Positions 1-64,000 of a stretch of DNA of 64,000 nt are shown piece by piece. Both the position numbers and the translations under genes were made by a program. The notes below the pieces were generated by a model. It was not told the DNA's origin. It saw only the letters and a list, made by a program, of their open reading frames with translations, and searched no databases. Origin of the DNA: Terriglobales bacterium (GTDB lineage Bacteria; Acidobacteriota; Terriglobia; Bryobacterales; Bryobacteraceae); NCBI GenBank assembly GCA_027485675.1, contig JAIXQP010000041.1, forward strand, positions 1 to 64,000. The letters run 5' to 3'. The number at the start of each line of letters is the position of its first letter. Position 1 is the stretch's first letter.

Positions 1-605
1 AAACCCGTTGGCTTCGTTCCGCAATCCAACAGCCAGGCCAGGCCCAACCAGCCGAAGCCCCCTTGGCTTCGTTCCGTAATTCGACCAGCCAGCCAAGCCG
101 AGGCCTCAGAAACGCCCACGCCAAACCCGTTGGCTTCGTTCCGTAATCCGACCAGCCAGCCAGCCAAGCCGAGGCCGCAGAAACGCCCAGGTCAAACCCG
201 TTGGCTTCGTTCCGCAATCCAGCAGCCAGGCCAGGCCCAGCAAGCCGAAGCCCCATTGGCTTCGTTTCGTAATTTGACCGTCGGCCAGACAACCAAGCCA
301 AAGCCGCAGAAAAGCCCAACCCAAACCCGTTGGCTTCGTTCCGTAATCCGACCAGCCAGCCAGCCAGCCAAGCCGAGGCCGCAGAAACGCCCAGGTCAAA
401 CCCGTTGGCTTCGTTTCGTAATTCGACCACCAGACCAGTCGGAACCAACCGAGGCCCCCTTGGCTTCGTTCCGTAATTTGACCGTCGGCTAGACAACCAA
501 GCCAAGCCCGCGAAACACCCACGCCAAACCCGTTGGCTTCGTTTCGTAATCCAACAGCCAGGCCAGGCCCAGCCAGCCGAAGCCCCATTGGCTTCGTTTC
601 GTAAT
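1..605. repeat. Ten-copy imperfect tandem repeat array
   Basis: An 18-nt core TTGGCTTCGTTYCGYAAT occurs ten times, starting at 8, 63, 130, 201, 256, 330, 405, 460, 533 and 588. Six copies (8, 130, 201, 330, 405, 533) are preceded by AAACCCG and four (63, 256, 460, 588) by GCCCC plus C or A. Every copy of the second class starts exactly 55 nt after one of the first class; the other intervals are 67-75 nt. Between cores lie short CAGCCAGCC/CCAAGCC runs. Open frames cross the array on both strands, but their translations only restate the repeat, so I call no gene here. The array may extend past the left edge. Confidence 0.9.
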
Positions 606-630
606 CTGACCGTCCGCCAGCCCGTCAGCC

Positions 631-1470
631 CTACCCGGCCAACGCAAAACGCAGGGCCCCGGCCGCCGTTCGGATCGCCTCCCGCGCCGCCGCGAAAACC
701 CCAGTCATCAACGCAAACCCATGCACCGTCCCCGGGTAGTCGTGGTGCTCCACAGCCACTCCCGCCGCCCGGAGCCACTCAACAAATCGCAGATTCTCCT
801 CCCGCAGCGGATCCACCTCCGCTGTCACCAAAAACGTCGGCGGAAACCGCTGGTAATCCGTCGCAAACAGCGGCGACACATCGGGCCTCGTTTCGTATTC
901 TGGCGCATAGGCCTGCCAGCCCCGCTGCATGTCCGCCGCCGTCGGCCAGGGCCCGTCGGGCACCGCCTGGTTACTCGTCGCGTCCAGCATCGGATAGAAC
1001 AACATCTGCCAGCGAAACCCCGTTGCCGCCAGCGCCGCGGCCAAGGCCCCGCCGGCGCTATCGCCGCCAATCGCCACGCGGTCGGCCTCACTCCACATCC
1101 AGTCGGCCGCCGCCAACCCGTCTTCGTAAGCCGCCGGGTAAGGGTGCTCCGGCGCCAGCCGGTAGTCCACCGCGCACACCCGGCAGCCGGACCGCCCCGC
1201 CAACTCCCGGCAGAACAGATCGTGCGTCTCGAGGTCGCCGCTGATAAACCGGCCCCCGTGAAAGTACAGCAGAGCCCCTCCCGAAGGCTCCCCATAAAGC
1301 CGCACCGGAACCCCATGCGCCACCGCGTCGGTCACCGCCACCGGCTCGTCATACGGCAACTGATGCCGCATCGCCGCCCGCATCGCCGCCCGCGTCTCGG
1401 CAATCGTCATCTCCCCGCGCGGCTTCGCGCCCGCGCAGAGTGCTATATAGCGATCTAAGTCGCCAGGCAC
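631..1470 (-). CDS. Alpha/beta-hydrolase esterase (HSL / family IV type)
   Basis: A 279-residue protein predicted to hydrolyse carboxyl esters in the cytoplasm; no signal peptide is seen. It carries the family IV (hormone-sensitive-lipase-like) oxyanion motif HGG at residues 71-73, the nucleophile elbow GDSAGG with Ser138, the acid in DPLREE (Asp220) and the His in HGF (His250). It is the last gene of a minus-strand operon and its ATG lies 16 nt inside the preceding DJ-1/PfpI gene, so translation is probably coupled. The substrate cannot be told from sequence. Confidence 0.88.
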   Translation of the reverse strand: MPGDLDRYIALCAGAKPRGEMTIAETRAAMRAAMRHQLPYDEPVAVTDAVAHGVPVRLYGEPSGGALLYFHGGRFISGDLETHDLFCRELAGRSGCRVCAVDYRLAPEHPYPAAYEDGLAAADWMWSEADRVAIGGDSAGGALAAALAATGFRWQMLFYPMLDATSNQAVPDGPWPTAADMQRGWQAYAPEYETRPDVSPLFATDYQRFPPTFLVTAEVDPLREENLRFVEWLRAAGVAVEHHDYPGTVHGFALMTGVFAAAREAIRTAAGALRFALAG

Positions 1471-2003
1471 GCCATCACCTCACGGTAAAACTCCGGATGC
1501 GACTCCCACGTCTGCGCCGTCACTAGGTTCTTATCCCGCACCGCCTGCCAGTGCTCCCACTTGCCCCCGGCCTGGATCACTTCAAACTTCACATGCTCAT
1601 AGCACGTCACCCGCCGGCCCTTCACCATCCCCGCCGCAATCAGCACCTGAATCCCGTGGCAGATCGCGAACACCCACTTGCCCATCTCCCCGAACGACCG
1701 CACAATCGCCAGCACCCGCACGTCACTCCGCAGATACTCCGGCGCCCGCCCGCCCAGAATCAGCACCGCGTCAAAGTCCGCCGGCCGGATGTCGTCAAAG
1801 GCGAGCTCAGCCTCCACGCCATACCCCCGCCTCTCCACATACGTGTCCCAACCCGGCTCAAAGTCGTGCATCACCAGGTTCAGCCGCCGCTTCTCCCGCG
1901 CCGCCACCACCGCCTGATACCCCTCTTCCCGCAGCCGGTGGATCGCATACCAGCACTCGTAGCTCTCCCCGCCGTCACCGGTCAAAATCAGAACGCTCTT
2001 CAT
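1455..2003 (-). CDS. DJ-1/PfpI family protein
   Basis: A 182-residue class I glutamine-amidotransferase-like fold protein. The nucleophile elbow is AICHG with Cys115-His116, and an acidic residue near the N-terminus (GGESYE, around Glu13) could play the usual partner role. Known members act as glyoxalases/deglycases, chaperones or, rarely, proteases; none can be chosen here. The ATG at 2003 is favoured over longer upstream readings because it overlaps the preceding FG-GAP gene stop as ATGA and begins the conserved first beta strand (MKSVLIL). Confidence 0.85.
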   Translation of the reverse strand: MKSVLILTGDGGESYECWYAIHRLREEGYQAVVAAREKRRLNLVMHDFEPGWDTYVERRGYGVEAELAFDDIRPADFDAVLILGGRAPEYLRSDVRVLAIVRSFGEMGKWVFAICHGIQVLIAAGMVKGRRVTCYEHVKFEVIQAGGKWEHWQAVRDKNLVTAQTWESHPEFYREVMACLAT

Positions 2004-3106
2004 TTCGTCAAGTTCTCGAACCAGTAGCAGCCGCTCTTGCCACCCACGGCAAAGTCCAGATCGCCATCGCCATCCACATCGCCCACCGCAATCTGCATCC
2101 CCGCCCCGGCCATCCCGCCGTACTCGATAATGTGCCGCACCCATTCGATGCGTTTGCCGTCCGTCGTCCGCTGATACTCATACCAGTAGATCCCCAGCGC
2201 ATCGTTCACGCCCGGCTCATGGTCATGCGCGAACAGCCGCTTGCCCGCGATCAGATCCTTCTTGCCGTCGCCGTTCAGATCCACCATCGCCGTCGCGTGC
2301 GCCTGGCTCCACACATCGTCCACCTTCTGCTCATTGCTGAACTTGCCATCGGCCTCCTGCGTCAGCCAGTAGATGCCGAAGTCATGCGCATGCGGCCAGA
2401 CCAGGTCGTTTCGCCCATCGCCATTCACGTCGAGCGTGTAGATAAACCCGGTCGCCTTCTTGATGTCCCAAGCCGCGTGCTCCGTCCACGTCGGCGCCTC
2501 CAGCCAACCCTTCGGCGTCAGGATATCCGTCTTGCCGTCACCGTTCACGTCCCCGGCGCCGATCCCGTGCCCGAAGTTCTTCTCGTTCGCCAGCTTCCGT
2601 TCGAACTTGCCCTTGTTGAACTCGTAGTAAACGGTCGGCCCCTTGCCGCCGAACTGCGGCAGAATCTCATTGGCCTTGCCGTCGCCGTTCAGGTCCACGA
2701 AGAACATGAACTCCACGCTATGGCCCTCGTCGATCGGGTGCTCCTTCCAGGTCCCCGCCTTGCCCGGGTTCTCAAACCACGAGATCCGCTTCGAGAAGTA
2801 GGTACAACTGATGATGTCCATGCGGCCATCCCCGTTGACGTCCATCGTCAGATCCGTGAAGTTATCGATGTAGTTGTTCAGAAACCCCATCGTCCGGAAC
2901 TTGTGGCTCTTCCACTTCTTGCCCGGCAACTGCTCGTGCCAGTATTCGCCGTTGACGACGTCCATGCGGCCGTCCCCGTTCAAGTCGGCAAGTGCCGCCG
3001 TCTCGTTCGCTCCAAAGTGGAGCTGGTGCTTCCGGAACGGAATGTCTTCATTGCGGCCGGCCCAGAGCGATCCGGCGGCCAGGAGAATTAGAGCGAAACG
3101 CTGCAT
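2000..3106 (-). CDS. Secreted FG-GAP/VCBS repeat protein
   Basis: A 368-residue protein with an N-terminal signal peptide (MQRFALILLAAGSLWAG) and about seven calcium-binding-like D-x-N-G-D-G motifs (DLNGDGRMD, DVNGDGKTD, DVDGDGDLD and others) spaced through the chain, as in FG-GAP/VCBS beta-propellers. A propeller probably exposed outside the inner membrane is likely; a ligand is not predictable. The ATG at 3106 starts the signal peptide; longer readings have low-complexity Arg/Ser-rich N-termini typical of shadow translation. It lies 10 nt after the Nudix gene and overlaps the DJ-1 gene by 4 nt. Confidence 0.87.
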   Translation of the reverse strand: MQRFALILLAAGSLWAGRNEDIPFRKHQLHFGANETAALADLNGDGRMDVVNGEYWHEQLPGKKWKSHKFRTMGFLNNYIDNFTDLTMDVNGDGRMDIISCTYFSKRISWFENPGKAGTWKEHPIDEGHSVEFMFFVDLNGDGKANEILPQFGGKGPTVYYEFNKGKFERKLANEKNFGHGIGAGDVNGDGKTDILTPKGWLEAPTWTEHAAWDIKKATGFIYTLDVNGDGRNDLVWPHAHDFGIYWLTQEADGKFSNEQKVDDVWSQAHATAMVDLNGDGKKDLIAGKRLFAHDHEPGVNDALGIYWYEYQRTTDGKRIEWVRHIIEYGGMAGAGMQIAVGDVDGDGDLDFAVGGKSGCYWFENLTK

Positions 3107-3116
3107 CGCCCCGATT

Positions 3117-3502
3117 CTATCGGAGAATGCCCCGCCGTAGCAGGTCCGGTAGAATCTGCCGCCGGATGCTCGGCGAAACCAGCTCCCGGTCGTCCCTGGC
3201 GCCGAACCAGACCAGCTCCGCAATCTCGCCGCTCGCCGCCGGCTCGCCGCCCAGCACCCCGGTATAGAGCGAGATCCGCACCCGCCGCGGATCGCCCGCC
3301 GCCTCGTCCTCGTAGGTGCCGAAGGGCGCGAGGGCGCTGACCGTCGTCCCGAGCTCCTCACCGATCTCGCGCTCCAAAGCCTGCTCCTCCGTCTCGCCCT
3401 CGTCCGGCTTCCCGCCGGGAAGAATCAGCAGGTCCGTCCCGTAGCGCTTCCGGCAAAGCAGCAGGCGGTTCTCCCGCACCACGAGGAGTCCAATTTTGTA
3501 GA

Positions 3503-3506
<4 letters not shown>
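3117..3506 (-). CDS. Nudix hydrolase
   Basis: A 129-residue single-domain Nudix hydrolase. The Nudix box G-x5-E-x7-REUxEExGU is complete at about residues 32-54, including REIGEELG, so the metal-binding glutamates are present. Members hydrolyse nucleoside diphosphates linked to another moiety; the substrate here is unknown. The ATG at 3506 overlaps the stop of the U32 gene as ATGA, which sets the start and suggests coupled translation. Confidence 0.92.
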
Positions 3507-5893
<2,387 letters not shown>

Positions 5894-5941
5894 TTCTCTA
5901 GGATAGCGCCCCGCCTTGTGATACTCTAAGGATTAAGGCGT

Positions 5942-6016
5942 GGCGCTATCGTCTAGTGGTTAGGACGGGGCCCTCTCAAGGCCCAGGCAGGAGTTCAATT
6001 CTCCTTAGCGCTACCA
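5942..6016 (+). tRNA. tRNA-Glu (anticodon CTC)
   Basis: A complete cloverleaf: acceptor GGCGCTA/TAGCGCT, D arm TCTAGTGGTTAGGA, anticodon stem GGGCC/GGCCC around loop CTCTCAA with anticodon CTC at 5975-5977, T arm AGGAG/CTCCT with TTCAATT loop, discriminator A6013 and an encoded CCA at 6014-6016. The terminal pair is G1-U72, a wobble rather than a Watson-Crick pair. The anticodon reads GAG. Confidence 0.96.
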
Positions 6017-6023
6017 AAGATCG

Positions 6024-6317
6024 CTAGATATTGCCAAACTTGTCCCAGTCATACTGACTGTTGCCAGGTTTGGCTTTATTGTTTTTCCGACCCAACGCCA
6101 GGATGTGCTGGTCGGACCCGACCGGCGATCCGCGATACACCCACGCTACGCCGGTATCATTGGTCAAGTGCGCATGCTTGGCGTGCGCATGCAACGCCGT
6201 CGGGCCCTTTGTCCCATACTCAGGGGCCCGTGAGCGGACTTCGGTCAACTTGTTCAAGATACTCTGGTCGGCCTCGCACGCAGTACGTAACTCGGCCGTC
6301 TCATAAGTCATTGCCAT
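6024..6317 (-). CDS. Hypothetical 97-residue protein
   Basis: I do not recognise this family. The ATG at 6317 has a strong AGGAGG 11 nt upstream, which supports a real gene. The first half is polar and probably helical (TAELRTACEADQSILNKL); the second half is rich in His and aromatics (HAHAKHAHL, VAWVYRG) and ends in YDWDKFGNI. The HILALGRKN segment recalls the last strand of RelE/ParE-like toxins, but there is no antitoxin partner beside it, so that is only a thought. It lies between tRNA-Glu and the DUF72 gene, on the same strand as the latter. Confidence 0.6.
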   Translation of the reverse strand: MAMTYETAELRTACEADQSILNKLTEVRSRAPEYGTKGPTALHAHAKHAHLTNDTGVAWVYRGSPVGSDQHILALGRKNNKAKPGNSQYDWDKFGNI

Positions 6318-6382
6318 TTCTGGAAAATCCTCCTGAATTATGCTAACCCCAGAGCACAAGGGAAGCAACTGAGGATTTCTCC

Positions 6383-7276
6383 CTAGGCGACTGCCAAATG
6401 CCGCAACAACGGGCCTTCCGTGCGCGAAGGCTGCCGCTTGGGCGTGGCAAAACGCCGGTTCATTTCTAACGCATTCCAAAACGAATGGCCACCCGCATCG
6501 TTCGTGAAAAACACAAACGATTTGTCGGCGAACGCCGCCACATCCCGGATCCGCGTCTGCCACTCATCTAACTCCGCCACCGAGTATTTGTACCCGGCGC
6601 CGCGCGAGGGCTGACGCTCTTCAAAATCGACATACCAATCCGGCCGCTGCTTGCCATGCAGCCGCACATAGCCGATTCCCGAAGTCAGGTGCGCCGTCGG
6701 ACCCATCGCCCGGATGTGGTCCGGCTGATCGATGTTGGCAAACCCCACCCGGTAGTCGATGAACGTTCCAATCGCCTCCGGGCAGCCCCAACTCTCATGC
6801 CGCATCTCCGCCACCAACGGGAATTCCGCAAAGGCCCGGCGCAACTGAATGAAGTAGTCCCGATTCTCCTGCGTGAACCGGAAGGACCACGGAAACGTCA
6901 TCAGCACCGCACCGAGCTTCTTCGCCCGGCGCAGCGGCCGCAAGGCCGCGCAGAACGCTTCCACCGAGGGGATGTCCATCCGCCGCTCGTGCGTGAACTG
7001 ACGGTGCAGTCGCGCCACGAACTGAAAGCGCGGATTGCACGCGCTCTTGTCGAGCCACAGCTTCACCACTTCCGGCCGCGGGTAGGAGTCGAAGCTCGAC
7101 GGGATCTCCGCGATGTCAAACCGTTCGGCAATGAACTGCAAGGGATGAAATCCCTTCGGTTTGCCGGAAGGATAGATGACCCCTTCCCAGTGGGGAAAGT
7201 TCCAGCCGGAAGGGCCGACGAGCACGGGGGTGCTGGCGGGCATCAGGGTCTCGGGGTCCAATTGGAACTTGGTCAT
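6383..7276 (-). CDS. DUF72 (YecE-like) family protein
   Basis: A 297-residue TIM-barrel-like DUF72 protein of unknown function. Family features include the N-terminal VGPSGWNFPHWEG, the mid-region VARLHRQFTHERR and the later AEMRHESW and YVRLHGK stretches. The ATG at 7276 follows GAGAGG at a sensible distance; an upstream in-frame ATG would add 22 residues without family similarity. No signal peptide. The downstream small orphan may be co-transcribed (65-nt gap). Confidence 0.85.
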   Translation of the reverse strand: MTKFQLDPETLMPASTPVLVGPSGWNFPHWEGVIYPSGKPKGFHPLQFIAERFDIAEIPSSFDSYPRPEVVKLWLDKSACNPRFQFVARLHRQFTHERRMDIPSVEAFCAALRPLRRAKKLGAVLMTFPWSFRFTQENRDYFIQLRRAFAEFPLVAEMRHESWGCPEAIGTFIDYRVGFANIDQPDHIRAMGPTAHLTSGIGYVRLHGKQRPDWYVDFEERQPSRGAGYKYSVAELDEWQTRIRDVAAFADKSFVFFTNDAGGHSFWNALEMNRRFATPKRQPSRTEGPLLRHLAVA

Positions 7277-7450
7277 GACAGGCCTCTCGGGGATTTGCTG
7301 TTTGTTCGCCCCCAGAATAAGGCAGATCCCGCCCGCCGTCAAGAGAATTATTCGCCTCTTGTTCGCCTCTTTGCCAAGCCAAAAAAAAGGCGCCGCATTG
7401 TAACCTGTGGTACCCCCCCAACGCTATACAATTAAATCCCCGTTACGAAG

Positions 7451-7489
7451 GACGGGCGCAAACCCCAAACCTCAAGTTATGCGCCCGTC
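7451..7489 (-). terminator. Stem-loop downstream of cysK
   Basis: A perfect 10-bp inverted repeat, GACGGGCGCA at 7451-7460 and TGCGCCCGTC at 7480-7489, with a 19-nt loop, 12 nt past the cysK stop. There is no T run on the minus strand after it, so it could be a terminator without a U tract or an mRNA-stabilising hairpin. The copies of ACGAAG on both sides are a small extra symmetry. Confidence 0.5.
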
Positions 7490-7501
7490 CACCTCACGAA
7501 G

Positions 7502-8455
7502 CTAGTCGAACATCCCTTCGTAGAGGACGCTGGACAGATAACGTTCGCCCGAGTCCGGCAACACGACGACGATTGATTTTCCCTTCATCTCCGGCTCTTT
7601 GGCGAGCCGCAACGCCGCGGCGGCCGCCGCGCCGCACGAGATGCCGCACAAGATCCCTTCTTCCTTGGCGAGGCGGCGGGCAACTTCGACGGCCTCTTCG
7701 TTCGTCACTTGCTCGACCCGGTCTACGATCGAGAGGTCCAGCGTATCCGGGATAAAGCCGGCGCCGATTCCCTGGATCTTGTGCGGGCCAGGCTTGACGG
7801 CCTCTCCACTGCGGGTCTGGGTGATCACCGGGCTATTCACCGGCTCAACGGCCACCGAAAGAATGCTCTTGCCGCGGGTGTGCTTGAAGTAGCGGGAGAC
7901 GCCGGTGATCGTGCCGCCGGTGCCTACGCCTGCCACTAAGGCGTCCATGTTGCCATCGAGATCGTTCCAGATCTCCGGTCCCGTGGTCTGTTCGTGAATC
8001 GCCGGATTAGCGGGATTCTTGAACTGCTGCAGCAGGATGTACCGGTTGGGGTCGCGCGCCACGAGCTCTTCAGCCTTCGCGATCGCTCCCTTCATGCCCA
8101 GGGGGCCGTCCGTCAAGACCAGATTGGCGCCGAAGGCTTTCAGCACTTTGCGGCGCTCAATCGACATGGTCTCCGGCATGGTCAGCGTGATGGAGTAACC
8201 GCGCGAGGCTGCTACGAAGGCGAGCGCAATGCCGGTGTTGCCGCTGGTGGGTTCGATCAGTTCTTTCCCCGGCGTCAGGATGCCGCGGTTCTCGGCGTCC
8301 CACACCATCGAGGCGCCGATGCGGCATTTGACGGAGTACGCCGGGTTGCGGCCTTCAATCTTCGCATAGACGGTGGCCCCGCCCGGCGCGACCACACGAT
8401 TGAGCTTCACGAGCGGCGTGTTGCCGATCGACAGCGAGTTGTCCTGATAGAGCAT
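7502..8455 (-). CDS. cysK: Cysteine synthase A (O-acetylserine sulfhydrylase)
   Basis: A 317-residue PLP enzyme that makes cysteine from O-acetylserine and sulfide. The Schiff-base Lys43 is in [11 protein letters not shown], the substrate loop TSGNTG is at 70-75 and the phosphate-binding GTGGT at 178-182; length is typical for CysK. The ATG at 8455 is preceded by GAAGGA. It follows an Rrf2 regulator by only 19 nt on the same strand, which suggests control by cysteine or sulfur supply as in CymR-type circuits (inference). Confidence 0.96.
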
Positions 8456-8474
8456 GAATGAGCTTCCTTCGAAT

Positions 8475-8903
8475 TTAAATGTCCCAGTTCGGGATGTACT
8501 TGCCTTGCCGTTCCTTCCAGCGCACGGCCAGGTCGGCAAGGGTGGTTTGATCGATCACTGCGGCGACGGCCCGGTCCACCAGGCCCCACATTTCTGAAAA
8601 CGGTGTTTCGCCGCGGCGTTTCACCGCACCCGGCGGCGCACTTTTGGTGCCGTCGACATGCCGGATGACTTCGCCCACCGTGATGGTATCCGCGGGGCGC
8701 GCCAGCAGATAGCCCCCGTCGGCGCCCCGCCGGGATTCGACGAAACCTCCTTGCTTCAACCCGGCCAGAATCAATTCCAGAAACTTCTGCGGAATCTTCT
8801 GGCGCCGGGCGATGTCGGCTATCTTGATGGGCGTCGTGCCCCCATGGGCCGCCAGGTCAAACAGAGCGTGCAGCGCATATTCGCCTTTCACGGAGATCGT
8901 CAT
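8475..8903 (-). CDS. Rrf2-family transcriptional regulator
   Basis: A 142-residue winged-helix Rrf2 protein with the family N-terminus [18 protein letters not shown], a recognition helix near [10 protein letters not shown] and the wing [11 protein letters not shown]. It contains no cysteine, so it cannot bind the Fe-S cluster used by IscR/NsrR; this is the CymR-like condition, where the partner is CysK. Adjacent cysK makes that model attractive. No clear ribosome-binding site precedes the ATG at 8903, but the family N-terminus fixes the start. Confidence 0.92.
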
Positions 8904-8931
8904 CGCAGTAGAAGAGAGGGACGGAAGAGGG

Positions 8932-8958
8932 AATCCCTAATTCCTACTAGGGATTATA
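8932..8958 (-). promoter_or_regulatory. Promoter and likely autoregulatory operator of Rrf2-cysK
   Basis: On the minus strand a perfect -10 hexamer TATAAT spans 8958-8953. It runs into an 8-bp perfect inverted repeat AATCCCTA (8932-8939) / TAGGGATT (8948-8955) with an 8-nt spacer. A repressor bound here would cover the -10 and start site. The -35 is weak (TTAAGG about 15 nt upstream), consistent with a regulated promoter. Assignment to the adjacent Rrf2 protein is inference. Confidence 0.65.
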
Positions 8959-8975
8959 CTATTTGCCCGGCGCCC

Positions 8976-10178
8976 TTAACTGGCCGCTGCTCTTTGCGCC
9001 CGTAACGGCACCCCGCGAACGGCGAGACTTTCAACGAGGCTCGCGTGGTAGCCGGGGTCGAGGAGGAAGTCGCTTCCGGAGGGCGTGGCCAATCCCTGAT
9101 GGACGAGCAGGAGCAGGAGCTGGGTTTCGCCGGCACTGAGCGCACTTCCGGGAACGCGGGCCAAGCCGTCGGGGCCGGCCTGCACTTTCCGCAGCAGATC
9201 CCGCGCGAACACCTGTCCATCGAGCGAGTCGAGAGAGGCGGCGGCCGCGGCCCATTGCGTCTCGGGCGGGCCCGCGCTGACGAGAGCGATCAGAATGATG
9301 ATCAGATCGAGCGACAGGGCGAGCGCGAACGAGAAAAGGTGCCGCGCCGTCGGCGCGCCGAACAGCTCCGTGAAGGCCAGCAGCAACTCCTCCTGGCTTG
9401 ACCCGGTGCGGTCCGTGAACTCGGCGAGCGACGGCATAGCGGGCCGTTCGACGGTGGCGGTGTGCAGGGTCTCGGCGACGCTCGTCCAGGGGATGCCGCT
9501 GGTCGCCTGCTGGTAGGCGCGCAACTGGTTGACGCTCGGGTCGCTGGCTTTGGCCCGCTGGCGCCACTGGGCGATGGCCTGCCGGGCGGCTTGAATTTGG
9601 GCTTGGGTTTGCTCGGCGATGCGGGTGTAGCGGGCGAAGGCGGAGTAGCGGACGCCTTCGCCCGCGCCTTCGCGGCCCTGCGCCTCCCGGGCGACGGCCT
9701 CCCGCACCTGCGCCAGGTAGGGGTCCGCGTCCACGGCCTTGGCCAGGTAGCCGACGCGCTTTTCCGCCTCGGTCATCTCCGTCAGAGCCACCACATGCTT
9801 CCGGGCCTCCGCTTCGGCGGCGGCGAGCGTTTCGTCGGTTTGCTGGGCGGCCTGGGCCAGCCGGTCGAACAGTTCGCGCTGCACGATAGCGGGCCGTTCC
9901 CGCTGGGCGAACCAGCTATAAAGACTCACGTAGGAGAACGCTACCGAGACGAGCGCCGTGATGGCGTAGACCACCAGAATCTGCGTGCGGCGGTGGCGGT
10001 GGCGCGTCAACAGCCACGCCGTGAAGAGCATCGCTGTTTGCACGCCCAGGGAGGCGAGGAAGGCGAACCAGCGCGAAAGGTACAACGTCATCCCTTCGAA
10101 CGTCGTGTACCAACTCACGATGGACAGCAGGAGGCTGGCAACGAACAAACCGCGGATCATCTGCTGCAGGCAACGCAA
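8976..10178 (-). CDS. Hypothetical membrane protein with long coiled coil
   Basis: A 400-residue protein of no family I recognise. Hydrophobic segments lie at about 8-24, 37-59 and 67-90, then a long Ala/Glu/Gln-rich helical stretch (about 95-230; QTDETLAAAEAEARKHV) suggests a coiled coil, then a fourth hydrophobic segment near 288-312 and a soluble C-terminal domain of about 85 residues with a winged-helix-like feel (AGETQLLLLLVHQGLATP). A second Met at residue 7 is an alternative start. It begins 21 nt after the sulfatase stop on the same strand. Confidence 0.72.
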   Translation of the reverse strand: MRCLQQMIRGLFVASLLLSIVSWYTTFEGMTLYLSRWFAFLASLGVQTAMLFTAWLLTRHRHRRTQILVVYAITALVSVAFSYVSLYSWFAQRERPAIVQRELFDRLAQAAQQTDETLAAAEAEARKHVVALTEMTEAEKRVGYLAKAVDADPYLAQVREAVAREAQGREGAGEGVRYSAFARYTRIAEQTQAQIQAARQAIAQWRQRAKASDPSVNQLRAYQQATSGIPWTSVAETLHTATVERPAMPSLAEFTDRTGSSQEELLLAFTELFGAPTARHLFSFALALSLDLIIILIALVSAGPPETQWAAAAASLDSLDGQVFARDLLRKVQAGPDGLARVPGSALSAGETQLLLLLVHQGLATPSGSDFLLDPGYHASLVESLAVRGVPLRAQRAAAS

Positions 10179-10199
10179 CCGGGCCGCGGAAAGTTCAGA

Positions 10200-11606
10200 T
10201 TATTTCCACTGCCAGTTGTCGGGCTGCGTTTGTTTGCGCGGGGTGACGTGGGCCGCCTTGCAGATGGCCTCCATCTTGGCCACCACGGCGGGATTCTGCG
10301 CCGCGACATTCTTGCGTTCGCCAAGGTCATTGCTCAGGTCGTACAACTCCAGGGGACCGTTCGCTTCCGGGCGTACCGCCTTCCACTTGCCCTGCCGCAC
10401 GGCCTGCCGTGGGGTCTCCTCGGCAAATGTACCGCTGATGGGATAGTGCCGCGGGAGTTCCCAATAGAGATACTCATGCGTGGCCTGCTTGCCGGTTCCG
10501 AGCAGGGTGGGCACAATGGAAAGGCCGTCGATATCCTTGGGCGGGGTGGCGCGCGCCAATTCGGCCAGCGTGGGCAGCACGTCCTGAAACATCCACGGGA
10601 AGGCGCTGACGCCGGGCTTGATCCGGCCCTTCCAGTGGACGATCATCGGGGTGCGGATGCCGCCTTCATAGAACGTCGTCTTATGACCCCGCAGCGGGCC
10701 GGAGGAGTTAAAGAACCCGCCGTCGTTCCAGATGGGCGTCGCCGAACCGTTGTCGCTGCAGAAGAAGACGATGGTGTTTTCGGCCACCTTCTCCTTGTCG
10801 AGGAGCTCGATCAGTCGGCCCACATAGTCGTCCATCCGCGAGATCATTGCCGCGTACGCGGTGCGGGGTTTGGGCTGGTTCGCGTAGTGCGCGCGGGGAT
10901 CCACATAGGGCGTGTCCTCGGGAAACTTTCCGTCGAACTGCTCTATCTTTTCGCGGGGGGCGAGGAGTTCGAGATGGGGAATGGTGAGGGGGAGATAGCA
11001 GAAGAAGGGACTCTTCTGCCGGGCGTGCTGGCGGATGAAGCCTTCGGCCATGCTGACCACGGCATCGTTCGTGTAGAGCGAGTAGGTCCGGCCGGGCCCG
11101 CGCGGCGCCTCCTCCCGGTTTTCGCCATCGAAGAAGTAGCCGGGGTAGTGGTAGTGCGCGTGCACCTGATGGAGAACGCCGTAGAAGCTATCGAAGCCCT
11201 GCTTGGTGGGGACGCCGTCGGTTTCGTGATCGCCCAAGCCCCACTTGCCGTAGCAGCCGGTCTTGTAGCCGGCCGTGCGGAGCACCTCCGCAATGGTCAC
11301 GTCCTCCGTCAGCAGGGGGACGCCGCCGCTGTTGGCCCGGACGGAGGTGTGCCCGGTGTGCTTGCCGGTCATCAACACGCTGCGGGACGGCGCGCAGACG
11401 GTGCAGCCGGCGTAGGCGTCCGTGAACCGCAATCCGCCGGCCGCCAGCTTGTCGAGGTGTGGCGTGGCGATATGCTTCTGGCCGTAGCAGCCGAGGTCAC
11501 CGTAGCCGAGGTCGTCGGCCAGGATGAACAGGATGTTCGGCGGCGGGGCGGATTGCGCCTGCGCCGCGGTGGCCAAGGCGGCGGAGAGGAAGGTACGGCG
11601 ATTCAT
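10200..11606 (-). CDS. Exported sulfatase (arylsulfatase A type)
   Basis: A 468-residue type I sulfatase. The N-terminus MNRRTFLSAALATAAQA is a twin-arginine-like signal. The formylglycine motif CAPSR has Cys71, and the metal-binding DD (31-32) and GYGDLGCYG follow the usual spacing; SDNG and KTTFYEGGIRTP are also present. It removes sulfate from an unknown ester, probably a polysaccharide, outside the cytoplasm. The modifying enzyme is not in the window. A second related sulfatase lies at 58843-60165. Confidence 0.94.
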   Translation of the reverse strand: MNRRTFLSAALATAAQAQSAPPPNILFILADDLGYGDLGCYGQKHIATPHLDKLAAGGLRFTDAYAGCTVCAPSRSVLMTGKHTGHTSVRANSGGVPLLTEDVTIAEVLRTAGYKTGCYGKWGLGDHETDGVPTKQGFDSFYGVLHQVHAHYHYPGYFFDGENREEAPRGPGRTYSLYTNDAVVSMAEGFIRQHARQKSPFFCYLPLTIPHLELLAPREKIEQFDGKFPEDTPYVDPRAHYANQPKPRTAYAAMISRMDDYVGRLIELLDKEKVAENTIVFFCSDNGSATPIWNDGGFFNSSGPLRGHKTTFYEGGIRTPMIVHWKGRIKPGVSAFPWMFQDVLPTLAELARATPPKDIDGLSIVPTLLGTGKQATHEYLYWELPRHYPISGTFAEETPRQAVRQGKWKAVRPEANGPLELYDLSNDLGERKNVAAQNPAVVAKMEAICKAAHVTPRKQTQPDNWQWK

Positions 11607-11617
11607 GCCCTACTAGT

Positions 11618-11950
11618 TTAGTAGCGCGGGACGGCGGGGTCGATCTCGCGGCTCCAACGGTCGATGCCGCCGATCATCGAAACGCAGTTGGTGACGCCCT
11701 GCGCCTGCAGCCACTGGACGACGTTCAGGCTGCGGACGCCGTGGTGGCAGTAGACCACGAGCAGGGTTTCGTCGGCTTGGGCGTCGAGTTGTTGGAGATT
11801 GGCGGGCACCGAGTACATCGACAGGAGATTGGCGCCTTCGATCTGGCAGATGGCCCACTCCTCCGGCTCGCGGCAGTCGATGAGGCACAGCTTTTCGCCG
11901 GCTTCGCGCTTGGCTTCGATCTCTTGCGGGGTGAGTTCCAGCGGGTTCAT
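11618..11950 (-). CDS. Single-domain rhodanese-like protein
   Basis: A 110-residue rhodanese domain with the catalytic loop CHHGVR and Cys68, preceded by the DCREPEEW motif. Such proteins carry persulfide sulfur or transfer it from thiosulfate to thiol acceptors. It begins 4 nt before the polyprenyl synthase stop region and its stop is 11 nt before the sulfatase start, so it is inside a minus-strand operon. A sulfur-related link to the sulfatase is tempting but unproven. Confidence 0.93.
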   Translation of the reverse strand: MNPLELTPQEIEAKREAGEKLCLIDCREPEEWAICQIEGANLLSMYSVPANLQQLDAQADETLLVVYCHHGVRSLNVVQWLQAQGVTNCVSMIGGIDRWSREIDPAVPRY

Positions 11951-11954
11951 CGGC

Positions 11955-12956
11955 TTAATGGTCCCGGGTGGTCACCAGATCCGTCACGCTGACGAGCGCG
12001 CGCTGGAACGGCGAATCCGGAAACTGATGAATCAGGACGCGGGAGCGTTCCGTGAACATCGTAGCGCGTTCCATGGCGCGTTCGACGCCGCGATACTTCG
12101 TAACGATCTCGAGGATCGTCGCAAACGGCACCTTGTCGTAATTACGTTCGCGCAGGACGGTCTCCACCTGCGCCCGTTCGGCGGCCGTGGCGTCCTGCAG
12201 GGCGTAGATGAGCGGGAGGGTGACCTTGCCTTCCTTCAAATCATTGCCGACGGGCTTGCCGAGCACCTTTTCGCGGGAGGTATAGTCGAGCACGTCGTCG
12301 ACCAGTTGGAAGGCGATGCCGAGATTCCAGGCAAACTCGCCGAGCTTCGCCTCGTCGGCTTCGCCGGCGCCCCCGGCCATCGCGCCGAGGCGGGCGCAGA
12401 CGTTGAACAGGCTCGCCGTCTTCCGGTCGATCAGCTCCATGTAGTCCGCTTCGGAGACCTCCAGGCGGCCCAGACGCTGGAGTTGGAGCAGTTCGCCCTC
12501 CACCATCAACTGCGTGAGGCCGATAAGCAGATCGAGCACCCGGAAGTTCCGGGACCGCAGGGCGATTTGGAACGCCTGCATGTAGAGCCAGTCGCCGGAG
12601 AGGACCGAGGTCTGGTTGCCGAACAGGACGTTGACCGACGGTTGACTGCGCCGCGTCTGCGCTTCGTCGATGACGTCATCGTGGACGAGGGTGGCTGTAT
12701 GCACCATCTCGACGACGGCCGCCATGGCGATGGCCGCCTCGTTCGGTTCGCCGAACAGCTGGCAGGAGAGCAGGACGAGCGTGGGCCGCAGCCGCTTGCC
12801 GCCGCTTTTCTGCAGGTGGCGATTGATGGCGGTCACCGCGTCGACCGAAGAGATCGACTCCAAGCCCATCTTCTCTTCGACACGCCGCAGGTCCGCTTCG
12901 ACAAGCTTGAAGATCTCGCGGGCTGTTAGCGCCTGGCCAAGCTTGCTCAGTCCCAT
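11955..12956 (-). CDS. Long-chain polyprenyl diphosphate synthase
   Basis: A 333-residue trans-prenyltransferase with both Asp-rich motifs: DDVID at 93-97 and DDVLD at 220-224, plus the GGKRLRP substrate loop at 52-58. The residues four and five positions before the first motif are Thr and Ala, without bulky aromatics, which points to a long (C35-C50) product such as the side chain of menaquinone or ubiquinone. Similar to IspB/HepT; exact chain length is not readable. Four nt separate it from the tatD stop. Confidence 0.93.
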   Translation of the reverse strand: MGLSKLGQALTAREIFKLVEADLRRVEEKMGLESISSVDAVTAINRHLQKSGGKRLRPTLVLLSCQLFGEPNEAAIAMAAVVEMVHTATLVHDDVIDEAQTRRSQPSVNVLFGNQTSVLSGDWLYMQAFQIALRSRNFRVLDLLIGLTQLMVEGELLQLQRLGRLEVSEADYMELIDRKTASLFNVCARLGAMAGGAGEADEAKLGEFAWNLGIAFQLVDDVLDYTSREKVLGKPVGNDLKEGKVTLPLIYALQDATAAERAQVETVLRERNYDKVPFATILEIVTKYRGVERAMERATMFTERSRVLIHQFPDSPFQRALVSVTDLVTTRDH

Positions 12957-12960
12957 GGAA

Positions 12961-13755
12961 TCAACCAGTGTATCCTTCCGCCGCCGCGGGGAACAACCGC
13001 AGAAAGTTTGCTGTGGTGGCGGCGGCGACCTCAGCGTAGGACAGATTCTTCAGTTCGGCGATCTTTTTGGCCGTTTCGACGACGAAAGCCGGCTCGTTGC
13101 GTTTGCCGCGGTAGGGCAGGGGAGCGAGGTACGGCGCGTCGGTTTCGACGAGAATCCGGTCGAGCGGAGTGAGCCGGGCGGCTTCCTGCACCTCCGGGGC
13201 CTTGGGGTAGGTGACGATGCCGGAAAAGCTGATGGTGAAGCCCATGGCCAGGCTGCGTTCGGCTTCGGCGGGTCCGCCGGTGAAGCAGTGCATGATGCCG
13301 GGCAGGGCGGCGGGCGTCCAGTGCTCTTCGAGCAGGGAAAACGTGTCCGGCCACGCCTCGCGCGTGTGAATCGCAATGGGTTTCCGGGCTTCGGCCGCAA
13401 TGCGGAGTTGTTCGGCAAACACGCTCTGCTGCATATCTCGCGGCGAGAAGTCGTAGTGATAATCGAGTCCGATTTCGCCTAGGCCCACAATCTTACGATG
13501 CCCCATCAGAGAGCGGAGTTGCGGAATACATGCAGGGGTCCATTTGGCGGCGTCGTGGGGGTGTACCCCGGCCGTGGCGTAGATGAAGGGATAGGCCTCG
13601 GCCAGGCGTAGGGCTACTTCGAGATCCGGCGGCCCGTCGCCGGTACCGATGGCGAGGAGGAGCTTGACGCCGGCCGCGCGCGCCCGCTCAATGACGGCGT
13701 CGCGGTCGGCCGCGAAGCGCACGCCATCGAGGTGGCAGTGGGAGTCGATGAGCAT
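12961..13755 (-). CDS. tatD: TatD-family metal-dependent hydrolase
   Basis: A 264-residue amidohydrolase-fold protein with HxH at His6/His8 (DSHCHLD), the GEIGLDYH motif, PIAIHTREAW, MHCFTGG and the terminal ETDAPYLAP. Members are metal-dependent DNases or 3'-5' exonucleases. Its ATG shares a base with the metG stop (TAATG), so metG and tatD are coupled, an arrangement common in bacteria. Confidence 0.95.
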   Translation of the reverse strand: MLIDSHCHLDGVRFAADRDAVIERARAAGVKLLLAIGTGDGPPDLEVALRLAEAYPFIYATAGVHPHDAAKWTPACIPQLRSLMGHRKIVGLGEIGLDYHYDFSPRDMQQSVFAEQLRIAAEARKPIAIHTREAWPDTFSLLEEHWTPAALPGIMHCFTGGPAEAERSLAMGFTISFSGIVTYPKAPEVQEAARLTPLDRILVETDAPYLAPLPYRGKRNEPAFVVETAKKIAELKNLSYAEVAAATTANFLRLFPAAAEGYTG

Positions 13756-15683
13756 TATTTGAGGCGGGCGCCGACGGGGACGTCTTCGAGGAAGCCGGCC
13801 ACGGTGGGCTTGCCGTCAAGAACGGAGGCGGCGACGATCATGCCGTGCGATTCGATGCCCTTCAGTTTCCGGGGCGCGAGATTGGCGACGATGACCACCT
13901 TGCGGCCGAGCATCGATTCCGGATCGTAGACCTGCGAGATGCCGGCGACGATGGTGCGCGGCTCGGCTTCGCCGATGTCGACCTTCATGTGGAGGAGCTT
14001 GTCGGAGCCCTTCACCTTTTCGGCGAACTTGACGAGGCCGACGCGGAGATCGACCTTGACGAAATCGTCGATGGTGATCTGGTCGGCGAGGGGGATGCCG
14101 CCGGGATGAGCGGGGGCGGCGGCTTCGGGTGTTTTGCCGAGGAGGATGTCCTGGCGGGTTTTTTCGATCTCTTCGAGTTCGTTCATCTTGTCGATGGTGG
14201 GTTGGAGTTCGAGGCGCGGGAAGACGGGTTCGACGGCGGGGATGGCCTGGCCGGCGGGGAGTTGGCCGGCTTCGAGCTGGCCGAAGCGTTCGGCGGTGAT
14301 GGGCGTTGCGTAGCCGAGCAGGCGCCAGATTTTGGCGCAGCTTTCCGGGAGTACCGGGGCGGCGAGGACCGTGGCGGCGCGGAGGGCGTCGGCAATGCTA
14401 TAGAGCACTTCATTCAGCTGGTCGTCCTCTTTCGCCTTGAAGAGCTTCCAGGGGGCCTGCTCCACGATGTACTTGTCGGCCGCCGTGATGAGCTGCCAGA
14501 TGGATTCGAGTCCTTTCGAGAACTCGAAGTTTTCGTAGCCCTGAATGGCGGCGGAGACGGCCTGGGCGATGGGCAGCGGGAGCTCGGCGGGCCGGGCCGG
14601 GATGATGCCGCCGCGGTACTGCTGGATCATGCTGAGGGTGCGACTGGCGAGGTTGCCGAGGCCGTTGGCGAGGTCGGCGTTGTAGCGGGTGACCATCGCG
14701 TCGTAGGCAAAGTTGCCGTCGGCGCCGAAGACGATTTCGCGGAGGAGGTAGTAGCGCAGGGCGTCGGCTCCCATCGCCTGGCGAATGGGCTCCGGGCGGA
14801 CGATGTTGCCGCGCGACTTCGACATCTTGTTGTTGTCAAAGAGCAGCCAGCCGTGGGCGAAGATCTTCTTGGGAAGCTCCCAGCCGGCGGCCATCAGAAA
14901 CGCGGGCCAGTAGACGGCGTGGAACCGGACGATCTCCTTGCCGATCAGGTGGAGGTCGGCAGGCCAGCGGCCCTCTTCGACAACCGCCGTATGGTAAGCC
15001 ATCAGGGCGTCGAACCAGACGTAGAAGACGTGGCCGGGCTCGTCGGGCACCGGGATGCCCCATTTGATGGTCGTCCGGGTGATGGAGAGGTCGGCGAGGT
15101 CCTGCTTGAGGAACGCCAGGACTTCGTTGCGGCGGGTTTCGGGCTGGAGGAACTCCGGGTTGTTTTCGTGGAGCTCGATGAGCTTTTCGCGGAAGGCCGA
15201 GAGCTTGAAGAAGTAGTTTTCCTCGGTGACCTTTTCAAGGGGCTGGCCGGTTTCGGGATCGACGTCGCCTTCCTTGGCGTCCGGGACGAAGGCTTCGTTC
15301 ACGACGGAGTAGTAGCCGGTGTAGGAGCCCTTGTAGATGTAGCCGTTGGCGAGGCAGGCCTTGAAAAGGCGCTGGACGTTGGCGGCGTGTTTGGGGTCCG
15401 TCGTCCGCTGTTCGTGATCGAGCGCGAAGCCGAACTTTTTCCAGGTGGCGCTGAACTCCTCGGCGACCGCGGTGGTGAAGGCCTCCGGGGTCTGGCCGGC
15501 CTTCTCGGCCGAACGCTGGATCTTGATGCCGTGTTCGTCGGTGCCCGTGGTGAGCACGACGTCGAAACCCTGCATCTGCTTGTAGCGTTTGATGACGTCG
15601 GCCGCGATGGTCGTGTAGGTATGCCCGATGTGCGGGGCGGCGTTGACGTAGTAGATGGGGGTTGTGATGTAGTACTTGTCCAT
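13755..15683 (-). CDS. metG: Methionyl-tRNA synthetase
   Basis: A 642-residue class I synthetase: HIGH at 18-21, KMSKS at 286-290, and a C-terminal EMAP/Trbp111 tRNA-binding OB domain from about residue 535 (VKVDLRVGLV, SDKLLHMKVD). The insertion domain lacks the paired cysteines of zinc-binding MetRS, so it looks like the zinc-free type. The larC stop is directly adjacent (15684). Confidence 0.97.
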   Translation of the reverse strand: MDKYYITTPIYYVNAAPHIGHTYTTIAADVIKRYKQMQGFDVVLTTGTDEHGIKIQRSAEKAGQTPEAFTTAVAEEFSATWKKFGFALDHEQRTTDPKHAANVQRLFKACLANGYIYKGSYTGYYSVVNEAFVPDAKEGDVDPETGQPLEKVTEENYFFKLSAFREKLIELHENNPEFLQPETRRNEVLAFLKQDLADLSITRTTIKWGIPVPDEPGHVFYVWFDALMAYHTAVVEEGRWPADLHLIGKEIVRFHAVYWPAFLMAAGWELPKKIFAHGWLLFDNNKMSKSRGNIVRPEPIRQAMGADALRYYLLREIVFGADGNFAYDAMVTRYNADLANGLGNLASRTLSMIQQYRGGIIPARPAELPLPIAQAVSAAIQGYENFEFSKGLESIWQLITAADKYIVEQAPWKLFKAKEDDQLNEVLYSIADALRAATVLAAPVLPESCAKIWRLLGYATPITAERFGQLEAGQLPAGQAIPAVEPVFPRLELQPTIDKMNELEEIEKTRQDILLGKTPEAAAPAHPGGIPLADQITIDDFVKVDLRVGLVKFAEKVKGSDKLLHMKVDIGEAEPRTIVAGISQVYDPESMLGRKVVIVANLAPRKLKGIESHGMIVAASVLDGKPTVAGFLEDVPVGARLK

Positions 15684-16838
15684 TTAGAACTCTTTGAGAT
15701 AGGCGTATTGGGCCTGCGCGATCACGTCTTTGAGCGGAACCTGGTTGGCTTCGGCGAGGGCGCGGCAATCGTCGTATTCGGGGGTGGCACCGTGGGCGGT
15801 GATCTTCATGCGGACGTCGCCCCAGGGGGTTTCGACGGAGAGGAAGCGGCGGGCGGCGACGCGGCGTTCGGCCGTGGTGATGCGGAGGCCGATGGTGGTG
15901 GTTTCGCTCAGGATGAGGGCGGCGAGGGCATCGGTATCTTCGGGCTTGGCGATGACGCTGAGCAGAGACCCGGGCCGGTTCTTCTTCATCTGGAGCGGCT
16001 GGAGGGTGACGTCGAGGGCGCCGGCGGCGAAGAGGCGGTCCATGGCATAGCCGAGGATTTGGGGGTTGGCGTCGTCGATGTTGGCTTCGAGGATCGCGAC
16101 GGTGGTGGCTTCCTTGGCGGCGTGGCGTTGGCCGATGGTCGCGCGAAGGACGTTGGCTTGCACCTTGAAATCGGCGGTGCCGGCGCCGAAGCCGGTGGCT
16201 TGTATCGAGAGCGCGGGCATGGGGCCGAAGTGGGTGGCGAGCGTGGCGACGATGGCCGCGCCGGTGGGGGTAGTGAGCTCCATGGTGGGGCCCTTCGAGT
16301 AGATCGGCTTCCCTTTGAGCAGTTCGGCGGTGGCGGGGGCGGGGACGGGGAGGGTGCCGTGTTCGGTTTCGACGAGGCCGCTGCCGACGTTGATGGGGGA
16401 GCAGGCGACCGTGGTGACGCCGAGCAGGTCGAGGGCGACGCAGGCGCCGACGATGTCGGAAATGGAGTCGACGGCGCCCACTTCGTGGAAGTGGACGAGA
16501 TCGAGCGGGACGCCGTGGACGTGGGCTTCGGCTTCGCCCAGCTTCATGAAAATGTTGAGGGCGTTCTGCTTGGCGGTGGGGGAGATCGCGCCGGCGCGGT
16601 CAATGATTTTGGCGATGTGCGGGAGGTGGCGGTGGTCCTTCTGCTTGCCGCCTTCGACGTGGAATTTGGTGGCGGCGAGGCCGTTTCGTTTGGTCTTTTC
16701 GTAGCGGTAGGTGGCGCCGAGATTGAGGGAGTTCAGGCAGTCGAGGACACGGTCGCCATCGGCGCCGGCGTCGATGAGGGCGCCGACGGTCATGTCTCCG
16801 GAGATGCCCGAGAAGGCGTCGAAGTAGCACGTCGTCAT
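15684..16838 (-). CDS. larC: Nickel-pincer cofactor synthesis protein LarC
   Basis: A 384-residue LarC (DUF111) protein starting MTTCYFDAFSGISGDM, which inserts nickel into the pyridinium bis-thiocarboxylate mononucleotide made by LarB and LarE. Unlike the frameshifted larC1/larC2 of Lactobacillus plantarum, this gene is a single open frame. LarA, LarB and LarE are not in the window; the PurE upstream is a genuine class I PurE and not LarB. It lies 28 nt after purK. Confidence 0.93.
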   Translation of the reverse strand: MTTCYFDAFSGISGDMTVGALIDAGADGDRVLDCLNSLNLGATYRYEKTKRNGLAATKFHVEGGKQKDHRHLPHIAKIIDRAGAISPTAKQNALNIFMKLGEAEAHVHGVPLDLVHFHEVGAVDSISDIVGACVALDLLGVTTVACSPINVGSGLVETEHGTLPVPAPATAELLKGKPIYSKGPTMELTTPTGAAIVATLATHFGPMPALSIQATGFGAGTADFKVQANVLRATIGQRHAAKEATTVAILEANIDDANPQILGYAMDRLFAAGALDVTLQPLQMKKNRPGSLLSVIAKPEDTDALAALILSETTTIGLRITTAERRVAARRFLSVETPWGDVRMKITAHGATPEYDDCRALAEANQVPLKDVIAQAQYAYLKEF

Positions 16839-16866
16839 GTCTTCCTCTTTGATGGTACGACGAAGC

Positions 16867-18000
16867 CTACAGCGCGGCGCGGGCGGCGAGAACCTGGGCG
16901 ACCGCCTCTTCGGTGGTATCGGCGAGGGCGGTGAGGTGGCCCATCTTGCGTCCCGGCCGGGCGGAGAGTTTGCCGTAGAGGTGGAGTTTCACGGCGGGGA
17001 AGGCCGCGGCGGCGGCCCAGTTGGGTTCGTTTTCGGTCCAGATGTCGCCGAGCAGGTTGGCCATGGCGGCAGGGCGGAGGAGGTCCGGGGCGCCGAGTGG
17101 TAGGCCGCAGGTGGCGCGGAGCTGCTGTTCGAACTGGCTTGTAATGCAGGCGTCGAACGTGAAGTGGCCGGAGTTGTGGGGGCGGGGCGCGAGTTCGTTG
17201 ATGAGGAGACGTTCGTCCTTCGTCAGGAAGAATTCGACGCAGAGGACCCCGACGGCGCCCAGCTGTTCCATGACGGCCCGGGCGATGGCCGTGGCTTCGT
17301 TTCGTAAAGTGGGACTGACACGGCCGGGGGCGCGGGTGAGGTCGAGAATGTGGTTTTTGTGGTCGTTTTCGACGACGCCGTAGTGGACGAACTGGCCATC
17401 GGCGCCGCGGGCGGCGACGACGGAGACCTCGCGGTCGAACTCGATGAGTTTTTCGAGGACACACTGCTGGCCGTTGGCGCGGCGCCAGGCCTCCTCGGCG
17501 GCGGAGGCCGAGTAGATCTTCGATTGGCCCTTGCCGTCGTAGCCGAATCCGGCGGTTTTGAGGATGCAGGGGGTGCCAAGAGCGGCGATGGCCGCTTCGA
17601 GATCGGCGAGCGAGTTCACCTCGCGGAAGGGGGCGAGGGGGAACCCGTGTTTGACCAGGAACTGCTTTTCCCGCAGCCGGTTCTGGGTGGTGTGGAGGAC
17701 TTCGCCGTGCGGCCGGACGACGGTGGTTTCGGCGCAGGCGGCGGCGGTGGCGGCGGGGACGTTTTCGAATTCGAAGGTGACGGCGCGGACCTGGCTGGCG
17801 AAGCGGCGGACGGCGTCGAGGTCTTCGTAGGGCGCGACGATTTCGAGGTCGGCGACCTGGCCGGTCGGGGTGTCGGTATCCGGGGAAAAGGTATGGACGC
17901 GGTAGCCCATCCGGCGGGCCGCGATGGCGAACATCCGGCCGAGTTGGCCGCTGCCGAGTACGCCGACGGCGTTACCGGGCGGAATCACGCGCGGGTTCAT
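16867..18000 (-). CDS. purK: N5-carboxyaminoimidazole ribonucleotide synthase
   Basis: A 377-residue ATP-grasp enzyme that carboxylates AIR to N5-CAIR with ATP and bicarbonate. Visible are the N-terminal [11 protein letters not shown], the ATP-grasp core ([14 protein letters not shown]) and the metal-binding [11 protein letters not shown]. The ATG at 18000 overlaps the purE stop as ATGA, which rejects the much longer upstream reading. It acts with PurE in purine synthesis. Confidence 0.96.
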
Positions 18001-18485
18001 GGGAGGGTTTGCTCCCGCACCATATCGGAGAGACCGCGGCGGTAGGCCTGCAGTTGGGTGCGGAGGTCCGGGCGGTTGGTGGCGAGGATCTGGATGGCCA
18101 GCAGAGCGGCGTTGATGGCGCCGGGTTTGCCGATCGCCAGGGTGCCGACCGGGATGCCCCCGGGCATTTGGACAATGGACAGCAGCGAATCCATGCCCTT
18201 GAGGGCGTGGCTTTCGATGGGGACGCCGAGCACCGGAACGGTGGTCTGCGCGGCGACCATGCCGGGCAGATGGGCCGCGCCGCCGGCTCCGGCGATGATG
18301 ACCTGCAAGCCGCGGGCTTCGGCGGTCTGAGCGTATTCGGTGAGCAGGTCGGGCGTCCGGTGGGCCGAAACCACCTTGCATTCATGCGGGACGCCGAAAT
18401 GCTTGAGCATCTCGTCGGCGTGCAGCATGGTGTCCCAATCGGACTTGCTGCCCATGATGACGCCGACGAGAATGTGCTCTGCCAT
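17997..18485 (-). CDS. purE: N5-CAIR mutase PurE (class I)
   Basis: A 162-residue PurE with the [10 protein letters not shown] motif, SAHRTPD and [12 protein letters not shown]. These define class I PurE, which moves the carboxylate of N5-CAIR to give CAIR; the adjacent purK supports this over the class II AIR carboxylase. It begins 6 nt after the isocitrate dehydrogenase stop. Confidence 0.96.
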
Positions 18486-18491
18486 GGAGGG

Positions 18492-19946
18492 TTACTGGCC
18501 CTGGCCGAGCGAGAAGTCGGAACGGCCGTCGAAGGTGCAAAGGCTCTCGTACTTCACGAAGTCCAACTTCGCGTCGAGGAGCGCCTGGAGTTGGGCGATG
18601 ACCTGCGCGTGGGTGACCGGGCCGTTCTCCGTTACGGAGGACATGAACCGGCAGCGCCAGGTATCGCAGCAGAGGGTGTCCGGGAAGCCGTTCGGATACA
18701 CCTTCACGCCCCGGTTAGAGATCATGACCAGCTTCAGACCATCGATGGCCAACTGCGAGAGCTTGCCGCCGAGATCTTCCGCGCTGCCTTCGGTCCAGTT
18801 GAGGAAGATGTCGACGCCGACCTGCTGCTTCACTTCCGGAACGTAGTGCGACTTGCGGTCGGTGAGATCCTGCTGCGGAGCGTTGCTGTAGCGGGCGGCC
18901 TTCAGCTTGACGGGTTCCTGGCCCATGCGGGCGGCGACGGCCTGGGCGAATTCTTTGGTGCCGACCTTCTGCGTCGAAACGCCTTCGGTGAAGATGTCGT
19001 AGGTGTGGATGCCGTCTTCGACGGTCCGGAGCCAGGCGTTGTGGACGCGTTCGGCGATGTCGGCCTGGTCGATGTGGACGAGCATCATCACGGCGCCGAG
19101 CAGCAGGCCGGAGGGGTTGGCGAGGTTTTGACCCGCGCGGCGGGGGGCCGAGCCGTGGATGGCTTCGAACATGGCGTACTTGACGCCGATGTTCGCCGAG
19201 CCGGCCAAGCCGACCGAACCGGCGATCTGCGCGGCCACGTCGGAGAGGATATCGCCATAGAGGTTGGGCATGACGATGACGTCGAAGACTTCCGGGGTAT
19301 CGGCCAGCTTGGCCGCGCCGATGTCGACGATCCAGTGCTCGTTCTCAATCTGCGGATACTCGGGAGCGATCTCATCGAAGACCTTGTGGAACAGGCCGTC
19401 GGTGAGCTTCATGATGTTGTCCTTCGTGAAGCAGGTGACCTTCTTGCGGTTGTTGCGGACCGCGTACTCGAAGGCGTAGCGGACAATGCGCTCGCAGCCA
19501 GGCCGGGAGATCAGCTTCAGGCACTGATAGATCTCCTGGCTCTGCCGGTGTTCGATGCCGGCGTAGGTGTCTTCTTCGTTCTCCCGGACGATGACCACGT
19601 CCATTTTGGGATGCAGCGTATCGACGTACGGGTGGTAGGCGACGCACGGCCGGATGTTGGCATAGAGGCCGAGCATCTTCCGGGTCGTGACATTCAGGCT
19701 CTTGAAGCCGCCACCCTGCGGGGTGGTGATCGGAGCTTTCAGGAAGACCTTGGTGCGGCGCAGCGACTCGATCGCGCTCGGTTCGATTCCCGCGGAGTTG
19801 CCGCGCAGGTAAACCTTCTCGCCGATTTCAATGGTTTCGATATCGAGACGGGCGCCGGCCTCCTTCAAAATATGGAGGGTGGCCTCCATGATCTCGGGAC
19901 CGATGCCGTCGCCGTGGGCGACTGTGATGGGAGTTTTCGTGGCCAT
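18492..19946 (-). CDS. icd: Isocitrate dehydrogenase, long (Thermus/Rickettsia-type)
   Basis: A 484-residue beta-decarboxylating dehydrogenase. The N-terminal two thirds hold the fold (GDGIGPEI, IVRENEEDTYAGIEH, MPNLYGDILSDVAAQ, AIHGSAPRRAGQNLANP). An extra C-terminal domain of about 140 residues matches the long IDH of Thermus thermophilus rather than the 416-residue E. coli enzyme. It oxidises isocitrate to 2-oxoglutarate in the TCA cycle; cofactor choice is not certain from sequence alone. Confidence 0.92.
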   Translation of the reverse strand: MATKTPITVAHGDGIGPEIMEATLHILKEAGARLDIETIEIGEKVYLRGNSAGIEPSAIESLRRTKVFLKAPITTPQGGGFKSLNVTTRKMLGLYANIRPCVAYHPYVDTLHPKMDVVIVRENEEDTYAGIEHRQSQEIYQCLKLISRPGCERIVRYAFEYAVRNNRKKVTCFTKDNIMKLTDGLFHKVFDEIAPEYPQIENEHWIVDIGAAKLADTPEVFDVIVMPNLYGDILSDVAAQIAGSVGLAGSANIGVKYAMFEAIHGSAPRRAGQNLANPSGLLLGAVMMLVHIDQADIAERVHNAWLRTVEDGIHTYDIFTEGVSTQKVGTKEFAQAVAARMGQEPVKLKAARYSNAPQQDLTDRKSHYVPEVKQQVGVDIFLNWTEGSAEDLGGKLSQLAIDGLKLVMISNRGVKVYPNGFPDTLCCDTWRCRFMSSVTENGPVTHAQVIAQLQALLDAKLDFVKYESLCTFDGRSDFSLGQGQ

Positions 19947-20006
19947 AATTTTGAAACGAAGCGTAACTCCCTACAATAATTCCCTTCGCCCACCGGCAGC
20001 AACTCG

Positions 20007-20468
20007 CTAAAACGGAATGTCGTCGTCGCAGACGCCGCCATCGCCCTGGTCGACCGAACCCAGACGCCGGACGAAGACGATGTTTGAGTCCTCTCCGCGG
20101 CTGATTTTGGTGACCTCGAGCTCCAGTCCCTGCAGCGAGGGCAGGTAGGACGGCAGGGCGGAGAACTGCGGCAGATCCAGTCCGCAGATGCTCAAATCCT
20201 GCTTGACGTACTTCAGCGTGTTTTCCGTGATGGCGCGGTATTTCCAGAGCAGACGGTTCTGAAAGGTCGCTCCGGTGATGCGCAGCGTCCATTTCAACAT
20301 CGGGTTCCCCGTGCTCTTGGCCTGCGTCAACTCGACGCGATCGACCCGTACCTCGTAGCGTCCATCCGGGATGCTGTTCCAGGGTTCGTACTCGCTGACC
20401 ACTTCATTGGCGTAGATCTCATCGTAGGGACGCAGGTCCACGCGCGAATCCACCATGACTCCGTTCAT
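20007..20468 (-). CDS. DUF669-like protein with SSB-type acidic C-terminus
   Basis: A 153-residue protein related to its upstream neighbour (roughly half identical through PDGRY, STGNPMLKW, ITENTLKY, LQGLELEV, VRRL) and resembling phage DUF669 single-strand-binding-like proteins. It ends in DDDIPF, almost the tip of the nearby SSB (DDDVPF), the peptide that recruits repair and replication proteins. Start choice is uncertain: GGAGGT abuts the ATG at 20468, so the ATG at 20456 (149 residues) may be better served. It overlaps the upstream gene by ATGA. DNA binding is inference. Confidence 0.75.
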   Translation of the reverse strand: MNGVMVDSRVDLRPYDEIYANEVVSEYEPWNSIPDGRYEVRVDRVELTQAKSTGNPMLKWTLRITGATFQNRLLWKYRAITENTLKYVKQDLSICGLDLPQFSALPSYLPSLQGLELEVTKISRGEDSNIVFVRRLGSVDQGDGGVCDDDIPF

Positions 20469-20935
20469 ACCTCCACCAGCCTCCGGTTGAAGAACACATC
20501 CGACTTTTCGCCCTTGGTCACCTTGCTGACTTCGAGGCCAATGCCCTGCAGTTCGGCCAGGCGGCGGCTGAGATGGGAGAAGCGCTCGAGGCGCAGGCCG
20601 CAGGTCAACAACTCACTCTTGGTGTAGCGGATGGTGTTCGCCGTGATCGCGCGGCGCTTCCAGATCATCCGGCCCCGGAACTCGCCGGACGCCACCCGCA
20701 GTCCGTACTTCAACACCGGGTTACCCGTCGAGGACAATCCCAGCTCGAGATCCGAAATCACGGCGCGATACCGGCCATCCGGGACCTCGCCAAAAGCGGG
20801 CGCCGGGGCGGCCTCGGCGGCGAAGCTGCGGTTGAACCGCGAAAGATCCATCGGATTCCCGACGGCGGGCTCCCGAACGGGCTGCTCGGGAGCCGGATCC
20901 GGGACAGAATCAAAGAGTGACACAAATTCGGCCAT
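20465..20935 (-). CDS. DUF669-like protein, paralogue lacking the acidic tip
   Basis: A 156-residue paralogue of the downstream gene, sharing GxPDGRY, SSTGNPVLKY, ITANTIRYTKSELLTCGL and LQGIGLEVSKVTKGE. Its N-terminus has a flexible Pro/Ala-rich region of about 50 residues; the C-terminus is RRLVEV, without an SSB-type tip. GGAGGT lies 7 nt before the ATG at 20935, so this start is preferred to the ATG at 20977. It follows ssb after a hairpin. Function unknown; a nucleic-acid role is suggested by context. Confidence 0.75.
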   Translation of the reverse strand: MAEFVSLFDSVPDPAPEQPVREPAVGNPMDLSRFNRSFAAEAAPAPAFGEVPDGRYRAVISDLELGLSSTGNPVLKYGLRVASGEFRGRMIWKRRAITANTIRYTKSELLTCGLRLERFSHLSRRLAELQGIGLEVSKVTKGEKSDVFFNRRLVEV

Positions 20936-21021
20936 GTGCACTACCTCCGCAACGGAGTTGTGCAACTGGCTTGCCACCGCTAAGTCTCTTATTTTCTGTC
21001 AGGCCCAGGTTCCGATTCCCG

Positions 21022-21047
21022 AAACGGAACCCGGCCGTGTTCCGTTT
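21022..21047 (-). terminator. Hairpin at the ssb stop codon
   Basis: Perfect 9-bp arms AAACGGAAC (21022-21030) and GTTCCGTTT (21039-21047) with an 8-nt loop; the right arm includes a base of the ssb stop codon. A further GTTCCG at 21009-21014 could pair with the same CGGAAC, giving a mutually exclusive alternative. It may attenuate transcription or process RNA between ssb and the DUF669-like genes. Confidence 0.5.
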
Positions 21048-21526
21048 TAGAACGGGACGTCGTCGTCGCTGATGCCGGCGTCGAACGGAGAACCGCCGCC
21101 GCTGGGCGCGGGCGCCGAGCGGGGTGCGCTCGAACGGGGGGCGGACATCATCCGCGGCTCCTGGCTGAAGCCGGCGTCGCCGCCTTCGCCGCCGCGGCCG
21201 CCGAGGAGGATCACGTCATCGGCCACCACTTCGGTGGAGTACCGCTTCTGGCCGTCCTTATCCTCATAGCTGCGGGTCTGGAGGCGGCCTTCGACGTAGA
21301 CCTGCTTGCCCTTGGTCAAATACGGCGCCAGATTTTCAGCCCGCCAGAGCACCACGTTCGACCAATCGGTCTCTTCTTTCCACTCGCCGGTGGCCTGGTC
21401 TTTGTACCGGCGACCGGTCGCTACCGAGAATCGAGTCATGGACACGCCAGACGGCGTGAACTTGGTTTCGGCGTCCCGGCCGAGATTTCCAACCAGAATC
21501 ACCTTATTGACACTGCGCGAAGCCAT
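21047..21526 (-). CDS. ssb: Single-stranded DNA-binding protein
   Basis: A 159-residue SSB: OB fold over about residues 1-110 (NKVILVGNLGRDAE, FSVAT, VYVEGRLQTRSYEDKDG), a Gly/Ser/Pro-rich linker, and the tip DDDVPF that contacts partner proteins. AAGGATT precedes the ATG. A small CGGGG/CCCCG hairpin (21548-21566) lies in the leader. It heads a three-gene minus-strand cluster with the DUF669-like pair. Confidence 0.97.
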   Translation of the reverse strand: MASRSVNKVILVGNLGRDAETKFTPSGVSMTRFSVATGRRYKDQATGEWKEETDWSNVVLWRAENLAPYLTKGKQVYVEGRLQTRSYEDKDGQKRYSTEVVADDVILLGGRGGEGGDAGFSQEPRMMSAPRSSAPRSAPAPSGGGSPFDAGISDDDVPF

Positions 21527-21614
21527 AATCCTTGCACTCTAGCACAGCGGGGCGAAGAGAACCCCGTCTAGTACTCCTCGGAATTTTCGTTTCTGAAATA
21601 AGTGATGCACCCTG

Positions 21615-21644
21615 TTGCACGGACAAGAATCTGAGACATAATAC
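21615..21644 (+). promoter_or_regulatory. Predicted sigma-70 promoter for the 21735 gene
   Basis: TTGCAC at 21615-21620 and CATAAT at 21637-21642 are separated by 16 nt (or TAATAC at 21639-21644 by 18 nt). The predicted start would be near 21650, leaving a leader of about 85 nt. The region between the divergent ssb and this gene (21527-21734) holds nothing else I can support. Confidence 0.45.
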
Positions 21645-21734
21645 TGCTTATCCACTGGCTGGCGGTGTGCTAGCTGGCGACCCGGTTGTCACCGTTCGGC
21701 CTAGGGAAATTGAGCGTCAAAAATGTGAGGGAAA

Positions 21735-22976
21735 GTGCGCCGTTTGTCCTTTTTCAAACGCTGCCCGCTCCGGCTGCTGATCGCCAGCGTGCCACTCGTG
21801 GTGAGTGTGCCCGGCGTCGCCCAGACCGTGATGAACGCAAACGGCGGTCCGGTTCGCCTCTTCGGGACCGACATGGCTGTCTTCGAGATGCGGGAGCCGC
21901 GCCAGGATTTGCCCTGCCAGGTGAGCCCTACCAAAAGCGCCGTGGTGGGTTTTGACCTCAAATTCCATGCCGGTTTCGAGGTGAATGTCCCGTTGCGGGA
22001 ACTTGCCGGACGCGAAAACCTTCTCACGATCATCTTCCGCGTCTCGCCGCTCGAGGATACGGATCATCCCGTGTACTTCCAGCAGAAGGTCCGGGTGCCG
22101 GAGATTGAAGAAGACGCCAAGGGCGATGCTTCGCTTTACGGCGGTTTCGACCTGGGGGAGGGGAAGTACCGGGTTGATTGGCTGATGCGTGACCGGGCCG
22201 AACGCGTCTGCTCGAACTTCTGGGAGGTGGAAGCAACGCTGAACGGGAAGGAGAGCCAGATTGCGATGGTGATGCCGCCCAAGTCGATCCGGCCGGCGGA
22301 TCAGGAGAGTTTCAAGGACGAACCGCCCATTGAGCGGGCGTCGGCGGCGGAGGCGATTAACGTCAAGGTGCTGCTGAACTACGCACCGCAAAACCCCCGT
22401 AACACGGTGATGCGCCCGGTGGATACGACGGCGTTGGTTTCCATTCTGCGGTCGATTCTACGGGAGCCGAAGATTAGCAAGTTCTCGCTGGTGGCGTTTT
22501 CGATGGCGAGCCAGGAGGTGCTCTACCGGCAGGAGAACGTCGACCATCTCGATCTGCCGGCGCTGGGCGAGGCGCTCAGCAAGGTGAAGTTCGGCACGGT
22601 GGATCTGAGCAAGCTGGCGGTAAAGCATAGCGAAACGCAGTTTCTGAGCGAATTGATTCGCACCGAACTGGGCGGCGCCAACAAAGCAGAGGCGATTATT
22701 TTCGCCGGGCCCAAGGTGATGCTCGAGCAGAACGTGGAGACCGAGACGCTGAAAGAGGTCGGTACTCTGGATTTCCCGCTGTTTTACTTGAATTACAATC
22801 TCTACCCGGCGCAGATTCCGTGGCGGGATTCGATCTCCCACGCCGTGAAGTTTTTCAAAGGACAGGAGTACACTATAAGCAAGCCGCGGGATCTTTGGTT
22901 TGCTACCTCGGAAGTGGTGAGCCGGATCGTGAAGACCCGCAGCGCCCGCCTGGCGCAGAATTCTCCATCCCAGTAG
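21735..22976 (+). CDS. Secreted protein with degenerate VWA-like region
   Basis: A 413-residue protein starting at GTG with GAGGGA before it and a signal peptide (RRLSFFKRCPLRLLIASVPLVVSV). The middle resembles the FG/VWFA-related proteins frequent in acidobacteria: a strand INVKVLLNYAP where a DxSxS metal site would be, then a helix, VAFSMASQEVLY, and later AEAIIFAGP. The metal-binding residues are missing, so if it is a VWA fold it is degenerate. Function unknown. Confidence 0.7.
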   Translation: MRRLSFFKRCPLRLLIASVPLVVSVPGVAQTVMNANGGPVRLFGTDMAVFEMREPRQDLPCQVSPTKSAVVGFDLKFHAGFEVNVPLRELAGRENLLTIIFRVSPLEDTDHPVYFQQKVRVPEIEEDAKGDASLYGGFDLGEGKYRVDWLMRDRAERVCSNFWEVEATLNGKESQIAMVMPPKSIRPADQESFKDEPPIERASAAEAINVKVLLNYAPQNPRNTVMRPVDTTALVSILRSILREPKISKFSLVAFSMASQEVLYRQENVDHLDLPALGEALSKVKFGTVDLSKLAVKHSETQFLSELIRTELGGANKAEAIIFAGPKVMLEQNVETETLKEVGTLDFPLFYLNYNLYPAQIPWRDSISHAVKFFKGQEYTISKPRDLWFATSEVVSRIVKTRSARLAQNSPSQ

Positions 22977-23055
22977 ATTGCATGTTCTTCGCAGACCGCG
23001 GAAACGGGTTCGCTTCGCTTACGTCCATTTCCATAGAGGAATCGCAAAGGGATTT

Positions 23056-23601
23056 ATGAAGTTCGCTATCTGCTCGCTTGTTGCGCTATCCACGCTTCCC
23101 CTGGCTGCACAGCCGGTGGATCCGCAACGTCTGGCCCCGTTTGTCCCCTCGCCGATGGAGATTATTGAGCGGATGCTCGAATCGGCCAATGTGAAGCGTG
23201 GTGAGATTGTCGTGGATCTGGGCTGTGGGGATGGCCGCATTCTGGTGACGGCCGTCCAGAAGTTCGGCGCGAAAGCGGTGGGCATTGAGTTGAATCCGAA
23301 GCTGGTGAAAGAGGCCTCGGAGATGATCGCGCGGCTCGGGCTGCAGAACCACGCCAAGGTGGTCCGCGGGGACATTTTCGAAGCGGATTTGACCCAGGCC
23401 GATGTGGTCACGCTGTATTTAACCACCGGTTCGAACGAAAAGTTGCGTCCGAAGTTGGAGCAGTCGCTCCGGCCGGGGGCCCGCGTCGTCTCGCACGACT
23501 ACGGCATCCGGGGCTGGAACCCGATTGACGTGCAGGAGGTTTTTGTCCACAACCGCCGGCACAAGATTTACCTTTATCAGATCGCCCCCCGGAAAAACTA
23601 G
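23056..23601 (+). CDS. Class I SAM methyltransferase with signal peptide (FAM173-like)
   Basis: A 181-residue protein. Residues 1-19 (MKFAICSLVALSTLPLAAQ) look like a cleavable signal peptide. Then come PFVPSPMEIIERML, SAM-binding motif I VVDLGCGDG at about 52-60 and VGIELNPKLV, a pattern shared with the FAM173/ATPSCKMT protein-lysine methyltransferases. SAM is not expected outside the cytoplasm, so either the leader is a membrane anchor or the protein is retained. The ATG at 23056 follows AAAGG. The target is unknown. Confidence 0.82.
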   Translation: MKFAICSLVALSTLPLAAQPVDPQRLAPFVPSPMEIIERMLESANVKRGEIVVDLGCGDGRILVTAVQKFGAKAVGIELNPKLVKEASEMIARLGLQNHAKVVRGDIFEADLTQADVVTLYLTTGSNEKLRPKLEQSLRPGARVVSHDYGIRGWNPIDVQEVFVHNRRHKIYLYQIAPRKN

Positions 23602-23624
23602 CCGCTTCGCGGTAGCCTGAGAGG

Positions 23625-24572
23625 ATGTCCAAATTCGATGTGGTTGGCGTCGGCCTGAACGCCACCGACACTCTGCTTCTCGTTCCGAAATTTCCGGCTT
23701 ACGCCGGCAAGGAACCCTTTGTTGAAGAGATGTTTTCGCCGGGTGGCCAAGTGGCGAGCGCCATGGTGGCCTGTGCCAAGCTGGGGTTGCGGGTGAAGTA
23801 CATCGGCACGATGGGCGACGATGAACGGGGCCGCATCCAACGGGAAAGCCTGCTGGGGACGGGGATCAATCTCGACGATGTGCAGATTCGCAAAGGTTGC
23901 GCGAATCAGTCGGCCTATATTGTCATCGACCAATCGACGGGCGAACGGACGGTACTGTGGCGCCGTCCGGACTGCCTGCGGCTCGAACCGGAAGAGATTC
24001 AGCCGGAGATGATTGCGAGCTCCCGGCTGCTGCATATTGACGGCCACGACACCCCGGCGGTGGCCCGCGCCGCTGAGATCGCCCGGGCCCATGGGATCCC
24101 GGTCACGGTGGACGTGGATACCGTCTACCATGGCTTTGACCGGGTGCTGCCCAATATCGACTACCTCATCACGAGCTCAGAGTTTCCGCCCCAGTGGACG
24201 AACGAGCGGGACCCGTTCCGGGCCCTGGTGATGATCCAGGAGGAGTTCGGGATGAAGGTGGCGGCGATGACGCTGGGCGCCTTTGGCGCGATTGCCCGGA
24301 TGGATGGCCAGTTCGTCTACTCCCCCGCCTTTGTCGTCGATTGCGTGGACACCACCGGCGCGGGCGACGTCTTCCACGGCGCCTTCTGCTACTCTGTGCT
24401 CGAGGGGCTGCCCCTGCGCGAAGCGCTCGACTTCTCGAACGCGATGGCCGCGCTGAACTGCATGGAGATCGGCGCCCGAGGCGGCATTCGCGACGCGGCC
24501 GCCGCGCGGGAGTTGCTGGCTACCGGCCAGCGCCGCAGCAAGCGGGACTTCGTCCAGCGCGCCTCCGCCTGA
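23625..24572 (+). CDS. PfkB-family carbohydrate/nucleoside kinase
   Basis: A 315-residue ribokinase-fold kinase with GG at 40-41 (SPGGQVASAM) and the anion-hole/catalytic DTTGAGDVFHG with Asp248. It phosphorylates a sugar or nucleoside; the N-terminal region is not distinctive enough to choose ribose, adenosine or fructose. It lies 23 nt after the methyltransferase and 7 nt before the rhomboid gene, suggesting one transcript. Confidence 0.92.
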   Translation: MSKFDVVGVGLNATDTLLLVPKFPAYAGKEPFVEEMFSPGGQVASAMVACAKLGLRVKYIGTMGDDERGRIQRESLLGTGINLDDVQIRKGCANQSAYIVIDQSTGERTVLWRRPDCLRLEPEEIQPEMIASSRLLHIDGHDTPAVARAAEIARAHGIPVTVDVDTVYHGFDRVLPNIDYLITSSEFPPQWTNERDPFRALVMIQEEFGMKVAAMTLGAFGAIARMDGQFVYSPAFVVDCVDTTGAGDVFHGAFCYSVLEGLPLREALDFSNAMAALNCMEIGARGGIRDAAAARELLATGQRRSKRDFVQRASA

Positions 24573-24579
24573 CCCCATT

Positions 24580-25248
24580 ATGATTCCGCTCCGCGACACC
24601 CAACCGAGTTCCAACTATCCGCTGGTCACCATCGGATTGATTGCGGTGAACGTGCTCGTGTTCCTCTATCAGGTCTCGCTCGACGATTTCTCGCTCAACC
24701 ACTTCGTTTACGAATACGGGCTGGTGCCCCGCCGCCTGCAGTTGCTCGATTTCGTGACCAACATCTTCCTGCACGGGGGCTGGTGGCACCTGATCGGCAA
24801 TATGTGGTTCCTGTGGATCTACGGTGACAACATCGAAGATGTGCTGGGCCGCTTCAAGTTCCTGGTCTTCTACCTGGCGTGCGGCATTGCGGCGGGTCTG
24901 GTGCACCTGCTGTTCAACCTGGACTCGCGGATTCCCACCGTCGGCGCGAGCGGGGCGATTGCGGGCATCATGGGCGCCTACCTGATCCAGTTTCCCCACT
25001 CCCGGATTGTGACGTTGGTGCCGATCATCATCTTCTTCACGACGATGGAGATTCCGGCGTGGCTGATCCTGCTCTATTGGTTTGTGCTGCAGTTCTTTAG
25101 CGGCATCGGAACCGTGGGGCAGTCGCATTTGAACCAGGGCGGGGTGGCCTGGTTTGCGCATATCGGCGGATTCCTGGCCGGGATCGTGCTGATTCGCCTG
25201 CTCCGCCCGAAACCGAAATACCGCTTACGGCAGGATCTTCGATGGTAA
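24580..25248 (+). CDS. Rhomboid-family intramembrane serine protease
   Basis: A 222-residue inner-membrane protease with the HxxxN motif (His70, Asn74), nucleophile GASGA (Ser124) and catalytic His194 in FAHIGG. About six hydrophobic segments are visible. It cleaves membrane-spanning substrates; none is known. It overlaps the glutaredoxin-like gene by 7 nt. Confidence 0.94.
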   Translation: MIPLRDTQPSSNYPLVTIGLIAVNVLVFLYQVSLDDFSLNHFVYEYGLVPRRLQLLDFVTNIFLHGGWWHLIGNMWFLWIYGDNIEDVLGRFKFLVFYLACGIAAGLVHLLFNLDSRIPTVGASGAIAGIMGAYLIQFPHSRIVTLVPIIIFFTTMEIPAWLILLYWFVLQFFSGIGTVGQSHLNQGGVAWFAHIGGFLAGIVLIRLLRPKPKYRLRQDLRW

Positions 25249-25526
25249 ACGTACTCTTCTACACCCGCCGCGGCTGCCACTTGTGCGAGGAGGCAGCGCG
25301 GGTTCTCGAATTGATGGCTGCTGAGTGGGAGTTCGCCACAACGGTCGTCGACATTGATGCTGACCCGGCGGCGAAGGCGCTGTATCACGAGGAGATTCCA
25401 GTTACATTACTCCCCAACGGCCGGCGCTTCCGTTACGGTTTGGATAAGAAGGAGTTTCAAACGCAACTTTCCTCCCTTGGCGCGCATCGTAAATCTAAGT
25501 ATAAATGCGTCCATCCAACTTCCTGA
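25242..25526 (+). CDS. Glutaredoxin-like (DUF836) protein
   Basis: A 94-residue thioredoxin-fold protein with redox motif CHLC (Cys12, Cys15) and the cis-Pro segment EIPVTLLPNG. The family reduces disulfides or supports electron transfer. It is coupled to rhomboid at its start and overlaps the radical SAM gene by 22 nt at its end, so the three genes are a unit. Confidence 0.88.
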   Translation: MVNVLFYTRRGCHLCEEAARVLELMAAEWEFATTVVDIDADPAAKALYHEEIPVTLLPNGRRFRYGLDKKEFQTQLSSLGAHRKSKYKCVHPTS

Positions 25527-26545
25527 CCGCTTGGGGCAAGATTTTGCGGGGCCGAATCCCGCTTCTATCCATAGAAATCACCCGCGAGTGCCCGTTAAGT
25601 TGCCCCGGTTGCTATGCGTACGGCGACTCCCACCTGGCCGACGGGACGAAACTGGTCGATCTGACCGACTCGAAAGGGGACGAGCTGGTGGCGAACATCC
25701 TCCGGTTGGTGGATGAACACCAGCCGGTGCAGGTTTCGCTCGTCGGCGGCGAGCCGATGATGCGCCATCGCGAACTCGCCCGGGTTTTGCCGGTGCTGAG
25801 TGAGCGGGGCATCTACACGATGATCGTGACGAGCGCGGTGATCCCGATTCCGCCAGAATGGACGCGGATGCCGTTTGTGACGATCGCGGTCTCCGTGGAC
25901 GGCCTGGCCAAGGATCACGACATCCGGCGCAAGCCCGCGACCTACGAGCGGATCCTCAAGAACATCAAGGACTGCAAGATCAATGTGCACTGGACCGTCG
26001 TGAACCAGCACATGGAGCAGCCGGGATATCTCGAAGAGTATGTGGCCTTCTGGAACAACCGGCCCGAGGTACACAAGATCTGGATGAGCGTTTATACGCC
26101 GCAGCGGGGTGAGGTGAGTCCGGAGATTCTGCCGCAGGCCAACCGCGAAAGCCTGGCCGCGCAGATTCCGCCGTTATCGAAGAAGTACCCGAAGCTGCTG
26201 GTGCCGGACGGCATGGCGAAGGCTTTTGCCGCCCCGCCCACGAGCCCGGAAGATTGCATCTTTTCGCGGATGTCGGCCAACTATACGGCCGATTTCAAGA
26301 CCCAGGTGGAGCCGTGCGTCTTCGGCGGCGATCCGGATTGCAGCCAGTGCGGCTGCTCCATGTCCGCGGCGCTGCACTGGATCGGCGGCGCGAAGGTGGC
26401 CGGTCCGCTGCAGGTGAAGCACCTGGTGCGCGGCTCGATGGCCGTGGGCGCCTTTGTCAACTCGTGGGCGCCGTGGCAGAAGGGGCGGACGCGTTGGGAT
26501 AAACCCGCGGCGCCCACCCGGACCGATCTCGTGCAGATTAAGTAG
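25505..26545 (+). CDS. Radical SAM protein
   Basis: A 346-residue radical SAM enzyme with the CxxxCxxC cluster motif at Cys29, Cys33 and Cys36 (ECPLSCPGCYAYG) and VGGEPMM. A second Cys cluster near residues 275-285 (CVFGGDPDCSQCGCS) could bind an auxiliary cluster. The overall shape resembles HpnH/MoaA-like proteins, but I cannot assign a substrate. The upstream glutaredoxin may supply electrons or protect thiols (inference). Confidence 0.88.
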   Translation: MRPSNFLTAWGKILRGRIPLLSIEITRECPLSCPGCYAYGDSHLADGTKLVDLTDSKGDELVANILRLVDEHQPVQVSLVGGEPMMRHRELARVLPVLSERGIYTMIVTSAVIPIPPEWTRMPFVTIAVSVDGLAKDHDIRRKPATYERILKNIKDCKINVHWTVVNQHMEQPGYLEEYVAFWNNRPEVHKIWMSVYTPQRGEVSPEILPQANRESLAAQIPPLSKKYPKLLVPDGMAKAFAAPPTSPEDCIFSRMSANYTADFKTQVEPCVFGGDPDCSQCGCSMSAALHWIGGAKVAGPLQVKHLVRGSMAVGAFVNSWAPWQKGRTRWDKPAAPTRTDLVQIK

Positions 26546-26548
26546 CCG

Positions 26549-27844
26549 CTAGGCTTTCTTTTCGAGCGGCGTGACGGGGTCGATGAACGGCCACGTGAGC
26601 ATGCCCAGAATGTAGACGGCGGCCATGATGGTGATGAAGAGGTTCCAGTCGTTGCCGGTGGACCGGAGGATGAGCCCTCCGGTGACCGGCGCGACGAAGC
26701 CGGCGATGTTGCCCATCATGTTCATGGAGCCGGACAGGGTGCCCGCGTACTTGCCGCCCACGTCCATGCAGGCGCCCCAGGCGTTGGGCATCACGAGGTC
26801 GTTGCAGAAGCTGGACATGCCGAGCCCGATCATGGCCCACAGCGGATCCTTCACCTGAATCGCGATGAACATCATCAGCGCCGCGCCGCCGAAGCCGACG
26901 GTGGAGATAACGCGGCGGGACCGGCCTACGTCGCCCCAATGGTTGGACAGTTTGGTCGAGAGAAAGCCGCAGAACAGCGAACCCAGGCCGCCCAGGAAGA
27001 GCGGCAGTATGGCGTAGTAGCCGCTGGTTTCGCGGTCGACGCCGTGATACTCCTGCAGGTAGGTGGGCAGCCAGGTGGGGTAGAAGTACCAGGGGAAGCT
27101 GAGCAGGAAGTATTGCAGCCAGAGCAGCCAGACTGCTCGCGAGCTGATGAGTTTGCCCCAGGGGACATCGCCGTGGCCGCTGGCCGGGTGGGCGGTTTTA
27201 GCGATCAGTTCGCGCTCGGCCTGGTTGACTTCCGGGTGCTCCTGCGGGTTGTCGCGGAACCAGCGGTAGAAGAAGTAGGCCCAAACGGTGCCGACGATCC
27301 CGAACGTGAGGAAGGCGGTGCGCCAGTCCATCACCTTGAAGATCCAGATCACGAGCGGCGGGGTGGCGGCGCCGCCCCAGCGGGCTGCCATCCACAGGAT
27401 GCCCTGGGCGCGGACGCGTTCTTCAATCGGCAGCCACGTGGAAAAGGCTTTCGTGATGTTGGGGAAGCAGCCGGCTTCGCCCGCGCCGAACAGGAAGCGG
27501 GTTACCAGCATCGAGGAGTAGCTGAACATCCAGCCGGTGGCGGCCGTGAAGAAGCTCCACCAGATGACGATGCGCATGAGCACTTTGCGCGGGCCCATCC
27601 AATCGCCAAGCCAGCCGCCGGGGATTTCAAAGAGCGCGTAGGCGATGGCGAAAGCGCCGAAGACGTAGCCCATCTGGCCCTTGTCGAGCCCCAGGTCTTT
27701 CGAAATCTCGGGGGCGGCCATGGAGATGGCTACGCGGTCAATGTAGGCCAGAATCGCTAAGGTAACGGCGAACCAGATCACTTTGCGCCGGGCGTTGCTG
27801 GCTGGTATCGCGGAAGGCCGCGTGGCGGTGGAAGTCGATTGCAT
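26549..27844 (-). CDS. MFS transporter, anion:cation symporter type
   Basis: A 431-residue 12-TM permease. Signatures of the ACS group (hexuronate, glucarate, sialate transporters) are LAYIDRVAISMAAPEIS, GGWLGDWMGPRKVL and FGAGEAGCFPNITKAFSTW. Likely an importer of an organic acid or sugar acid. Its ATG overlaps the cutA stop by 1 nt (TGATG). Confidence 0.9.
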   Translation of the reverse strand: MQSTSTATRPSAIPASNARRKVIWFAVTLAILAYIDRVAISMAAPEISKDLGLDKGQMGYVFGAFAIAYALFEIPGGWLGDWMGPRKVLMRIVIWWSFFTAATGWMFSYSSMLVTRFLFGAGEAGCFPNITKAFSTWLPIEERVRAQGILWMAARWGGAATPPLVIWIFKVMDWRTAFLTFGIVGTVWAYFFYRWFRDNPQEHPEVNQAERELIAKTAHPASGHGDVPWGKLISSRAVWLLWLQYFLLSFPWYFYPTWLPTYLQEYHGVDRETSGYYAILPLFLGGLGSLFCGFLSTKLSNHWGDVGRSRRVISTVGFGGAALMMFIAIQVKDPLWAMIGLGMSSFCNDLVMPNAWGACMDVGGKYAGTLSGSMNMMGNIAGFVAPVTGGLILRSTGNDWNLFITIMAAVYILGMLTWPFIDPVTPLEKKA

Positions 27845-28167
27845 CAGAGAGCCTCAGTTTCTTGGTCGATCCAGTTCAGGTAGGGCGCGAGACCCTCCAC
27901 GACCGGGAGTGCGATGAGTTCAGGAACTTCGTAGGAGTGCAGGGCACGAACCGCCTCTTCGAGCGCTGGGAACAGCGCCCGGCGAGACTTGATCAGCAAT
28001 AGGATTTCGGGTGAGTCTTCCACCTTCCCCTGCCAGCGGTAGACCGATCGCACCTGCGGCAGAATGCTTACGCAGGCCGCCAGACGGCGTTCCACAAGGG
28101 TCCGCGCCAAGCGATCAGCTTCCTCCGGAGAAGAAACGGTAGTGAAGAGCACAATCTTATCAGTCAT
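27844..28167 (-). CDS. cutA: CutA1-family protein
   Basis: A 107-residue trimeric CutA with the family pattern LAACVSILPQVRSVYRWQGK and HSYEVPELIALPV. It is linked in the literature to divalent-metal tolerance, but its biochemical role is unsettled. The ATG at 28167 matches the family N-terminus. It is divergent from the FtsB-like gene across 51 nt that contain TTTATAAA, a possible shared -10 region. Confidence 0.94.
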   Translation of the reverse strand: MTDKIVLFTTVSSPEEADRLARTLVERRLAACVSILPQVRSVYRWQGKVEDSPEILLLIKSRRALFPALEEAVRALHSYEVPELIALPVVEGLAPYLNWIDQETEAL

Positions 28168-28218
28168 CGGGTAGTAGCTTTTTAGCCGAAAGCAGTTTAT
28201 AAACGAGGGATAGGTATC

Positions 28219-28554
28219 GTGGTGCGTCGTTCTAGAGCAATACAAGTGTACAAGCGGTTTGGTTTGGCGGTGGCACTCGCTGGTTTTGCCGTTTACGCCG
28301 TCGTCAACCTCACTGGTTCCCAGGGCGTGACGGCTCTGTTTGCCAAGTGGGATGAGCTGCATCGCATTCAGGTGCAGAACGCCAATCTTGCCTCCGAGTT
28401 GCAGGAGCGCAAGGAGCGGATTCGTCTGTTGACGGACAACCTCGAAGAGCGCGAGCTCGAGATTCGCAAGAAGCTGCAGAAGCTGCGGCCGGGCGAGAAG
28501 CTCTACCAGGTTCCGGACCCGGAACCCACCGTGCCGGCGAAACCGGAGAACTAG
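28219..28554 (+). CDS. FtsB/DivIC-like septum protein
   Basis: A 111-residue bitopic protein: one TM helix at about 15-33 (GLAVALAGFAVYAVV), then a coiled coil (LHRIQVQNANLASELQERKERIRLL written in two heptad blocks) and a Pro-rich tail. This shape fits FtsB/DivIC, which bridge FtsQ and FtsL in the divisome. The start is GTG at 28219 or 28222. The end overlaps the convergent mutase gene by 4 nt. Confidence 0.78.
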   Translation: MVRRSRAIQVYKRFGLAVALAGFAVYAVVNLTGSQGVTALFAKWDELHRIQVQNANLASELQERKERIRLLTDNLEERELEIRKKLQKLRPGEKLYQVPDPEPTVPAKPEN

Positions 28555-29912
28555 CTCGTCAGTCTTCGCCAGGCCTCGTCAAAGAGCGCCTGGGCCTGTT
28601 CGGCTGTGCGCGCCTCGACGGCCAGACGCAGCAGCGGTTCCGTGTTGGAGCTGCGCACATGCAGCCAGCGCCCCTCCCACAACAGCTTCAGCCCGTCCAT
28701 GCGATTGGTTTGCGCGTCCGGGAAGCTCTCTTCGAGGCTCTGCATGAGCGTGCCCAGGCGGCCGTGTTCAAACGGCACCTTGCCCGAGAGGCGGGCGTAG
28801 CGGGGCAGCCCGGCGACCAGTTCCGAGACGGTCTGGCCGGTCTCGGCCATCAGGTCGAGCAGCAGGGCCATGGCGGTGTAGCTATCGCGGCACAGGTGCA
28901 CCGCGGGGTAGATGATGCCACCGGAGGAGCCTTCGCCGCCGATGGCGGCCTTGACGGCCTGCATCATCTCGACCACGTTGGCTTCGCCCACCGGGGTGCG
29001 GTAGACCTTGCGGCCGTGGCGGGCGGCGAGGTCGTCGATGGTGGCCGAAGTCGTCAGGTTGACGACGACGTCGCCCGGGGTGTGGGCCAGCGCCCGCTGG
29101 ACGGCGAGCGCCAGCACGTCATCGTTGTCGAGCACGTGGCCATTCTCATCGCAGACCGCGAGGCGATCGCCGTCGGGGTCCTGGCCGAAGCCGACGTCGG
29201 CGCCGGTGCGGCGGACGAGGGCGGCGAGTTCGGTTAACGTATCGGGCCGCGGTTCGGCGATGCGGGGGAACACTTGCGACGGGTCCACGGAGATGGCTTC
29301 GAGTTGCGTCTGCAGCACGGAGCCGAGGAAGTGCACCGACATCTCCGAGCCGGCGCCGTTGACGCCGTCGAGCGCCACGCGGAAGCGGCGGCGGCGAATG
29401 CGGTCGGCGTCGACGTGGCGCAGGACGCGCTCGATGTGCAGGGCGGGCGCGGTGGTTCGGTCCTGCTGGACGGTGCGAATGTCGTCGTTGCCGGCCTGGG
29501 TGAACTGGCTTTGATGGAACAGGTCGAGGAGCTCGTTCCGTTCGTACTGGTTGAAGAAGAGGCCCTCGCGGTTGAAGAGCTTCAGCGCGTTGTATTCGGG
29601 CGGGTTGTGCGAGGCCGTGAGGGCGATGCCGCCGCGGGCCTTGACGTGCGCGACGTACATCTGAATGGTGGGCGTGGGGAGGACGCCGAGGTCGATGACC
29701 TCGCAGCCGGCGGCGAGCAGGCCGCAGTTGACGGCGTGCGTGAGCATGGGGCCGGAGGTGCGTGTGTCGCGGCCGATGACCACGCGGCCCTTGCCGACGT
29801 AGGTGCCGAAGGCCTGGGCGAAGCTCGCGCCCAGCCCCGGCGTGAGAAATCCGCCGATGACCCCGCGGACGCCGGAGACGCCCACCTTCAACAAATGCTC
29901 GCGGCGTGCCAT
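28551..29912 (-). CDS. Phosphohexomutase (GlmM/phosphomannomutase type)
   Basis: A 453-residue alpha-D-phosphohexomutase with phosphoserine loop TASHNP (Ser101), metal loop DPDGDR (245-250) and sugar loop GGEGSSGG. These features fit GlmM or archaeal-type PMM/PGM that interconverts hexose 1- and 6-phosphates for the cell envelope. The ATG at 29912 overlaps the upstream paralogue stop as TAATG and is preferred over a TTG 9 nt earlier. Confidence 0.9.
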   Translation of the reverse strand: MARREHLLKVGVSGVRGVIGGFLTPGLGASFAQAFGTYVGKGRVVIGRDTRTSGPMLTHAVNCGLLAAGCEVIDLGVLPTPTIQMYVAHVKARGGIALTASHNPPEYNALKLFNREGLFFNQYERNELLDLFHQSQFTQAGNDDIRTVQQDRTTAPALHIERVLRHVDADRIRRRRFRVALDGVNGAGSEMSVHFLGSVLQTQLEAISVDPSQVFPRIAEPRPDTLTELAALVRRTGADVGFGQDPDGDRLAVCDENGHVLDNDDVLALAVQRALAHTPGDVVVNLTTSATIDDLAARHGRKVYRTPVGEANVVEMMQAVKAAIGGEGSSGGIIYPAVHLCRDSYTAMALLLDLMAETGQTVSELVAGLPRYARLSGKVPFEHGRLGTLMQSLEESFPDAQTNRMDGLKLLWEGRWLHVRSSNTEPLLRLAVEARTAEQAQALFDEAWRRLTS

Positions 29913-31273
29913 TAGTTCCAACTCCGGACGCGATCGAGCAGCGTCTCAAACAACTCGCGCGGCTCGCTGTCGCGCTGTTCGGCAATCACGCGGATGATGG
30001 GTTCGGTCTGGCTGACGCGGACGTGGAACCAGCGGTCCGGCCAGGCGACGCGGAGGCCGTCGGTACGGTCGAGGACGCCATCGGGAAACAGCTCCTGCAG
30101 CTCCATGAGCAGGGCGGGAATGTTGGGGCTGGTGAGTGGCACTTCGGCCTTCAGGATGTGATGGCGCGGGTAGCCGGCCAGGATCTGGCTGACGGTCTGG
30201 CCGCGGTCGCGGATCATGGTGAGGAGGGCGAGCATGCTGGCGATGCCGTCGTAGACGAAGCGGAACTGCGGCATCATGACGGCGCCGGTGCCTTCGCCGG
30301 CGAGCGCGATCTGTTCGGGCCGGTAGGTGGAGAGCGCGTCGATGGCCGCCTGGCGCCCCACGGGCACGCGAAGTACGCGGCCGCCGTGGCGCGCGGCGAC
30401 GTCTTCGAGCAGGGCGGTGCTCGAGAGATTGGCGATGATGAGCTTGCCGGGGCTGCGGGGCAACAGATGGTCGGCGAGCATCGGCAGGACGGCCTCTTCG
30501 CTGACGCCGCGGCCCAACTCGTCGGCCAGCGCGACGCGGTCGGCGTCCATGTCGAAGAGGAAGCCGGCGTCGGCCTGGAGCGGTTGCATGAGCGGGCCGA
30601 GTTGCAACTCGGCGATGCTGGCTGTGGTGTTGGGCGTATGGGCCACGGTGCGGCCGTCGACGCGTTCGTTGATGAGGATGAAGCCGCAACCGAAGCGCTC
30701 GTTCATGCGGCGCAGAATGAGCGCGCTGGTGCCGTTGCAGCAGTCCACGACCACGCGGAGCGGGCGGAGCCGTTCGAGGTCGAAGACGCGGGCGAGACCG
30801 TCGAGATAGGCGTCGATGGCGTTGGGCGAGACGGTGAGCTGGCCGAGCTTGTTCCACTCCTCGAAGCGGAAGCGATGGAGGTGATAGATATCGAGCAGTT
30901 CGCCGGCTTCGGCCGTGTTGAGGTAGATGCCGCTGGGGCCGAAGAAGCGGAGGGCGTTCCAGTCGATGGTGTTATGCGAGGCGCTGATGGCGATGCCGCC
31001 GGCGGCGTCGAGGCGCTGGATGGCGTGCTGCACGACGGGCGTGGAGACGATACCGAGATCGATGACGTCGTGTCCGCAGGCGAGCAGGGAGGCGACGACG
31101 CCTTCGCGGATCATGTTGCCGCTGAGGCGCGGATCGCGTCCGAGTATCACGGGGCGGCCGGGTTCGAGAAAGGTACCGAAGGCGGCGGCGAACTCCATGA
31201 CGTGGGTCGCCGTCAGCCCCTGTCCCACGATGCCGCGCAGGCCGACGTGGGAGATGCGAAGGGCCGTGTTCAC
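29912..31273 (-). CDS. Second phosphohexomutase, divergent active site
   Basis: A 453-residue paralogue of the next gene, also carrying the active serine (SASHNT, Ser99). Its metal loop is DMDADR (241-246) instead of DGDGDR and its sugar loop is GEGTG at 326-330 without the following SGG. The three metal-binding aspartates are kept, so it may be active with another substrate. Coupled to both neighbours: ATGA with the CBM9-like gene, TAATG with the first mutase. Confidence 0.85.
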   Translation of the reverse strand: MNTALRISHVGLRGIVGQGLTATHVMEFAAAFGTFLEPGRPVILGRDPRLSGNMIREGVVASLLACGHDVIDLGIVSTPVVQHAIQRLDAAGGIAISASHNTIDWNALRFFGPSGIYLNTAEAGELLDIYHLHRFRFEEWNKLGQLTVSPNAIDAYLDGLARVFDLERLRPLRVVVDCCNGTSALILRRMNERFGCGFILINERVDGRTVAHTPNTTASIAELQLGPLMQPLQADAGFLFDMDADRVALADELGRGVSEEAVLPMLADHLLPRSPGKLIIANLSSTALLEDVAARHGGRVLRVPVGRQAAIDALSTYRPEQIALAGEGTGAVMMPQFRFVYDGIASMLALLTMIRDRGQTVSQILAGYPRHHILKAEVPLTSPNIPALLMELQELFPDGVLDRTDGLRVAWPDRWFHVRVSQTEPIIRVIAEQRDSEPRELFETLLDRVRSWN

Positions 31274-31965
31274 TGGGTTACCAGTTTGATTTTCCCAAAG
31301 GCTTCCGGGACGTGGTTGTTGAGCACGCCGGTCTGCCGCCAGACGATGTATTTGCGCTTGGGGCCCGGGCCTTGAATGCGGAAGAGGTTGACGCGCATCT
31401 CGTTACCGATCTCGGCCGGGCGGCTGTCGATGGACTTGATGGGGATCTTGAACTCGCCGTACCAGACCTTCTTCGCCTTATCGAGCCGGGCCTTGACGGT
31501 GAAGCCGGAGTTCCAATCGGCGCCGGCGTTGGGCAGCGGTTTCTTGCGGTCGATGTCGAGGTCGATGTATTCGCCGAGTGGGGAGATCTGGTATTCGCGG
31601 TACTGCCAGATCTTCTCGAAATCGGCGCCGATGAAGATCTCGGCGACGTCGTGGTCCCACAGCTTCATGGTTTCGGCGTTGGTGACGGGCGTGGCGTTGA
31701 CGTAGAGATCTTCGTAGGGGCAGGTGAAGAGAAAGTAGATGTGGTCCTTGGTCCAGCGGGAGCGGACCTCGGTGCGGTGGTTGGGCACGGGCTTGCCGAA
31801 GTGGTCGTTTTCGGCGACGGCGGCGGCCTGGTAGCGCCAGTGGGGCTGCTCGGGGTCGGCGGTGAGGGGGAACTCGCTCCGGGAATAGAAGCTGTACATC
31901 ATTTCCGGGTCCGCGGCGAGAGCGGCAGCGGGAAGCAGGAGGGCGAATAAAAGTAGCGGCTTCAT
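31270..31965 (-). CDS. Secreted CBM9-like carbohydrate-binding protein
   Basis: A 231-residue protein with signal peptide MKPLLLFALLLPAAALA. The body has the CBM9/DOMON-like order: TEVRSRWTKDHIYFLFTCPYEDL, WDHDVAEIFIG, YQISPLGEYIDLDID, and a C-terminal NLFRIQG...YIVWRQTG. Such domains bind sugar ends on extracellular polysaccharide. No catalytic domain is attached. Confidence 0.8.
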   Translation of the reverse strand: MKPLLLFALLLPAAALAADPEMMYSFYSRSEFPLTADPEQPHWRYQAAAVAENDHFGKPVPNHRTEVRSRWTKDHIYFLFTCPYEDLYVNATPVTNAETMKLWDHDVAEIFIGADFEKIWQYREYQISPLGEYIDLDIDRKKPLPNAGADWNSGFTVKARLDKAKKVWYGEFKIPIKSIDSRPAEIGNEMRVNLFRIQGPGPKRKYIVWRQTGVLNNHVPEAFGKIKLVTQ

Positions 31966-31995
31966 TTTGGCTCCAATTTTAGTCTAATTAGATTT

Positions 31996-32826
31996 ATGCT
32001 GCGGACGATTTCCTGTCTCTTGCTCGCTGCCGTTGTCTACGCGCAAGGAAAGTTCCCCGAAGGCACCCGCGTGCAGCGGGACATCGCCTATAACCAGTAT
32101 CCCGAAACCCGGGTGGACATCTATCAGCCGCCCGGCGCGATGGGTAATCGGCCGGGGGTGCTGGTCATCCACGGCGGCGGCTGGATTCAGGGCGAGCGGG
32201 CCGGCATGGTGGATAGCTACGTCCGCCGGTATGTGGAGAAGGGCTTCGTGGTGGCGAATATTGAGTACCGGCTGGCCAAGGCGGCGCCGGCGCCGGCGGC
32301 CGTGGAGGACGCTATCCACGCCGCCAATTGGTTCGTCGAGAATGCCAAGGTGTATGGCGTTGATCCCAAGCGGATTGTGGTCACGGGCGGGTCGGCCGGA
32401 GGGCACCTGGCGCTGATGGTGGGCATGGTGAATAAGAGCGCCCGCCTGGGCAAGCCCGTGAAGGTGCGGGCCGTCGTGAACTTCTACGGCATCACCGATG
32501 TCGACGATCAACTGCATGCGCCGAACCTGCGCGACTACGCGGTGCAGTGGTTGCCGGAGCAGCCGGGCCGCCTGGAACTCGCGCGCCGCGTTTCTCCGCT
32601 CACCTACGTCCGCCGCGACGTGCCGCCGATCTTGACGATTCACGGCGACGCCGACGAGACCGTGCCCTACGCCCACGGCGTGCGGCTGACGAAGGCGCTC
32701 AAAGATGCCGGCGCCGCGGCCGAGATGATCTCCGTTCCCGGCGGCAAGCACGGATTCCCGGCCGAAAAGCTCGACGCGATCTATCCGCAGATCTTCGCGT
32801 TTTTAGCCAAGCACGGCGTCCAGTAG
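31996..32826 (+). CDS. Secreted alpha/beta hydrolase (BD-FAE-like esterase)
   Basis: A 276-residue protein with signal peptide MLRTISCLLLAAVVYA, oxyanion loop HGGGW (59-63), nucleophile GGSAGG (Ser133), acid in HGDADETVP and base in GGKHGF. The pattern resembles feruloyl/carboxyl esterases that remove acyl groups from plant polysaccharides. The final 24 nt overlap the convergent aminotransferase gene. Confidence 0.88.
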   Translation: MLRTISCLLLAAVVYAQGKFPEGTRVQRDIAYNQYPETRVDIYQPPGAMGNRPGVLVIHGGGWIQGERAGMVDSYVRRYVEKGFVVANIEYRLAKAAPAPAAVEDAIHAANWFVENAKVYGVDPKRIVVTGGSAGGHLALMVGMVNKSARLGKPVKVRAVVNFYGITDVDDQLHAPNLRDYAVQWLPEQPGRLELARRVSPLTYVRRDVPPILTIHGDADETVPYAHGVRLTKALKDAGAAAEMISVPGGKHGFPAEKLDAIYPQIFAFLAKHGVQ

Positions 32827-33927
32827 CGCCTGCGCGATCTCCCGCGTCTTGGCGGCATCGCCCATCAGCAGCCGGAAGGGCAGCCAGAAGGCGTCGCGAA
32901 TGCAGGCTTCGGCGTTGGGGCAGGGCAGGGCGCGGTGGGGCAGGCCGCCCACGTACATCGGGTTCTGCTGGAGGGTGTGCGGGTAGAAGGGCGTGGCAGG
33001 AATTCCCGCGGCGTGCAGGCGCTCGCAGAAGGCATTGCGCGAGAGGCCCAGCCGGTCATCGACGCGGCCGAGCAGCAGGTACCAGGGGTTGCGCGTGACC
33101 GCGGCGGGGACGTGCTGCCAGGTGATGCCGGGCAGGTTGGCCAACTCTTCAGCGAAGACCGGCCAGTTGCGCATCCGGTTTTCAATCTGTTCGTCGAGGC
33201 GTTCGAGCTGCGCGATCAGCACGGCGGCGTGGAGCGCGGAGAGGCGATAGTTGTTGCCGGGTTCGAAGTGGTGGAAGAACGTATAGCCGGGGCGGCGGCC
33301 CTGGTTCATGTAGCTGCGCATCCGTTCGGTGAGCGCGGCATCGCTCGTGAGGACGATGCCGCCTTCGCCGGCCGTCATCACCTTGCCGTTCTGAAAGGAG
33401 AAGCTGCTGGCGAGGCCGAACGAGCCCGCCCGCTTCCCGCGCCACTCGGCGCCGTGGGCGTGCGCTGCGTCTTCCATCAGGATCAACCCGTGTTCGGTGG
33501 CTAACGCTCCCAGCGCGTCCATGTCGGCGAGCGGCCCGCCGAAGTGAACGGCCAGGATCGCCTTGGTGGCCGGCGAAATCGCCTGGCGCGCCTGTTCGGG
33601 GTCCATGTTGAACGTGTAGGGTTCGATGTCGACGAAGACGGGCGTCGCGCCGACGCGCGATACGGCCGAGGCGGTGGAGACGAACGAGATGGCCGGGACG
33701 ATGACCTCGTCTCCCTTGCCGATGCCGGCGGCTGCCAGCATCATCTCGAGTGTCACCGTGCCGTTCACGGCGGCCACGCCGTGCTCGCAGCCCTGGTAGG
33801 CGGCGAAGGCCTTTTCGAAGTCGCCCACCATCGGGTGGAAGCCGCCCCACTGGGGGCTGGCCAGGACTTGATCGAGGAGCTCTCGTTCACGGGAGGTCGA
33901 CACGGGCCAGGACGGAAGCGCAAGCAT
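32803..33927 (-). CDS. DegT/DnrJ/EryC1/StrS-family aminotransferase
   Basis: A 374-residue fold-type I PLP enzyme. The Schiff-base Lys182 lies in FSFQNGKVMTAGEGG, with Asp153 (MEDAAHAHG) for the pyridine nitrogen. The family aminates keto-sugars for surface polysaccharides or antibiotics. The ATG at 33927 is chosen because the longer reading is Arg/Pro-rich and lacks family similarity. No other sugar-nucleotide genes lie beside it. Confidence 0.9.
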   Translation of the reverse strand: MLALPSWPVSTSRERELLDQVLASPQWGGFHPMVGDFEKAFAAYQGCEHGVAAVNGTVTLEMMLAAAGIGKGDEVIVPAISFVSTASAVSRVGATPVFVDIEPYTFNMDPEQARQAISPATKAILAVHFGGPLADMDALGALATEHGLILMEDAAHAHGAEWRGKRAGSFGLASSFSFQNGKVMTAGEGGIVLTSDAALTERMRSYMNQGRRPGYTFFHHFEPGNNYRLSALHAAVLIAQLERLDEQIENRMRNWPVFAEELANLPGITWQHVPAAVTRNPWYLLLGRVDDRLGLSRNAFCERLHAAGIPATPFYPHTLQQNPMYVGGLPHRALPCPNAEACIRDAFWLPFRLLMGDAAKTREIAQALLDAVLG

Positions 33928-33944
33928 CCCTCTAGAGTAAAGGA

Positions 33945-34196
33945 ATGGACATTTTGCGCGAAAGACTGGAAGAACTGGAACGGCTCGAATTCCAAATGGG
34001 CCCGGCTCGTGGGAAGTTGGCCCTGGCGCTGGATGTGCTGACGGACGCCTTGGTTCTGGTGGGGCAGCACGGTGTCTACTGCACCAGCGTGCGCAATCCA
34101 TCGAAGCCGGCGATGGACGTGCAGATGGTGCTGGCGGGGCTTGAAGGCGCCAAGGAATTGATCCAGGGCGCCATGTCCGAGATCAAGAAGAGCTGA
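33945..34196 (+). CDS. Hypothetical 83-residue protein
   Basis: A small, mostly helical protein (MDILRERLEELERLE, then ALALDVLTDALVLVGQHG) of no family I recognise. AAAGGA sits directly before the ATG. It is divergent from the DegT gene with 17 nt between starts, and its end overlaps the convergent methyltransferase by 14 nt. Confidence 0.6.
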   Translation: MDILRERLEELERLEFQMGPARGKLALALDVLTDALVLVGQHGVYCTSVRNPSKPAMDVQMVLAGLEGAKELIQGAMSEIKKS

Positions 34197-34821
34197 CGAA
34201 CCAGCAACCCAGCATCCGCTTGCCGTCGCTGACGGGCGCGGGCTGCACCTGTTCCAACCGGTAGCCGAGTTCGGCCATGGCGGCCGTCAACTCGTCGACC
34301 GGCACCAGTTGCGGATGCGCCTTTTCCCGAAAGACGTTCATCGTGCCGGGGACGGTCCGGCCGGGCGTTACGGCGCTGGCGACATCGGCCGGGTTCTCCT
34401 GAATCACGGTGAGCACCCGCCGGCTTTGCCACCGCCGGAAGCTGTGGATGGCCCGGCGCCAGTCGACGTGTTCGAGCACGAGCGTGACGGCGGCGTGGGG
34501 ATAGGGGCCGGTCAACTGCGTGGCTTCGATGTCATCGACCCGCGTGGCGGCCTCGCCCAGCCGGGCGCGCAGTTTTTCTAGGAAAACGGGATTGAGGTCG
34601 GTGAAGACCATGCGTCCGGCGCCGGCCTGCTCCGGCGCGAGAAAATCGAACATCTGGCCGGTGCCCGCTCCGGCCACCAGCACCGTTTCTTCCGGTGCGA
34701 CGGCGGCGAGCCAGGCGGCCATCAGCCCCGCGTTGGCTTGCGCCTGGCCGATGCCCGCCATGTGCTGCTCGTAGTCGGCCGGCTCAATCGTCAGCCAGGC
34801 TTGCCGCAGAAGGTCGCGCAT
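34183..34821 (-). CDS. SAM-dependent methyltransferase, class I
   Basis: A 212-residue protein with motif I VLVAGAGTGQMFD, motif II-like FTDLNPVFL and an LVLEHVDWRRAI segment, consistent with a Rossmann methyltransferase. The substrate is unknown. Its ATG overlaps the metallo-beta-lactamase gene stop by 1 nt (TGATG), so the two are coupled. Confidence 0.82.
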   Translation of the reverse strand: MRDLLRQAWLTIEPADYEQHMAGIGQAQANAGLMAAWLAAVAPEETVLVAGAGTGQMFDFLAPEQAGAGRMVFTDLNPVFLEKLRARLGEAATRVDDIEATQLTGPYPHAAVTLVLEHVDWRRAIHSFRRWQSRRVLTVIQENPADVASAVTPGRTVPGTMNVFREKAHPQLVPVDELTAAMAELGYRLEQVQPAPVSDGKRMLGCWFVSSS

Positions 34822-35453
34822 CAGAGGCCCCGCAGAAACGGGTTGCGTTTCGCTTCGCGGCCGATGGTGGTATTCGGCCCGTGGCCGCAGATGACTTCGG
34901 TGTCTTCCGGCAGCACGAGCAGCTTCGTCTTGATGCTCGCCAGGATCTTGCGCCCATCGCCGCCCGGCAGGTCCGTGCGGCCGATGCTATCGCGGAACAG
35001 GGTGTCGCCGGCGATCAGGGTCTTTTCGCTCGGCAGATAGAGGCTCGTGCTGCCTTGGGTGTGGCCGGGCGTATGGATCACCTGCATTTCGTAGTTGCCG
35101 AAGCGGAGCGTATCGCCTTCTTTGGCCGGGGTGTCGATCGTCGTCTGTTCGGGCGTCTCCATGCCGAGCCAACTGGCTTGGATGGCGAGAGCGTCGTAGA
35201 GCTCCTGGTCTTTCGGGTTCATGATGACCGGGGCGCCGGTGATCCGCTTCAGTTTCGCCGCGCCGCCGATGTGGTCGATGTGCGCGTGCGTGATCACGAT
35301 CATCTTGACGGTCAACTGGTGCTTGGCCAGGATCGCTTCGATCTCGCTGATGTCGTCTCCGGGATCGACGACGATCGCCTCCCGTGTCACTTCATCCCCC
35401 AAAATCGAGCAGTTGCACTGCAACTGCCCCACCGGCAAAATCTCGTGGATCAT
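34821..35453 (-). CDS. MBL-fold hydrolase (glyoxalase II-like)
   Basis: A 210-residue metallo-beta-lactamase fold protein with THAHIDHIGG (His56, His58, Asp60, His61), TPGHTQGSTSLYL, AGDTLFRDSIGRTDLPGG and a late CGHGPNTTIG. This set fits the glyoxalase II/YcbL group that hydrolyses S-acyl-glutathione-like thioesters. Start ATG at 35453; a longer reading adds a non-conserved leader. Confidence 0.92.
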   Translation of the reverse strand: MIHEILPVGQLQCNCSILGDEVTREAIVVDPGDDISEIEAILAKHQLTVKMIVITHAHIDHIGGAAKLKRITGAPVIMNPKDQELYDALAIQASWLGMETPEQTTIDTPAKEGDTLRFGNYEMQVIHTPGHTQGSTSLYLPSEKTLIAGDTLFRDSIGRTDLPGGDGRKILASIKTKLLVLPEDTEVICGHGPNTTIGREAKRNPFLRGL

Positions 35454-35513
35454 TCCTTCAATTCTAGGACCTTTGCCTCCGGCCCCCAATCTAAGAGACA
35501 GTAAGAGAAAGAC

Positions 35514-35912
35514 ATGATCGATCCCCTTGCTTATCTCGTCCGCTTCCTCCATATCGGCTCGGCTGTTGTTCTGCTGGGCGGCATCTTCTATGCCTGGAAT
35601 CTCAGCAAGTCCGGCAAGCTGTCCGGCAACCCCGCCGATGGCTTTCAGCCGTCGATGCTGATCTCGGTGCTGCTGCTACTCGCCACGGGTCTTTATCAAC
35701 TGATGACCCGCATGGGGGGCGGCGTGCCCAAGTTCTATCACATGATCTTCGGCATCAAGTTCTTGCTGTTTCTGCATATCGCCGCGGTCTCGATCATTCT
35801 GGTGAAGCCGCAGACGACGCCTGAGAAGCGCGCCCGGCTGCTCACCGGCCTCGCCTTCTCCGGCATCGGCGTGCTGCTGCTCGGCACCGCGCTGCGTTCT
35901 TTGGGGAACTGA
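35514..35912 (+). CDS. Four-TM membrane protein
   Basis: A 132-residue integral membrane protein with hydrophobic segments at about 5-26, 46-63, 74-96 and 107-127. The opening LVRFLHIGSAVVLLGG has the conserved helix-1 His common to small haem/copper-related families such as CopD or HemJ, but I do not recognise the family. It is coupled to ygfZ through TGATG. Confidence 0.75.
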   Translation: MIDPLAYLVRFLHIGSAVVLLGGIFYAWNLSKSGKLSGNPADGFQPSMLISVLLLLATGLYQLMTRMGGGVPKFYHMIFGIKFLLFLHIAAVSIILVKPQTTPEKRARLLTGLAFSGIGVLLLGTALRSLGN

Positions 35913-36802
35913 TGACGGCGCTGTTTGAACTCGAAGGCCGCGGCCGCATCCGCGCCACGGGCGAAGATCGGAAGCGGCTGCTCCACGCCATGACGACGAA
36001 CCATGTGGAGCAACTGGAGCCCGGACAAGGCTGCTATGCGTTCTTTCTGAACGCCAACGGGCGCATCCTGGCCGACGTGCAGGTGCTGGCGGCGGAGGAT
36101 TCGCTGCTGCTCGATGTCGAACCCGCGAGCCGCGAGTTCGTCCTCGGCCACCTGGACAAGTACATCATCGCCGATGACGTCACGATCACCGACGAGACCG
36201 CCGATTGGACCACGTTGGCCGTCGAAGGGCCCGACGCCGCGGCCCTGCTCGAGGCCGCCGGAGTTCCCGTCCCGGAGGCCGATCTCGCCTCGCTGCCGTG
36301 GGCGGGCCGGCTGGTGGTGAAGACCAGCTTCACCGGTCAACCGGGCTATTGGATTCTGGTTTCTCCGCTGGATGCGCCCATCGTCCAGGAAGCCATCCTG
36401 GCTGCCGGCGCCGCGGAACTGACGTTTGGGCAGGCCGACGCGCTCCGCATCGTCCACGGTAAACCCCGCTACGGCGTCGACTTTTCTGACGCCCATCTCG
36501 TGCAGGAGACGCAGCTGATGCACGCCGTGCACTTCCAGAAAGGCTGCTATCTGGGCCAGGAGATCGTCGAGCGCGTGCGTTCCCGGGGCCAGGTCCATCG
36601 GCGGCTGATGGCGCTTCGCGTCGCCGGCGATGCGCCCATCGCCCCGCACACGAAAGTGATGGCCGGCGAAAAGGAGGCCGGTGAGATTAGCTCCGCTACG
36701 CCTCTCGGCGAGGAAACGGCCGCGATCGGGATCCTGCGCGCGGAACTGCTGAGCAGTCCGCTAACGGTGGACGGCCGGGCGGTAACTCCGCAGGCCCACT
36801 AA
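35912..36802 (+). CDS. ygfZ: Folate-binding Fe-S cluster repair protein YgfZ
   Basis: A 296-residue GcvT-like protein with the defining motif KGCYLGQE around Cys212. YgfZ uses tetrahydrofolate to help restore or assemble certain Fe-S enzymes, including radical SAM enzymes. The last 42 nt overlap the convergent PHP gene. Confidence 0.92.
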   Translation: MTALFELEGRGRIRATGEDRKRLLHAMTTNHVEQLEPGQGCYAFFLNANGRILADVQVLAAEDSLLLDVEPASREFVLGHLDKYIIADDVTITDETADWTTLAVEGPDAAALLEAAGVPVPEADLASLPWAGRLVVKTSFTGQPGYWILVSPLDAPIVQEAILAAGAAELTFGQADALRIVHGKPRYGVDFSDAHLVQETQLMHAVHFQKGCYLGQEIVERVRSRGQVHRRLMALRVAGDAPIAPHTKVMAGEKEAGEISSATPLGEETAAIGILRAELLSSPLTVDGRAVTPQAH

Positions 36803-37615
36803 GAACTCGTCGGGTACGGCAACGTTGCCGCGGCGCCCGCTGCCCAGCATAATGTCGGGTTTGTTGCCGCCGTGATGGTCCGAGCCGCCGGTTTCGAGCA
36901 GCCCGTACTTGACCGCGTACCCGCGGTAGCGGGCGACATCGGCGGGCGAATGGTCCGAGTGGATCACTTCAATACCCGCCATTCCCAACTCGACCGCCTC
37001 GGCCACCATCGCCTCTTCCTCTTCGGCTTTCCGCTTGCCCAACCGGATGGGATGCGCCATCACGGAGATTCCGCCGCCCTCCCCCACCCGCTGCAAGGCA
37101 TCGGCCAAGGCCACCTCTTCGCGCTGGACAAAGGCGCGGCCCTCTTCGGAAAGGAAGGTGTCAAAGGCCTCCTGCGTCGTTTGCACGTAACCCTTTTCGA
37201 GGAGAACCCGGGCGAAATGCGGCCGTCCCGTCATCGTCCGGCCGATCGCCTCCACCTCGGCCAAGGTAATCGCGACGCCCACCTCGTTCAGCCGGGCGAT
37301 TAAGCGGATGTTCCGGTCGCGGCGGTACTCCTGCTGCTCCCGCACCCAGCTCTCGAACGCCGCCGACGGCCCCGAGTGGGGAAAGTAGGCCAACACATGG
37401 ACGGTCTTGCCGTGGAACTTCGTCGACAATTCAATGCCGCAGATCAATTCAAACGCCAGCGCGGCCGCGTACTCCCGGGCCTGCTCATAGCCGAAAAACG
37501 TATCGTGGTCGGTGATCGAAAGGGCGGTTAGGCCAGCGTGCCGGGCCAGATCAATCAGTTCCCGCGGCGTATCGGTGCCGTCTGAAGCATCGGTGTGACT
37601 GTGGAGATCGATCAA
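36761..37615 (-). CDS. PHP-domain phosphoesterase (RNase AM/YciV-like)
   Basis: A 284-residue polymerase-and-histidinol-phosphatase domain protein: DLHSHTDASDG (His5, His7), SITDHDT, CGIELS, VMAHPIRLGK, IEVIHSDH and GGSDHHG provide the trinuclear metal site. E. coli YciV (RNase AM) trims RNA 5' ends and hydrolyses 3',5'-pAp, the by-product of PAPS reduction. Location 9 nt after cysC is consistent with a pAp-related task (inference). Confidence 0.9.
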   Translation of the reverse strand: MIDLHSHTDASDGTDTPRELIDLARHAGLTALSITDHDTFFGYEQAREYAAALAFELICGIELSTKFHGKTVHVLAYFPHSGPSAAFESWVREQQEYRRDRNIRLIARLNEVGVAITLAEVEAIGRTMTGRPHFARVLLEKGYVQTTQEAFDTFLSEEGRAFVQREEVALADALQRVGEGGGISVMAHPIRLGKRKAEEEEAMVAEAVELGMAGIEVIHSDHSPADVARYRGYAVKYGLLETGGSDHHGGNKPDIMLGSGRRGNVAVPDEFLVGLRSYRPAVHR

Positions 37616-37624
37616 CCTCTTAGG

Positions 37625-38152
37625 TTACTCGATCAGGCCTAGCGCCTGCAGTTTCGCCCAGACCTTGGCCTCGCTCTCTTCAATCGGCTCGGTCGCTGTA
37701 TCGCAGCGGACGTCGGGGTGCAACGGGGGCTCGTACGGGTCCGAAACGCCGGTAAAGTGTGGGATCTCGCCGGCCAATGCCTTCTTGTAGAGGCCCTTCA
37801 CGTCCCGCTCGGCCAGCACACTCACGGGCGCGTCCATGAACACCTCGACGAAATGCCCAATCCGGTGGCGAACCGCGTCGCGGGTCTCCCGGTAGGGCGA
37901 GATGGCGGCCGTAATCGCAATCACCCCGTTCCGCGCGAGCAGTTCGGCGACGAAACCGATGCGCCGGACGTTGGTGTCGCGATCCTCCCGCGAAAACCCG
38001 AGGCCCTTTGACAGATGCTCCCGCACCTCGTCGCCGTCGAGCAGCTCCACGCGGGCGCCCTGCGCCTTGAGCCGGTCATAGATCCGTTGGGAAAGCGTCG
38101 ACTTGCCGGCGCCGCTCATCCCCGTAAACCACAGTGCAAATCCCTTATGCAT
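37625..38152 (-). CDS. cysC: Adenylyl-sulfate kinase
   Basis: A 175-residue APS kinase with P-loop GMSGAGKST (11-19), [10 protein letters not shown], the [14 protein letters not shown] motif and the KGLYKKA segment. It makes PAPS from APS and ATP. The start at 38152 lies 8 nt inside the end of cysH. No sulfurylase gene (cysD/cysN or sat) is in the window. Confidence 0.96.
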
Positions 38153-38888
38153 TCGGTTGCAATACCTGTTCGAGCAACACATCCACCGTCCGCAAAACCT
38201 TCCCGGACGGGGTGAAATGCAGCCCGCATTCTTTATCGGCGGACTCTTCCCACCACCAGCGCCCCGCGCGCTCCCCTTCGCCTGGCAAAGTCGGGCGCGT
38301 GCACGGTCCGCAGCCAATCGAGGGGTACCCCTTTTCATAGAGCGGATGCTGCGGCACGTTGTGCTCGGCGATGTAAGCCCGCACCTGCTCACTGCTCCAA
38401 TCCGCCAGCGGACTCAGCTTTACCTTGCCCCGGTCCTCTGCCACCGCCGCAATCGACTCGCGCGACTCGGACTGTTCCCGCCGCAAACCGACGGCGTAGG
38501 CATCCACCTCGTGGAGCTTCCGTTCGAGCGGCCGCACCTTTCGAATGTGGCAGCACAGCTTCCGCTCCGGAACACTGCCATAAAAGAGGTTCGGCCCGTG
38601 CTGCTGCACCATCCGTTCCACTTCACTGGTCTCCGGCAACAGCATCTCCACTTCCAACCCGTAACGCTGCCGGACCATCTCAATCATCGTGTAGGTCTCT
38701 TCGGGTAAGCGGCCGGTATCGAGCGTGATCACCCGGACCTGGGGATCCAGTTGGGCCGCCATGTCGACCAGGACCATCCCTTCCCGTTGAAAGGATGTTG
38801 TGATGGCGAACCGGCTTCCGTATTGCGCCATAGCCCAGCGCAGGAGATCCAACGGCGGCGTGCCGGGTTCAGGGAAGGAGAGGCTCAT
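38145..38888 (-). CDS. cysH: APS/PAPS reductase, Fe-S type
   Basis: A 247-residue reductase with the 4Fe-4S ligand pairs Cys112-Cys113 and Cys193/Cys196 (CGPC) and the catalytic Cys221 in KECGLH. The CC...CxxC set is diagnostic of APS-type reductases (plant/most bacteria) rather than the cluster-free PAPS enzyme of E. coli. It reduces activated sulfate to sulfite. It leads the cysH-cysC-PHP operon; AGAGGTGA precedes its ATG. Confidence 0.96.
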
Positions 38889-38928
38889 GGAATCACCTCT
38901 AACTCTATCAAATAGGTCTAGATTCCGG

Positions 38929-39978
38929 CTACCGGCGAATCTTCGGCTTCCGGTACACGCGGGCTCTGTGCTTCTTCGGGTCGTAGACCGGCGCCTTCAC
39001 CTTGTTCTGCGACCGTTTCGGCGCCTTGTTCCGGGCTCCCGCGCCTTCGCCTTCCCCCGCCTCAACCTCAACGGGCCGTTCCGTAGTCCCCAGCGCGGAC
39101 AGCACCGCTTCCTTGGCCTCGAAGCTGAAATCTCCTTGTTCGGGCGAACGGTTCACCGCCCAGGCCACGGAGATGCCGTTCGAACCCCGGTAAACCCACG
39201 CCAACCCCCAATCATGCAGCGCCCCGCTCTGCGCCCAACTCCCGCGCCGCTCCCCAACGAGCCGGTCGACGCCATCGGCGAACCGCACCAGATCCGCCAT
39301 CGTCGCGGTCCAGCCGGCCGCCGAGCCCCATTCCTTCACTCCAGGGGTCCGGCTCCACCGTGTCTGCTTCATTCCCAGCGGATCCAGCACCCGGGTCTTC
39401 ACGAACCGTTCAAAGGGCTGTCCGCTCACCCGTTCAACGATGGCGCCCAACAGCAGCGCTCCGGCGTTCGAGTACCGCCGCCGCGTTCCGGGATCGAAGT
39501 CCAGCGGCGCACTCGCCAGATTGCGTAACGGCTCCTGGCTGTTTACATTCGCCGCCACCACATCCACCCGTGCCACGGACCGGTCCCATCCGCCCGCATG
39601 GTCGAGCAACTGCCCGATGGTCACTTTGTCCAGACGCGGATCGCGGTGCGCCGGCAGCAACTCGGCCACCATTCCCCAAGCTGGCTGGTCCAGCCGCAGC
39701 CGGCCTTCTTTGACAAGCAGCATGACGGCCGCCCGCGTAATCGCTTTGGTGCAACTGGCAATCGGCAGCTCCGACTCCGGTTTCACATTGCCGAACCCGC
39801 GTACCGTCAGGACTTGCCCGTCCCGCGCCACGGCCAGCGCCCCGCCCGGAATATCGTATTTCCCCAACAGACGCGCGAAGGCCAGTTCCGCATCCCAGGT
39901 GGAGGTCTCGGCGGCCGCCGGCAAACAGGCGATCACAACGATTGCGAAATGGCGGAGAATAACCGAAAGACTGTTCAT
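38929..39978 (-). CDS. Secreted serine hydrolase (class C beta-lactamase/DD-peptidase fold)
   Basis: A 349-residue protein with signal peptide MNSLSVILRHFAIVVIACLPAAA. The active serine is in SCTK (Ser75, Lys78) and the second motif is YSN (Tyr169-Asn171). Relatives include esterases, D-aminopeptidases and class C enzymes, so antibiotic hydrolysis should not be assumed. The last 40 residues are Lys/Arg-rich. GAGG lies 4 nt before the ATG, whose two bases overlap the divergent neighbour start. Confidence 0.88.
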   Translation of the reverse strand: MNSLSVILRHFAIVVIACLPAAAETSTWDAELAFARLLGKYDIPGGALAVARDGQVLTVRGFGNVKPESELPIASCTKAITRAAVMLLVKEGRLRLDQPAWGMVAELLPAHRDPRLDKVTIGQLLDHAGGWDRSVARVDVVAANVNSQEPLRNLASAPLDFDPGTRRRYSNAGALLLGAIVERVSGQPFERFVKTRVLDPLGMKQTRWSRTPGVKEWGSAAGWTATMADLVRFADGVDRLVGERRGSWAQSGALHDWGLAWVYRGSNGISVAWAVNRSPEQGDFSFEAKEAVLSALGTTERPVEVEAGEGEGAGARNKAPKRSQNKVKAPVYDPKKHRARVYRKPKIRR

Positions 39979-40951
39979 GCGTCCTCGTCGGCTCCATCGG
40001 CTGTTTCTCCTGGCGACTTTAGCCTCGTGCCTCTGCGCGCAGCCGGCGCACACGGTGCTGATTGATACCGACGCCGGGGCCGACGATCTGTTGGCCATCC
40101 TGTTTCTGCTGCAACGCCCGGATGTCCGCGTCGAAGCCATCACGATCGTCCACGGCCTGGCGGAACCCAAGGCCGGCGCCGAATCGGTCGCCCGCCTGCT
40201 CGCTTACTGCCAACGCCCGGGCATTCCCATCTACCTCGGCGCGGCCCGTCCCCTTGAAGGCGCCGCTGCTTTCCCCGCCGAATGGCGCGCCGCCGCCAAT
40301 CAGCTTCTTCGCCAGCTTCCGGCGGCTCGTCCCGCGCCGCAGTCCGAATCCGCGGCCGCTTTTCTCAAGCGCCGCCTTCTCCGGGGCGCTCCCGTGGACG
40401 TTCTGGCCCTCGGCCCGCTCACCAATTTCGCTTTGGCCCTGCGCGAAGAGCCGCGCCTGGGCCGCGCCATTCACGACTTCGTTTGGATGGGAGGCTCCCT
40501 CGACGCTCCCGGCAATGTGCTGGCCGCGCCTTCGGCCGAATGGAACGCCTACCTCGATCCGCTCGCTGTGGAATCCGTTCTGGGCACCGGCTGGCCGTTG
40601 CGGGTGGTCGGCCTCGACGCCGCCAATCAGGTTCCCGTCACCCTGACGGATCTCGAACGGCTGGAGGCGCTCCGTCTGAACGCCGCCACGTGGCTCGCCG
40701 TTGAACTCCTCCGCACGGAAGCGTCTTCCATCGCCGCGGGCCGCTATTTCGCCTGGGATCCGCTGGCCGCCGCGGTCCTCGTGGAACCGGGCCTCGCCCG
40801 CTTCGAGCACGTGGCGCTGGGCGTCCGCAAACGCGCCCAGGAGCGCGGGCGCCTTCTGCGCGTCCCCGCCGTGAAGCCGAATGCCGCCGTCGCCATGGCG
40901 GTTGAACCGGGCCGGTTTCGCCGCGTGTTCGTCTCTGCGATGCTGTTGTAA
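39977..40951 (+). CDS. Secreted nucleoside hydrolase (IUNH family)
   Basis: A 324-residue inosine-uridine nucleoside hydrolase-type protein with signal peptide (MRPRRLHRLFLLATLASCLC). The calcium/catalytic motif is DTDAGADD (Asp30-Asp37); WMGGSLDAPGN, EWNAYLDP and FAWDPLAA complete the site, though the last has Trp where family members have His (HDPLA), which may alter catalysis. Export is unusual but known. The start codon is discussed as a finding. Confidence 0.88.
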   Translation: MRPRRLHRLFLLATLASCLCAQPAHTVLIDTDAGADDLLAILFLLQRPDVRVEAITIVHGLAEPKAGAESVARLLAYCQRPGIPIYLGAARPLEGAAAFPAEWRAAANQLLRQLPAARPAPQSESAAAFLKRRLLRGAPVDVLALGPLTNFALALREEPRLGRAIHDFVWMGGSLDAPGNVLAAPSAEWNAYLDPLAVESVLGTGWPLRVVGLDAANQVPVTLTDLERLEALRLNAATWLAVELLRTEASSIAAGRYFAWDPLAAAVLVEPGLARFEHVALGVRKRAQERGRLLRVPAVKPNAAVAMAVEPGRFRRVFVSAMLL

Positions 40952-41010
40952 CTAATTTGAAACCGATATGGCATCCTGGTGTGACCCGTTTACGGGAGAC
41001 TAGGAGATCT

Positions 41011-44000
41011 ATGAACTGCCCGAAATTGCTTGCCGGTATTGCGCTGGCCCTCTTCAGCGCAACCGGCATTTCTTATGCCCAATCGACCCTCGGGGTCGTT
41101 GTGGGAACCGTAAAGGACCCTTCCGGCGCTGTTCTTTCGAACGCTGCCGTGCAATTGACCAACACCGGTGAAAACACCACCCGCGAAGGACAGACGTCCG
41201 CCGACGGCAACTTTGAATTCCAAAACGTGAAGCCCGGCCTCTACGCCGTGAAGATCTCCGCGCCCGGTTTCCGGGCCTTCGCCGCCTCCGATATCCGCTT
41301 GGCCGCTCGCCAGACGGTCCGTGTCGACGCCGCCATGCAGGTTGGCGAACTGACGCAGCAAGTGGAAGTCACCTCCTCGGCCGGCGTTATCGCCACCGAC
41401 TCTCCCGTCATCGCCTCGGCCCTCACCGCCGATAAAGTGCTCAATCTGCCCGGCAACGTCCGTGGCGTGTCCACGAGCCCCTATGCGCTTATCGCCACGC
41501 TGCCCGGCGTCCAGGCCGACAACGGCGGCGGCTATTCGATTCAAGGCGGCCTGCCCGCGCAGAGCGAATCCTCCGTCGATGGCATCTCCATCACGCAGGC
41601 TACTGGCAACTCCCCGAATCGCAACCTGTTTCCGAGCGTAGAGTCTATCGCTGAAATCCGGGTGCAGGGCGTCGGCAACAACGCCGAATACGGCCAGCCC
41701 GGCGACGTCACCGCCATTTCGAAGGGTGGCACCAATGACCTCCACGGCGCCGGCTTCTGGTACCACCAGAATCGCGCCCTCGATGCCCGCTCCTTTGGCC
41801 AGGCCGCGCTGCCGTCGAAGATCTCGAACGTGTTTGGCTTCACCATCGGCGGGCCGGTCGTGCTGCCGAAGCTCTACAACGGCAAGAACCGGACGTTCTT
41901 CTTCTTCACGCTCGAAAGCCTCCGGCTGCCGCGCCAATCGACGATCCAGAACACGGTCCCCACGGCGGCCATGAAAGCGGGCAACTTCACCGGCGAAACG
42001 GCCACCGTGCGGGACCCGCTCACCGGGCAGCCCTTCCCCGGCAACACGATTCCGTCCAACCGCATCAGCTCCATCGCCCGCGCCGTGCTGGCCTTCTATC
42101 CGGATCCCAACCAGGGCAACCCCAATCGGGTCTCGAATGCGAACTACATCAACAATCTCGATGCCACCACCCGCAGCAACCAGTTCGACGTGCGCATCGA
42201 CCACCAGTTCACTTCGAAGCATCTGGTCTTCGGCCGGTACACGCAGAAGGAGAACCCCTCCCAGTCCGTCAATCGGCTGCTGCTGCCGAACGACTCGACG
42301 TTTAACGATCACCGCCAGGCCGTCGTCAGCTACACCTGGACCATCACGCCCACCCTGCTGAACGAGTTCCGCGGCGGCATCTCCTTTGCCAAGTCCGGCG
42401 CCGTTTTCAACTTCGATGGCCGCGCCTTCGCGAACTCCCTCAACCTCCAGGACATCCAGAAGGACATCTTCTTCAACGCCCTCCCGAACTTTGATATTCA
42501 GCAGTTCACCGGGTTCTCGAAGGGCCGACCTGGCCGCGGCGCGAGTTGGAACACGCAGTACATCGACAACCTCACCTGGATCAAGGGCAAGCACACCCTG
42601 AAGTTCGGTTTCGCTCTCCGCCAACTGCGCGCGGAAAGCAACCTGGGCTTCACCACCGGGGACAACTACGGCAACTACGTCTTCTCCGGTAACTTCACCG
42701 GGAACTCGTTCGGCGACTTCCTGCTCGCCGCGCCGTTCCAGACGAGCGTCTCCGTCGTCCAGACCGACAACGATGGCCGCGGCACCCACTATCAGGCCTA
42801 CGTGCAGGATACCTTCCGCGCCACCAACCGCCTGACTCTCGACTTCGGTCTGCGCTACGAGTTCCAGCCCGGATACTCGGACGCTGGCTTTAACATCGCG
42901 AACTTCGATCGCACCGTGCCGGTCACCGGCCGCGTTGTCACCATGTCCGACCCGAAGGCGATTCAACTCGTCGCCCCGGCCACGCTGCTCAGCGTGAATG
43001 CCTGCCCTGGGGCCTCCATCGGCGGCGTGCCCTGCACTCCGTTCGTCACCGCCGAACAGGCCGGCCTGCCCGAAGCGCTCCGCAAGAACTATGCCACGCA
43101 GTTCCTGCCGCGCCTCGGCTTCGCTTACCGCCTCGGGGACAAGACCACCGTCCGCGGCAGCTACGGCATCTACAACATGGCGCTGCTCGGCTCGGTGTTC
43201 TTCTCGCTCACCGGCACCGTGCAGAGCGACGTCCGCCAGTTCAACAACGTCGGGCCCAACGGCCAGCCGCTGTTCTTCCTGCCGCAGACCCGCCCCGGCG
43301 GCTCGGCCAGCGGCGTCCGCGGCGGCTCGCTCGGCACCTTCGAGTTCCGCACCGCAAACCAGATCGACTTCCGCCCGCCGTACATGATGCAGTGGGGCCT
43401 CTCGGTCGACCGGCAGCTGACGAACTCCATGGGCCTCCGCGTCTCCTACGTAGCCAACAAGTCGACCCACCTGCCCTGGGCGCCGGACCTCAATCAGGCC
43501 CAGCCTTCTACCAACTTCTTCACCCAGCGTCCGCTGACAGACCGGCCCTTCCCGAACTGGGGCTTGATCTACAGCCGTGACGCCGGCGCGAACTCCATCT
43601 ACCAGGCCGGTCAGGTGGAACTCAACCGCCGCTTCTCGGCCGGACTTACCTTCACGGCGGCCTACACGTTCGCCAAACACCTCGGTGACAACGCTGGCCC
43701 GAACCCGAACAGCTTCGCCGGCGAAACCGGTGGCGGCCGCGTGACCAACTCGCTCGACCGGCGCTCCGATCGCGGCGATGTCTACGCCACGCGCCGTCAT
43801 CGCAGCATCAACACGCTGCTCTACGAACTGCCCTTCGGCAAAGGCCGCCGCTGGATGGCCAACGCCAACGGCGCGGTTGACGCCATCCTGGGCGGCTGGC
43901 AGATCTCGTCCATTCTCAGCCTGCAGTCCGGCCCGTTCCTGACGCCGACCTTCAACGGTGGCGACCCCTCCGGCACCAATGCTCCGGCCCGCGGCACGCA

Positions 44001-44418
44001 GCGCCCGGACCGCCTCGGTGATGGCTCGGTGGCGGAACCGAATCGCAACGTCTGGATGGACCGCAGCGCGTTCGTCTGCCCCGGCCGCACCCCTGGCGCT
44101 CTGCAGTTCAACTGCGCCATCGGCGCCGTGCCCGGCCGCGACCCGAACCCCATCGGCCGCTTCGGCAACTCCGGCGTCGGTATCATCACCGGCCCCGGCA
44201 CCTTTGGCTGGAACATGGGTATGGCCAAGACGTTTAACCTCGTCGAACGCCTCACCATGCGGCTTGAAGGCTCGTTCACCAACGTGCCGAACGCCACCAA
44301 CCTCGGTGACCCCGAAGTGAACATCGCCAACAACAACTTCGGCCGCATCACCGGCGTCCGGGGTGTGGACTTCGGCGGTGGCCGTACCGGTCAGGTCGGT
44401 CTCCGGCTGCAGTTCTAA
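41011..44418 (+). CDS. Oar-like TonB-dependent outer-membrane receptor
   Basis: A 1135-residue outer-membrane protein. Order: signal peptide ending SYAQ, carboxypeptidase-regulatory-like domain (about 25-110; VVVGTVKDPSGAVLSNAAV), plug region (about 130-260; SVDGISI, EIRVQGVGNNAEYGQPG), then a large beta barrel with FTIGGPV and many aromatic-terminated strands, finishing in VGLRLQF. Acidobacteria have many such receptors, thought to import oligosaccharides or other large substrates. AGGAGA precedes the ATG at 41011. Confidence 0.9.
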   Translation: MNCPKLLAGIALALFSATGISYAQSTLGVVVGTVKDPSGAVLSNAAVQLTNTGENTTREGQTSADGNFEFQNVKPGLYAVKISAPGFRAFAASDIRLAARQTVRVDAAMQVGELTQQVEVTSSAGVIATDSPVIASALTADKVLNLPGNVRGVSTSPYALIATLPGVQADNGGGYSIQGGLPAQSESSVDGISITQATGNSPNRNLFPSVESIAEIRVQGVGNNAEYGQPGDVTAISKGGTNDLHGAGFWYHQNRALDARSFGQAALPSKISNVFGFTIGGPVVLPKLYNGKNRTFFFFTLESLRLPRQSTIQNTVPTAAMKAGNFTGETATVRDPLTGQPFPGNTIPSNRISSIARAVLAFYPDPNQGNPNRVSNANYINNLDATTRSNQFDVRIDHQFTSKHLVFGRYTQKENPSQSVNRLLLPNDSTFNDHRQAVVSYTWTITPTLLNEFRGGISFAKSGAVFNFDGRAFANSLNLQDIQKDIFFNALPNFDIQQFTGFSKGRPGRGASWNTQYIDNLTWIKGKHTLKFGFALRQLRAESNLGFTTGDNYGNYVFSGNFTGNSFGDFLLAAPFQTSVSVVQTDNDGRGTHYQAYVQDTFRATNRLTLDFGLRYEFQPGYSDAGFNIANFDRTVPVTGRVVTMSDPKAIQLVAPATLLSVNACPGASIGGVPCTPFVTAEQAGLPEALRKNYATQFLPRLGFAYRLGDKTTVRGSYGIYNMALLGSVFFSLTGTVQSDVRQFNNVGPNGQPLFFLPQTRPGGSASGVRGGSLGTFEFRTANQIDFRPPYMMQWGLSVDRQLTNSMGLRVSYVANKSTHLPWAPDLNQAQPSTNFFTQRPLTDRPFPNWGLIYSRDAGANSIYQAGQVELNRRFSAGLTFTAAYTFAKHLGDNAGPNPNSFAGETGGGRVTNSLDRRSDRGDVYATRRHRSINTLLYELPFGKGRRWMANANGAVDAILGGWQISSILSLQSGPFLTPTFNGGDPSGTNAPARGTQRPDRLGDGSVAEPNRNVWMDRSAFVCPGRTPGALQFNCAIGAVPGRDPNPIGRFGNSGVGIITGPGTFGWNMGMAKTFNLVERLTMRLEGSFTNVPNATNLGDPEVNIANNNFGRITGVRGVDFGGGRTGQVGLRLQF

Positions 44419-44437
44419 ACCAGCCAGCCACGCAAAA

Positions 44438-44469
44438 CGAAAGAGCCCGGCTAAACCCGGGCTCTTTCG
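44438..44469. terminator. Bidirectional intrinsic terminator
   Basis: A perfect 13-bp stem, CGAAAGAGCCCGG (44438-44450) with its complement at 44457-44469, around a 6-nt loop. ATTTTAG follows on the plus strand and TTTTGCG on the minus strand. It serves the convergent receptor genes ending at 44418 and 44474. Confidence 0.88.
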
Positions 44470-44473
44470 CATT

Positions 44474-47400
44474 TTAGAAACTCAATTTCAGGGCCAACTG
44501 CCCCAGCCGCGACGGCCCCGCCTCTAAGATCCGCCCGAAGTTGGGCGAGTTCAAGTCGCTCACCGGCACTGCGAAGTTCGCGTGGTTCGCCACGTTGAAC
44601 ACCTCCACGCGGAACTGCAGCTTTAGCCGCTCCGTCAGCGCGAAGGTCTTTAGCAACGAAAGATCCAGATTCGTGAGGCCCGGCCCCCGCGCGATGTTCC
44701 GCCCGGCGTTGCCGAAGCGGCCCGCGTCGGTGACTGGGTTCAACCGCCGGAACGCGCTCCGCGGCAGCCACTGCTCCACGGTTCGTGGCCCCTGATTGGG
44801 ATCGGCGATCAAGTCCGGCCGCCCGCCGCTGTAGCCCGAAATTGGCGGGTGCGAAGCCTGTGCCGCCACGTTCGTCGAGTCGAACACCGTGAACGGCGTC
44901 CCGGAATGCGCGGAGAGGATGGCATTCAATTGCCAGCCCCATCGGATGTCCCAACTCCCACTGAACACGAACCGGTGCCGCGCATCGAACAACGAAAGGC
45001 CCCGCTCCGCCCGCAGGTCAAACGGGTTCTGCGCAATGTCATTCTCACCCGCCAACGGCCGCGCTGCCGCCCCGCCCAGGTTCATCGCCGAAAGGTAGTC
45101 GATGGTCTTCGAAAACCAGTAGGAGGCGTTGAAGCCCAGCCCCGCGTCGAACCGCCGGCTTAAGCTGAACTGTCCGGCATGGTAGGACGAGTTCGTGATG
45201 TAGCTCAGCATCGCGACGTGGGTGAAGTCCGGCGCGTAGAGCCGCCGGCTGTCGGCGTTCTGCGGGGTCGCCCCGGGCCGGAAGACGGCCGGGTTGGCTT
45301 CGATGTTGCGCGGCAGCCGCGTCCCCTTGCTGCCCAGGTAGCGCCCCTCCGCTACATACTTGCCGAACAGCGATCGCTGCACCGTGAAGTTCCAATTCTG
45401 CGCGTACGGCGGCCGGGCGTTCCGGTCCATCACCACCAGAGTCAACGGCAGCGGAAACGTCCCCGGCGCCGGCCGGTTTGTCGAACCATACGGGTCCGTG
45501 AAGTTCACGCTCGGCCCGCTAAATTGGATCAACTGCGTCGAAGGCAGCGAACTCACCGGCACCTGCGACGCCACGCCGGACCCGTTCGCAAACGGATCAA
45601 AGAAAATGCCGTATCCCGCCCGCACGCTGAGCAACCCGCGCCCATCCGGGTTCCACGCTACGCCAAACCGCGGCATGAGCCCCTTTCGAAACACCGGCGC
45701 CACGCCCGCCGCCACCCCCTCATCACCGGGGAACAGCAGCCCCCGCGGAGCCTCCGGCCGCACCGTCGATTGCTGCCCTGGCACGAAGGCGTTCAGCCGG
45801 TCTCGCACTTCGGTCAACGGCGTGTTCACCTCCCACCGCAGCCCGTAGTTCAGCGTCAGCGTCCGCCCCACGCGCCACTCGTCCTGCGCATACACCGCCG
45901 TCTCCCATCCCCGCATACCGCGCGACAGATCGCCGAGCCCTTGATAAAACACCGCCGGCCGCCCCAGCAACAAGTTCGCGAATCCGTCGCCAAAGGGCGG
46001 CGTCGGCGCGAATACGAAAAACGCATTCGGCGCAATCGCCTGGAACATGTTCAAGTAAAGTCGCCGCACCTCCGCACCGAGCTTCCACGAGTGCCGCCCC
46101 CGCGCGAGGCTGAACGAATCGGCCACCTCCCAACTCGTCTGCGCCGAGGTCCGCGGACCCGTAATCGATCCGCCCACCGGCGAATAACCGCTCACGTTGA
46201 AGAACGGCGCGCTCTGCCCCTGCGGCGAAGCCGAGTCATAGTTGAAGCCGAAGTCCCGCGGCGAAATCTGGTTTAGCCGCTGATCAAACAGGAACACATG
46301 GCGGAAGAACGCCGCGCGAAATACGTTCACGGCGTTCGGCGAAACCACATGCGTCTCGCTCAGCGCGAGGGAATTCGTCCGCAGATCGTCCCGCACGGGA
46401 AAGCCCGGCAGGTCCGAGCCGCGGATGGAGATCGGGTTCCGGTTGTAGCCTTCCGCGAACGAGTACCGCACGTTGAGTTGGTCCCGCTCGCTCGCCAGAT
46501 AGTCCACGCGCCCGCCCGCCTGGTTCGATTCGTTATCCGTCACCACGGTGCCCGTGTATACCGATGGCGTCGTGTTGCCCAGCGGATACAGCGCCGCCAC
46601 ACGCTGGCCCACGGCGCTGATCTGCGAAGGCGGAATCACCCCGTTCGCGAAGATCCCCGCCCGTTGCTCTGGCGTCGGCACGTTGGCCGACCGCGTAATC
46701 CCCTGCCGATTGCGGAAGCCCTCCGCATACGCAAAGTAGAAGAGTTTGTTGGCCTGCACCGGCCCGCCCAGCGTCCCGCCGAACTGGTTCTGCTTGAGCG
46801 GTTCCACGTCGCGCGAAAAGAAGTTCCGCGCATCAAACACGTCGTTGCGAAAGAACTCGTACAACCCGCCGTGCAGTTGGTTCGTCCCGGACTTCGTCAC
46901 CACCGAAGTGTTCGAGCCCGCCGTCCCGCCATACTCCGGCGGCGCAGTATGCGTCAGAATGCGGAATTCGCTGATCGAATCGACAGGCGGCCGCAGCGCG
47001 AAGCCGCCGTCCATGCGGTTGACGTTCTTCGCCCCGTCGAGCAGGAAGTTGTTCGACTCCGGCCGCTGCCCGTTCACCGAGTAAGCCTGCCCGGCGCGCA
47101 ACGATCCGCCCGCCGTGGCGATGCCGTTCGTCAGATCGGCGACGCCGGCCTGCAGCAGCCCGAGTTGCGTGAAGTTCCGCCCGTTCAGCGGCAGGTCCAG
47201 AATCTCCCGCGTCGTCACGGTCTTGCCGAGTGCGTTGCTCGCCGTATCCACCAGCGCCGCCTCGCTCGAAACGCTGACGGACTCCCGTACGCCCGCCACC
47301 TCCAGCCGCACGTCCAGCCGCCGCACCTGGCTCACCTCCACCGCTAACGGCTGACTGACGAAGGGAGCAAACCCGGGGGCCGCCACCGCCACGGTGTAGC

Positions 47401-47599
47401 GTCCCACGGGCAGCATCGCAAACCGGTAGTGGCCAGACTCTACGGCCGCGGTCTTCACCAAGCCCGTGTCCGCGTTCGTCACGGTCGCCCGGCCGGTCGC
47501 CACGGTTCCGCCGGAGGCATCGAGCAAGCTCCCTTCGATGGTAGCCACCGGGTCTTGCGCTAGGACGGGCAGCGCAGCAAGGAGAAATAAGAGTCGCAC
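44474..47599 (-). CDS. Oar-like TonB-dependent receptor, second copy
   Basis: A 1041-residue outer-membrane receptor: signal peptide MRLLFLLAALPVLAQ, carboxypeptidase-regulatory-like domain (about 20-100), plug with DLPLNGRNFTQL and FLLDGAKN, and a C-terminal barrel ending LGQLALKLSF. It is only loosely related to the convergent receptor, so it is not a fresh duplicate. It sits 48 nt after the CRTAC1/UnbV gene and is probably the last gene of the transcript that begins with the selenoprotein. Confidence 0.9.
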   Translation of the reverse strand: MRLLFLLAALPVLAQDPVATIEGSLLDASGGTVATGRATVTNADTGLVKTAAVESGHYRFAMLPVGRYTVAVAAPGFAPFVSQPLAVEVSQVRRLDVRLEVAGVRESVSVSSEAALVDTASNALGKTVTTREILDLPLNGRNFTQLGLLQAGVADLTNGIATAGGSLRAGQAYSVNGQRPESNNFLLDGAKNVNRMDGGFALRPPVDSISEFRILTHTAPPEYGGTAGSNTSVVTKSGTNQLHGGLYEFFRNDVFDARNFFSRDVEPLKQNQFGGTLGGPVQANKLFYFAYAEGFRNRQGITRSANVPTPEQRAGIFANGVIPPSQISAVGQRVAALYPLGNTTPSVYTGTVVTDNESNQAGGRVDYLASERDQLNVRYSFAEGYNRNPISIRGSDLPGFPVRDDLRTNSLALSETHVVSPNAVNVFRAAFFRHVFLFDQRLNQISPRDFGFNYDSASPQGQSAPFFNVSGYSPVGGSITGPRTSAQTSWEVADSFSLARGRHSWKLGAEVRRLYLNMFQAIAPNAFFVFAPTPPFGDGFANLLLGRPAVFYQGLGDLSRGMRGWETAVYAQDEWRVGRTLTLNYGLRWEVNTPLTEVRDRLNAFVPGQQSTVRPEAPRGLLFPGDEGVAAGVAPVFRKGLMPRFGVAWNPDGRGLLSVRAGYGIFFDPFANGSGVASQVPVSSLPSTQLIQFSGPSVNFTDPYGSTNRPAPGTFPLPLTLVVMDRNARPPYAQNWNFTVQRSLFGKYVAEGRYLGSKGTRLPRNIEANPAVFRPGATPQNADSRRLYAPDFTHVAMLSYITNSSYHAGQFSLSRRFDAGLGFNASYWFSKTIDYLSAMNLGGAAARPLAGENDIAQNPFDLRAERGLSLFDARHRFVFSGSWDIRWGWQLNAILSAHSGTPFTVFDSTNVAAQASHPPISGYSGGRPDLIADPNQGPRTVEQWLPRSAFRRLNPVTDAGRFGNAGRNIARGPGLTNLDLSLLKTFALTERLKLQFRVEVFNVANHANFAVPVSDLNSPNFGRILEAGPSRLGQLALKLSF

Positions 47600-47647
47600 C
47601 CCGTCAAGCTAACGACTCTCCGGGCGCCCCGCAGTAATCCCATTCCA

Positions 47648-49291
47648 CTAGCGATGATCGAGCGCCACCGGCGCCTGCCCCTCTACACACCGGTACGTTC
47701 GTCCCGTCGCCAATTGCTTGAACTCATCCACTCGCCCATTCGGCCACCGCACCACCACCCGCTTCACCGCCGTCTGCAGCCCCACCCCAAACGTCACCGC
47801 CAGCATCGACGACGATAGATAACTCGACCCGCTCCGCACCCGCCGCATCTGCCAACCGTCGGCGTCCTCCACCTGCACCACCGCCCCAATCGCGTCGCGA
47901 TTCGACGTCCGCCCCTCCAGTTGGAACCGGATCGAACGGTGCCCGTTCCCCACATCATTCCGGTACAGATACGCCGGCCCCCCGTTCGTCGTCAGCAGCA
48001 CATCCAAATCTCCATCCCGGTCAAAGTCGCCCAGCGCCAAGCCCCTCCCCACCTTCGGCTCGCGAAAGCCGCCGCCTACCTCGCCGCTGATGTCCCGAAA
48101 CCTCCCCTTGCCATCGTTCCAAAACAAATGCGGCGGCTGCGCATACGCCGGCCCCCGCGCCAGGTTCCGCACCGAGTCGTCGATGTGCCCGTTCACCGCC
48201 AGCAGGTCCAAGTGCCCATCCAAATCGGCATCGAAAAACAAACACCCAAATCCCAAGGTGGTCCGCGACGCCGCCGCGATGCCCGTCTCCGCCGCGCGAT
48301 CGACAAACCCCGTTCCCGTCGCTTCGTACAACCCGATCATCTCGTTGTCGAAGTTGGTAACGGCCAACCCCTCCCGGCCCGTCCGCCGGAAGTCGCCCGC
48401 GTCCACGCCCATGCCCGCCCGCGCCCGTCCATCCTCGGCGAAGGCCACACCCGCCCGCACCGCCATCTCGCGGAACGTGCCGTCCCGGTTGTTCCGGTAG
48501 AGCTTATTCGGCTGCGTATCGTTGGCTACAAACAGGTCCGGCCAGCCGTCCTGGTCATAGTCCAGCATCGCCACGCCCAACGACTTCGTCGACGCATCGA
48601 ACAGCCCGCTCTTCGCCGTCACGTCCTCAAAGGTCCCGTTGCCACGATTCCGGAACAGCCAGCACGTCGCGCCGCGGTAAGCCTCCGGCGTGCAGTACGA
48701 TTTCGCCTTGCCGTCCAAACTGCAAAAGACGTCCTGCTCCGGCGACCATCGCACGTAGTTGCACACGAACAGATCCAGGTGCCCGTCCCGGTCATAATCG
48801 AACCACGCCGCCGAGGTCGAAAACCCTGTCCGGTTGCCCAATCCCGCCGCAGTCGTCACATCGACAAACGTCCCGCGCCCCGTGTTCCGCAGCAGCCGGT
48901 TCTGCCCCACGGCCGTCACGTAGAGGTCCGGAAACCCGTCGTTGTTGAAGTCCGCCACCGCCACGCCGAGGCCGTAGAGCGAGATGTCCAGGCCGGCCGC
49001 CTTTGTCACATCCGTGAAGGTTCCGTTGCGATTGTTCTTGAACAGTTGCAGCGTGGCTCGCCGCTGCGGATGCCCCGGCCAATCCTGCCCGTTCACCAGT
49101 AGTACGTCCAGCCAGCCGTCGTTGTCGTAATCGAGAAAGGCGCAGCCCGGCCCCAGCGTCTCCGGCAGGTAGCGCGAACCGAAGGCCCCCGTGTGGTGTT
49201 GAAAGTTCAACCCCGCCGCCCGCGTCACATCCACCAACTGCAGCCGCGGCCCCGGCGCCGCCAGGGCGAACAGCAGCTCCCGCCGCGTCAT
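47648..49291 (-). CDS. CRTAC1/UnbV FG-GAP protein
   Basis: A 547-residue protein with a twin-arginine-like start (MTRRELLFALAAPG), several FG-GAP repeats (FLDYDNDGWLDVLLVNG, DFNNDGFPDLYVT, DYDQDGWPDLFVAND, DADLDGHLDLLAVNG) and a C-terminal ASPIC/UnbV domain (about 470-540: VVQVEDADGWQMRRV, VVVRWPNGRVDEF). Exported propeller proteins of this type are expanded in acidobacteria; function is not known. Starts with ATGA overlap on the response regulator gene. Confidence 0.92.
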   Translation of the reverse strand: MTRRELLFALAAPGPRLQLVDVTRAAGLNFQHHTGAFGSRYLPETLGPGCAFLDYDNDGWLDVLLVNGQDWPGHPQRRATLQLFKNNRNGTFTDVTKAAGLDISLYGLGVAVADFNNDGFPDLYVTAVGQNRLLRNTGRGTFVDVTTAAGLGNRTGFSTSAAWFDYDRDGHLDLFVCNYVRWSPEQDVFCSLDGKAKSYCTPEAYRGATCWLFRNRGNGTFEDVTAKSGLFDASTKSLGVAMLDYDQDGWPDLFVANDTQPNKLYRNNRDGTFREMAVRAGVAFAEDGRARAGMGVDAGDFRRTGREGLAVTNFDNEMIGLYEATGTGFVDRAAETGIAAASRTTLGFGCLFFDADLDGHLDLLAVNGHIDDSVRNLARGPAYAQPPHLFWNDGKGRFRDISGEVGGGFREPKVGRGLALGDFDRDGDLDVLLTTNGGPAYLYRNDVGNGHRSIRFQLEGRTSNRDAIGAVVQVEDADGWQMRRVRSGSSYLSSSMLAVTFGVGLQTAVKRVVVRWPNGRVDEFKQLATGRTYRCVEGQAPVALDHR

Positions 49292-49908
49292 GGCAGCGTC
49301 ACCAGCCCGTGCCGGATGGCGTGCATCACCAGGTCGGCCGTGTTGTGCACCTCGAGCGCGTCCATGATGTTTGCCCGGTGCACGGCAATCGTGTTCGCGC
49401 TCAGGCCGAGAATGGCGGCGATCTCCTTGTTCGCCCGCCCGGCCGCGATGTGCTGCAGCACCTCCATCTCCCGCGTGCTCAGCGGCCGTTTCCCCGCCGG
49501 CGCCGCCGCCTGCTGCAACCGCGGGTCAATCACGGTCTCTCCCGCCGCCACCTGCTTCACCGCGTCCACCAGCTCGAGATCGAGAGCGTTCTTCAGCAGA
49601 TACCCGGCCACCCCCGCTTCGCGGCATAGCGCCACGTAGCTCGGTTCGGCGTGCATGCTCAGCATCAGAATCTTCACGTCCTGCCGCGCCGCCCGCAGCT
49701 TCCGCGCCGTCAATGCGCCGTTCTGCAACGGCAGCGCATAGTCCAGCACCACGACGTCCGGCTTCACCCGCCGGGCCACCTCCTCGGCCTCCAACCCGTC
49801 GCTCGCTTCGCCCACCACTTCGAGCTCCGCGTCATCCTCGAGCAACCGGCGAAACCCGCGCCGCACCAGGGCATGGTCGTCCACCAGCATCACCCGGATC
49901 TTAGCCAT
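49288..49908 (-). CDS. NarL/FixJ-type response regulator
   Basis: A 206-residue regulator: receiver domain with Asp10, Asp11, phospho-acceptor Asp56 (VVVLDYALP) and Lys106, then a LuxR-type HTH from about 142 (LSTREMEVLQHIAAGRANKEIA). The ATG at 49908 lies 8 nt inside the kinase gene, so the pair is coupled. Its targets are unknown; its own operon is a reasonable candidate. Confidence 0.95.
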   Translation of the reverse strand: MAKIRVMLVDDHALVRRGFRRLLEDDAELEVVGEASDGLEAEEVARRVKPDVVVLDYALPLQNGALTARKLRAARQDVKILMLSMHAEPSYVALCREAGVAGYLLKNALDLELVDAVKQVAAGETVIDPRLQQAAAPAGKRPLSTREMEVLQHIAAGRANKEIAAILGLSANTIAVHRANIMDALEVHNTADLVMHAIRHGLVTLP

Positions 49909-51181
49909 GCGGCACCTCCAATGTAATCGTAGTGCCCCCGCTTGTTTCGATGCGCAGCGTCCCGCCGAGAATCTCGGCCCGTTCGCGCATCCCCGCCAGG
50001 CCCACGCCCGGCGCCGCGCCCGCCGCGATGCCTGGCCCTTGGTCCGCGACTCGCAGCCGCAGGGGTTCACTGCCCAACTCCACCGCCACCTCCTTCACGC
50101 CCGCGTGCCGGGCCACGTTGTTCAGCGCCTCCTGCAAAATCCGAAAGACGTGGATCGCCCGCCCGGCCTCCATCGCCGGCGCCTTCGCCGGCCTGCTATA
50201 GAGCACTCGAATGCCTGTCTGCCGTTCGAACACCGGCAGATACCATTCGACGGCCGGCCCCAAACCCTGCTCTTCGAGGATCACCGGCTGCAGCGCCTGC
50301 GAAAGCGCCCGCACTTTTTCGAGCGTCTCCTGCACCACCACTTTCGTCTCCTGCAATTCCTCTGTGAACGCCTCCGGCGCCGACCTTCCCGCGCGCGAGA
50401 GCATCGCCCCCACCGCCGTCAGAATCTGCCCGAACTCGTCATGCAGATCCCTCGACACCGTCCGCAGCGTACTCTCCTGCGTCGCAATCAACTGCTGCGC
50501 CAGTTCGCGCCGCTGATTCGACAAGCTCGCCAACCGTTCAAAGAGCATCCGATTGGAGCGGATCAACGCCAGGCTCACGATCAACACGAGCGCCAGCGAA
50601 ATCCCCAGGAAAACATAGGCATTCCGTTCAATTTCGCCGTAGATCACCGCAATCTGCTCCGCCGCCCGCTGCTCCTCCGCGTTGTTCTGCACGAGCAGCC
50701 GCGCCGTCAGCGCCGTCAGCGCCTGCTGCTGCGGCTCGACGGTCTCCCGGATGAACGCCGTCACCGTCCCGGCCGGCCCCGATTCGGCCAGCGCCTTCAT
50801 CTTGTCGACCGTCGCCCAGAGCTGCGCGAACGCCGCCGCGAGGTAGGCCGTCTGTTGCGGATCCCGCCGTCCGCGCGCCAACTCCGCCTCCACGCGAATC
50901 GCATCGTCCAGGTTCTCGCGGATCCGGTCCAACTGCGGAGCCCAGGCCGTCAACGGGTATCCGTCCCTCTGGTCGATCATGTCCCGCAGCGCCAGCGCGA
51001 GCGAGTTCAGGTCGCTCTGGATGCGAATCAACTGCAGCGCCGCCTTCCGGTTCTGATCGATGATCTCGGTCTGCACCTCGCGCATCCGATTCACCGAGTT
51101 CAGCGTATAGCCCGCATAGGCCAGAATGATCGCGAGCGTCACGGCCACCCCGGCCGCCAGGCGGGCGCTGGGCGACGTCAT
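49901..51181 (-). CDS. NarL-family sensor histidine kinase
   Basis: A 426-residue membrane kinase. TM helices at about 11-29 and 189-207 flank a helical periplasmic region of about 155 residues (chemoreceptor-like four-helix type, no Cys). A HisKA_3 domain follows with phospho-acceptor His247 (RDLHDEFGQ), then HATPase with NNVARHA, DQGPGI and GVGLAGMRER. The ATG at 51181 overlaps the MFS stop as ATGA. The signal is unknown. Confidence 0.94.
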   Translation of the reverse strand: MTSPSARLAAGVAVTLAIILAYAGYTLNSVNRMREVQTEIIDQNRKAALQLIRIQSDLNSLALALRDMIDQRDGYPLTAWAPQLDRIRENLDDAIRVEAELARGRRDPQQTAYLAAAFAQLWATVDKMKALAESGPAGTVTAFIRETVEPQQQALTALTARLLVQNNAEEQRAAEQIAVIYGEIERNAYVFLGISLALVLIVSLALIRSNRMLFERLASLSNQRRELAQQLIATQESTLRTVSRDLHDEFGQILTAVGAMLSRAGRSAPEAFTEELQETKVVVQETLEKVRALSQALQPVILEEQGLGPAVEWYLPVFERQTGIRVLYSRPAKAPAMEAGRAIHVFRILQEALNNVARHAGVKEVAVELGSEPLRLRVADQGPGIAAGAAPGVGLAGMRERAEILGGTLRIETSGGTTITLEVPHG

Positions 51182-52383
51182 GATTCGTACGGGGGCATCC
51201 ACAACATCAGGATGGCGGAAAGAGCGGTCGGAATGGCAAGCAGGCTCAGGACCAAAGTGTACGACGCGGTCGAATCAAACACGCGCCCCAGCAGCACCGG
51301 GCCCAATCCCCCCGCGATGGCATAGAACGTCCACGTCAACCCGTACAAGGTCGAGAACGAACCCAGCCCGAAATAGCGCGACAGCAGATACGGCGTCACA
51401 TCGGCCTCGCCGCCGAGCCCCAGGCCGATCAACAGCGCGGCCGCCAATCCGGCCGCGAACGTATGGGCGTAGGCCAGCAGCAGAATCCCCGCCGCCATTG
51501 CCGCCAGCAGCAGGCAGGAGATCAGCGGTCCCCGGAACCGGTCCAGCAGATAGCCGGTCAAGAGGCGTCCGCCCAGGCTCGCGCCCCCGAGCGCGGCTGC
51601 GATCCAAGCCGCCGTTCCCGCCTCGAGCCCGCGGTCCGTCAGCAACGCGGCCAGATGCGCAATCGCCCCGTTCGCCGCAATCGAGCTCAAAAACAACGTC
51701 GCCACCAGAATCCAAAACGCGCGCGTCCGCAGCGCCGCGCCCGCGCCGCCCGGCCCGCCGGATTGCCGCGCCGCCGCCGCAGGATTCGTCCGCAAAAACT
51801 TGGCCGCCAGCGGCAGGCTCACCGCCAGCGCCAGGCCTCCCAACGTGAAGTACGCGGCCCGCCACCCGTAGCTGCCGATCAATCCCTGCGCCAGCGGCGG
51901 CAGCACAATCGAGCCCAGCCCCGTCCCGGCCATCACCACCGCCAAGGCCAACCCCCGGCGCTCCGAGAACCACGACGAGACCGCCCCCGAAAAGCCCATC
52001 TGTGTCGTCCCGTTTCCCACCACGCCAATCACAAAGAACACGAGATACAAATGCGCCAGGTGCGGCGTCAGCAAACCCAACGAGGCGAACGCCAGGCCGA
52101 ACACCGCGAGACACGGCAGCACCACGCGGCGCGGTTCTCCGCGGTCGAGCAGCCGTCCAAGAAAGGGAGAACTCACGGCCACCGTCATCGCGGCGATGGC
52201 GAACGCGCGGGAAACCTCTTCCCGGCCCCATCCGAACTCCGCCGTGAGCGGCTTCAGGAACACGCTGAACGTGAAGACGAGCAGCGACCCGAAGCTCATC
52301 ATCACGCCGTAGTGCGCGGCCAGCACGACGCGCCAGCCCGCGTACCCGAGCGACGATTCCGGACTACTTGCGGACGTAGCCAT
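51178..52383 (-). CDS. MFS transporter (monocarboxylate/OFA-like)
   Basis: A 401-residue 12-TM permease with a central hydrophilic loop and the repeat motif near LGRLLDRGEPRRVV. The topology and the WGREEVSRAF/SSWFSERRGLALAVVMAGTGLG segments resemble the monocarboxylate/oxalate-formate antiporter branch. The ATG at 52383 is 20 nt inside the selenoprotein frame, which would couple it to read-through of the TGA upstream. Confidence 0.9.
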   Translation of the reverse strand: MATSASSPESSLGYAGWRVVLAAHYGVMMSFGSLLVFTFSVFLKPLTAEFGWGREEVSRAFAIAAMTVAVSSPFLGRLLDRGEPRRVVLPCLAVFGLAFASLGLLTPHLAHLYLVFFVIGVVGNGTTQMGFSGAVSSWFSERRGLALAVVMAGTGLGSIVLPPLAQGLIGSYGWRAAYFTLGGLALAVSLPLAAKFLRTNPAAAARQSGGPGGAGAALRTRAFWILVATLFLSSIAANGAIAHLAALLTDRGLEAGTAAWIAAALGGASLGGRLLTGYLLDRFRGPLISCLLLAAMAAGILLLAYAHTFAAGLAAALLIGLGLGGEADVTPYLLSRYFGLGSFSTLYGLTWTFYAIAGGLGPVLLGRVFDSTASYTLVLSLLAIPTALSAILMLWMPPYES

Positions 52384-52960
52384 TTAGCGCCGTCCGCTTC
52401 CCGCCCGCGCGATGCGCTTCGTCGGAAAGTGCATGGACGCCGGAGGCATCAATCCAGCGGTTGTAGAAGTTAAAGAGGGAGCAGACGGTGATTGCATAGT
52501 AGATCTGTTCATCGGTCCATCCCGCGGCGTGCAGCGGGTCCATATCGGCCGCGGTGATCTCCGGCGACCGGCTATTCACTTTGTCGACGAAGCGGAACAG
52601 CGCCTTTTCGGCATCGGTGAGGGCGGAGGTTTCAAAGTTGTCGAGGACGGCCTGCACCGCCTCTTCGCTACCCAACAGAACTGCCGCGACCGCGGCATGG
52701 GACTTCAGTCAAAACGGGCAGTGGTTGCGTGCCGAGGTGAAGGCGGCGATCAACTCCCGCAGCCCCGCCGACAGCGGCGCTTCGCCATGGAGCATCTCGT
52801 GAGTGAACTTCGCCAGATGCTCGGTGGCCTGCGGCTTGTAGGCGAACAGGTGCCAGATCTGCGGATACTCGCCGCCGCCCTTCGCCATCGCGGAGATCGC
52901 CTGGGCATAGGGGCCGGGCGCGGGATTGGCCTCGACATCAGGAAGAAACATCGGTTCCAT
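52364..52960 (-). CDS. AhpD/CMD-family protein, probable selenoprotein (Sec at residue 84)
   Basis: Read as one frame with TGA (52711-52709) as selenocysteine, this is a 198-residue carboxymuconolactone-decarboxylase-fold protein of the peroxidase-related group. The redox motif is S-A-R-N-H-Cys81-P-F-Sec84-L-K-S-His88: the TGA is exactly where the second Cys of the usual NxCxxCxxxH stands, and the following frame continues with family sequence (SHAAVAAVLLGSEEAV, FNFYNRWID). Taken as separate genes, each half would lack part of the fold. GGAAGG precedes ATG 52960; the Met at residue 4 is an alternative start. The expected activity is a thiol/selenol peroxidase or disulfide reductase role. A nonsense mutation is the alternative. 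Confidence 0.85.
52671..52711 (-). promoter_or_regulatory. Candidate bacterial SECIS element
   Basis: After TGA (52711-52709), 17 nt precede a four-base apical loop GGTC (52691-52688) closed by a perfect six-pair stem TGCCGC (52697-52692) / GCGGCA (52687-52682). Below it CCCA (52701-52698) can pair with TGGG (52674-52671) across a 7-nt 3' bulge. The loop sequence and position closely follow the fdhF element of E. coli (18 nt from UGA, GGUC loop), which SelB binds. Confidence 0.78.
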
Positions 52961-53059
52961 AGCCTTCCGAGGCTATTTGGACCTTGCGCTGCAAGCAATA
53001 ATCAAAAAGAACTACCGGCCGCCGGGCTTCGTGACGACGTGCCAGAATTGCAGGGCATC

Positions 53060-54271
53060 ATGCCGACGAAACACTCCTGGGAATTCAAACCCTATTTCCG
53101 TTCGAAAGCCTACGGCTGGAGCGGGTCGAGCCTGGCCATCAAACGGCTCAAAGCGGCCGTCGCGGAGATCAAGAAACTGGCTCGCACGGACGCCGTGACC
53201 GCCGCTGACGGCGCTGTGTGGCTCTTTGAACGATTCTGGCCCGCGTTTGAACGGATTGATACGTCGTCGGGAGCCTTGGGCAACGCAGTCAACTGCACCC
53301 AGGAGCAACTCCTGCCCGCGGTCATCACCGCTCCAGCGGATCGCAGGACGCGCGACCAGTGGCTCGGCCGGCTTTGGCAGGCCGTCCAGGATGACGGCGT
53401 CGATTACTTGTGGGTCGTGCAAAACCATTGGGGTGAACTATCCGCCTCGCCTGCCGTGGCCTCCGCGTGGGCCGATAGCTTCACGGGGCTCATTCGCATG
53501 GCGTGGAGCGACCCTCGGCCGGGCGGCACGGTGCAAGGGACGAGTCTTGGTTTATCGAGTCTGCTGGCGGCCGGCCGGCACCAGGAGATTTGGGATCTGC
53601 TGGCCATCGCCAGTTTCCCGTTCTGGCACTACCGCAAGTTCGGTGTCCATGCGTTTGTCAAAGACGGAAGGATCGAGGAAGCTCTGGCCTATGCCGAGGC
53701 CACCCGCGGACTCAATCAACCGGACCGGTCGATCGACTTGGCGTGTGAACGCATCTTGCTCGCCGCCGGCCGCGCCGCCGAAGCGTACGAACGCTATGCC
53801 CTTACCGCCAATGAAAGCGCTATGGGCTTGGCTACCTTTCGCGCGGTTGCCAGAAAGTACCCGGAGATGGATCCTTCCAGCATTTTGACGGACCTTGCCC
53901 GTTCGTCCGGCGACTCCGGCCGGTACTTCGCCGCCGCGAAGGATTTCGGCTACTTTGATTTGGCCCTGCGATTCGCCGAGAACGGCCGGACCGATCCGGG
54001 CACGCTCAGCCGGGCCGCCCGAGACTTTGCAGAGAAGCAGCCGGCCTTCGCGATGAAGGCGGGAAGGCTGGCGCTGCAGCGATTGCTCGAAGGCCACGGA
54101 TTCGATGTGACGGCTCTGGATCTCCAAGAAGCCTACCAACGCTATCTGGCCGCCGCCACGCAATTGGGCTTGGCGGATTCCGCCGCGCGAGAAGCTGCCG
54201 CCCTCGCCGCCCCGTATCAGGGTTTCCGTGCCGCGGAACTCTTGCGGCTCTCCGCCCGCTGGACGCAGTAG
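53060..54271 (+). CDS. Hypothetical helical-repeat protein (DUF6880-like)
   Basis: A 403-residue soluble protein, nearly all helical, starting MPTKHSWEFKPYFRSKAYGW. The N-terminal portion (AIKRLKAAVAEIKKL, GAVWLFERFWPAFERIDTSSGALG, WLGRLWQAVQDDG) resembles DUF6880 proteins; the C-terminal half carries TPR-like pairs. No catalytic motif is seen. ATG at 53060 follows CAGGGC. It diverges from the selenoprotein across 99 nt in which I see no convincing promoter. Confidence 0.78.
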   Translation: MPTKHSWEFKPYFRSKAYGWSGSSLAIKRLKAAVAEIKKLARTDAVTAADGAVWLFERFWPAFERIDTSSGALGNAVNCTQEQLLPAVITAPADRRTRDQWLGRLWQAVQDDGVDYLWVVQNHWGELSASPAVASAWADSFTGLIRMAWSDPRPGGTVQGTSLGLSSLLAAGRHQEIWDLLAIASFPFWHYRKFGVHAFVKDGRIEEALAYAEATRGLNQPDRSIDLACERILLAAGRAAEAYERYALTANESAMGLATFRAVARKYPEMDPSSILTDLARSSGDSGRYFAAAKDFGYFDLALRFAENGRTDPGTLSRAARDFAEKQPAFAMKAGRLALQRLLEGHGFDVTALDLQEAYQRYLAAATQLGLADSAAREAAALAAPYQGFRAAELLRLSARWTQ

Positions 54272-54603
54272 GCCCCAAACAGCGCCAGGCCCACGAAGAA
54301 GCCGCCGATGAACACCCCTGCCCCCAATTCCTCGTTGGTGACCAAGAGTCTATACCCGGTCCAGGAAACAAACATCGCCACCCACCCGCCCAAGGGGTTT
54401 AGACCTTGCCGGCTCACCCACCCTCCCAAAACCATGGCGAAGCAAACCGAGGTAGCCATCAAAACTCGTACCCACCCAGTTGTCGCTTCAGGAGCGTACC
54501 AGGCGATTGCGCCTGCACTAGCGGCAACCAGCGCCCACCATCCTGGTTTCCAAGGCACCATTTCAACAAGCCTACCACCGCAAGCAGGGATTCTCCGGCC
54601 CAT
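54217..54603 (-). CDS. Small hypothetical membrane protein
   Basis: A 128-residue protein with about four hydrophobic segments (WWALVAASAGAIAWY, VLMATSVCFAMVLGGWV, GGWVAMFVSWTGY, GAGVFIGGFFVGLALFGAY). Met15 (54561) is an equally good start. The hydrophobic periodicity argues for a real gene; the 55-nt convergent overlap with the previous gene and lack of a clear ribosome-binding site lower confidence. Confidence 0.5.
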   Translation of the reverse strand: MGRRIPACGGRLVEMVPWKPGWWALVAASAGAIAWYAPEATTGWVRVLMATSVCFAMVLGGWVSRQGLNPLGGWVAMFVSWTGYRLLVTNEELGAGVFIGGFFVGLALFGAYCVQRAESRKSSAARKP

Positions 54604-54628
54604 AGGCTAAAGCACCCATAGGCTAAAG
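54599..54628. repeat. 14-nt direct repeat upstream of mgtE
   Basis: CCCATAGGCTAAAG occurs at 54599-54612 and again at 54615-54628, a 16-nt period. It lies in the short gap before mgtE and covers the start of the divergent small gene. Probably a local slippage duplication; a regulator site is possible. Confidence 0.7.
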
Positions 54629-54656
54629 TAAAGGTTCTGCCCCCGCCGCGCCTGCC

Positions 54657-55961
54657 ATGCCTGAATTCAGCTTCGAAACCCTCCTCGAACAGTGGCCCGG
54701 CCTCACCCCGGACGAGCGTCTCCACGCCTTCCAATCCCTCCCCCCGGAACGCTCCGAAGAGTTCTTTCTCGAACTCAACAGCCGCCAGCAATCCGACCTC
54801 CTCCAGGACCTCCCCGACGGCATCAACCGCCTCTGGATCCGCCAACTCGCCCCCGACGACGCCGCCGACCTCATCCAGTTCGCCCCCAAAGAGCGCTGGC
54901 CCCACCTCCTCGGCCTCCTCGACGAAACCTCCCGCCGCGAAGTCACCGCCCTCCTCGCATACAAAGAGGACGCCGCCGGCGGCCTCATGTCCCCCCGCTT
55001 CGCCCGCCTCCGGCCCGAAATGACCGCCGATGAGGCCATCAGCTACCTCCGCCGCCAAACCACCCACCTCGAAACCATCTACTACGCCTACGCCCTCGAC
55101 GAAAACCAGCACCTCCTCGGCGTCGTCACCTTCCGCGACCTCTTCGCCGCCGATCGCCACCGCCTCGTCCGCGACCTCATGCGTACCCAGGTCGTCCAAG
55201 CCACCGAAGACATGGACCAGGAAGCCGTCGCCAAGCTCTTCGCCGCCCACCACCTGCTCGCCCTCCCCGTCGTCGATGCCGAAGGCCGCATGAAGGGCAT
55301 CGTCACCGTCGATGACATCGTCGACGTCGTCACCGAAGAGGCCAGCGAAGACATTCAGAAGGTCGGCGGCATGTCCGCCCTCGATGCGCCCTACCTCCAA
55401 ACCAGCTTCTGGAGCATGGTCCAGAAGCGCGGCGGCTGGCTCTCCGTCCTCTTTCTCGGCGAAATGTTCACCGCCAGCGCCATGACCCATTTCGAAGAGG
55501 AGATAGCCCGCGCGGTGGTCCTCGCCCTCTTCGTCCCGCTCATCATCAGCAGCGGTGGCAACACCGGCTCCCAGGCCACGACGCTGGTCATCCGTGCGAT
55601 GGCCGTCGGCGAGGTCAGCCTCCGCGACTGGTGGAAGGTGATGCAGCGCGAAATCGCCGCCGGCCTCGTCCTCGGCGCCTTCCTCGCCGTCATCGGCTAC
55701 GCCCGCATCATGCTCTGGCAGTCCATCTGGCATCTCTACGGCCCCCACTATCACGTGGTGGCGATCACCGTCGCCGTCAGCCTCCTCGGCGTTATCCTCT
55801 TCGGCACCCTGGCCGGCTCCATGCTCCCCTTCGTCCTCCGCCGTCTGAATTTCGACCCCGCCAGCGCCTCCGCCCCCTTCGTCGCCACGCTCGTCGACAT
55901 CACCGGACTCGTCATCTACTTCACCGTCGCCGCGCTTCTCATGCGGGGTACCCTCCTCTAA
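54657..55961 (+). CDS. mgtE: Magnesium transporter MgtE
   Basis: A 434-residue channel: N-terminal MgtE helical domain (about 1-120), two CBS domains (about 125-245) that sense cytosolic Mg2+, a connecting helix and a five-helix C-terminal pore domain with GGNTGSQATTLVIRA and FVATLVDITGLVIYF, both hallmark pore motifs. It imports magnesium or related divalent ions. There is no room for an M-box riboswitch in its upstream gap. Confidence 0.95.
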   Translation: MPEFSFETLLEQWPGLTPDERLHAFQSLPPERSEEFFLELNSRQQSDLLQDLPDGINRLWIRQLAPDDAADLIQFAPKERWPHLLGLLDETSRREVTALLAYKEDAAGGLMSPRFARLRPEMTADEAISYLRRQTTHLETIYYAYALDENQHLLGVVTFRDLFAADRHRLVRDLMRTQVVQATEDMDQEAVAKLFAAHHLLALPVVDAEGRMKGIVTVDDIVDVVTEEASEDIQKVGGMSALDAPYLQTSFWSMVQKRGGWLSVLFLGEMFTASAMTHFEEEIARAVVLALFVPLIISSGGNTGSQATTLVIRAMAVGEVSLRDWWKVMQREIAAGLVLGAFLAVIGYARIMLWQSIWHLYGPHYHVVAITVAVSLLGVILFGTLAGSMLPFVLRRLNFDPASASAPFVATLVDITGLVIYFTVAALLMRGTLL

Positions 55962-56042
55962 AACGGCCTAAGGGAAACCCCGCCACCAAATCTGGTTAAA
56001 TTCCTTGACCCACCCCCACACATTGGGTCACCATTGCCAAGT

Positions 56043-58856
56043 ATGGGTCAACTTTCCGTCGACTTAACGGCCCGCCCGGCCTCCGCCCGGCGCGCCATCT
56101 CCCCGGAGCAACGTGCCGGCGTAGCCTTCTCCCGGTACTTCACCTCCCGCCTCGCCGAAGGCGTAACCCCTTATGATGCCGTGCGTTGGGAGAAACGCAC
56201 CGCCGCCATCGGCTCCAGCTCCGGCGCCGTCATCTTCGAACAAAACGACGTCGAAGTCCCCATCGGCTGGTCCCAAACCGCCACCAATATCGTCGCCAGC
56301 AAATACTTCTACGGAAAGCCCGGCTCCCTCGAACGGGAATCGAGCGTCGCCCAACTCGTCCATCGCGTCGTCGATACCATCACCGACTGGGGCGCCGCCG
56401 GCCGCTACTTTGCCACCCCCGCAGACGCCGAAAACTTCCGCTTCGAACTCGCCCACCTGATGCTCGAACAGAAGGCCGCCTTCAACTCCCCCGTCTGGTT
56501 CAACGTCGGTGTCGAATCCCAACGCGGCTCCGGCTACTACTACGACGAAACCACCGACTCCGCTCAACCCGTCACCCCCGGCGTCCGCAAGCCCCAGTGC
56601 TCCGCCTGCTTCATCAATAGCGTCCAGGATTCGCTCGAATCCATCCTCGAACTCGCCCGCACCGAGGGAATGCTCTTCAAGTGGGGCTCCGGCACCGGTT
56701 CGAACCTCTCCAATCTCCGCGAAGAAAATGGCACCCTCTCCGGTGGCGGCAAAGCCAGCGGCCCCCTCAGCTTCATGAAGGGCTTCGACGCCTTCGCCGG
56801 TGTCATTAAGAGCGGCGGCAAAACGCGCCGCGCCGCCAAAATGGTCATCCTCAACGCCGACCATCCCGACATCAACGACTTCATCTGGTGCAAAGCCAAG
56901 GAAGAGAAGAAGGCCCACGCCCTAATCGACGCCGGCTACGATTCCGCCATCGACGGCGAAGCCTACACCTCCGTCTTCTTCCAAAACGCCAACAATTCCG
57001 TTCGCGTCACCGACGAGTTCATGGCCGCCGCGGTCTCCGACGGCGATTGGTGGACCCGCTCCCGCCTCAACGGCAACCCCGTCAAGCGCTGGAAGGCTCG
57101 CGACCTCCTCCGCTCCATCGCCGAAGCCACCCATCAGTGCGGCGACCCCGGCCTCCAGTACGACACGACCATCAACCGCTGGCACACCTGCAAAGCCACC
57201 GACCGCATCAACGCCTCGAACCCCTGCGCCGAGTACATGTTCCTTGATGATTCGGCCTGCAACCTCTCCTCCATCAACCTGATGAAGTTCCTCCAGGCCG
57301 ATGGCGCCTTCGATGTCGAAGCCTTCCGCCACGCCGTCGACACGCTCATCATCGCCCAGGAGATCCTCGTCGATAACGCCAGCTACCCCACCGAAAAGGT
57401 CGCCCAGAACTCCCACGATTTCCGCCCCCTCGGCCTCGGCTTCGCCAATATCGGCGCGACGCTCATGGCCCTCGGCCTGCCCTACGATTCCAATAACGGC
57501 CGCGCCATGGCCGCCTCCATCACCGGCATCATGTGCGGCCAGGCCTACCTCACCAGCGCCCGCATCGCCGCCGCCGTCGGCCCCTTCCCGGGCTACATCG
57601 GCAACGAAGCCAGCTTCCTCGAAGTCATCGCCATGCACCGCGATTCGGTCGACGCCATCGCCCCCGATGCCGTCCCCGCCTACCTCCGCCAGGCGGCCGC
57701 CGCCTGCTGGAACGCGGCTTACGAAACCGGCCGTACCTACGGCTACCGCAACGCGCAGACCACCGTCATCGCCCCCACCGGCACCATCGGCTTCATGATG
57801 GATTGCGACACCACCGGCATCGAGCCCGATCTCGCTCTCGTCAAGTACAAGAAGCTGGTCGGCGGCGGCGTCATCAAGATCGTCAACCAGACCGTCCCCG
57901 AAGCGCTCCTCCGCCTCGGCTACCGCCCCGCCCAGGCCGACGCCATCGTCGAACACATCGACCAGACCGGCACCATCGAAGGCGCGCCCTACTTGAAGCC
58001 GGAGCACCTGCCGGTCTTCGATTGCAGCTTCCGCCCGCAGAACGGCACCCGCTTCATCCACCACATGGGCCACGTCCGCATGATGGCCGCCGTCCAGCCG
58101 TTCATCTCCGGCGCCATCTCGAAGACGATCAACATGCCCGAAGAGGCGACCGTCGAAGACATCATGGACGCCTATATCGAAAGCTGGCGCATCGGCCTCA
58201 AGGCCGTCGCCATCTATCGCGACAACTGCAAGCGTTCGCAGCCCATGTCCACCTCGCAAGGCACGGCGAAAGCTAAGGTCGAACCGGTCGAAGTGAAGAC
58301 GGTCGAGAAGATCGTCTACCGCCCCCTCCGCCGCAAGCTGCCGGACGAGCGCCAGTCGCTCACCCACAAGTTCTCCATCGCCGGCCACGAAGGCTATATC
58401 ACGGTCGGCCTCTTTGAAGACGGCACCCCCGGCGAACTCTTCATCACCATGTCGAAGGAAGGGTCCACCATCTCCGGCCTCATGGATAGCTTCGCCACGT
58501 CCATCAGCTTCTGCCTCCAGTACGGCGTTCCGCTGCAGTTCCTGGTCGACAAGTACAGCCACGTCCGCTTCGAACCCAGCGGCTGGACCGGCAACAAAGA
58601 GATCCCCTACGCCAAGTCGCTGATGGATTACATCTTCCGCTGGATGGGCGCCAAGTTCCTCCACCCGGATTACAAGATCACCGAAGCCGGCCACACGCTC
58701 CAACTCAAACCCACTGAACCCGAGCCACAGCAAGCTCTCCGCTTTGATAACATCGCCACCGACGCCCCGCTCTGCTCCGAGTGCGGCGGGCTCATGACCC
58801 GCAACGGCGCCTGTTTCAAGTGTGAGAACTGCGGTGGTACGAGTGGCTGCTCTTAG
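56043..58856 (+). CDS. nrdJ: Adenosylcobalamin-dependent ribonucleotide reductase (class II)
   Basis: A 937-residue class II reductase that makes deoxyribonucleotides with a B12 radical, independent of oxygen. Visible are SACFINSVQDSLESI, KWGSGTGSNLS, the active-site loop NPCAEYMFLDDSACNLSSIN, the QTTVIAPTGTIGFMMDCDTTGIEP segment and a C-terminal cysteine-rich tail CSECGGLMTR...CENCGGTSGC for redox recycling. ATG at 56043 is preferred to a TTG 9 nt earlier. No cobalamin riboswitch fits in the 81-nt gap upstream. Confidence 0.96.
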   Translation: MGQLSVDLTARPASARRAISPEQRAGVAFSRYFTSRLAEGVTPYDAVRWEKRTAAIGSSSGAVIFEQNDVEVPIGWSQTATNIVASKYFYGKPGSLERESSVAQLVHRVVDTITDWGAAGRYFATPADAENFRFELAHLMLEQKAAFNSPVWFNVGVESQRGSGYYYDETTDSAQPVTPGVRKPQCSACFINSVQDSLESILELARTEGMLFKWGSGTGSNLSNLREENGTLSGGGKASGPLSFMKGFDAFAGVIKSGGKTRRAAKMVILNADHPDINDFIWCKAKEEKKAHALIDAGYDSAIDGEAYTSVFFQNANNSVRVTDEFMAAAVSDGDWWTRSRLNGNPVKRWKARDLLRSIAEATHQCGDPGLQYDTTINRWHTCKATDRINASNPCAEYMFLDDSACNLSSINLMKFLQADGAFDVEAFRHAVDTLIIAQEILVDNASYPTEKVAQNSHDFRPLGLGFANIGATLMALGLPYDSNNGRAMAASITGIMCGQAYLTSARIAAAVGPFPGYIGNEASFLEVIAMHRDSVDAIAPDAVPAYLRQAAAACWNAAYETGRTYGYRNAQTTVIAPTGTIGFMMDCDTTGIEPDLALVKYKKLVGGGVIKIVNQTVPEALLRLGYRPAQADAIVEHIDQTGTIEGAPYLKPEHLPVFDCSFRPQNGTRFIHHMGHVRMMAAVQPFISGAISKTINMPEEATVEDIMDAYIESWRIGLKAVAIYRDNCKRSQPMSTSQGTAKAKVEPVEVKTVEKIVYRPLRRKLPDERQSLTHKFSIAGHEGYITVGLFEDGTPGELFITMSKEGSTISGLMDSFATSISFCLQYGVPLQFLVDKYSHVRFEPSGWTGNKEIPYAKSLMDYIFRWMGAKFLHPDYKITEAGHTLQLKPTEPEPQQALRFDNIATDAPLCSECGGLMTRNGACFKCENCGGTSGCS

Positions 58857-60165
58857 TCGTCGATCCTTCCTCGCGGGGCTGCTGCAAAGCCAGCCCCGCC
58901 CCAATGTCGTCCTTATCCTGCTCGATGACCTCGGCTACGCCGACATCGGCTGCTACGGGCAGAAACGAATCAAAACGCCCAACATCGACTCGCTCGCCCG
59001 CGACGGCATGAAGTTCCCCCATGCCTACTCCGGCGGCGCCGTCTGCGCCCCCTCCCGCAGCGTGTTGATGACGGGCCTCCACCTCGGCCACGCGCCCATC
59101 CGCGCCAACGCCGGCACCTCGCCGCTCCCGGCCGACACCGTCACCCTCGCCAAGGTCCTCCAACAGGCCGGCTACTCCACCGGCGGCTTCGGCAAGTGGG
59201 GCCTCGGCGATGCTGGCTCCTCCGGCGTCCCCACCAAGCACGGGTTCGATCACTTCTACGGCTACCTCCATCAGGTCCACGCCCACACCTATTTCCCTGA
59301 ATTCCTCTGGGAGAACGACAAACGCGACGTTCTCGGCAAAACGGTCTATAGCGCCGACCGCATCGCCGACAAATCCATCGCCTGGCTGAAGCAGCAGAAG
59401 GGCAAGCCCTTTTTCCTCTACGCGACGTACACCGTCCCCCACGGCCGCTACGAAACGCCCACGCTCGACCCGTACGAAAACACCGATTGGCCCGAAAAAG
59501 AGAAGGCCTACGCCGCGATGGTCACCCAAGGCGACACCTATGCCGGCCGCATTCTCGCCACCCTCAAGGAGATGGGCGTCGAACAGAACACGCTCGTTCT
59601 GTTCGCCTCCGACAACGGCGGCGTCACCGCTGACGGCCACTCCACCGGCTTCTTTGATTCCATGCGCACCACCTCCGGCGCTCTCCTGCGCGGGCAGAAG
59701 GGCACCCTTTATGAAGGAGGGATCCGCGTGCCGTTCCTCGCCCGCTGGCCCGGCCGCATCGCTCCTGGCAGCGAGAATCTGAGCCCCATCTACTTCGCCG
59801 ACCTGCTGCCCACCCTCGCCGAAGTCGCCGGCGCTCCGGCCCCGAAGGTCGACGGCACTTCGCTGGTCCCGCTCTTCGCCGGCAAGCCGGGGCCCAATCG
59901 CACGCTCCACTGGGAGCATTTCTCCTACGACGCCAAAACGCAGCAACTGACGCCGCAAGGCGCTGCCGTCCGCTTCGGCAAATGGAAGGCCGTGATGCAC
60001 AAGTTGGGCCAGCGTCCGGAGCTCTACGATCTGACGAACGACGAAGGCGAAACCAACGACCTGTCCCTCCAGAACCCCCGGATTGCCCGCCGCATGGCCA
60101 CCTCCATCCGCGAAGCCCATACCCCGCCGCTACCCCACACCGGCATCATGGACTGGGTCCGCTAA
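58843..60165 (+). CDS. Exported sulfatase, second copy
   Basis: A 440-residue sulfatase with formylglycine motif CAPSR at Cys68, DD at 28-29, GYADIGCYGQ, ASDNGG and KGTLYEGGIRVP. The start is uncertain: GTG at 58843 gives a clean twin-arginine leader (MAALSRRSFLAGLL), whereas GTG at 58822 adds seven residues; both lie inside the nrdJ coding end. It is related to the sulfatase at 10200-11606, but not a recent duplicate. Confidence 0.9.
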   Translation: MAALSRRSFLAGLLQSQPRPNVVLILLDDLGYADIGCYGQKRIKTPNIDSLARDGMKFPHAYSGGAVCAPSRSVLMTGLHLGHAPIRANAGTSPLPADTVTLAKVLQQAGYSTGGFGKWGLGDAGSSGVPTKHGFDHFYGYLHQVHAHTYFPEFLWENDKRDVLGKTVYSADRIADKSIAWLKQQKGKPFFLYATYTVPHGRYETPTLDPYENTDWPEKEKAYAAMVTQGDTYAGRILATLKEMGVEQNTLVLFASDNGGVTADGHSTGFFDSMRTTSGALLRGQKGTLYEGGIRVPFLARWPGRIAPGSENLSPIYFADLLPTLAEVAGAPAPKVDGTSLVPLFAGKPGPNRTLHWEHFSYDAKTQQLTPQGAAVRFGKWKAVMHKLGQRPELYDLTNDEGETNDLSLQNPRIARRMATSIREAHTPPLPHTGIMDWVR

Positions 60166-60172
60166 CTTCCCC

Positions 60173-61072
60173 ATGAACCTTCCCAAACTCAGCCTGGGCG
60201 GCGCCCAACTCGGCGGCCAGTACGGCAGCCTCTCCGATGCCGACGCCATCCGCCTCATCCATACCGCCATCGACCGCGGCATCAACCTCATCGACACCTC
60301 GCCCTACTACGGCGTAACGCAGTCGGAGACGGTGATCGGCAAAGCCCTCGCCGGCGTCAACCGGGACCGCTTCCTCCTCGCCACCAAGTGCGGCCGCTAC
60401 GATATGGCGTCGTTCGATTTCTCCGCGGCCCGGCTCACCCGCAGCATCGACGAAAGCCTCGCCCGCCTCGGTCTCGATTACGTGGATATCTTCCAGATCC
60501 ACGACATCGAGTTCGGCTCGCTCCAGCAAATCCTCGACGAATCGCTCCCCGCGCTCGAAAAGATCAAGCAATCCGGCAAGGCCCGCGCCATCGGCATCAC
60601 CGGCCTGCCGCTGAAGATCTTCGAAACCATCCTGCCGCAATACCCCGTCGATACGATCATCAGCTACGCTCACTACACCCTGTTCGACACCACGCTCACG
60701 CGCCTGCTCCCGCTCACGCAGCCCCGCGGGGTCACGGTCCTCAACGCCTCCCCGGTTGCCTTGGGCATGCTCTCCGAGAAAGGGCCGCAGCCCTGGCATC
60801 CCGCCCCCGCGACGCTCAAAGCCTTCGTCGCTCAGGTCGTCGCCAAGTGGCAGGCCAAAGGGGTGAGCCTGGCCAAACTCTCACTCCAGCAGTCGCTCGC
60901 CAACCCCGCCATCGCCAGCACCATCTCCGGCATGGCCACCCTCGCCGAACTCGAAAATTCCATCGCGGCGCTCGCTGAGCCGCTCGACCGCGAACTCCTC
61001 GCCGCCGTCCGCGCCGACTTCGCGCCCGTTCTCGACCACACCTGGCCGAGCGGTCTTCCCGAGAACAACTAA
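60173..61072 (+). CDS. Aldo/keto reductase (L-fucose/L-galactose dehydrogenase-like)
   Basis: A 299-residue TIM-barrel oxidoreductase with Asp41, Tyr45/46 (DTSPYYG) and Lys72 (ATKCGRYD), the catalytic tetrad region, plus FQIHDIEF. The DTSPYYGVTQSETVIGKAL pattern is close to L-galactose/L-fucose 1-dehydrogenases. It starts 7 nt after the sulfatase stop; the pair may degrade a sulfated sugar (inference). Confidence 0.9.
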   Translation: MNLPKLSLGGAQLGGQYGSLSDADAIRLIHTAIDRGINLIDTSPYYGVTQSETVIGKALAGVNRDRFLLATKCGRYDMASFDFSAARLTRSIDESLARLGLDYVDIFQIHDIEFGSLQQILDESLPALEKIKQSGKARAIGITGLPLKIFETILPQYPVDTIISYAHYTLFDTTLTRLLPLTQPRGVTVLNASPVALGMLSEKGPQPWHPAPATLKAFVAQVVAKWQAKGVSLAKLSLQQSLANPAIASTISGMATLAELENSIAALAEPLDRELLAAVRADFAPVLDHTWPSGLPENN

Positions 61073-61617
61073 CGGTAAACCACCACCAGCATCACCGTAG
61101 CCGCCGTCTTGCCCACGTTGACAATCGCGTGCGGCACGTCGGCCCGGTAGCTGGCCGAATCGCCCTTGCTCAGGGTTTCGAGGTCGCTCCCGCTCTCCAC
61201 CCGCACCCGTCCCGCCTCCACCTGCAAAAACTCCCGCGTCCCCGCGAAGTGCGCCGCCGATCGCAGCGCTCCTCCCACCCGCAGCCTCACCTCATAAAAC
61301 TCCACATCCTTTTCCATCTCGAGCGGCGACAGCGTCCGGATCTGCACCTCGTCATCCCGCCGGTAGTCGTGCGCCCGGTCGTCCGCCCGGATCACCGCAA
61401 TGCTCGATGCCCGCCCCGGCGCCTCCACCAATTCACTCAACGACAATCCGAATCCCTGCGCCATCCGCAGCGTCACGGCCAGCGTCGGGTTCGCCTCGCC
61501 GCGCTCAATCTGGCTGATCATCGACCGGCTCACCCCGCTCGCCCGCGCCAAATCGTCCAGCGACCACTGCCGCGCCACCCGCAACTCTTTGACGCGCCGC
61601 GAAAACTCATCGAGCAT
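61069..61617 (-). CDS. XRE-family regulator with C-terminal cupin
   Basis: A 182-residue protein: HTH at about 5-62 (SLDDLARASGVSRSMISQIERGEANPTL) and a cupin from about 105 to 180 (EFLQVEAGRVRVESG, HAIVNVG). Such regulators sense small metabolites. ATG at 61617 is preferred to ATG 61647 because the latter would leave only 8 nt to the divergent gene and place the palindromic site within the reading frame. Confidence 0.88.
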   Translation of the reverse strand: MLDEFSRRVKELRVARQWSLDDLARASGVSRSMISQIERGEANPTLAVTLRMAQGFGLSLSELVEAPGRASSIAVIRADDRAHDYRRDDEVQIRTLSPLEMEKDVEFYEVRLRVGGALRSAAHFAGTREFLQVEAGRVRVESGSDLETLSKGDSASYRADVPHAIVNVGKTAATVMLVVVYR

Positions 61618-61621
61618 GAAA

Positions 61622-61635
61622 TCCAGTATACTGGA
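61622..61635. promoter_or_regulatory. Perfect 14-bp palindrome between divergent genes
   Basis: TCCAGTATACTGGA at 61622-61635 is a perfect palindrome that contains TATACT on both strands, so it can serve as a -10 in each direction. It lies between the XRE-cupin start (61617) and tdh (61656) and is the natural operator of the regulator. Confidence 0.65.
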
Positions 61636-61655
61636 ACTGAGGTGCAAGATAACGG

Positions 61656-62681
<1,026 letters not shown>

Positions 62682-62736
62682 AAGATAATCGCGTCCGTTC
62701 TAAAGTTTGTTCCCGCGGATGCCGATATGGGAGTGA

Positions 62737-63054
62737 ATGCCGTCGCGCGCCAGTTTGGAACTCGAACGTGAAATCGACGCCGAAACCCTGCTAAACCAGT
62801 TCAATCGTTTAGTCCAGGAGTTGTTGCGCGGGAACATCTCCCGCAACACGTTTCGACCCTGGGAGATCGAGCTCCTGCTCGACATCGAAACCTGCCAGCT
62901 TAAAGACGGGCAGAAGCGCGAAACCATGCGCCGGTATCAGCGCGCCGTCCAGCGTCAAATGGAGAAAGGCGCCACCGCTCCCATGAAGCTCTCCGAATAC
63001 CTCGAAGCCAATCGCGTCAAGCGCGAGGGCACCGCAAAATCCCTCTCCAGCTAG
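62737..63054 (+). CDS. Hypothetical 105-residue protein
   Basis: A small charged, mainly helical protein (LEREIDAETLLNQFNRLVQELLRG, then RNTFRPWEIELLLDIETC) with no motif I recognise. GGGAG lies just before the ATG. It probably shares a transcript with yggX 44 nt downstream. Confidence 0.72.
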   Translation: MPSRASLELEREIDAETLLNQFNRLVQELLRGNISRNTFRPWEIELLLDIETCQLKDGQKRETMRRYQRAVQRQMEKGATAPMKLSEYLEANRVKREGTAKSLSS

Positions 63055-63098
63055 CTCCCCGGCAAGCTATCATAGAGATTCACCCTGTGGGAGGATCC

Positions 63099-63401
63099 AT
63101 GTCGTCTGCCTCGGACGCTGCCGAGCGTAAAGTACTCTGTGTCAAGCTGAAGAAAGAGCTTCCGGCCTTGAAGGAGGTCCCGTTTGAAGGACACCCCCTC
63201 GGCCAGCGCATCTACGACAACGTTTCCCAGGACGCCTGGAAATTGTGGGTCGAGCATATGAAAATGCTCATGAATGAGTACCGGCTCAACCTCGGCACCA
63301 AAGAAGCCCAGGAGTTCCTGATCGAGCAAATGGAACAGTACTTCTTCGGAACCGGCGTCAATCTTCCCCCAGGTTTCACCAAGGAAGCGCCCCAGCCCTA
63401 A
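63099..63401 (+). CDS. yggX: Fe(II)-trafficking protein YggX-like
   Basis: A 100-residue protein matching YggX: VLCVKLKKELPALKEVPF, GQRIYDNVSQDAWKLW, MLMNEYRLNLG and QMEQYFFGTG. YggX helps protect labile Fe-S clusters under oxidative stress. ATG at 63099 follows GGGAGGATCC; a GTG at 63087 gives four extra residues. Confidence 0.9.
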   Translation: MSSASDAAERKVLCVKLKKELPALKEVPFEGHPLGQRIYDNVSQDAWKLWVEHMKMLMNEYRLNLGTKEAQEFLIEQMEQYFFGTGVNLPPGFTKEAPQP

Positions 63402-63475
63402 GCTTCCTTCGGGTTACGCCTCCGGCGGCCCACCGATTGTTGTTTTACCCTGCTCGTTCGTACAACCCTGATGAC

Positions 63476-63524
63476 GCGGGCATCGGCAATCCCTCACCGG
63501 GGACGGCTGTTGCCCGCATTTTTT
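63476..63524 (+). terminator. Terminator-like hairpin directly before the MBOAT start
   Basis: GCGGGCA (63476-63482) pairs with TGCCCGC (63511-63517), with further pairing possible inside, and ATTTTTT follows at 63518-63524. This is a standard intrinsic terminator shape. It ends 16 nt before the MBOAT ATG; TTGTTG (63438) and TACAAC (63461) could form a promoter just upstream, making this a leader attenuator rather than only the end of yggX. Confidence 0.6.
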
Positions 63525-63539
63525 ACGTCTGGCCGCCCG

Positions 63540-64000
63540 ATGTTGCTCTCCAGTTCCACCTACTTCCTCTTCCTCGCGGCCCTCTTCTTCCTCTATTGGC
63601 CGCTATCGCGCTGGCGTGCCGCCGGTCTGGCCATTCTCCTGTTCGCCAACTACTTCTTCTACGCCAAGTGGGATCTCTTCTACCTCTTCCTGATCCCGCT
63701 GGCCTCCTCCTGCGATTTCGCCATCGGCCTCGGCCTCGCCCGCTTCCAAAGCCCCGCCGGCCGGAAGCTGCTCGTCACTCTCAGCCTCCTCCTCAACCTC
63801 GGCCTCCTGACGGCTTTCAAATACATGCCGTTCCTTTTTGAGAACTACGGCCGGCTCGCCGGTGTTCCCCCGCCCACCTGGCACTGGACCTTCCCCCTCG
63901 GCATCTCTTTCTACGCATTCCAGTCGCTCACCTACACCCTCGATCTCTACCGCCGCGACGCCAAACCCACCCGCTCCCTCCTCGCCCACCTCACCGCCAC
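63540..64000 (+). CDS. MBOAT-family O-acyltransferase, N-terminal part
   Basis: An open frame of 153 codons that runs off the right edge. It opens MLLSSSTYFLFLAALFFLYWPL, continues with strongly hydrophobic helices and FANYFFYAKWDLFYL, FKYMPF and LGISFYAFQSLTYTLDLYRRDAKP. This matches the start of AlgI/DltB-type membrane-bound O-acyltransferases that acetylate exopolysaccharide or other surface polymers. The catalytic His lies beyond the window. Confidence 0.88.
   Translation, partial: MLLSSSTYFLFLAALFFLYWPLSRWRAAGLAILLFANYFFYAKWDLFYLFLIPLASSCDFAIGLGLARFQSPAGRKLLVTLSLLLNLGLLTAFKYMPFLFENYGRLAGVPPPTWHWTFPLGISFYAFQSLTYTLDLYRRDAKPTRSLLAHLTA

Follow-up and report, generated by a model that had tools for sequence, protein, structure and literature searches.

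An AhpD-like gene with an in-frame TGA

The window, by which we mean the whole stretch of 64,000 nucleotides analysed here, is part of contig C46 of a draft genome of 6.59 Mb with 97% completeness. On the minus strand at 52364..52960 it holds a gene for an AhpD-like (peroxidase-related, CMD-fold) protein of 198 amino acids, very probably a selenoprotein, which starts with the ATG at 52960 and stops with the TAG ending at 52364. The reverse complement from 52960 to 52364 translates as MEPMFLPDV...RNHCPF-U-LKSHAAVAAVLLG...GYVRK followed by the terminal stop. The sole internal stop is a TGA at codon 84 (52709..52711, minus strand), the predicted Sec codon, which stands in place of the second Cys of a CxxC motif (CxxU). 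The segment around this codon reads RELIAAFTSARNHCPF-U-LKSHAAVAAVLLG and holds the motif E69...NHC81PF-U84-LKSH88, in which H88 lies four residues past the TGA. The initial annotation had described a frame at 52364-52960 with a TGA at a redox CxxC, replacing the second cysteine of the motif and leaving the histidine at +4. Frame, codon and motif were all recovered in the minus-strand translation; the coordinates had been given on the plus sequence with the strand unstated, and frame 1 of the plus strand over this interval yielded no comparable protein.

Directly downstream on the same strand lies a gene for an MFS transporter of 401 amino acids (51178..52383, minus strand; Pfam MFS_1, 142.2 bits), a probable operon partner. 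On the other side a divergent gene of about 403 amino acids is found on the plus strand at 53060-54271, its start being chosen by hand. Neither Pfam nor NCBIfam returned a match for it at E 0.001, and nothing in the available flanks of the 76 relatives described below matched it.

When the TGA was translated as a residue, the protein matched TIGR01926 (NCBIfam, peroxidase-related enzyme, AhpD/CMD) with 104.6 bits at a cut-off of 81.8, and this match spanned residues 7-172 in a single stretch. Moreover, the AhpD core domain TIGR00778 (36.5, cut-off 27.8) and Pfam CMD (40.8, cut-off 23) were recognized. A structure model built from 37 sequences (alignment A2, i.e. the window gene and 36 of 75 related loci), in which residue 84 was set as Cys, gave a mean pLDDT of 96.5 and one confident all-helical domain with residue 84 within the conserved segment. 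Solved relatives found by sequence include 2oyo, 6k40, 3c1l, 2pfx and 2prr, and the 16 best structural matches of the model were chains of these same entries (TM 0.74-0.81, normalised to the query). These Cys-type peroxidase-related proteins share the fold, the length and the CxxC...H motif with our protein but have Cys where it has the predicted Sec, at 22-27% identity.

For AhpD of Mycobacterium tuberculosis the relay residues Glu118, Cys130, His132, Cys133 and His137 are given in passages of PMC3141380. The spacing of Glu118, Cys130, Cys133 and His137 (1gu9) equals that of E69, C81, U84 and H88, so the active-site segment E69...C81, F83, U84, H88 (52697..52756, minus strand) has the spacing of the proton relay. 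E69, C81, F83 and H88 are invariant in 76/76 genes. However, the position of His132 is occupied by Phe83, a Phe in every one of these genes, so that the five-residue relay is incomplete; therefore, we filed the protein as AhpD-like and not as AhpD. The whole-chain match to 1gu9 was weak (TM 0.39, E 0.22).

Conservation of the TGA and the downstream hairpin

A scan of the genome collection returned 76 relatives, and the codon aligned to codon 84 was TGA in 76/76. Among the six peptides used for the search, a single one was fixed to Cys at this position and none to a stop, which makes the scan free of bias towards TGA. The codon count includes one locus with a broken frame (L103) that was left out of the later gene sets; the lone TGC row in the codon table is a second, paralogous match of L082. 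In the 76 full genes, which comprise 75 loci and the window, the only internal stop of each gene was that TGA. The nearest relatives by the selenoprotein gene were Acidobacteriota, and Solibacteraceae, Bryobacteraceae or Acidobacteriaceae where a family was labelled.

We also searched 250 genomes of the order, a sample that overlaps the first set of relatives, and found a match at E <= 0.001 in 176 of them. The 30 best loci had TGA at codon 84 in 30/30 cases. At least 110 of the 250 sampled genomes had a listed match with one in-frame TGA, a list compiled by hand from the matches listed that includes partial entries and others of only about 50% identity; the position of the TGA was checked in the 30 loci and in the TGA rows L153-L155, and elsewhere it was taken from the stop count. 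G055 and G105 entered this list through rows among L153-L155. The best-scoring full-length stop-free homologue among the matches listed was that of G028 with 60% identity. More distant homologues had TGC or TGT at codon 84 in 22 rows and TCC (Ser) in one. The genome of this Ser form (L150, G020:C4) has, judged by E-value, no selA that exceeds the cut-off.

Downstream of the TGA we propose a bacterial SECIS hairpin of six pairs with the loop GGUC (52682..52697, minus strand), identified by covariation. Its central GU lies 19-20 nt past the UGA. The loop is RGUY in most relatives and RGGU in five genes with Gly, and the closing R-Y pair covaries. Since the folding energy alone was not significant (z -0.31), covariation was used as the test for the hairpin. 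In alignment A1, a hand-picked set of the window gene and 62 of the 75 loci (63 sequences, hairpin at columns 24-39), 99.1% of 441 cells were paired, and 32 cells had changed on both sides compared to 10.2 in shuffles, a value that 0/500 shuffles attained. The number of pairs with a double change and the number of further pair types in A1 were not clearly beyond shuffles (41/500 and 233/500 as high, respectively). Sliding the partner along A1 destroyed the hairpin signal.

The two codons that form the loop were GCG-GTC in 49 of the 76 genes, GCA-GTT in 22, GCA-GGT in 4 and GCG-GGT in 1. The mixed pairs GCA-GTC and GCG-GTT occurred at the hairpin in 0/76 genes, whereas elsewhere in the same genes mixed codon pairs exceeded matched ones by 13 to 5. 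On a tree built with the hairpin region masked, the loop-closing pair switched from G-C to A-U about 15 times, with at least 15 changes on the R side and 14 on the Y side. In 6/6 independent pairs whose branches were well supported, R and Y changed together (sign test: median p 0.03, range 0.03-0.06). Besides, stem codons were unusually fixed, as Ala89 was encoded by GCC and Ala92 by GCG in 95% each. All seven hairpin pairs were kept in 71/76 Sec genes and six in the other five, and in the 30 best loci of the order 27 kept 7/7 and three 6/7. Between 1 and 5 of the 7 pairs were left in the 23 rows without Sec (22 with Cys, one with Ser), and the TGA rows L153-L155, which come from other genomes, kept 6, 7 and 5. 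A conserved guanosine in the apical loop of bacterial SECIS elements is described in a figure legend of PMC1088965. Here, the coding-region hairpin directly 3' of the UGA likewise shows a conserved apical-loop G, within GU in most genes and within GG in five. The initial annotation had seen no other Sec codon in the window. A SECIS model derived from the selenoprotein gene gave no further hit there; across the own genome it returned the site of this gene and two marginal ones (E 0.29 and 0.51).

Two of the divergent TGA rows deserve separate mention. L154 (G105:C179) is a distant TGA-form paralogue with 46% identity whose hairpin loop is GGCC instead of GGUC or AGUU, a deviation that counts against our reading, and it may serve as a test of the need for the loop U. 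L155 (G167:C37) is a distant paralogue with 34% identity that groups with the Cys forms and has TGA at the aligned codon together with 5/7 hairpin pairs; possibly it represents a second Sec lineage.

Selenocysteine machinery and the reading of the TGA

The initial annotation had interpreted the gene as a selenoprotein gene and proposed to look for selA, selB, selC and selD in the genome and for unrelated stop codons in close relatives. In the own genome we found all four genes over their cut-offs, namely selA (454 bits, cut-off 268), selB (380, cut-off 242), tRNA-Sec (70, cut-off 47; ARAGORN anticodon TCA) and selD (356, cut-off 125). Neither unrelated stops nor Cys appeared in the close relatives, all 76 of which have the TGA. 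Thus, the machinery and the relatives support the interpretation, as does the covarying hairpin, which the annotation did not contain. Furthermore, selD itself has an in-frame TGA (AAGUASK), which adds another Sec codon to this genome.

In the order as a whole selA was over the cut-off in 201/250 genomes, comprising 100/110 genomes with the listed TGA form and 101/140 others (Fisher p = 0.0002); the genomes without selA were hand-picked from the matches listed, 23 by E-value and G222 because it was absent from them. The ten TGA-form genomes with no selA above its cut-off are draft assemblies that are 72-99% complete. Missing sequence is no easy explanation for G086 (98%) and G249 (99%) among these exceptions. 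Because selA is common in the order and 10/110 TGA-form genomes lack it, we regard the co-occurrence as modest support for the Sec reading.

Frame, family, conserved TGA, covarying hairpin and genomic machinery can all be read directly from the sequence. On this basis we infer, with a probability of roughly 0.96, that the gene is a selenoprotein gene with a bacterial SECIS element that would direct Sec to the UGA. A readthrough of the TGA by suppression, with another amino acid such as Cys or Trp in place of Sec, is very improbable in our view. The computations by themselves would be compatible with a residue other than Sec. However, the genome encodes the Sec machinery, and its selD gene has an in-frame TGA just where Sec is usually found. 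The hairpin lies directly downstream like bacterial SECIS elements, and homologues that lack the TGA carry Cys instead and show no hairpin. In addition, CxxU members of the family have already been reported in the literature, as far as passages of these papers describe them.

We give hardly any credence to the possibility that the TGA is a nonsense mutation or a sequencing error in a former Cys-type gene that is now a pseudogene. Its sole point in favour is that the table-11 reading splits the gene, but the same TGA is found in 76/76 relatives, many of them in separate assemblies, and it is followed by a covarying hairpin. Moreover, when six close relatives were compared with the window gene, most differences before as well as after the TGA fell in third codon positions. 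For L028 the differences at positions 1/2/3 were 2/1/20 upstream and 4/2/30 downstream of the TGA. Two separate short genes, an 83-amino-acid ORF (52709-52960) and a 103-amino-acid ORF with a TTG start (52364-52675) into which the mechanical table-11 ORF list cuts the gene, are extremely unlikely, as the family profile and the single predicted domain run across the TGA and Cys homologues consist of one uninterrupted frame. We therefore rejected the pseudogene, the two-gene and the non-Sec readthrough explanations on TGA conservation, on profile and fold continuity, and on machinery and hairpin.

For a selenoprotein gene, the following is our inferred picture of how Sec is inserted, which way catalysis runs and what the enzyme acts on. 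Ribosomes would arrive at the UGA of codon 84, where the hairpin just downstream would act as a bacterial SECIS element. SelB would deliver Sec-tRNA(Sec), leading to the insertion of Sec. The product would be a 198-amino-acid thiol/selenol oxidoreductase of the AhpD fold with a C81-P-F-U84 active site together with E69 and H88. By analogy with AhpD, a selenol activated by an E69/H88 relay may attack a peroxide or a disulfide, and C81 would resolve the intermediate.

Evolution, transporter linkage and relation to known selenoproteins

On a tree with 102 rows, 7 changes between Sec and Cys are required; its topology has a midpoint root, some long branches and a bootstrap that is not fully settled. 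The Cys row of G028 and a clade of six Cys rows fall inside the Sec clade, their exact nesting being moderately supported, which suggests a replacement of Sec by Cys within the clade. In G028 selA was not found, and genomes of the six-row Cys clade such as G213, G108 and G088 keep selA. Four loci with the Sec form (L078, L077, L049 and L102) are labelled Gemmatimonadota, and the first three of them are placed among Acidobacteriota in the tree. L078 (Roseisolibacter sp. H3M3-2) has no MAG label, so gene transfer is possible. L050 and L052 are labelled Proteobacteria and Chthoniobacterales, yet group with acidobacterial genes, owing to either mislabelled bins or transfer.

The MFS gene has its predicted ATG within the selenoprotein gene, 20 nt upstream of the end of the latter. 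An MFS homologue directly downstream was found in 31 of the 75 relatives and was absent from 39, while 5 had less than 900 nt of downstream sequence (31/70 testable). In L056 the MFS match covers the first 63 residues only. In 28/31 the final 60 nt of the selenoprotein gene contained an ATG in frame with the transporter, at -23 to -4 in 22 of them, and L060, L068 and L082 had no such ATG; these MFS starts are predicted, and in G+C-rich DNA it is common for overlapping frames to stay open. The arrangement suggests an operon of the selenoprotein and MFS genes with translational coupling. Since the likely MFS start is placed within the last part of the selenoprotein gene, synthesis of the transporter might even depend on Sec insertion. 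Ribosomes halted at the UGA for want of Sec-tRNA would then never reach the MFS start, and the selenoprotein gene could act as a translational selenium switch gating the transporter, a role that we consider unlikely. The Cys-form genes of G183, G249 and G088 also adjoin a transporter, which points to a linkage with the enzyme and not with selenium. In NCBIfam the transporter came closest to an L-lactate transporter, with a score far below the cut-off (185 vs 320). A role of the enzyme tied to small-molecule transport would be a guess from the MFS neighbour.

The gene belongs to a selenoprotein family that has been in print since 2005 and is not a new kind. Passages of the respective papers describe 27 AhpD-like CxxU sequences of COG2128 from the Sargasso Sea in 2005 (PMC1088965), two from genomes in 2006 (PMC1794560) and 299 sequences of 'AhpD-like 1' from the Global Ocean Sampling in 2008 (PMC2398784). 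The family is also listed in passages of reviews (PMC9312934; under TIGR01926 in PMC13188914). As described in the passages of PMC1088965 and PMC2398784, these members share with our gene the profile family, Sec in place of the second Cys and a SECIS downstream of the UGA. They are marine whereas ours is acidobacterial and often lies beside an MFS transporter gene. For Acidobacteria, three families with four selenoproteins were reported in 2006, unnamed in the passages of PMC1794560. In the deep-Sep study one acidobacterium had three selenoprotein genes, and AhpD is absent from its main text (PMC12013277). We found no description of the acidobacterial Sec clade in titles and abstract beginnings of the open literature, and no mention of the transporter linkage in passages of the AhpD-like selenoprotein literature cited here. 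As far as these limited searches reach, it is apparently undescribed that an acidobacterial order strongly conserves the Sec form and that the gene is linked to an MFS transporter.

Our analysis supports a selenoprotein gene where the plain bacterial reading frame splits it in two. It further indicates that Sec has been widely retained by an AhpD-like enzyme within a single order of acidobacteria, whose Sec genes and their Cys relatives provide a natural comparison for what Sec gains the enzyme.
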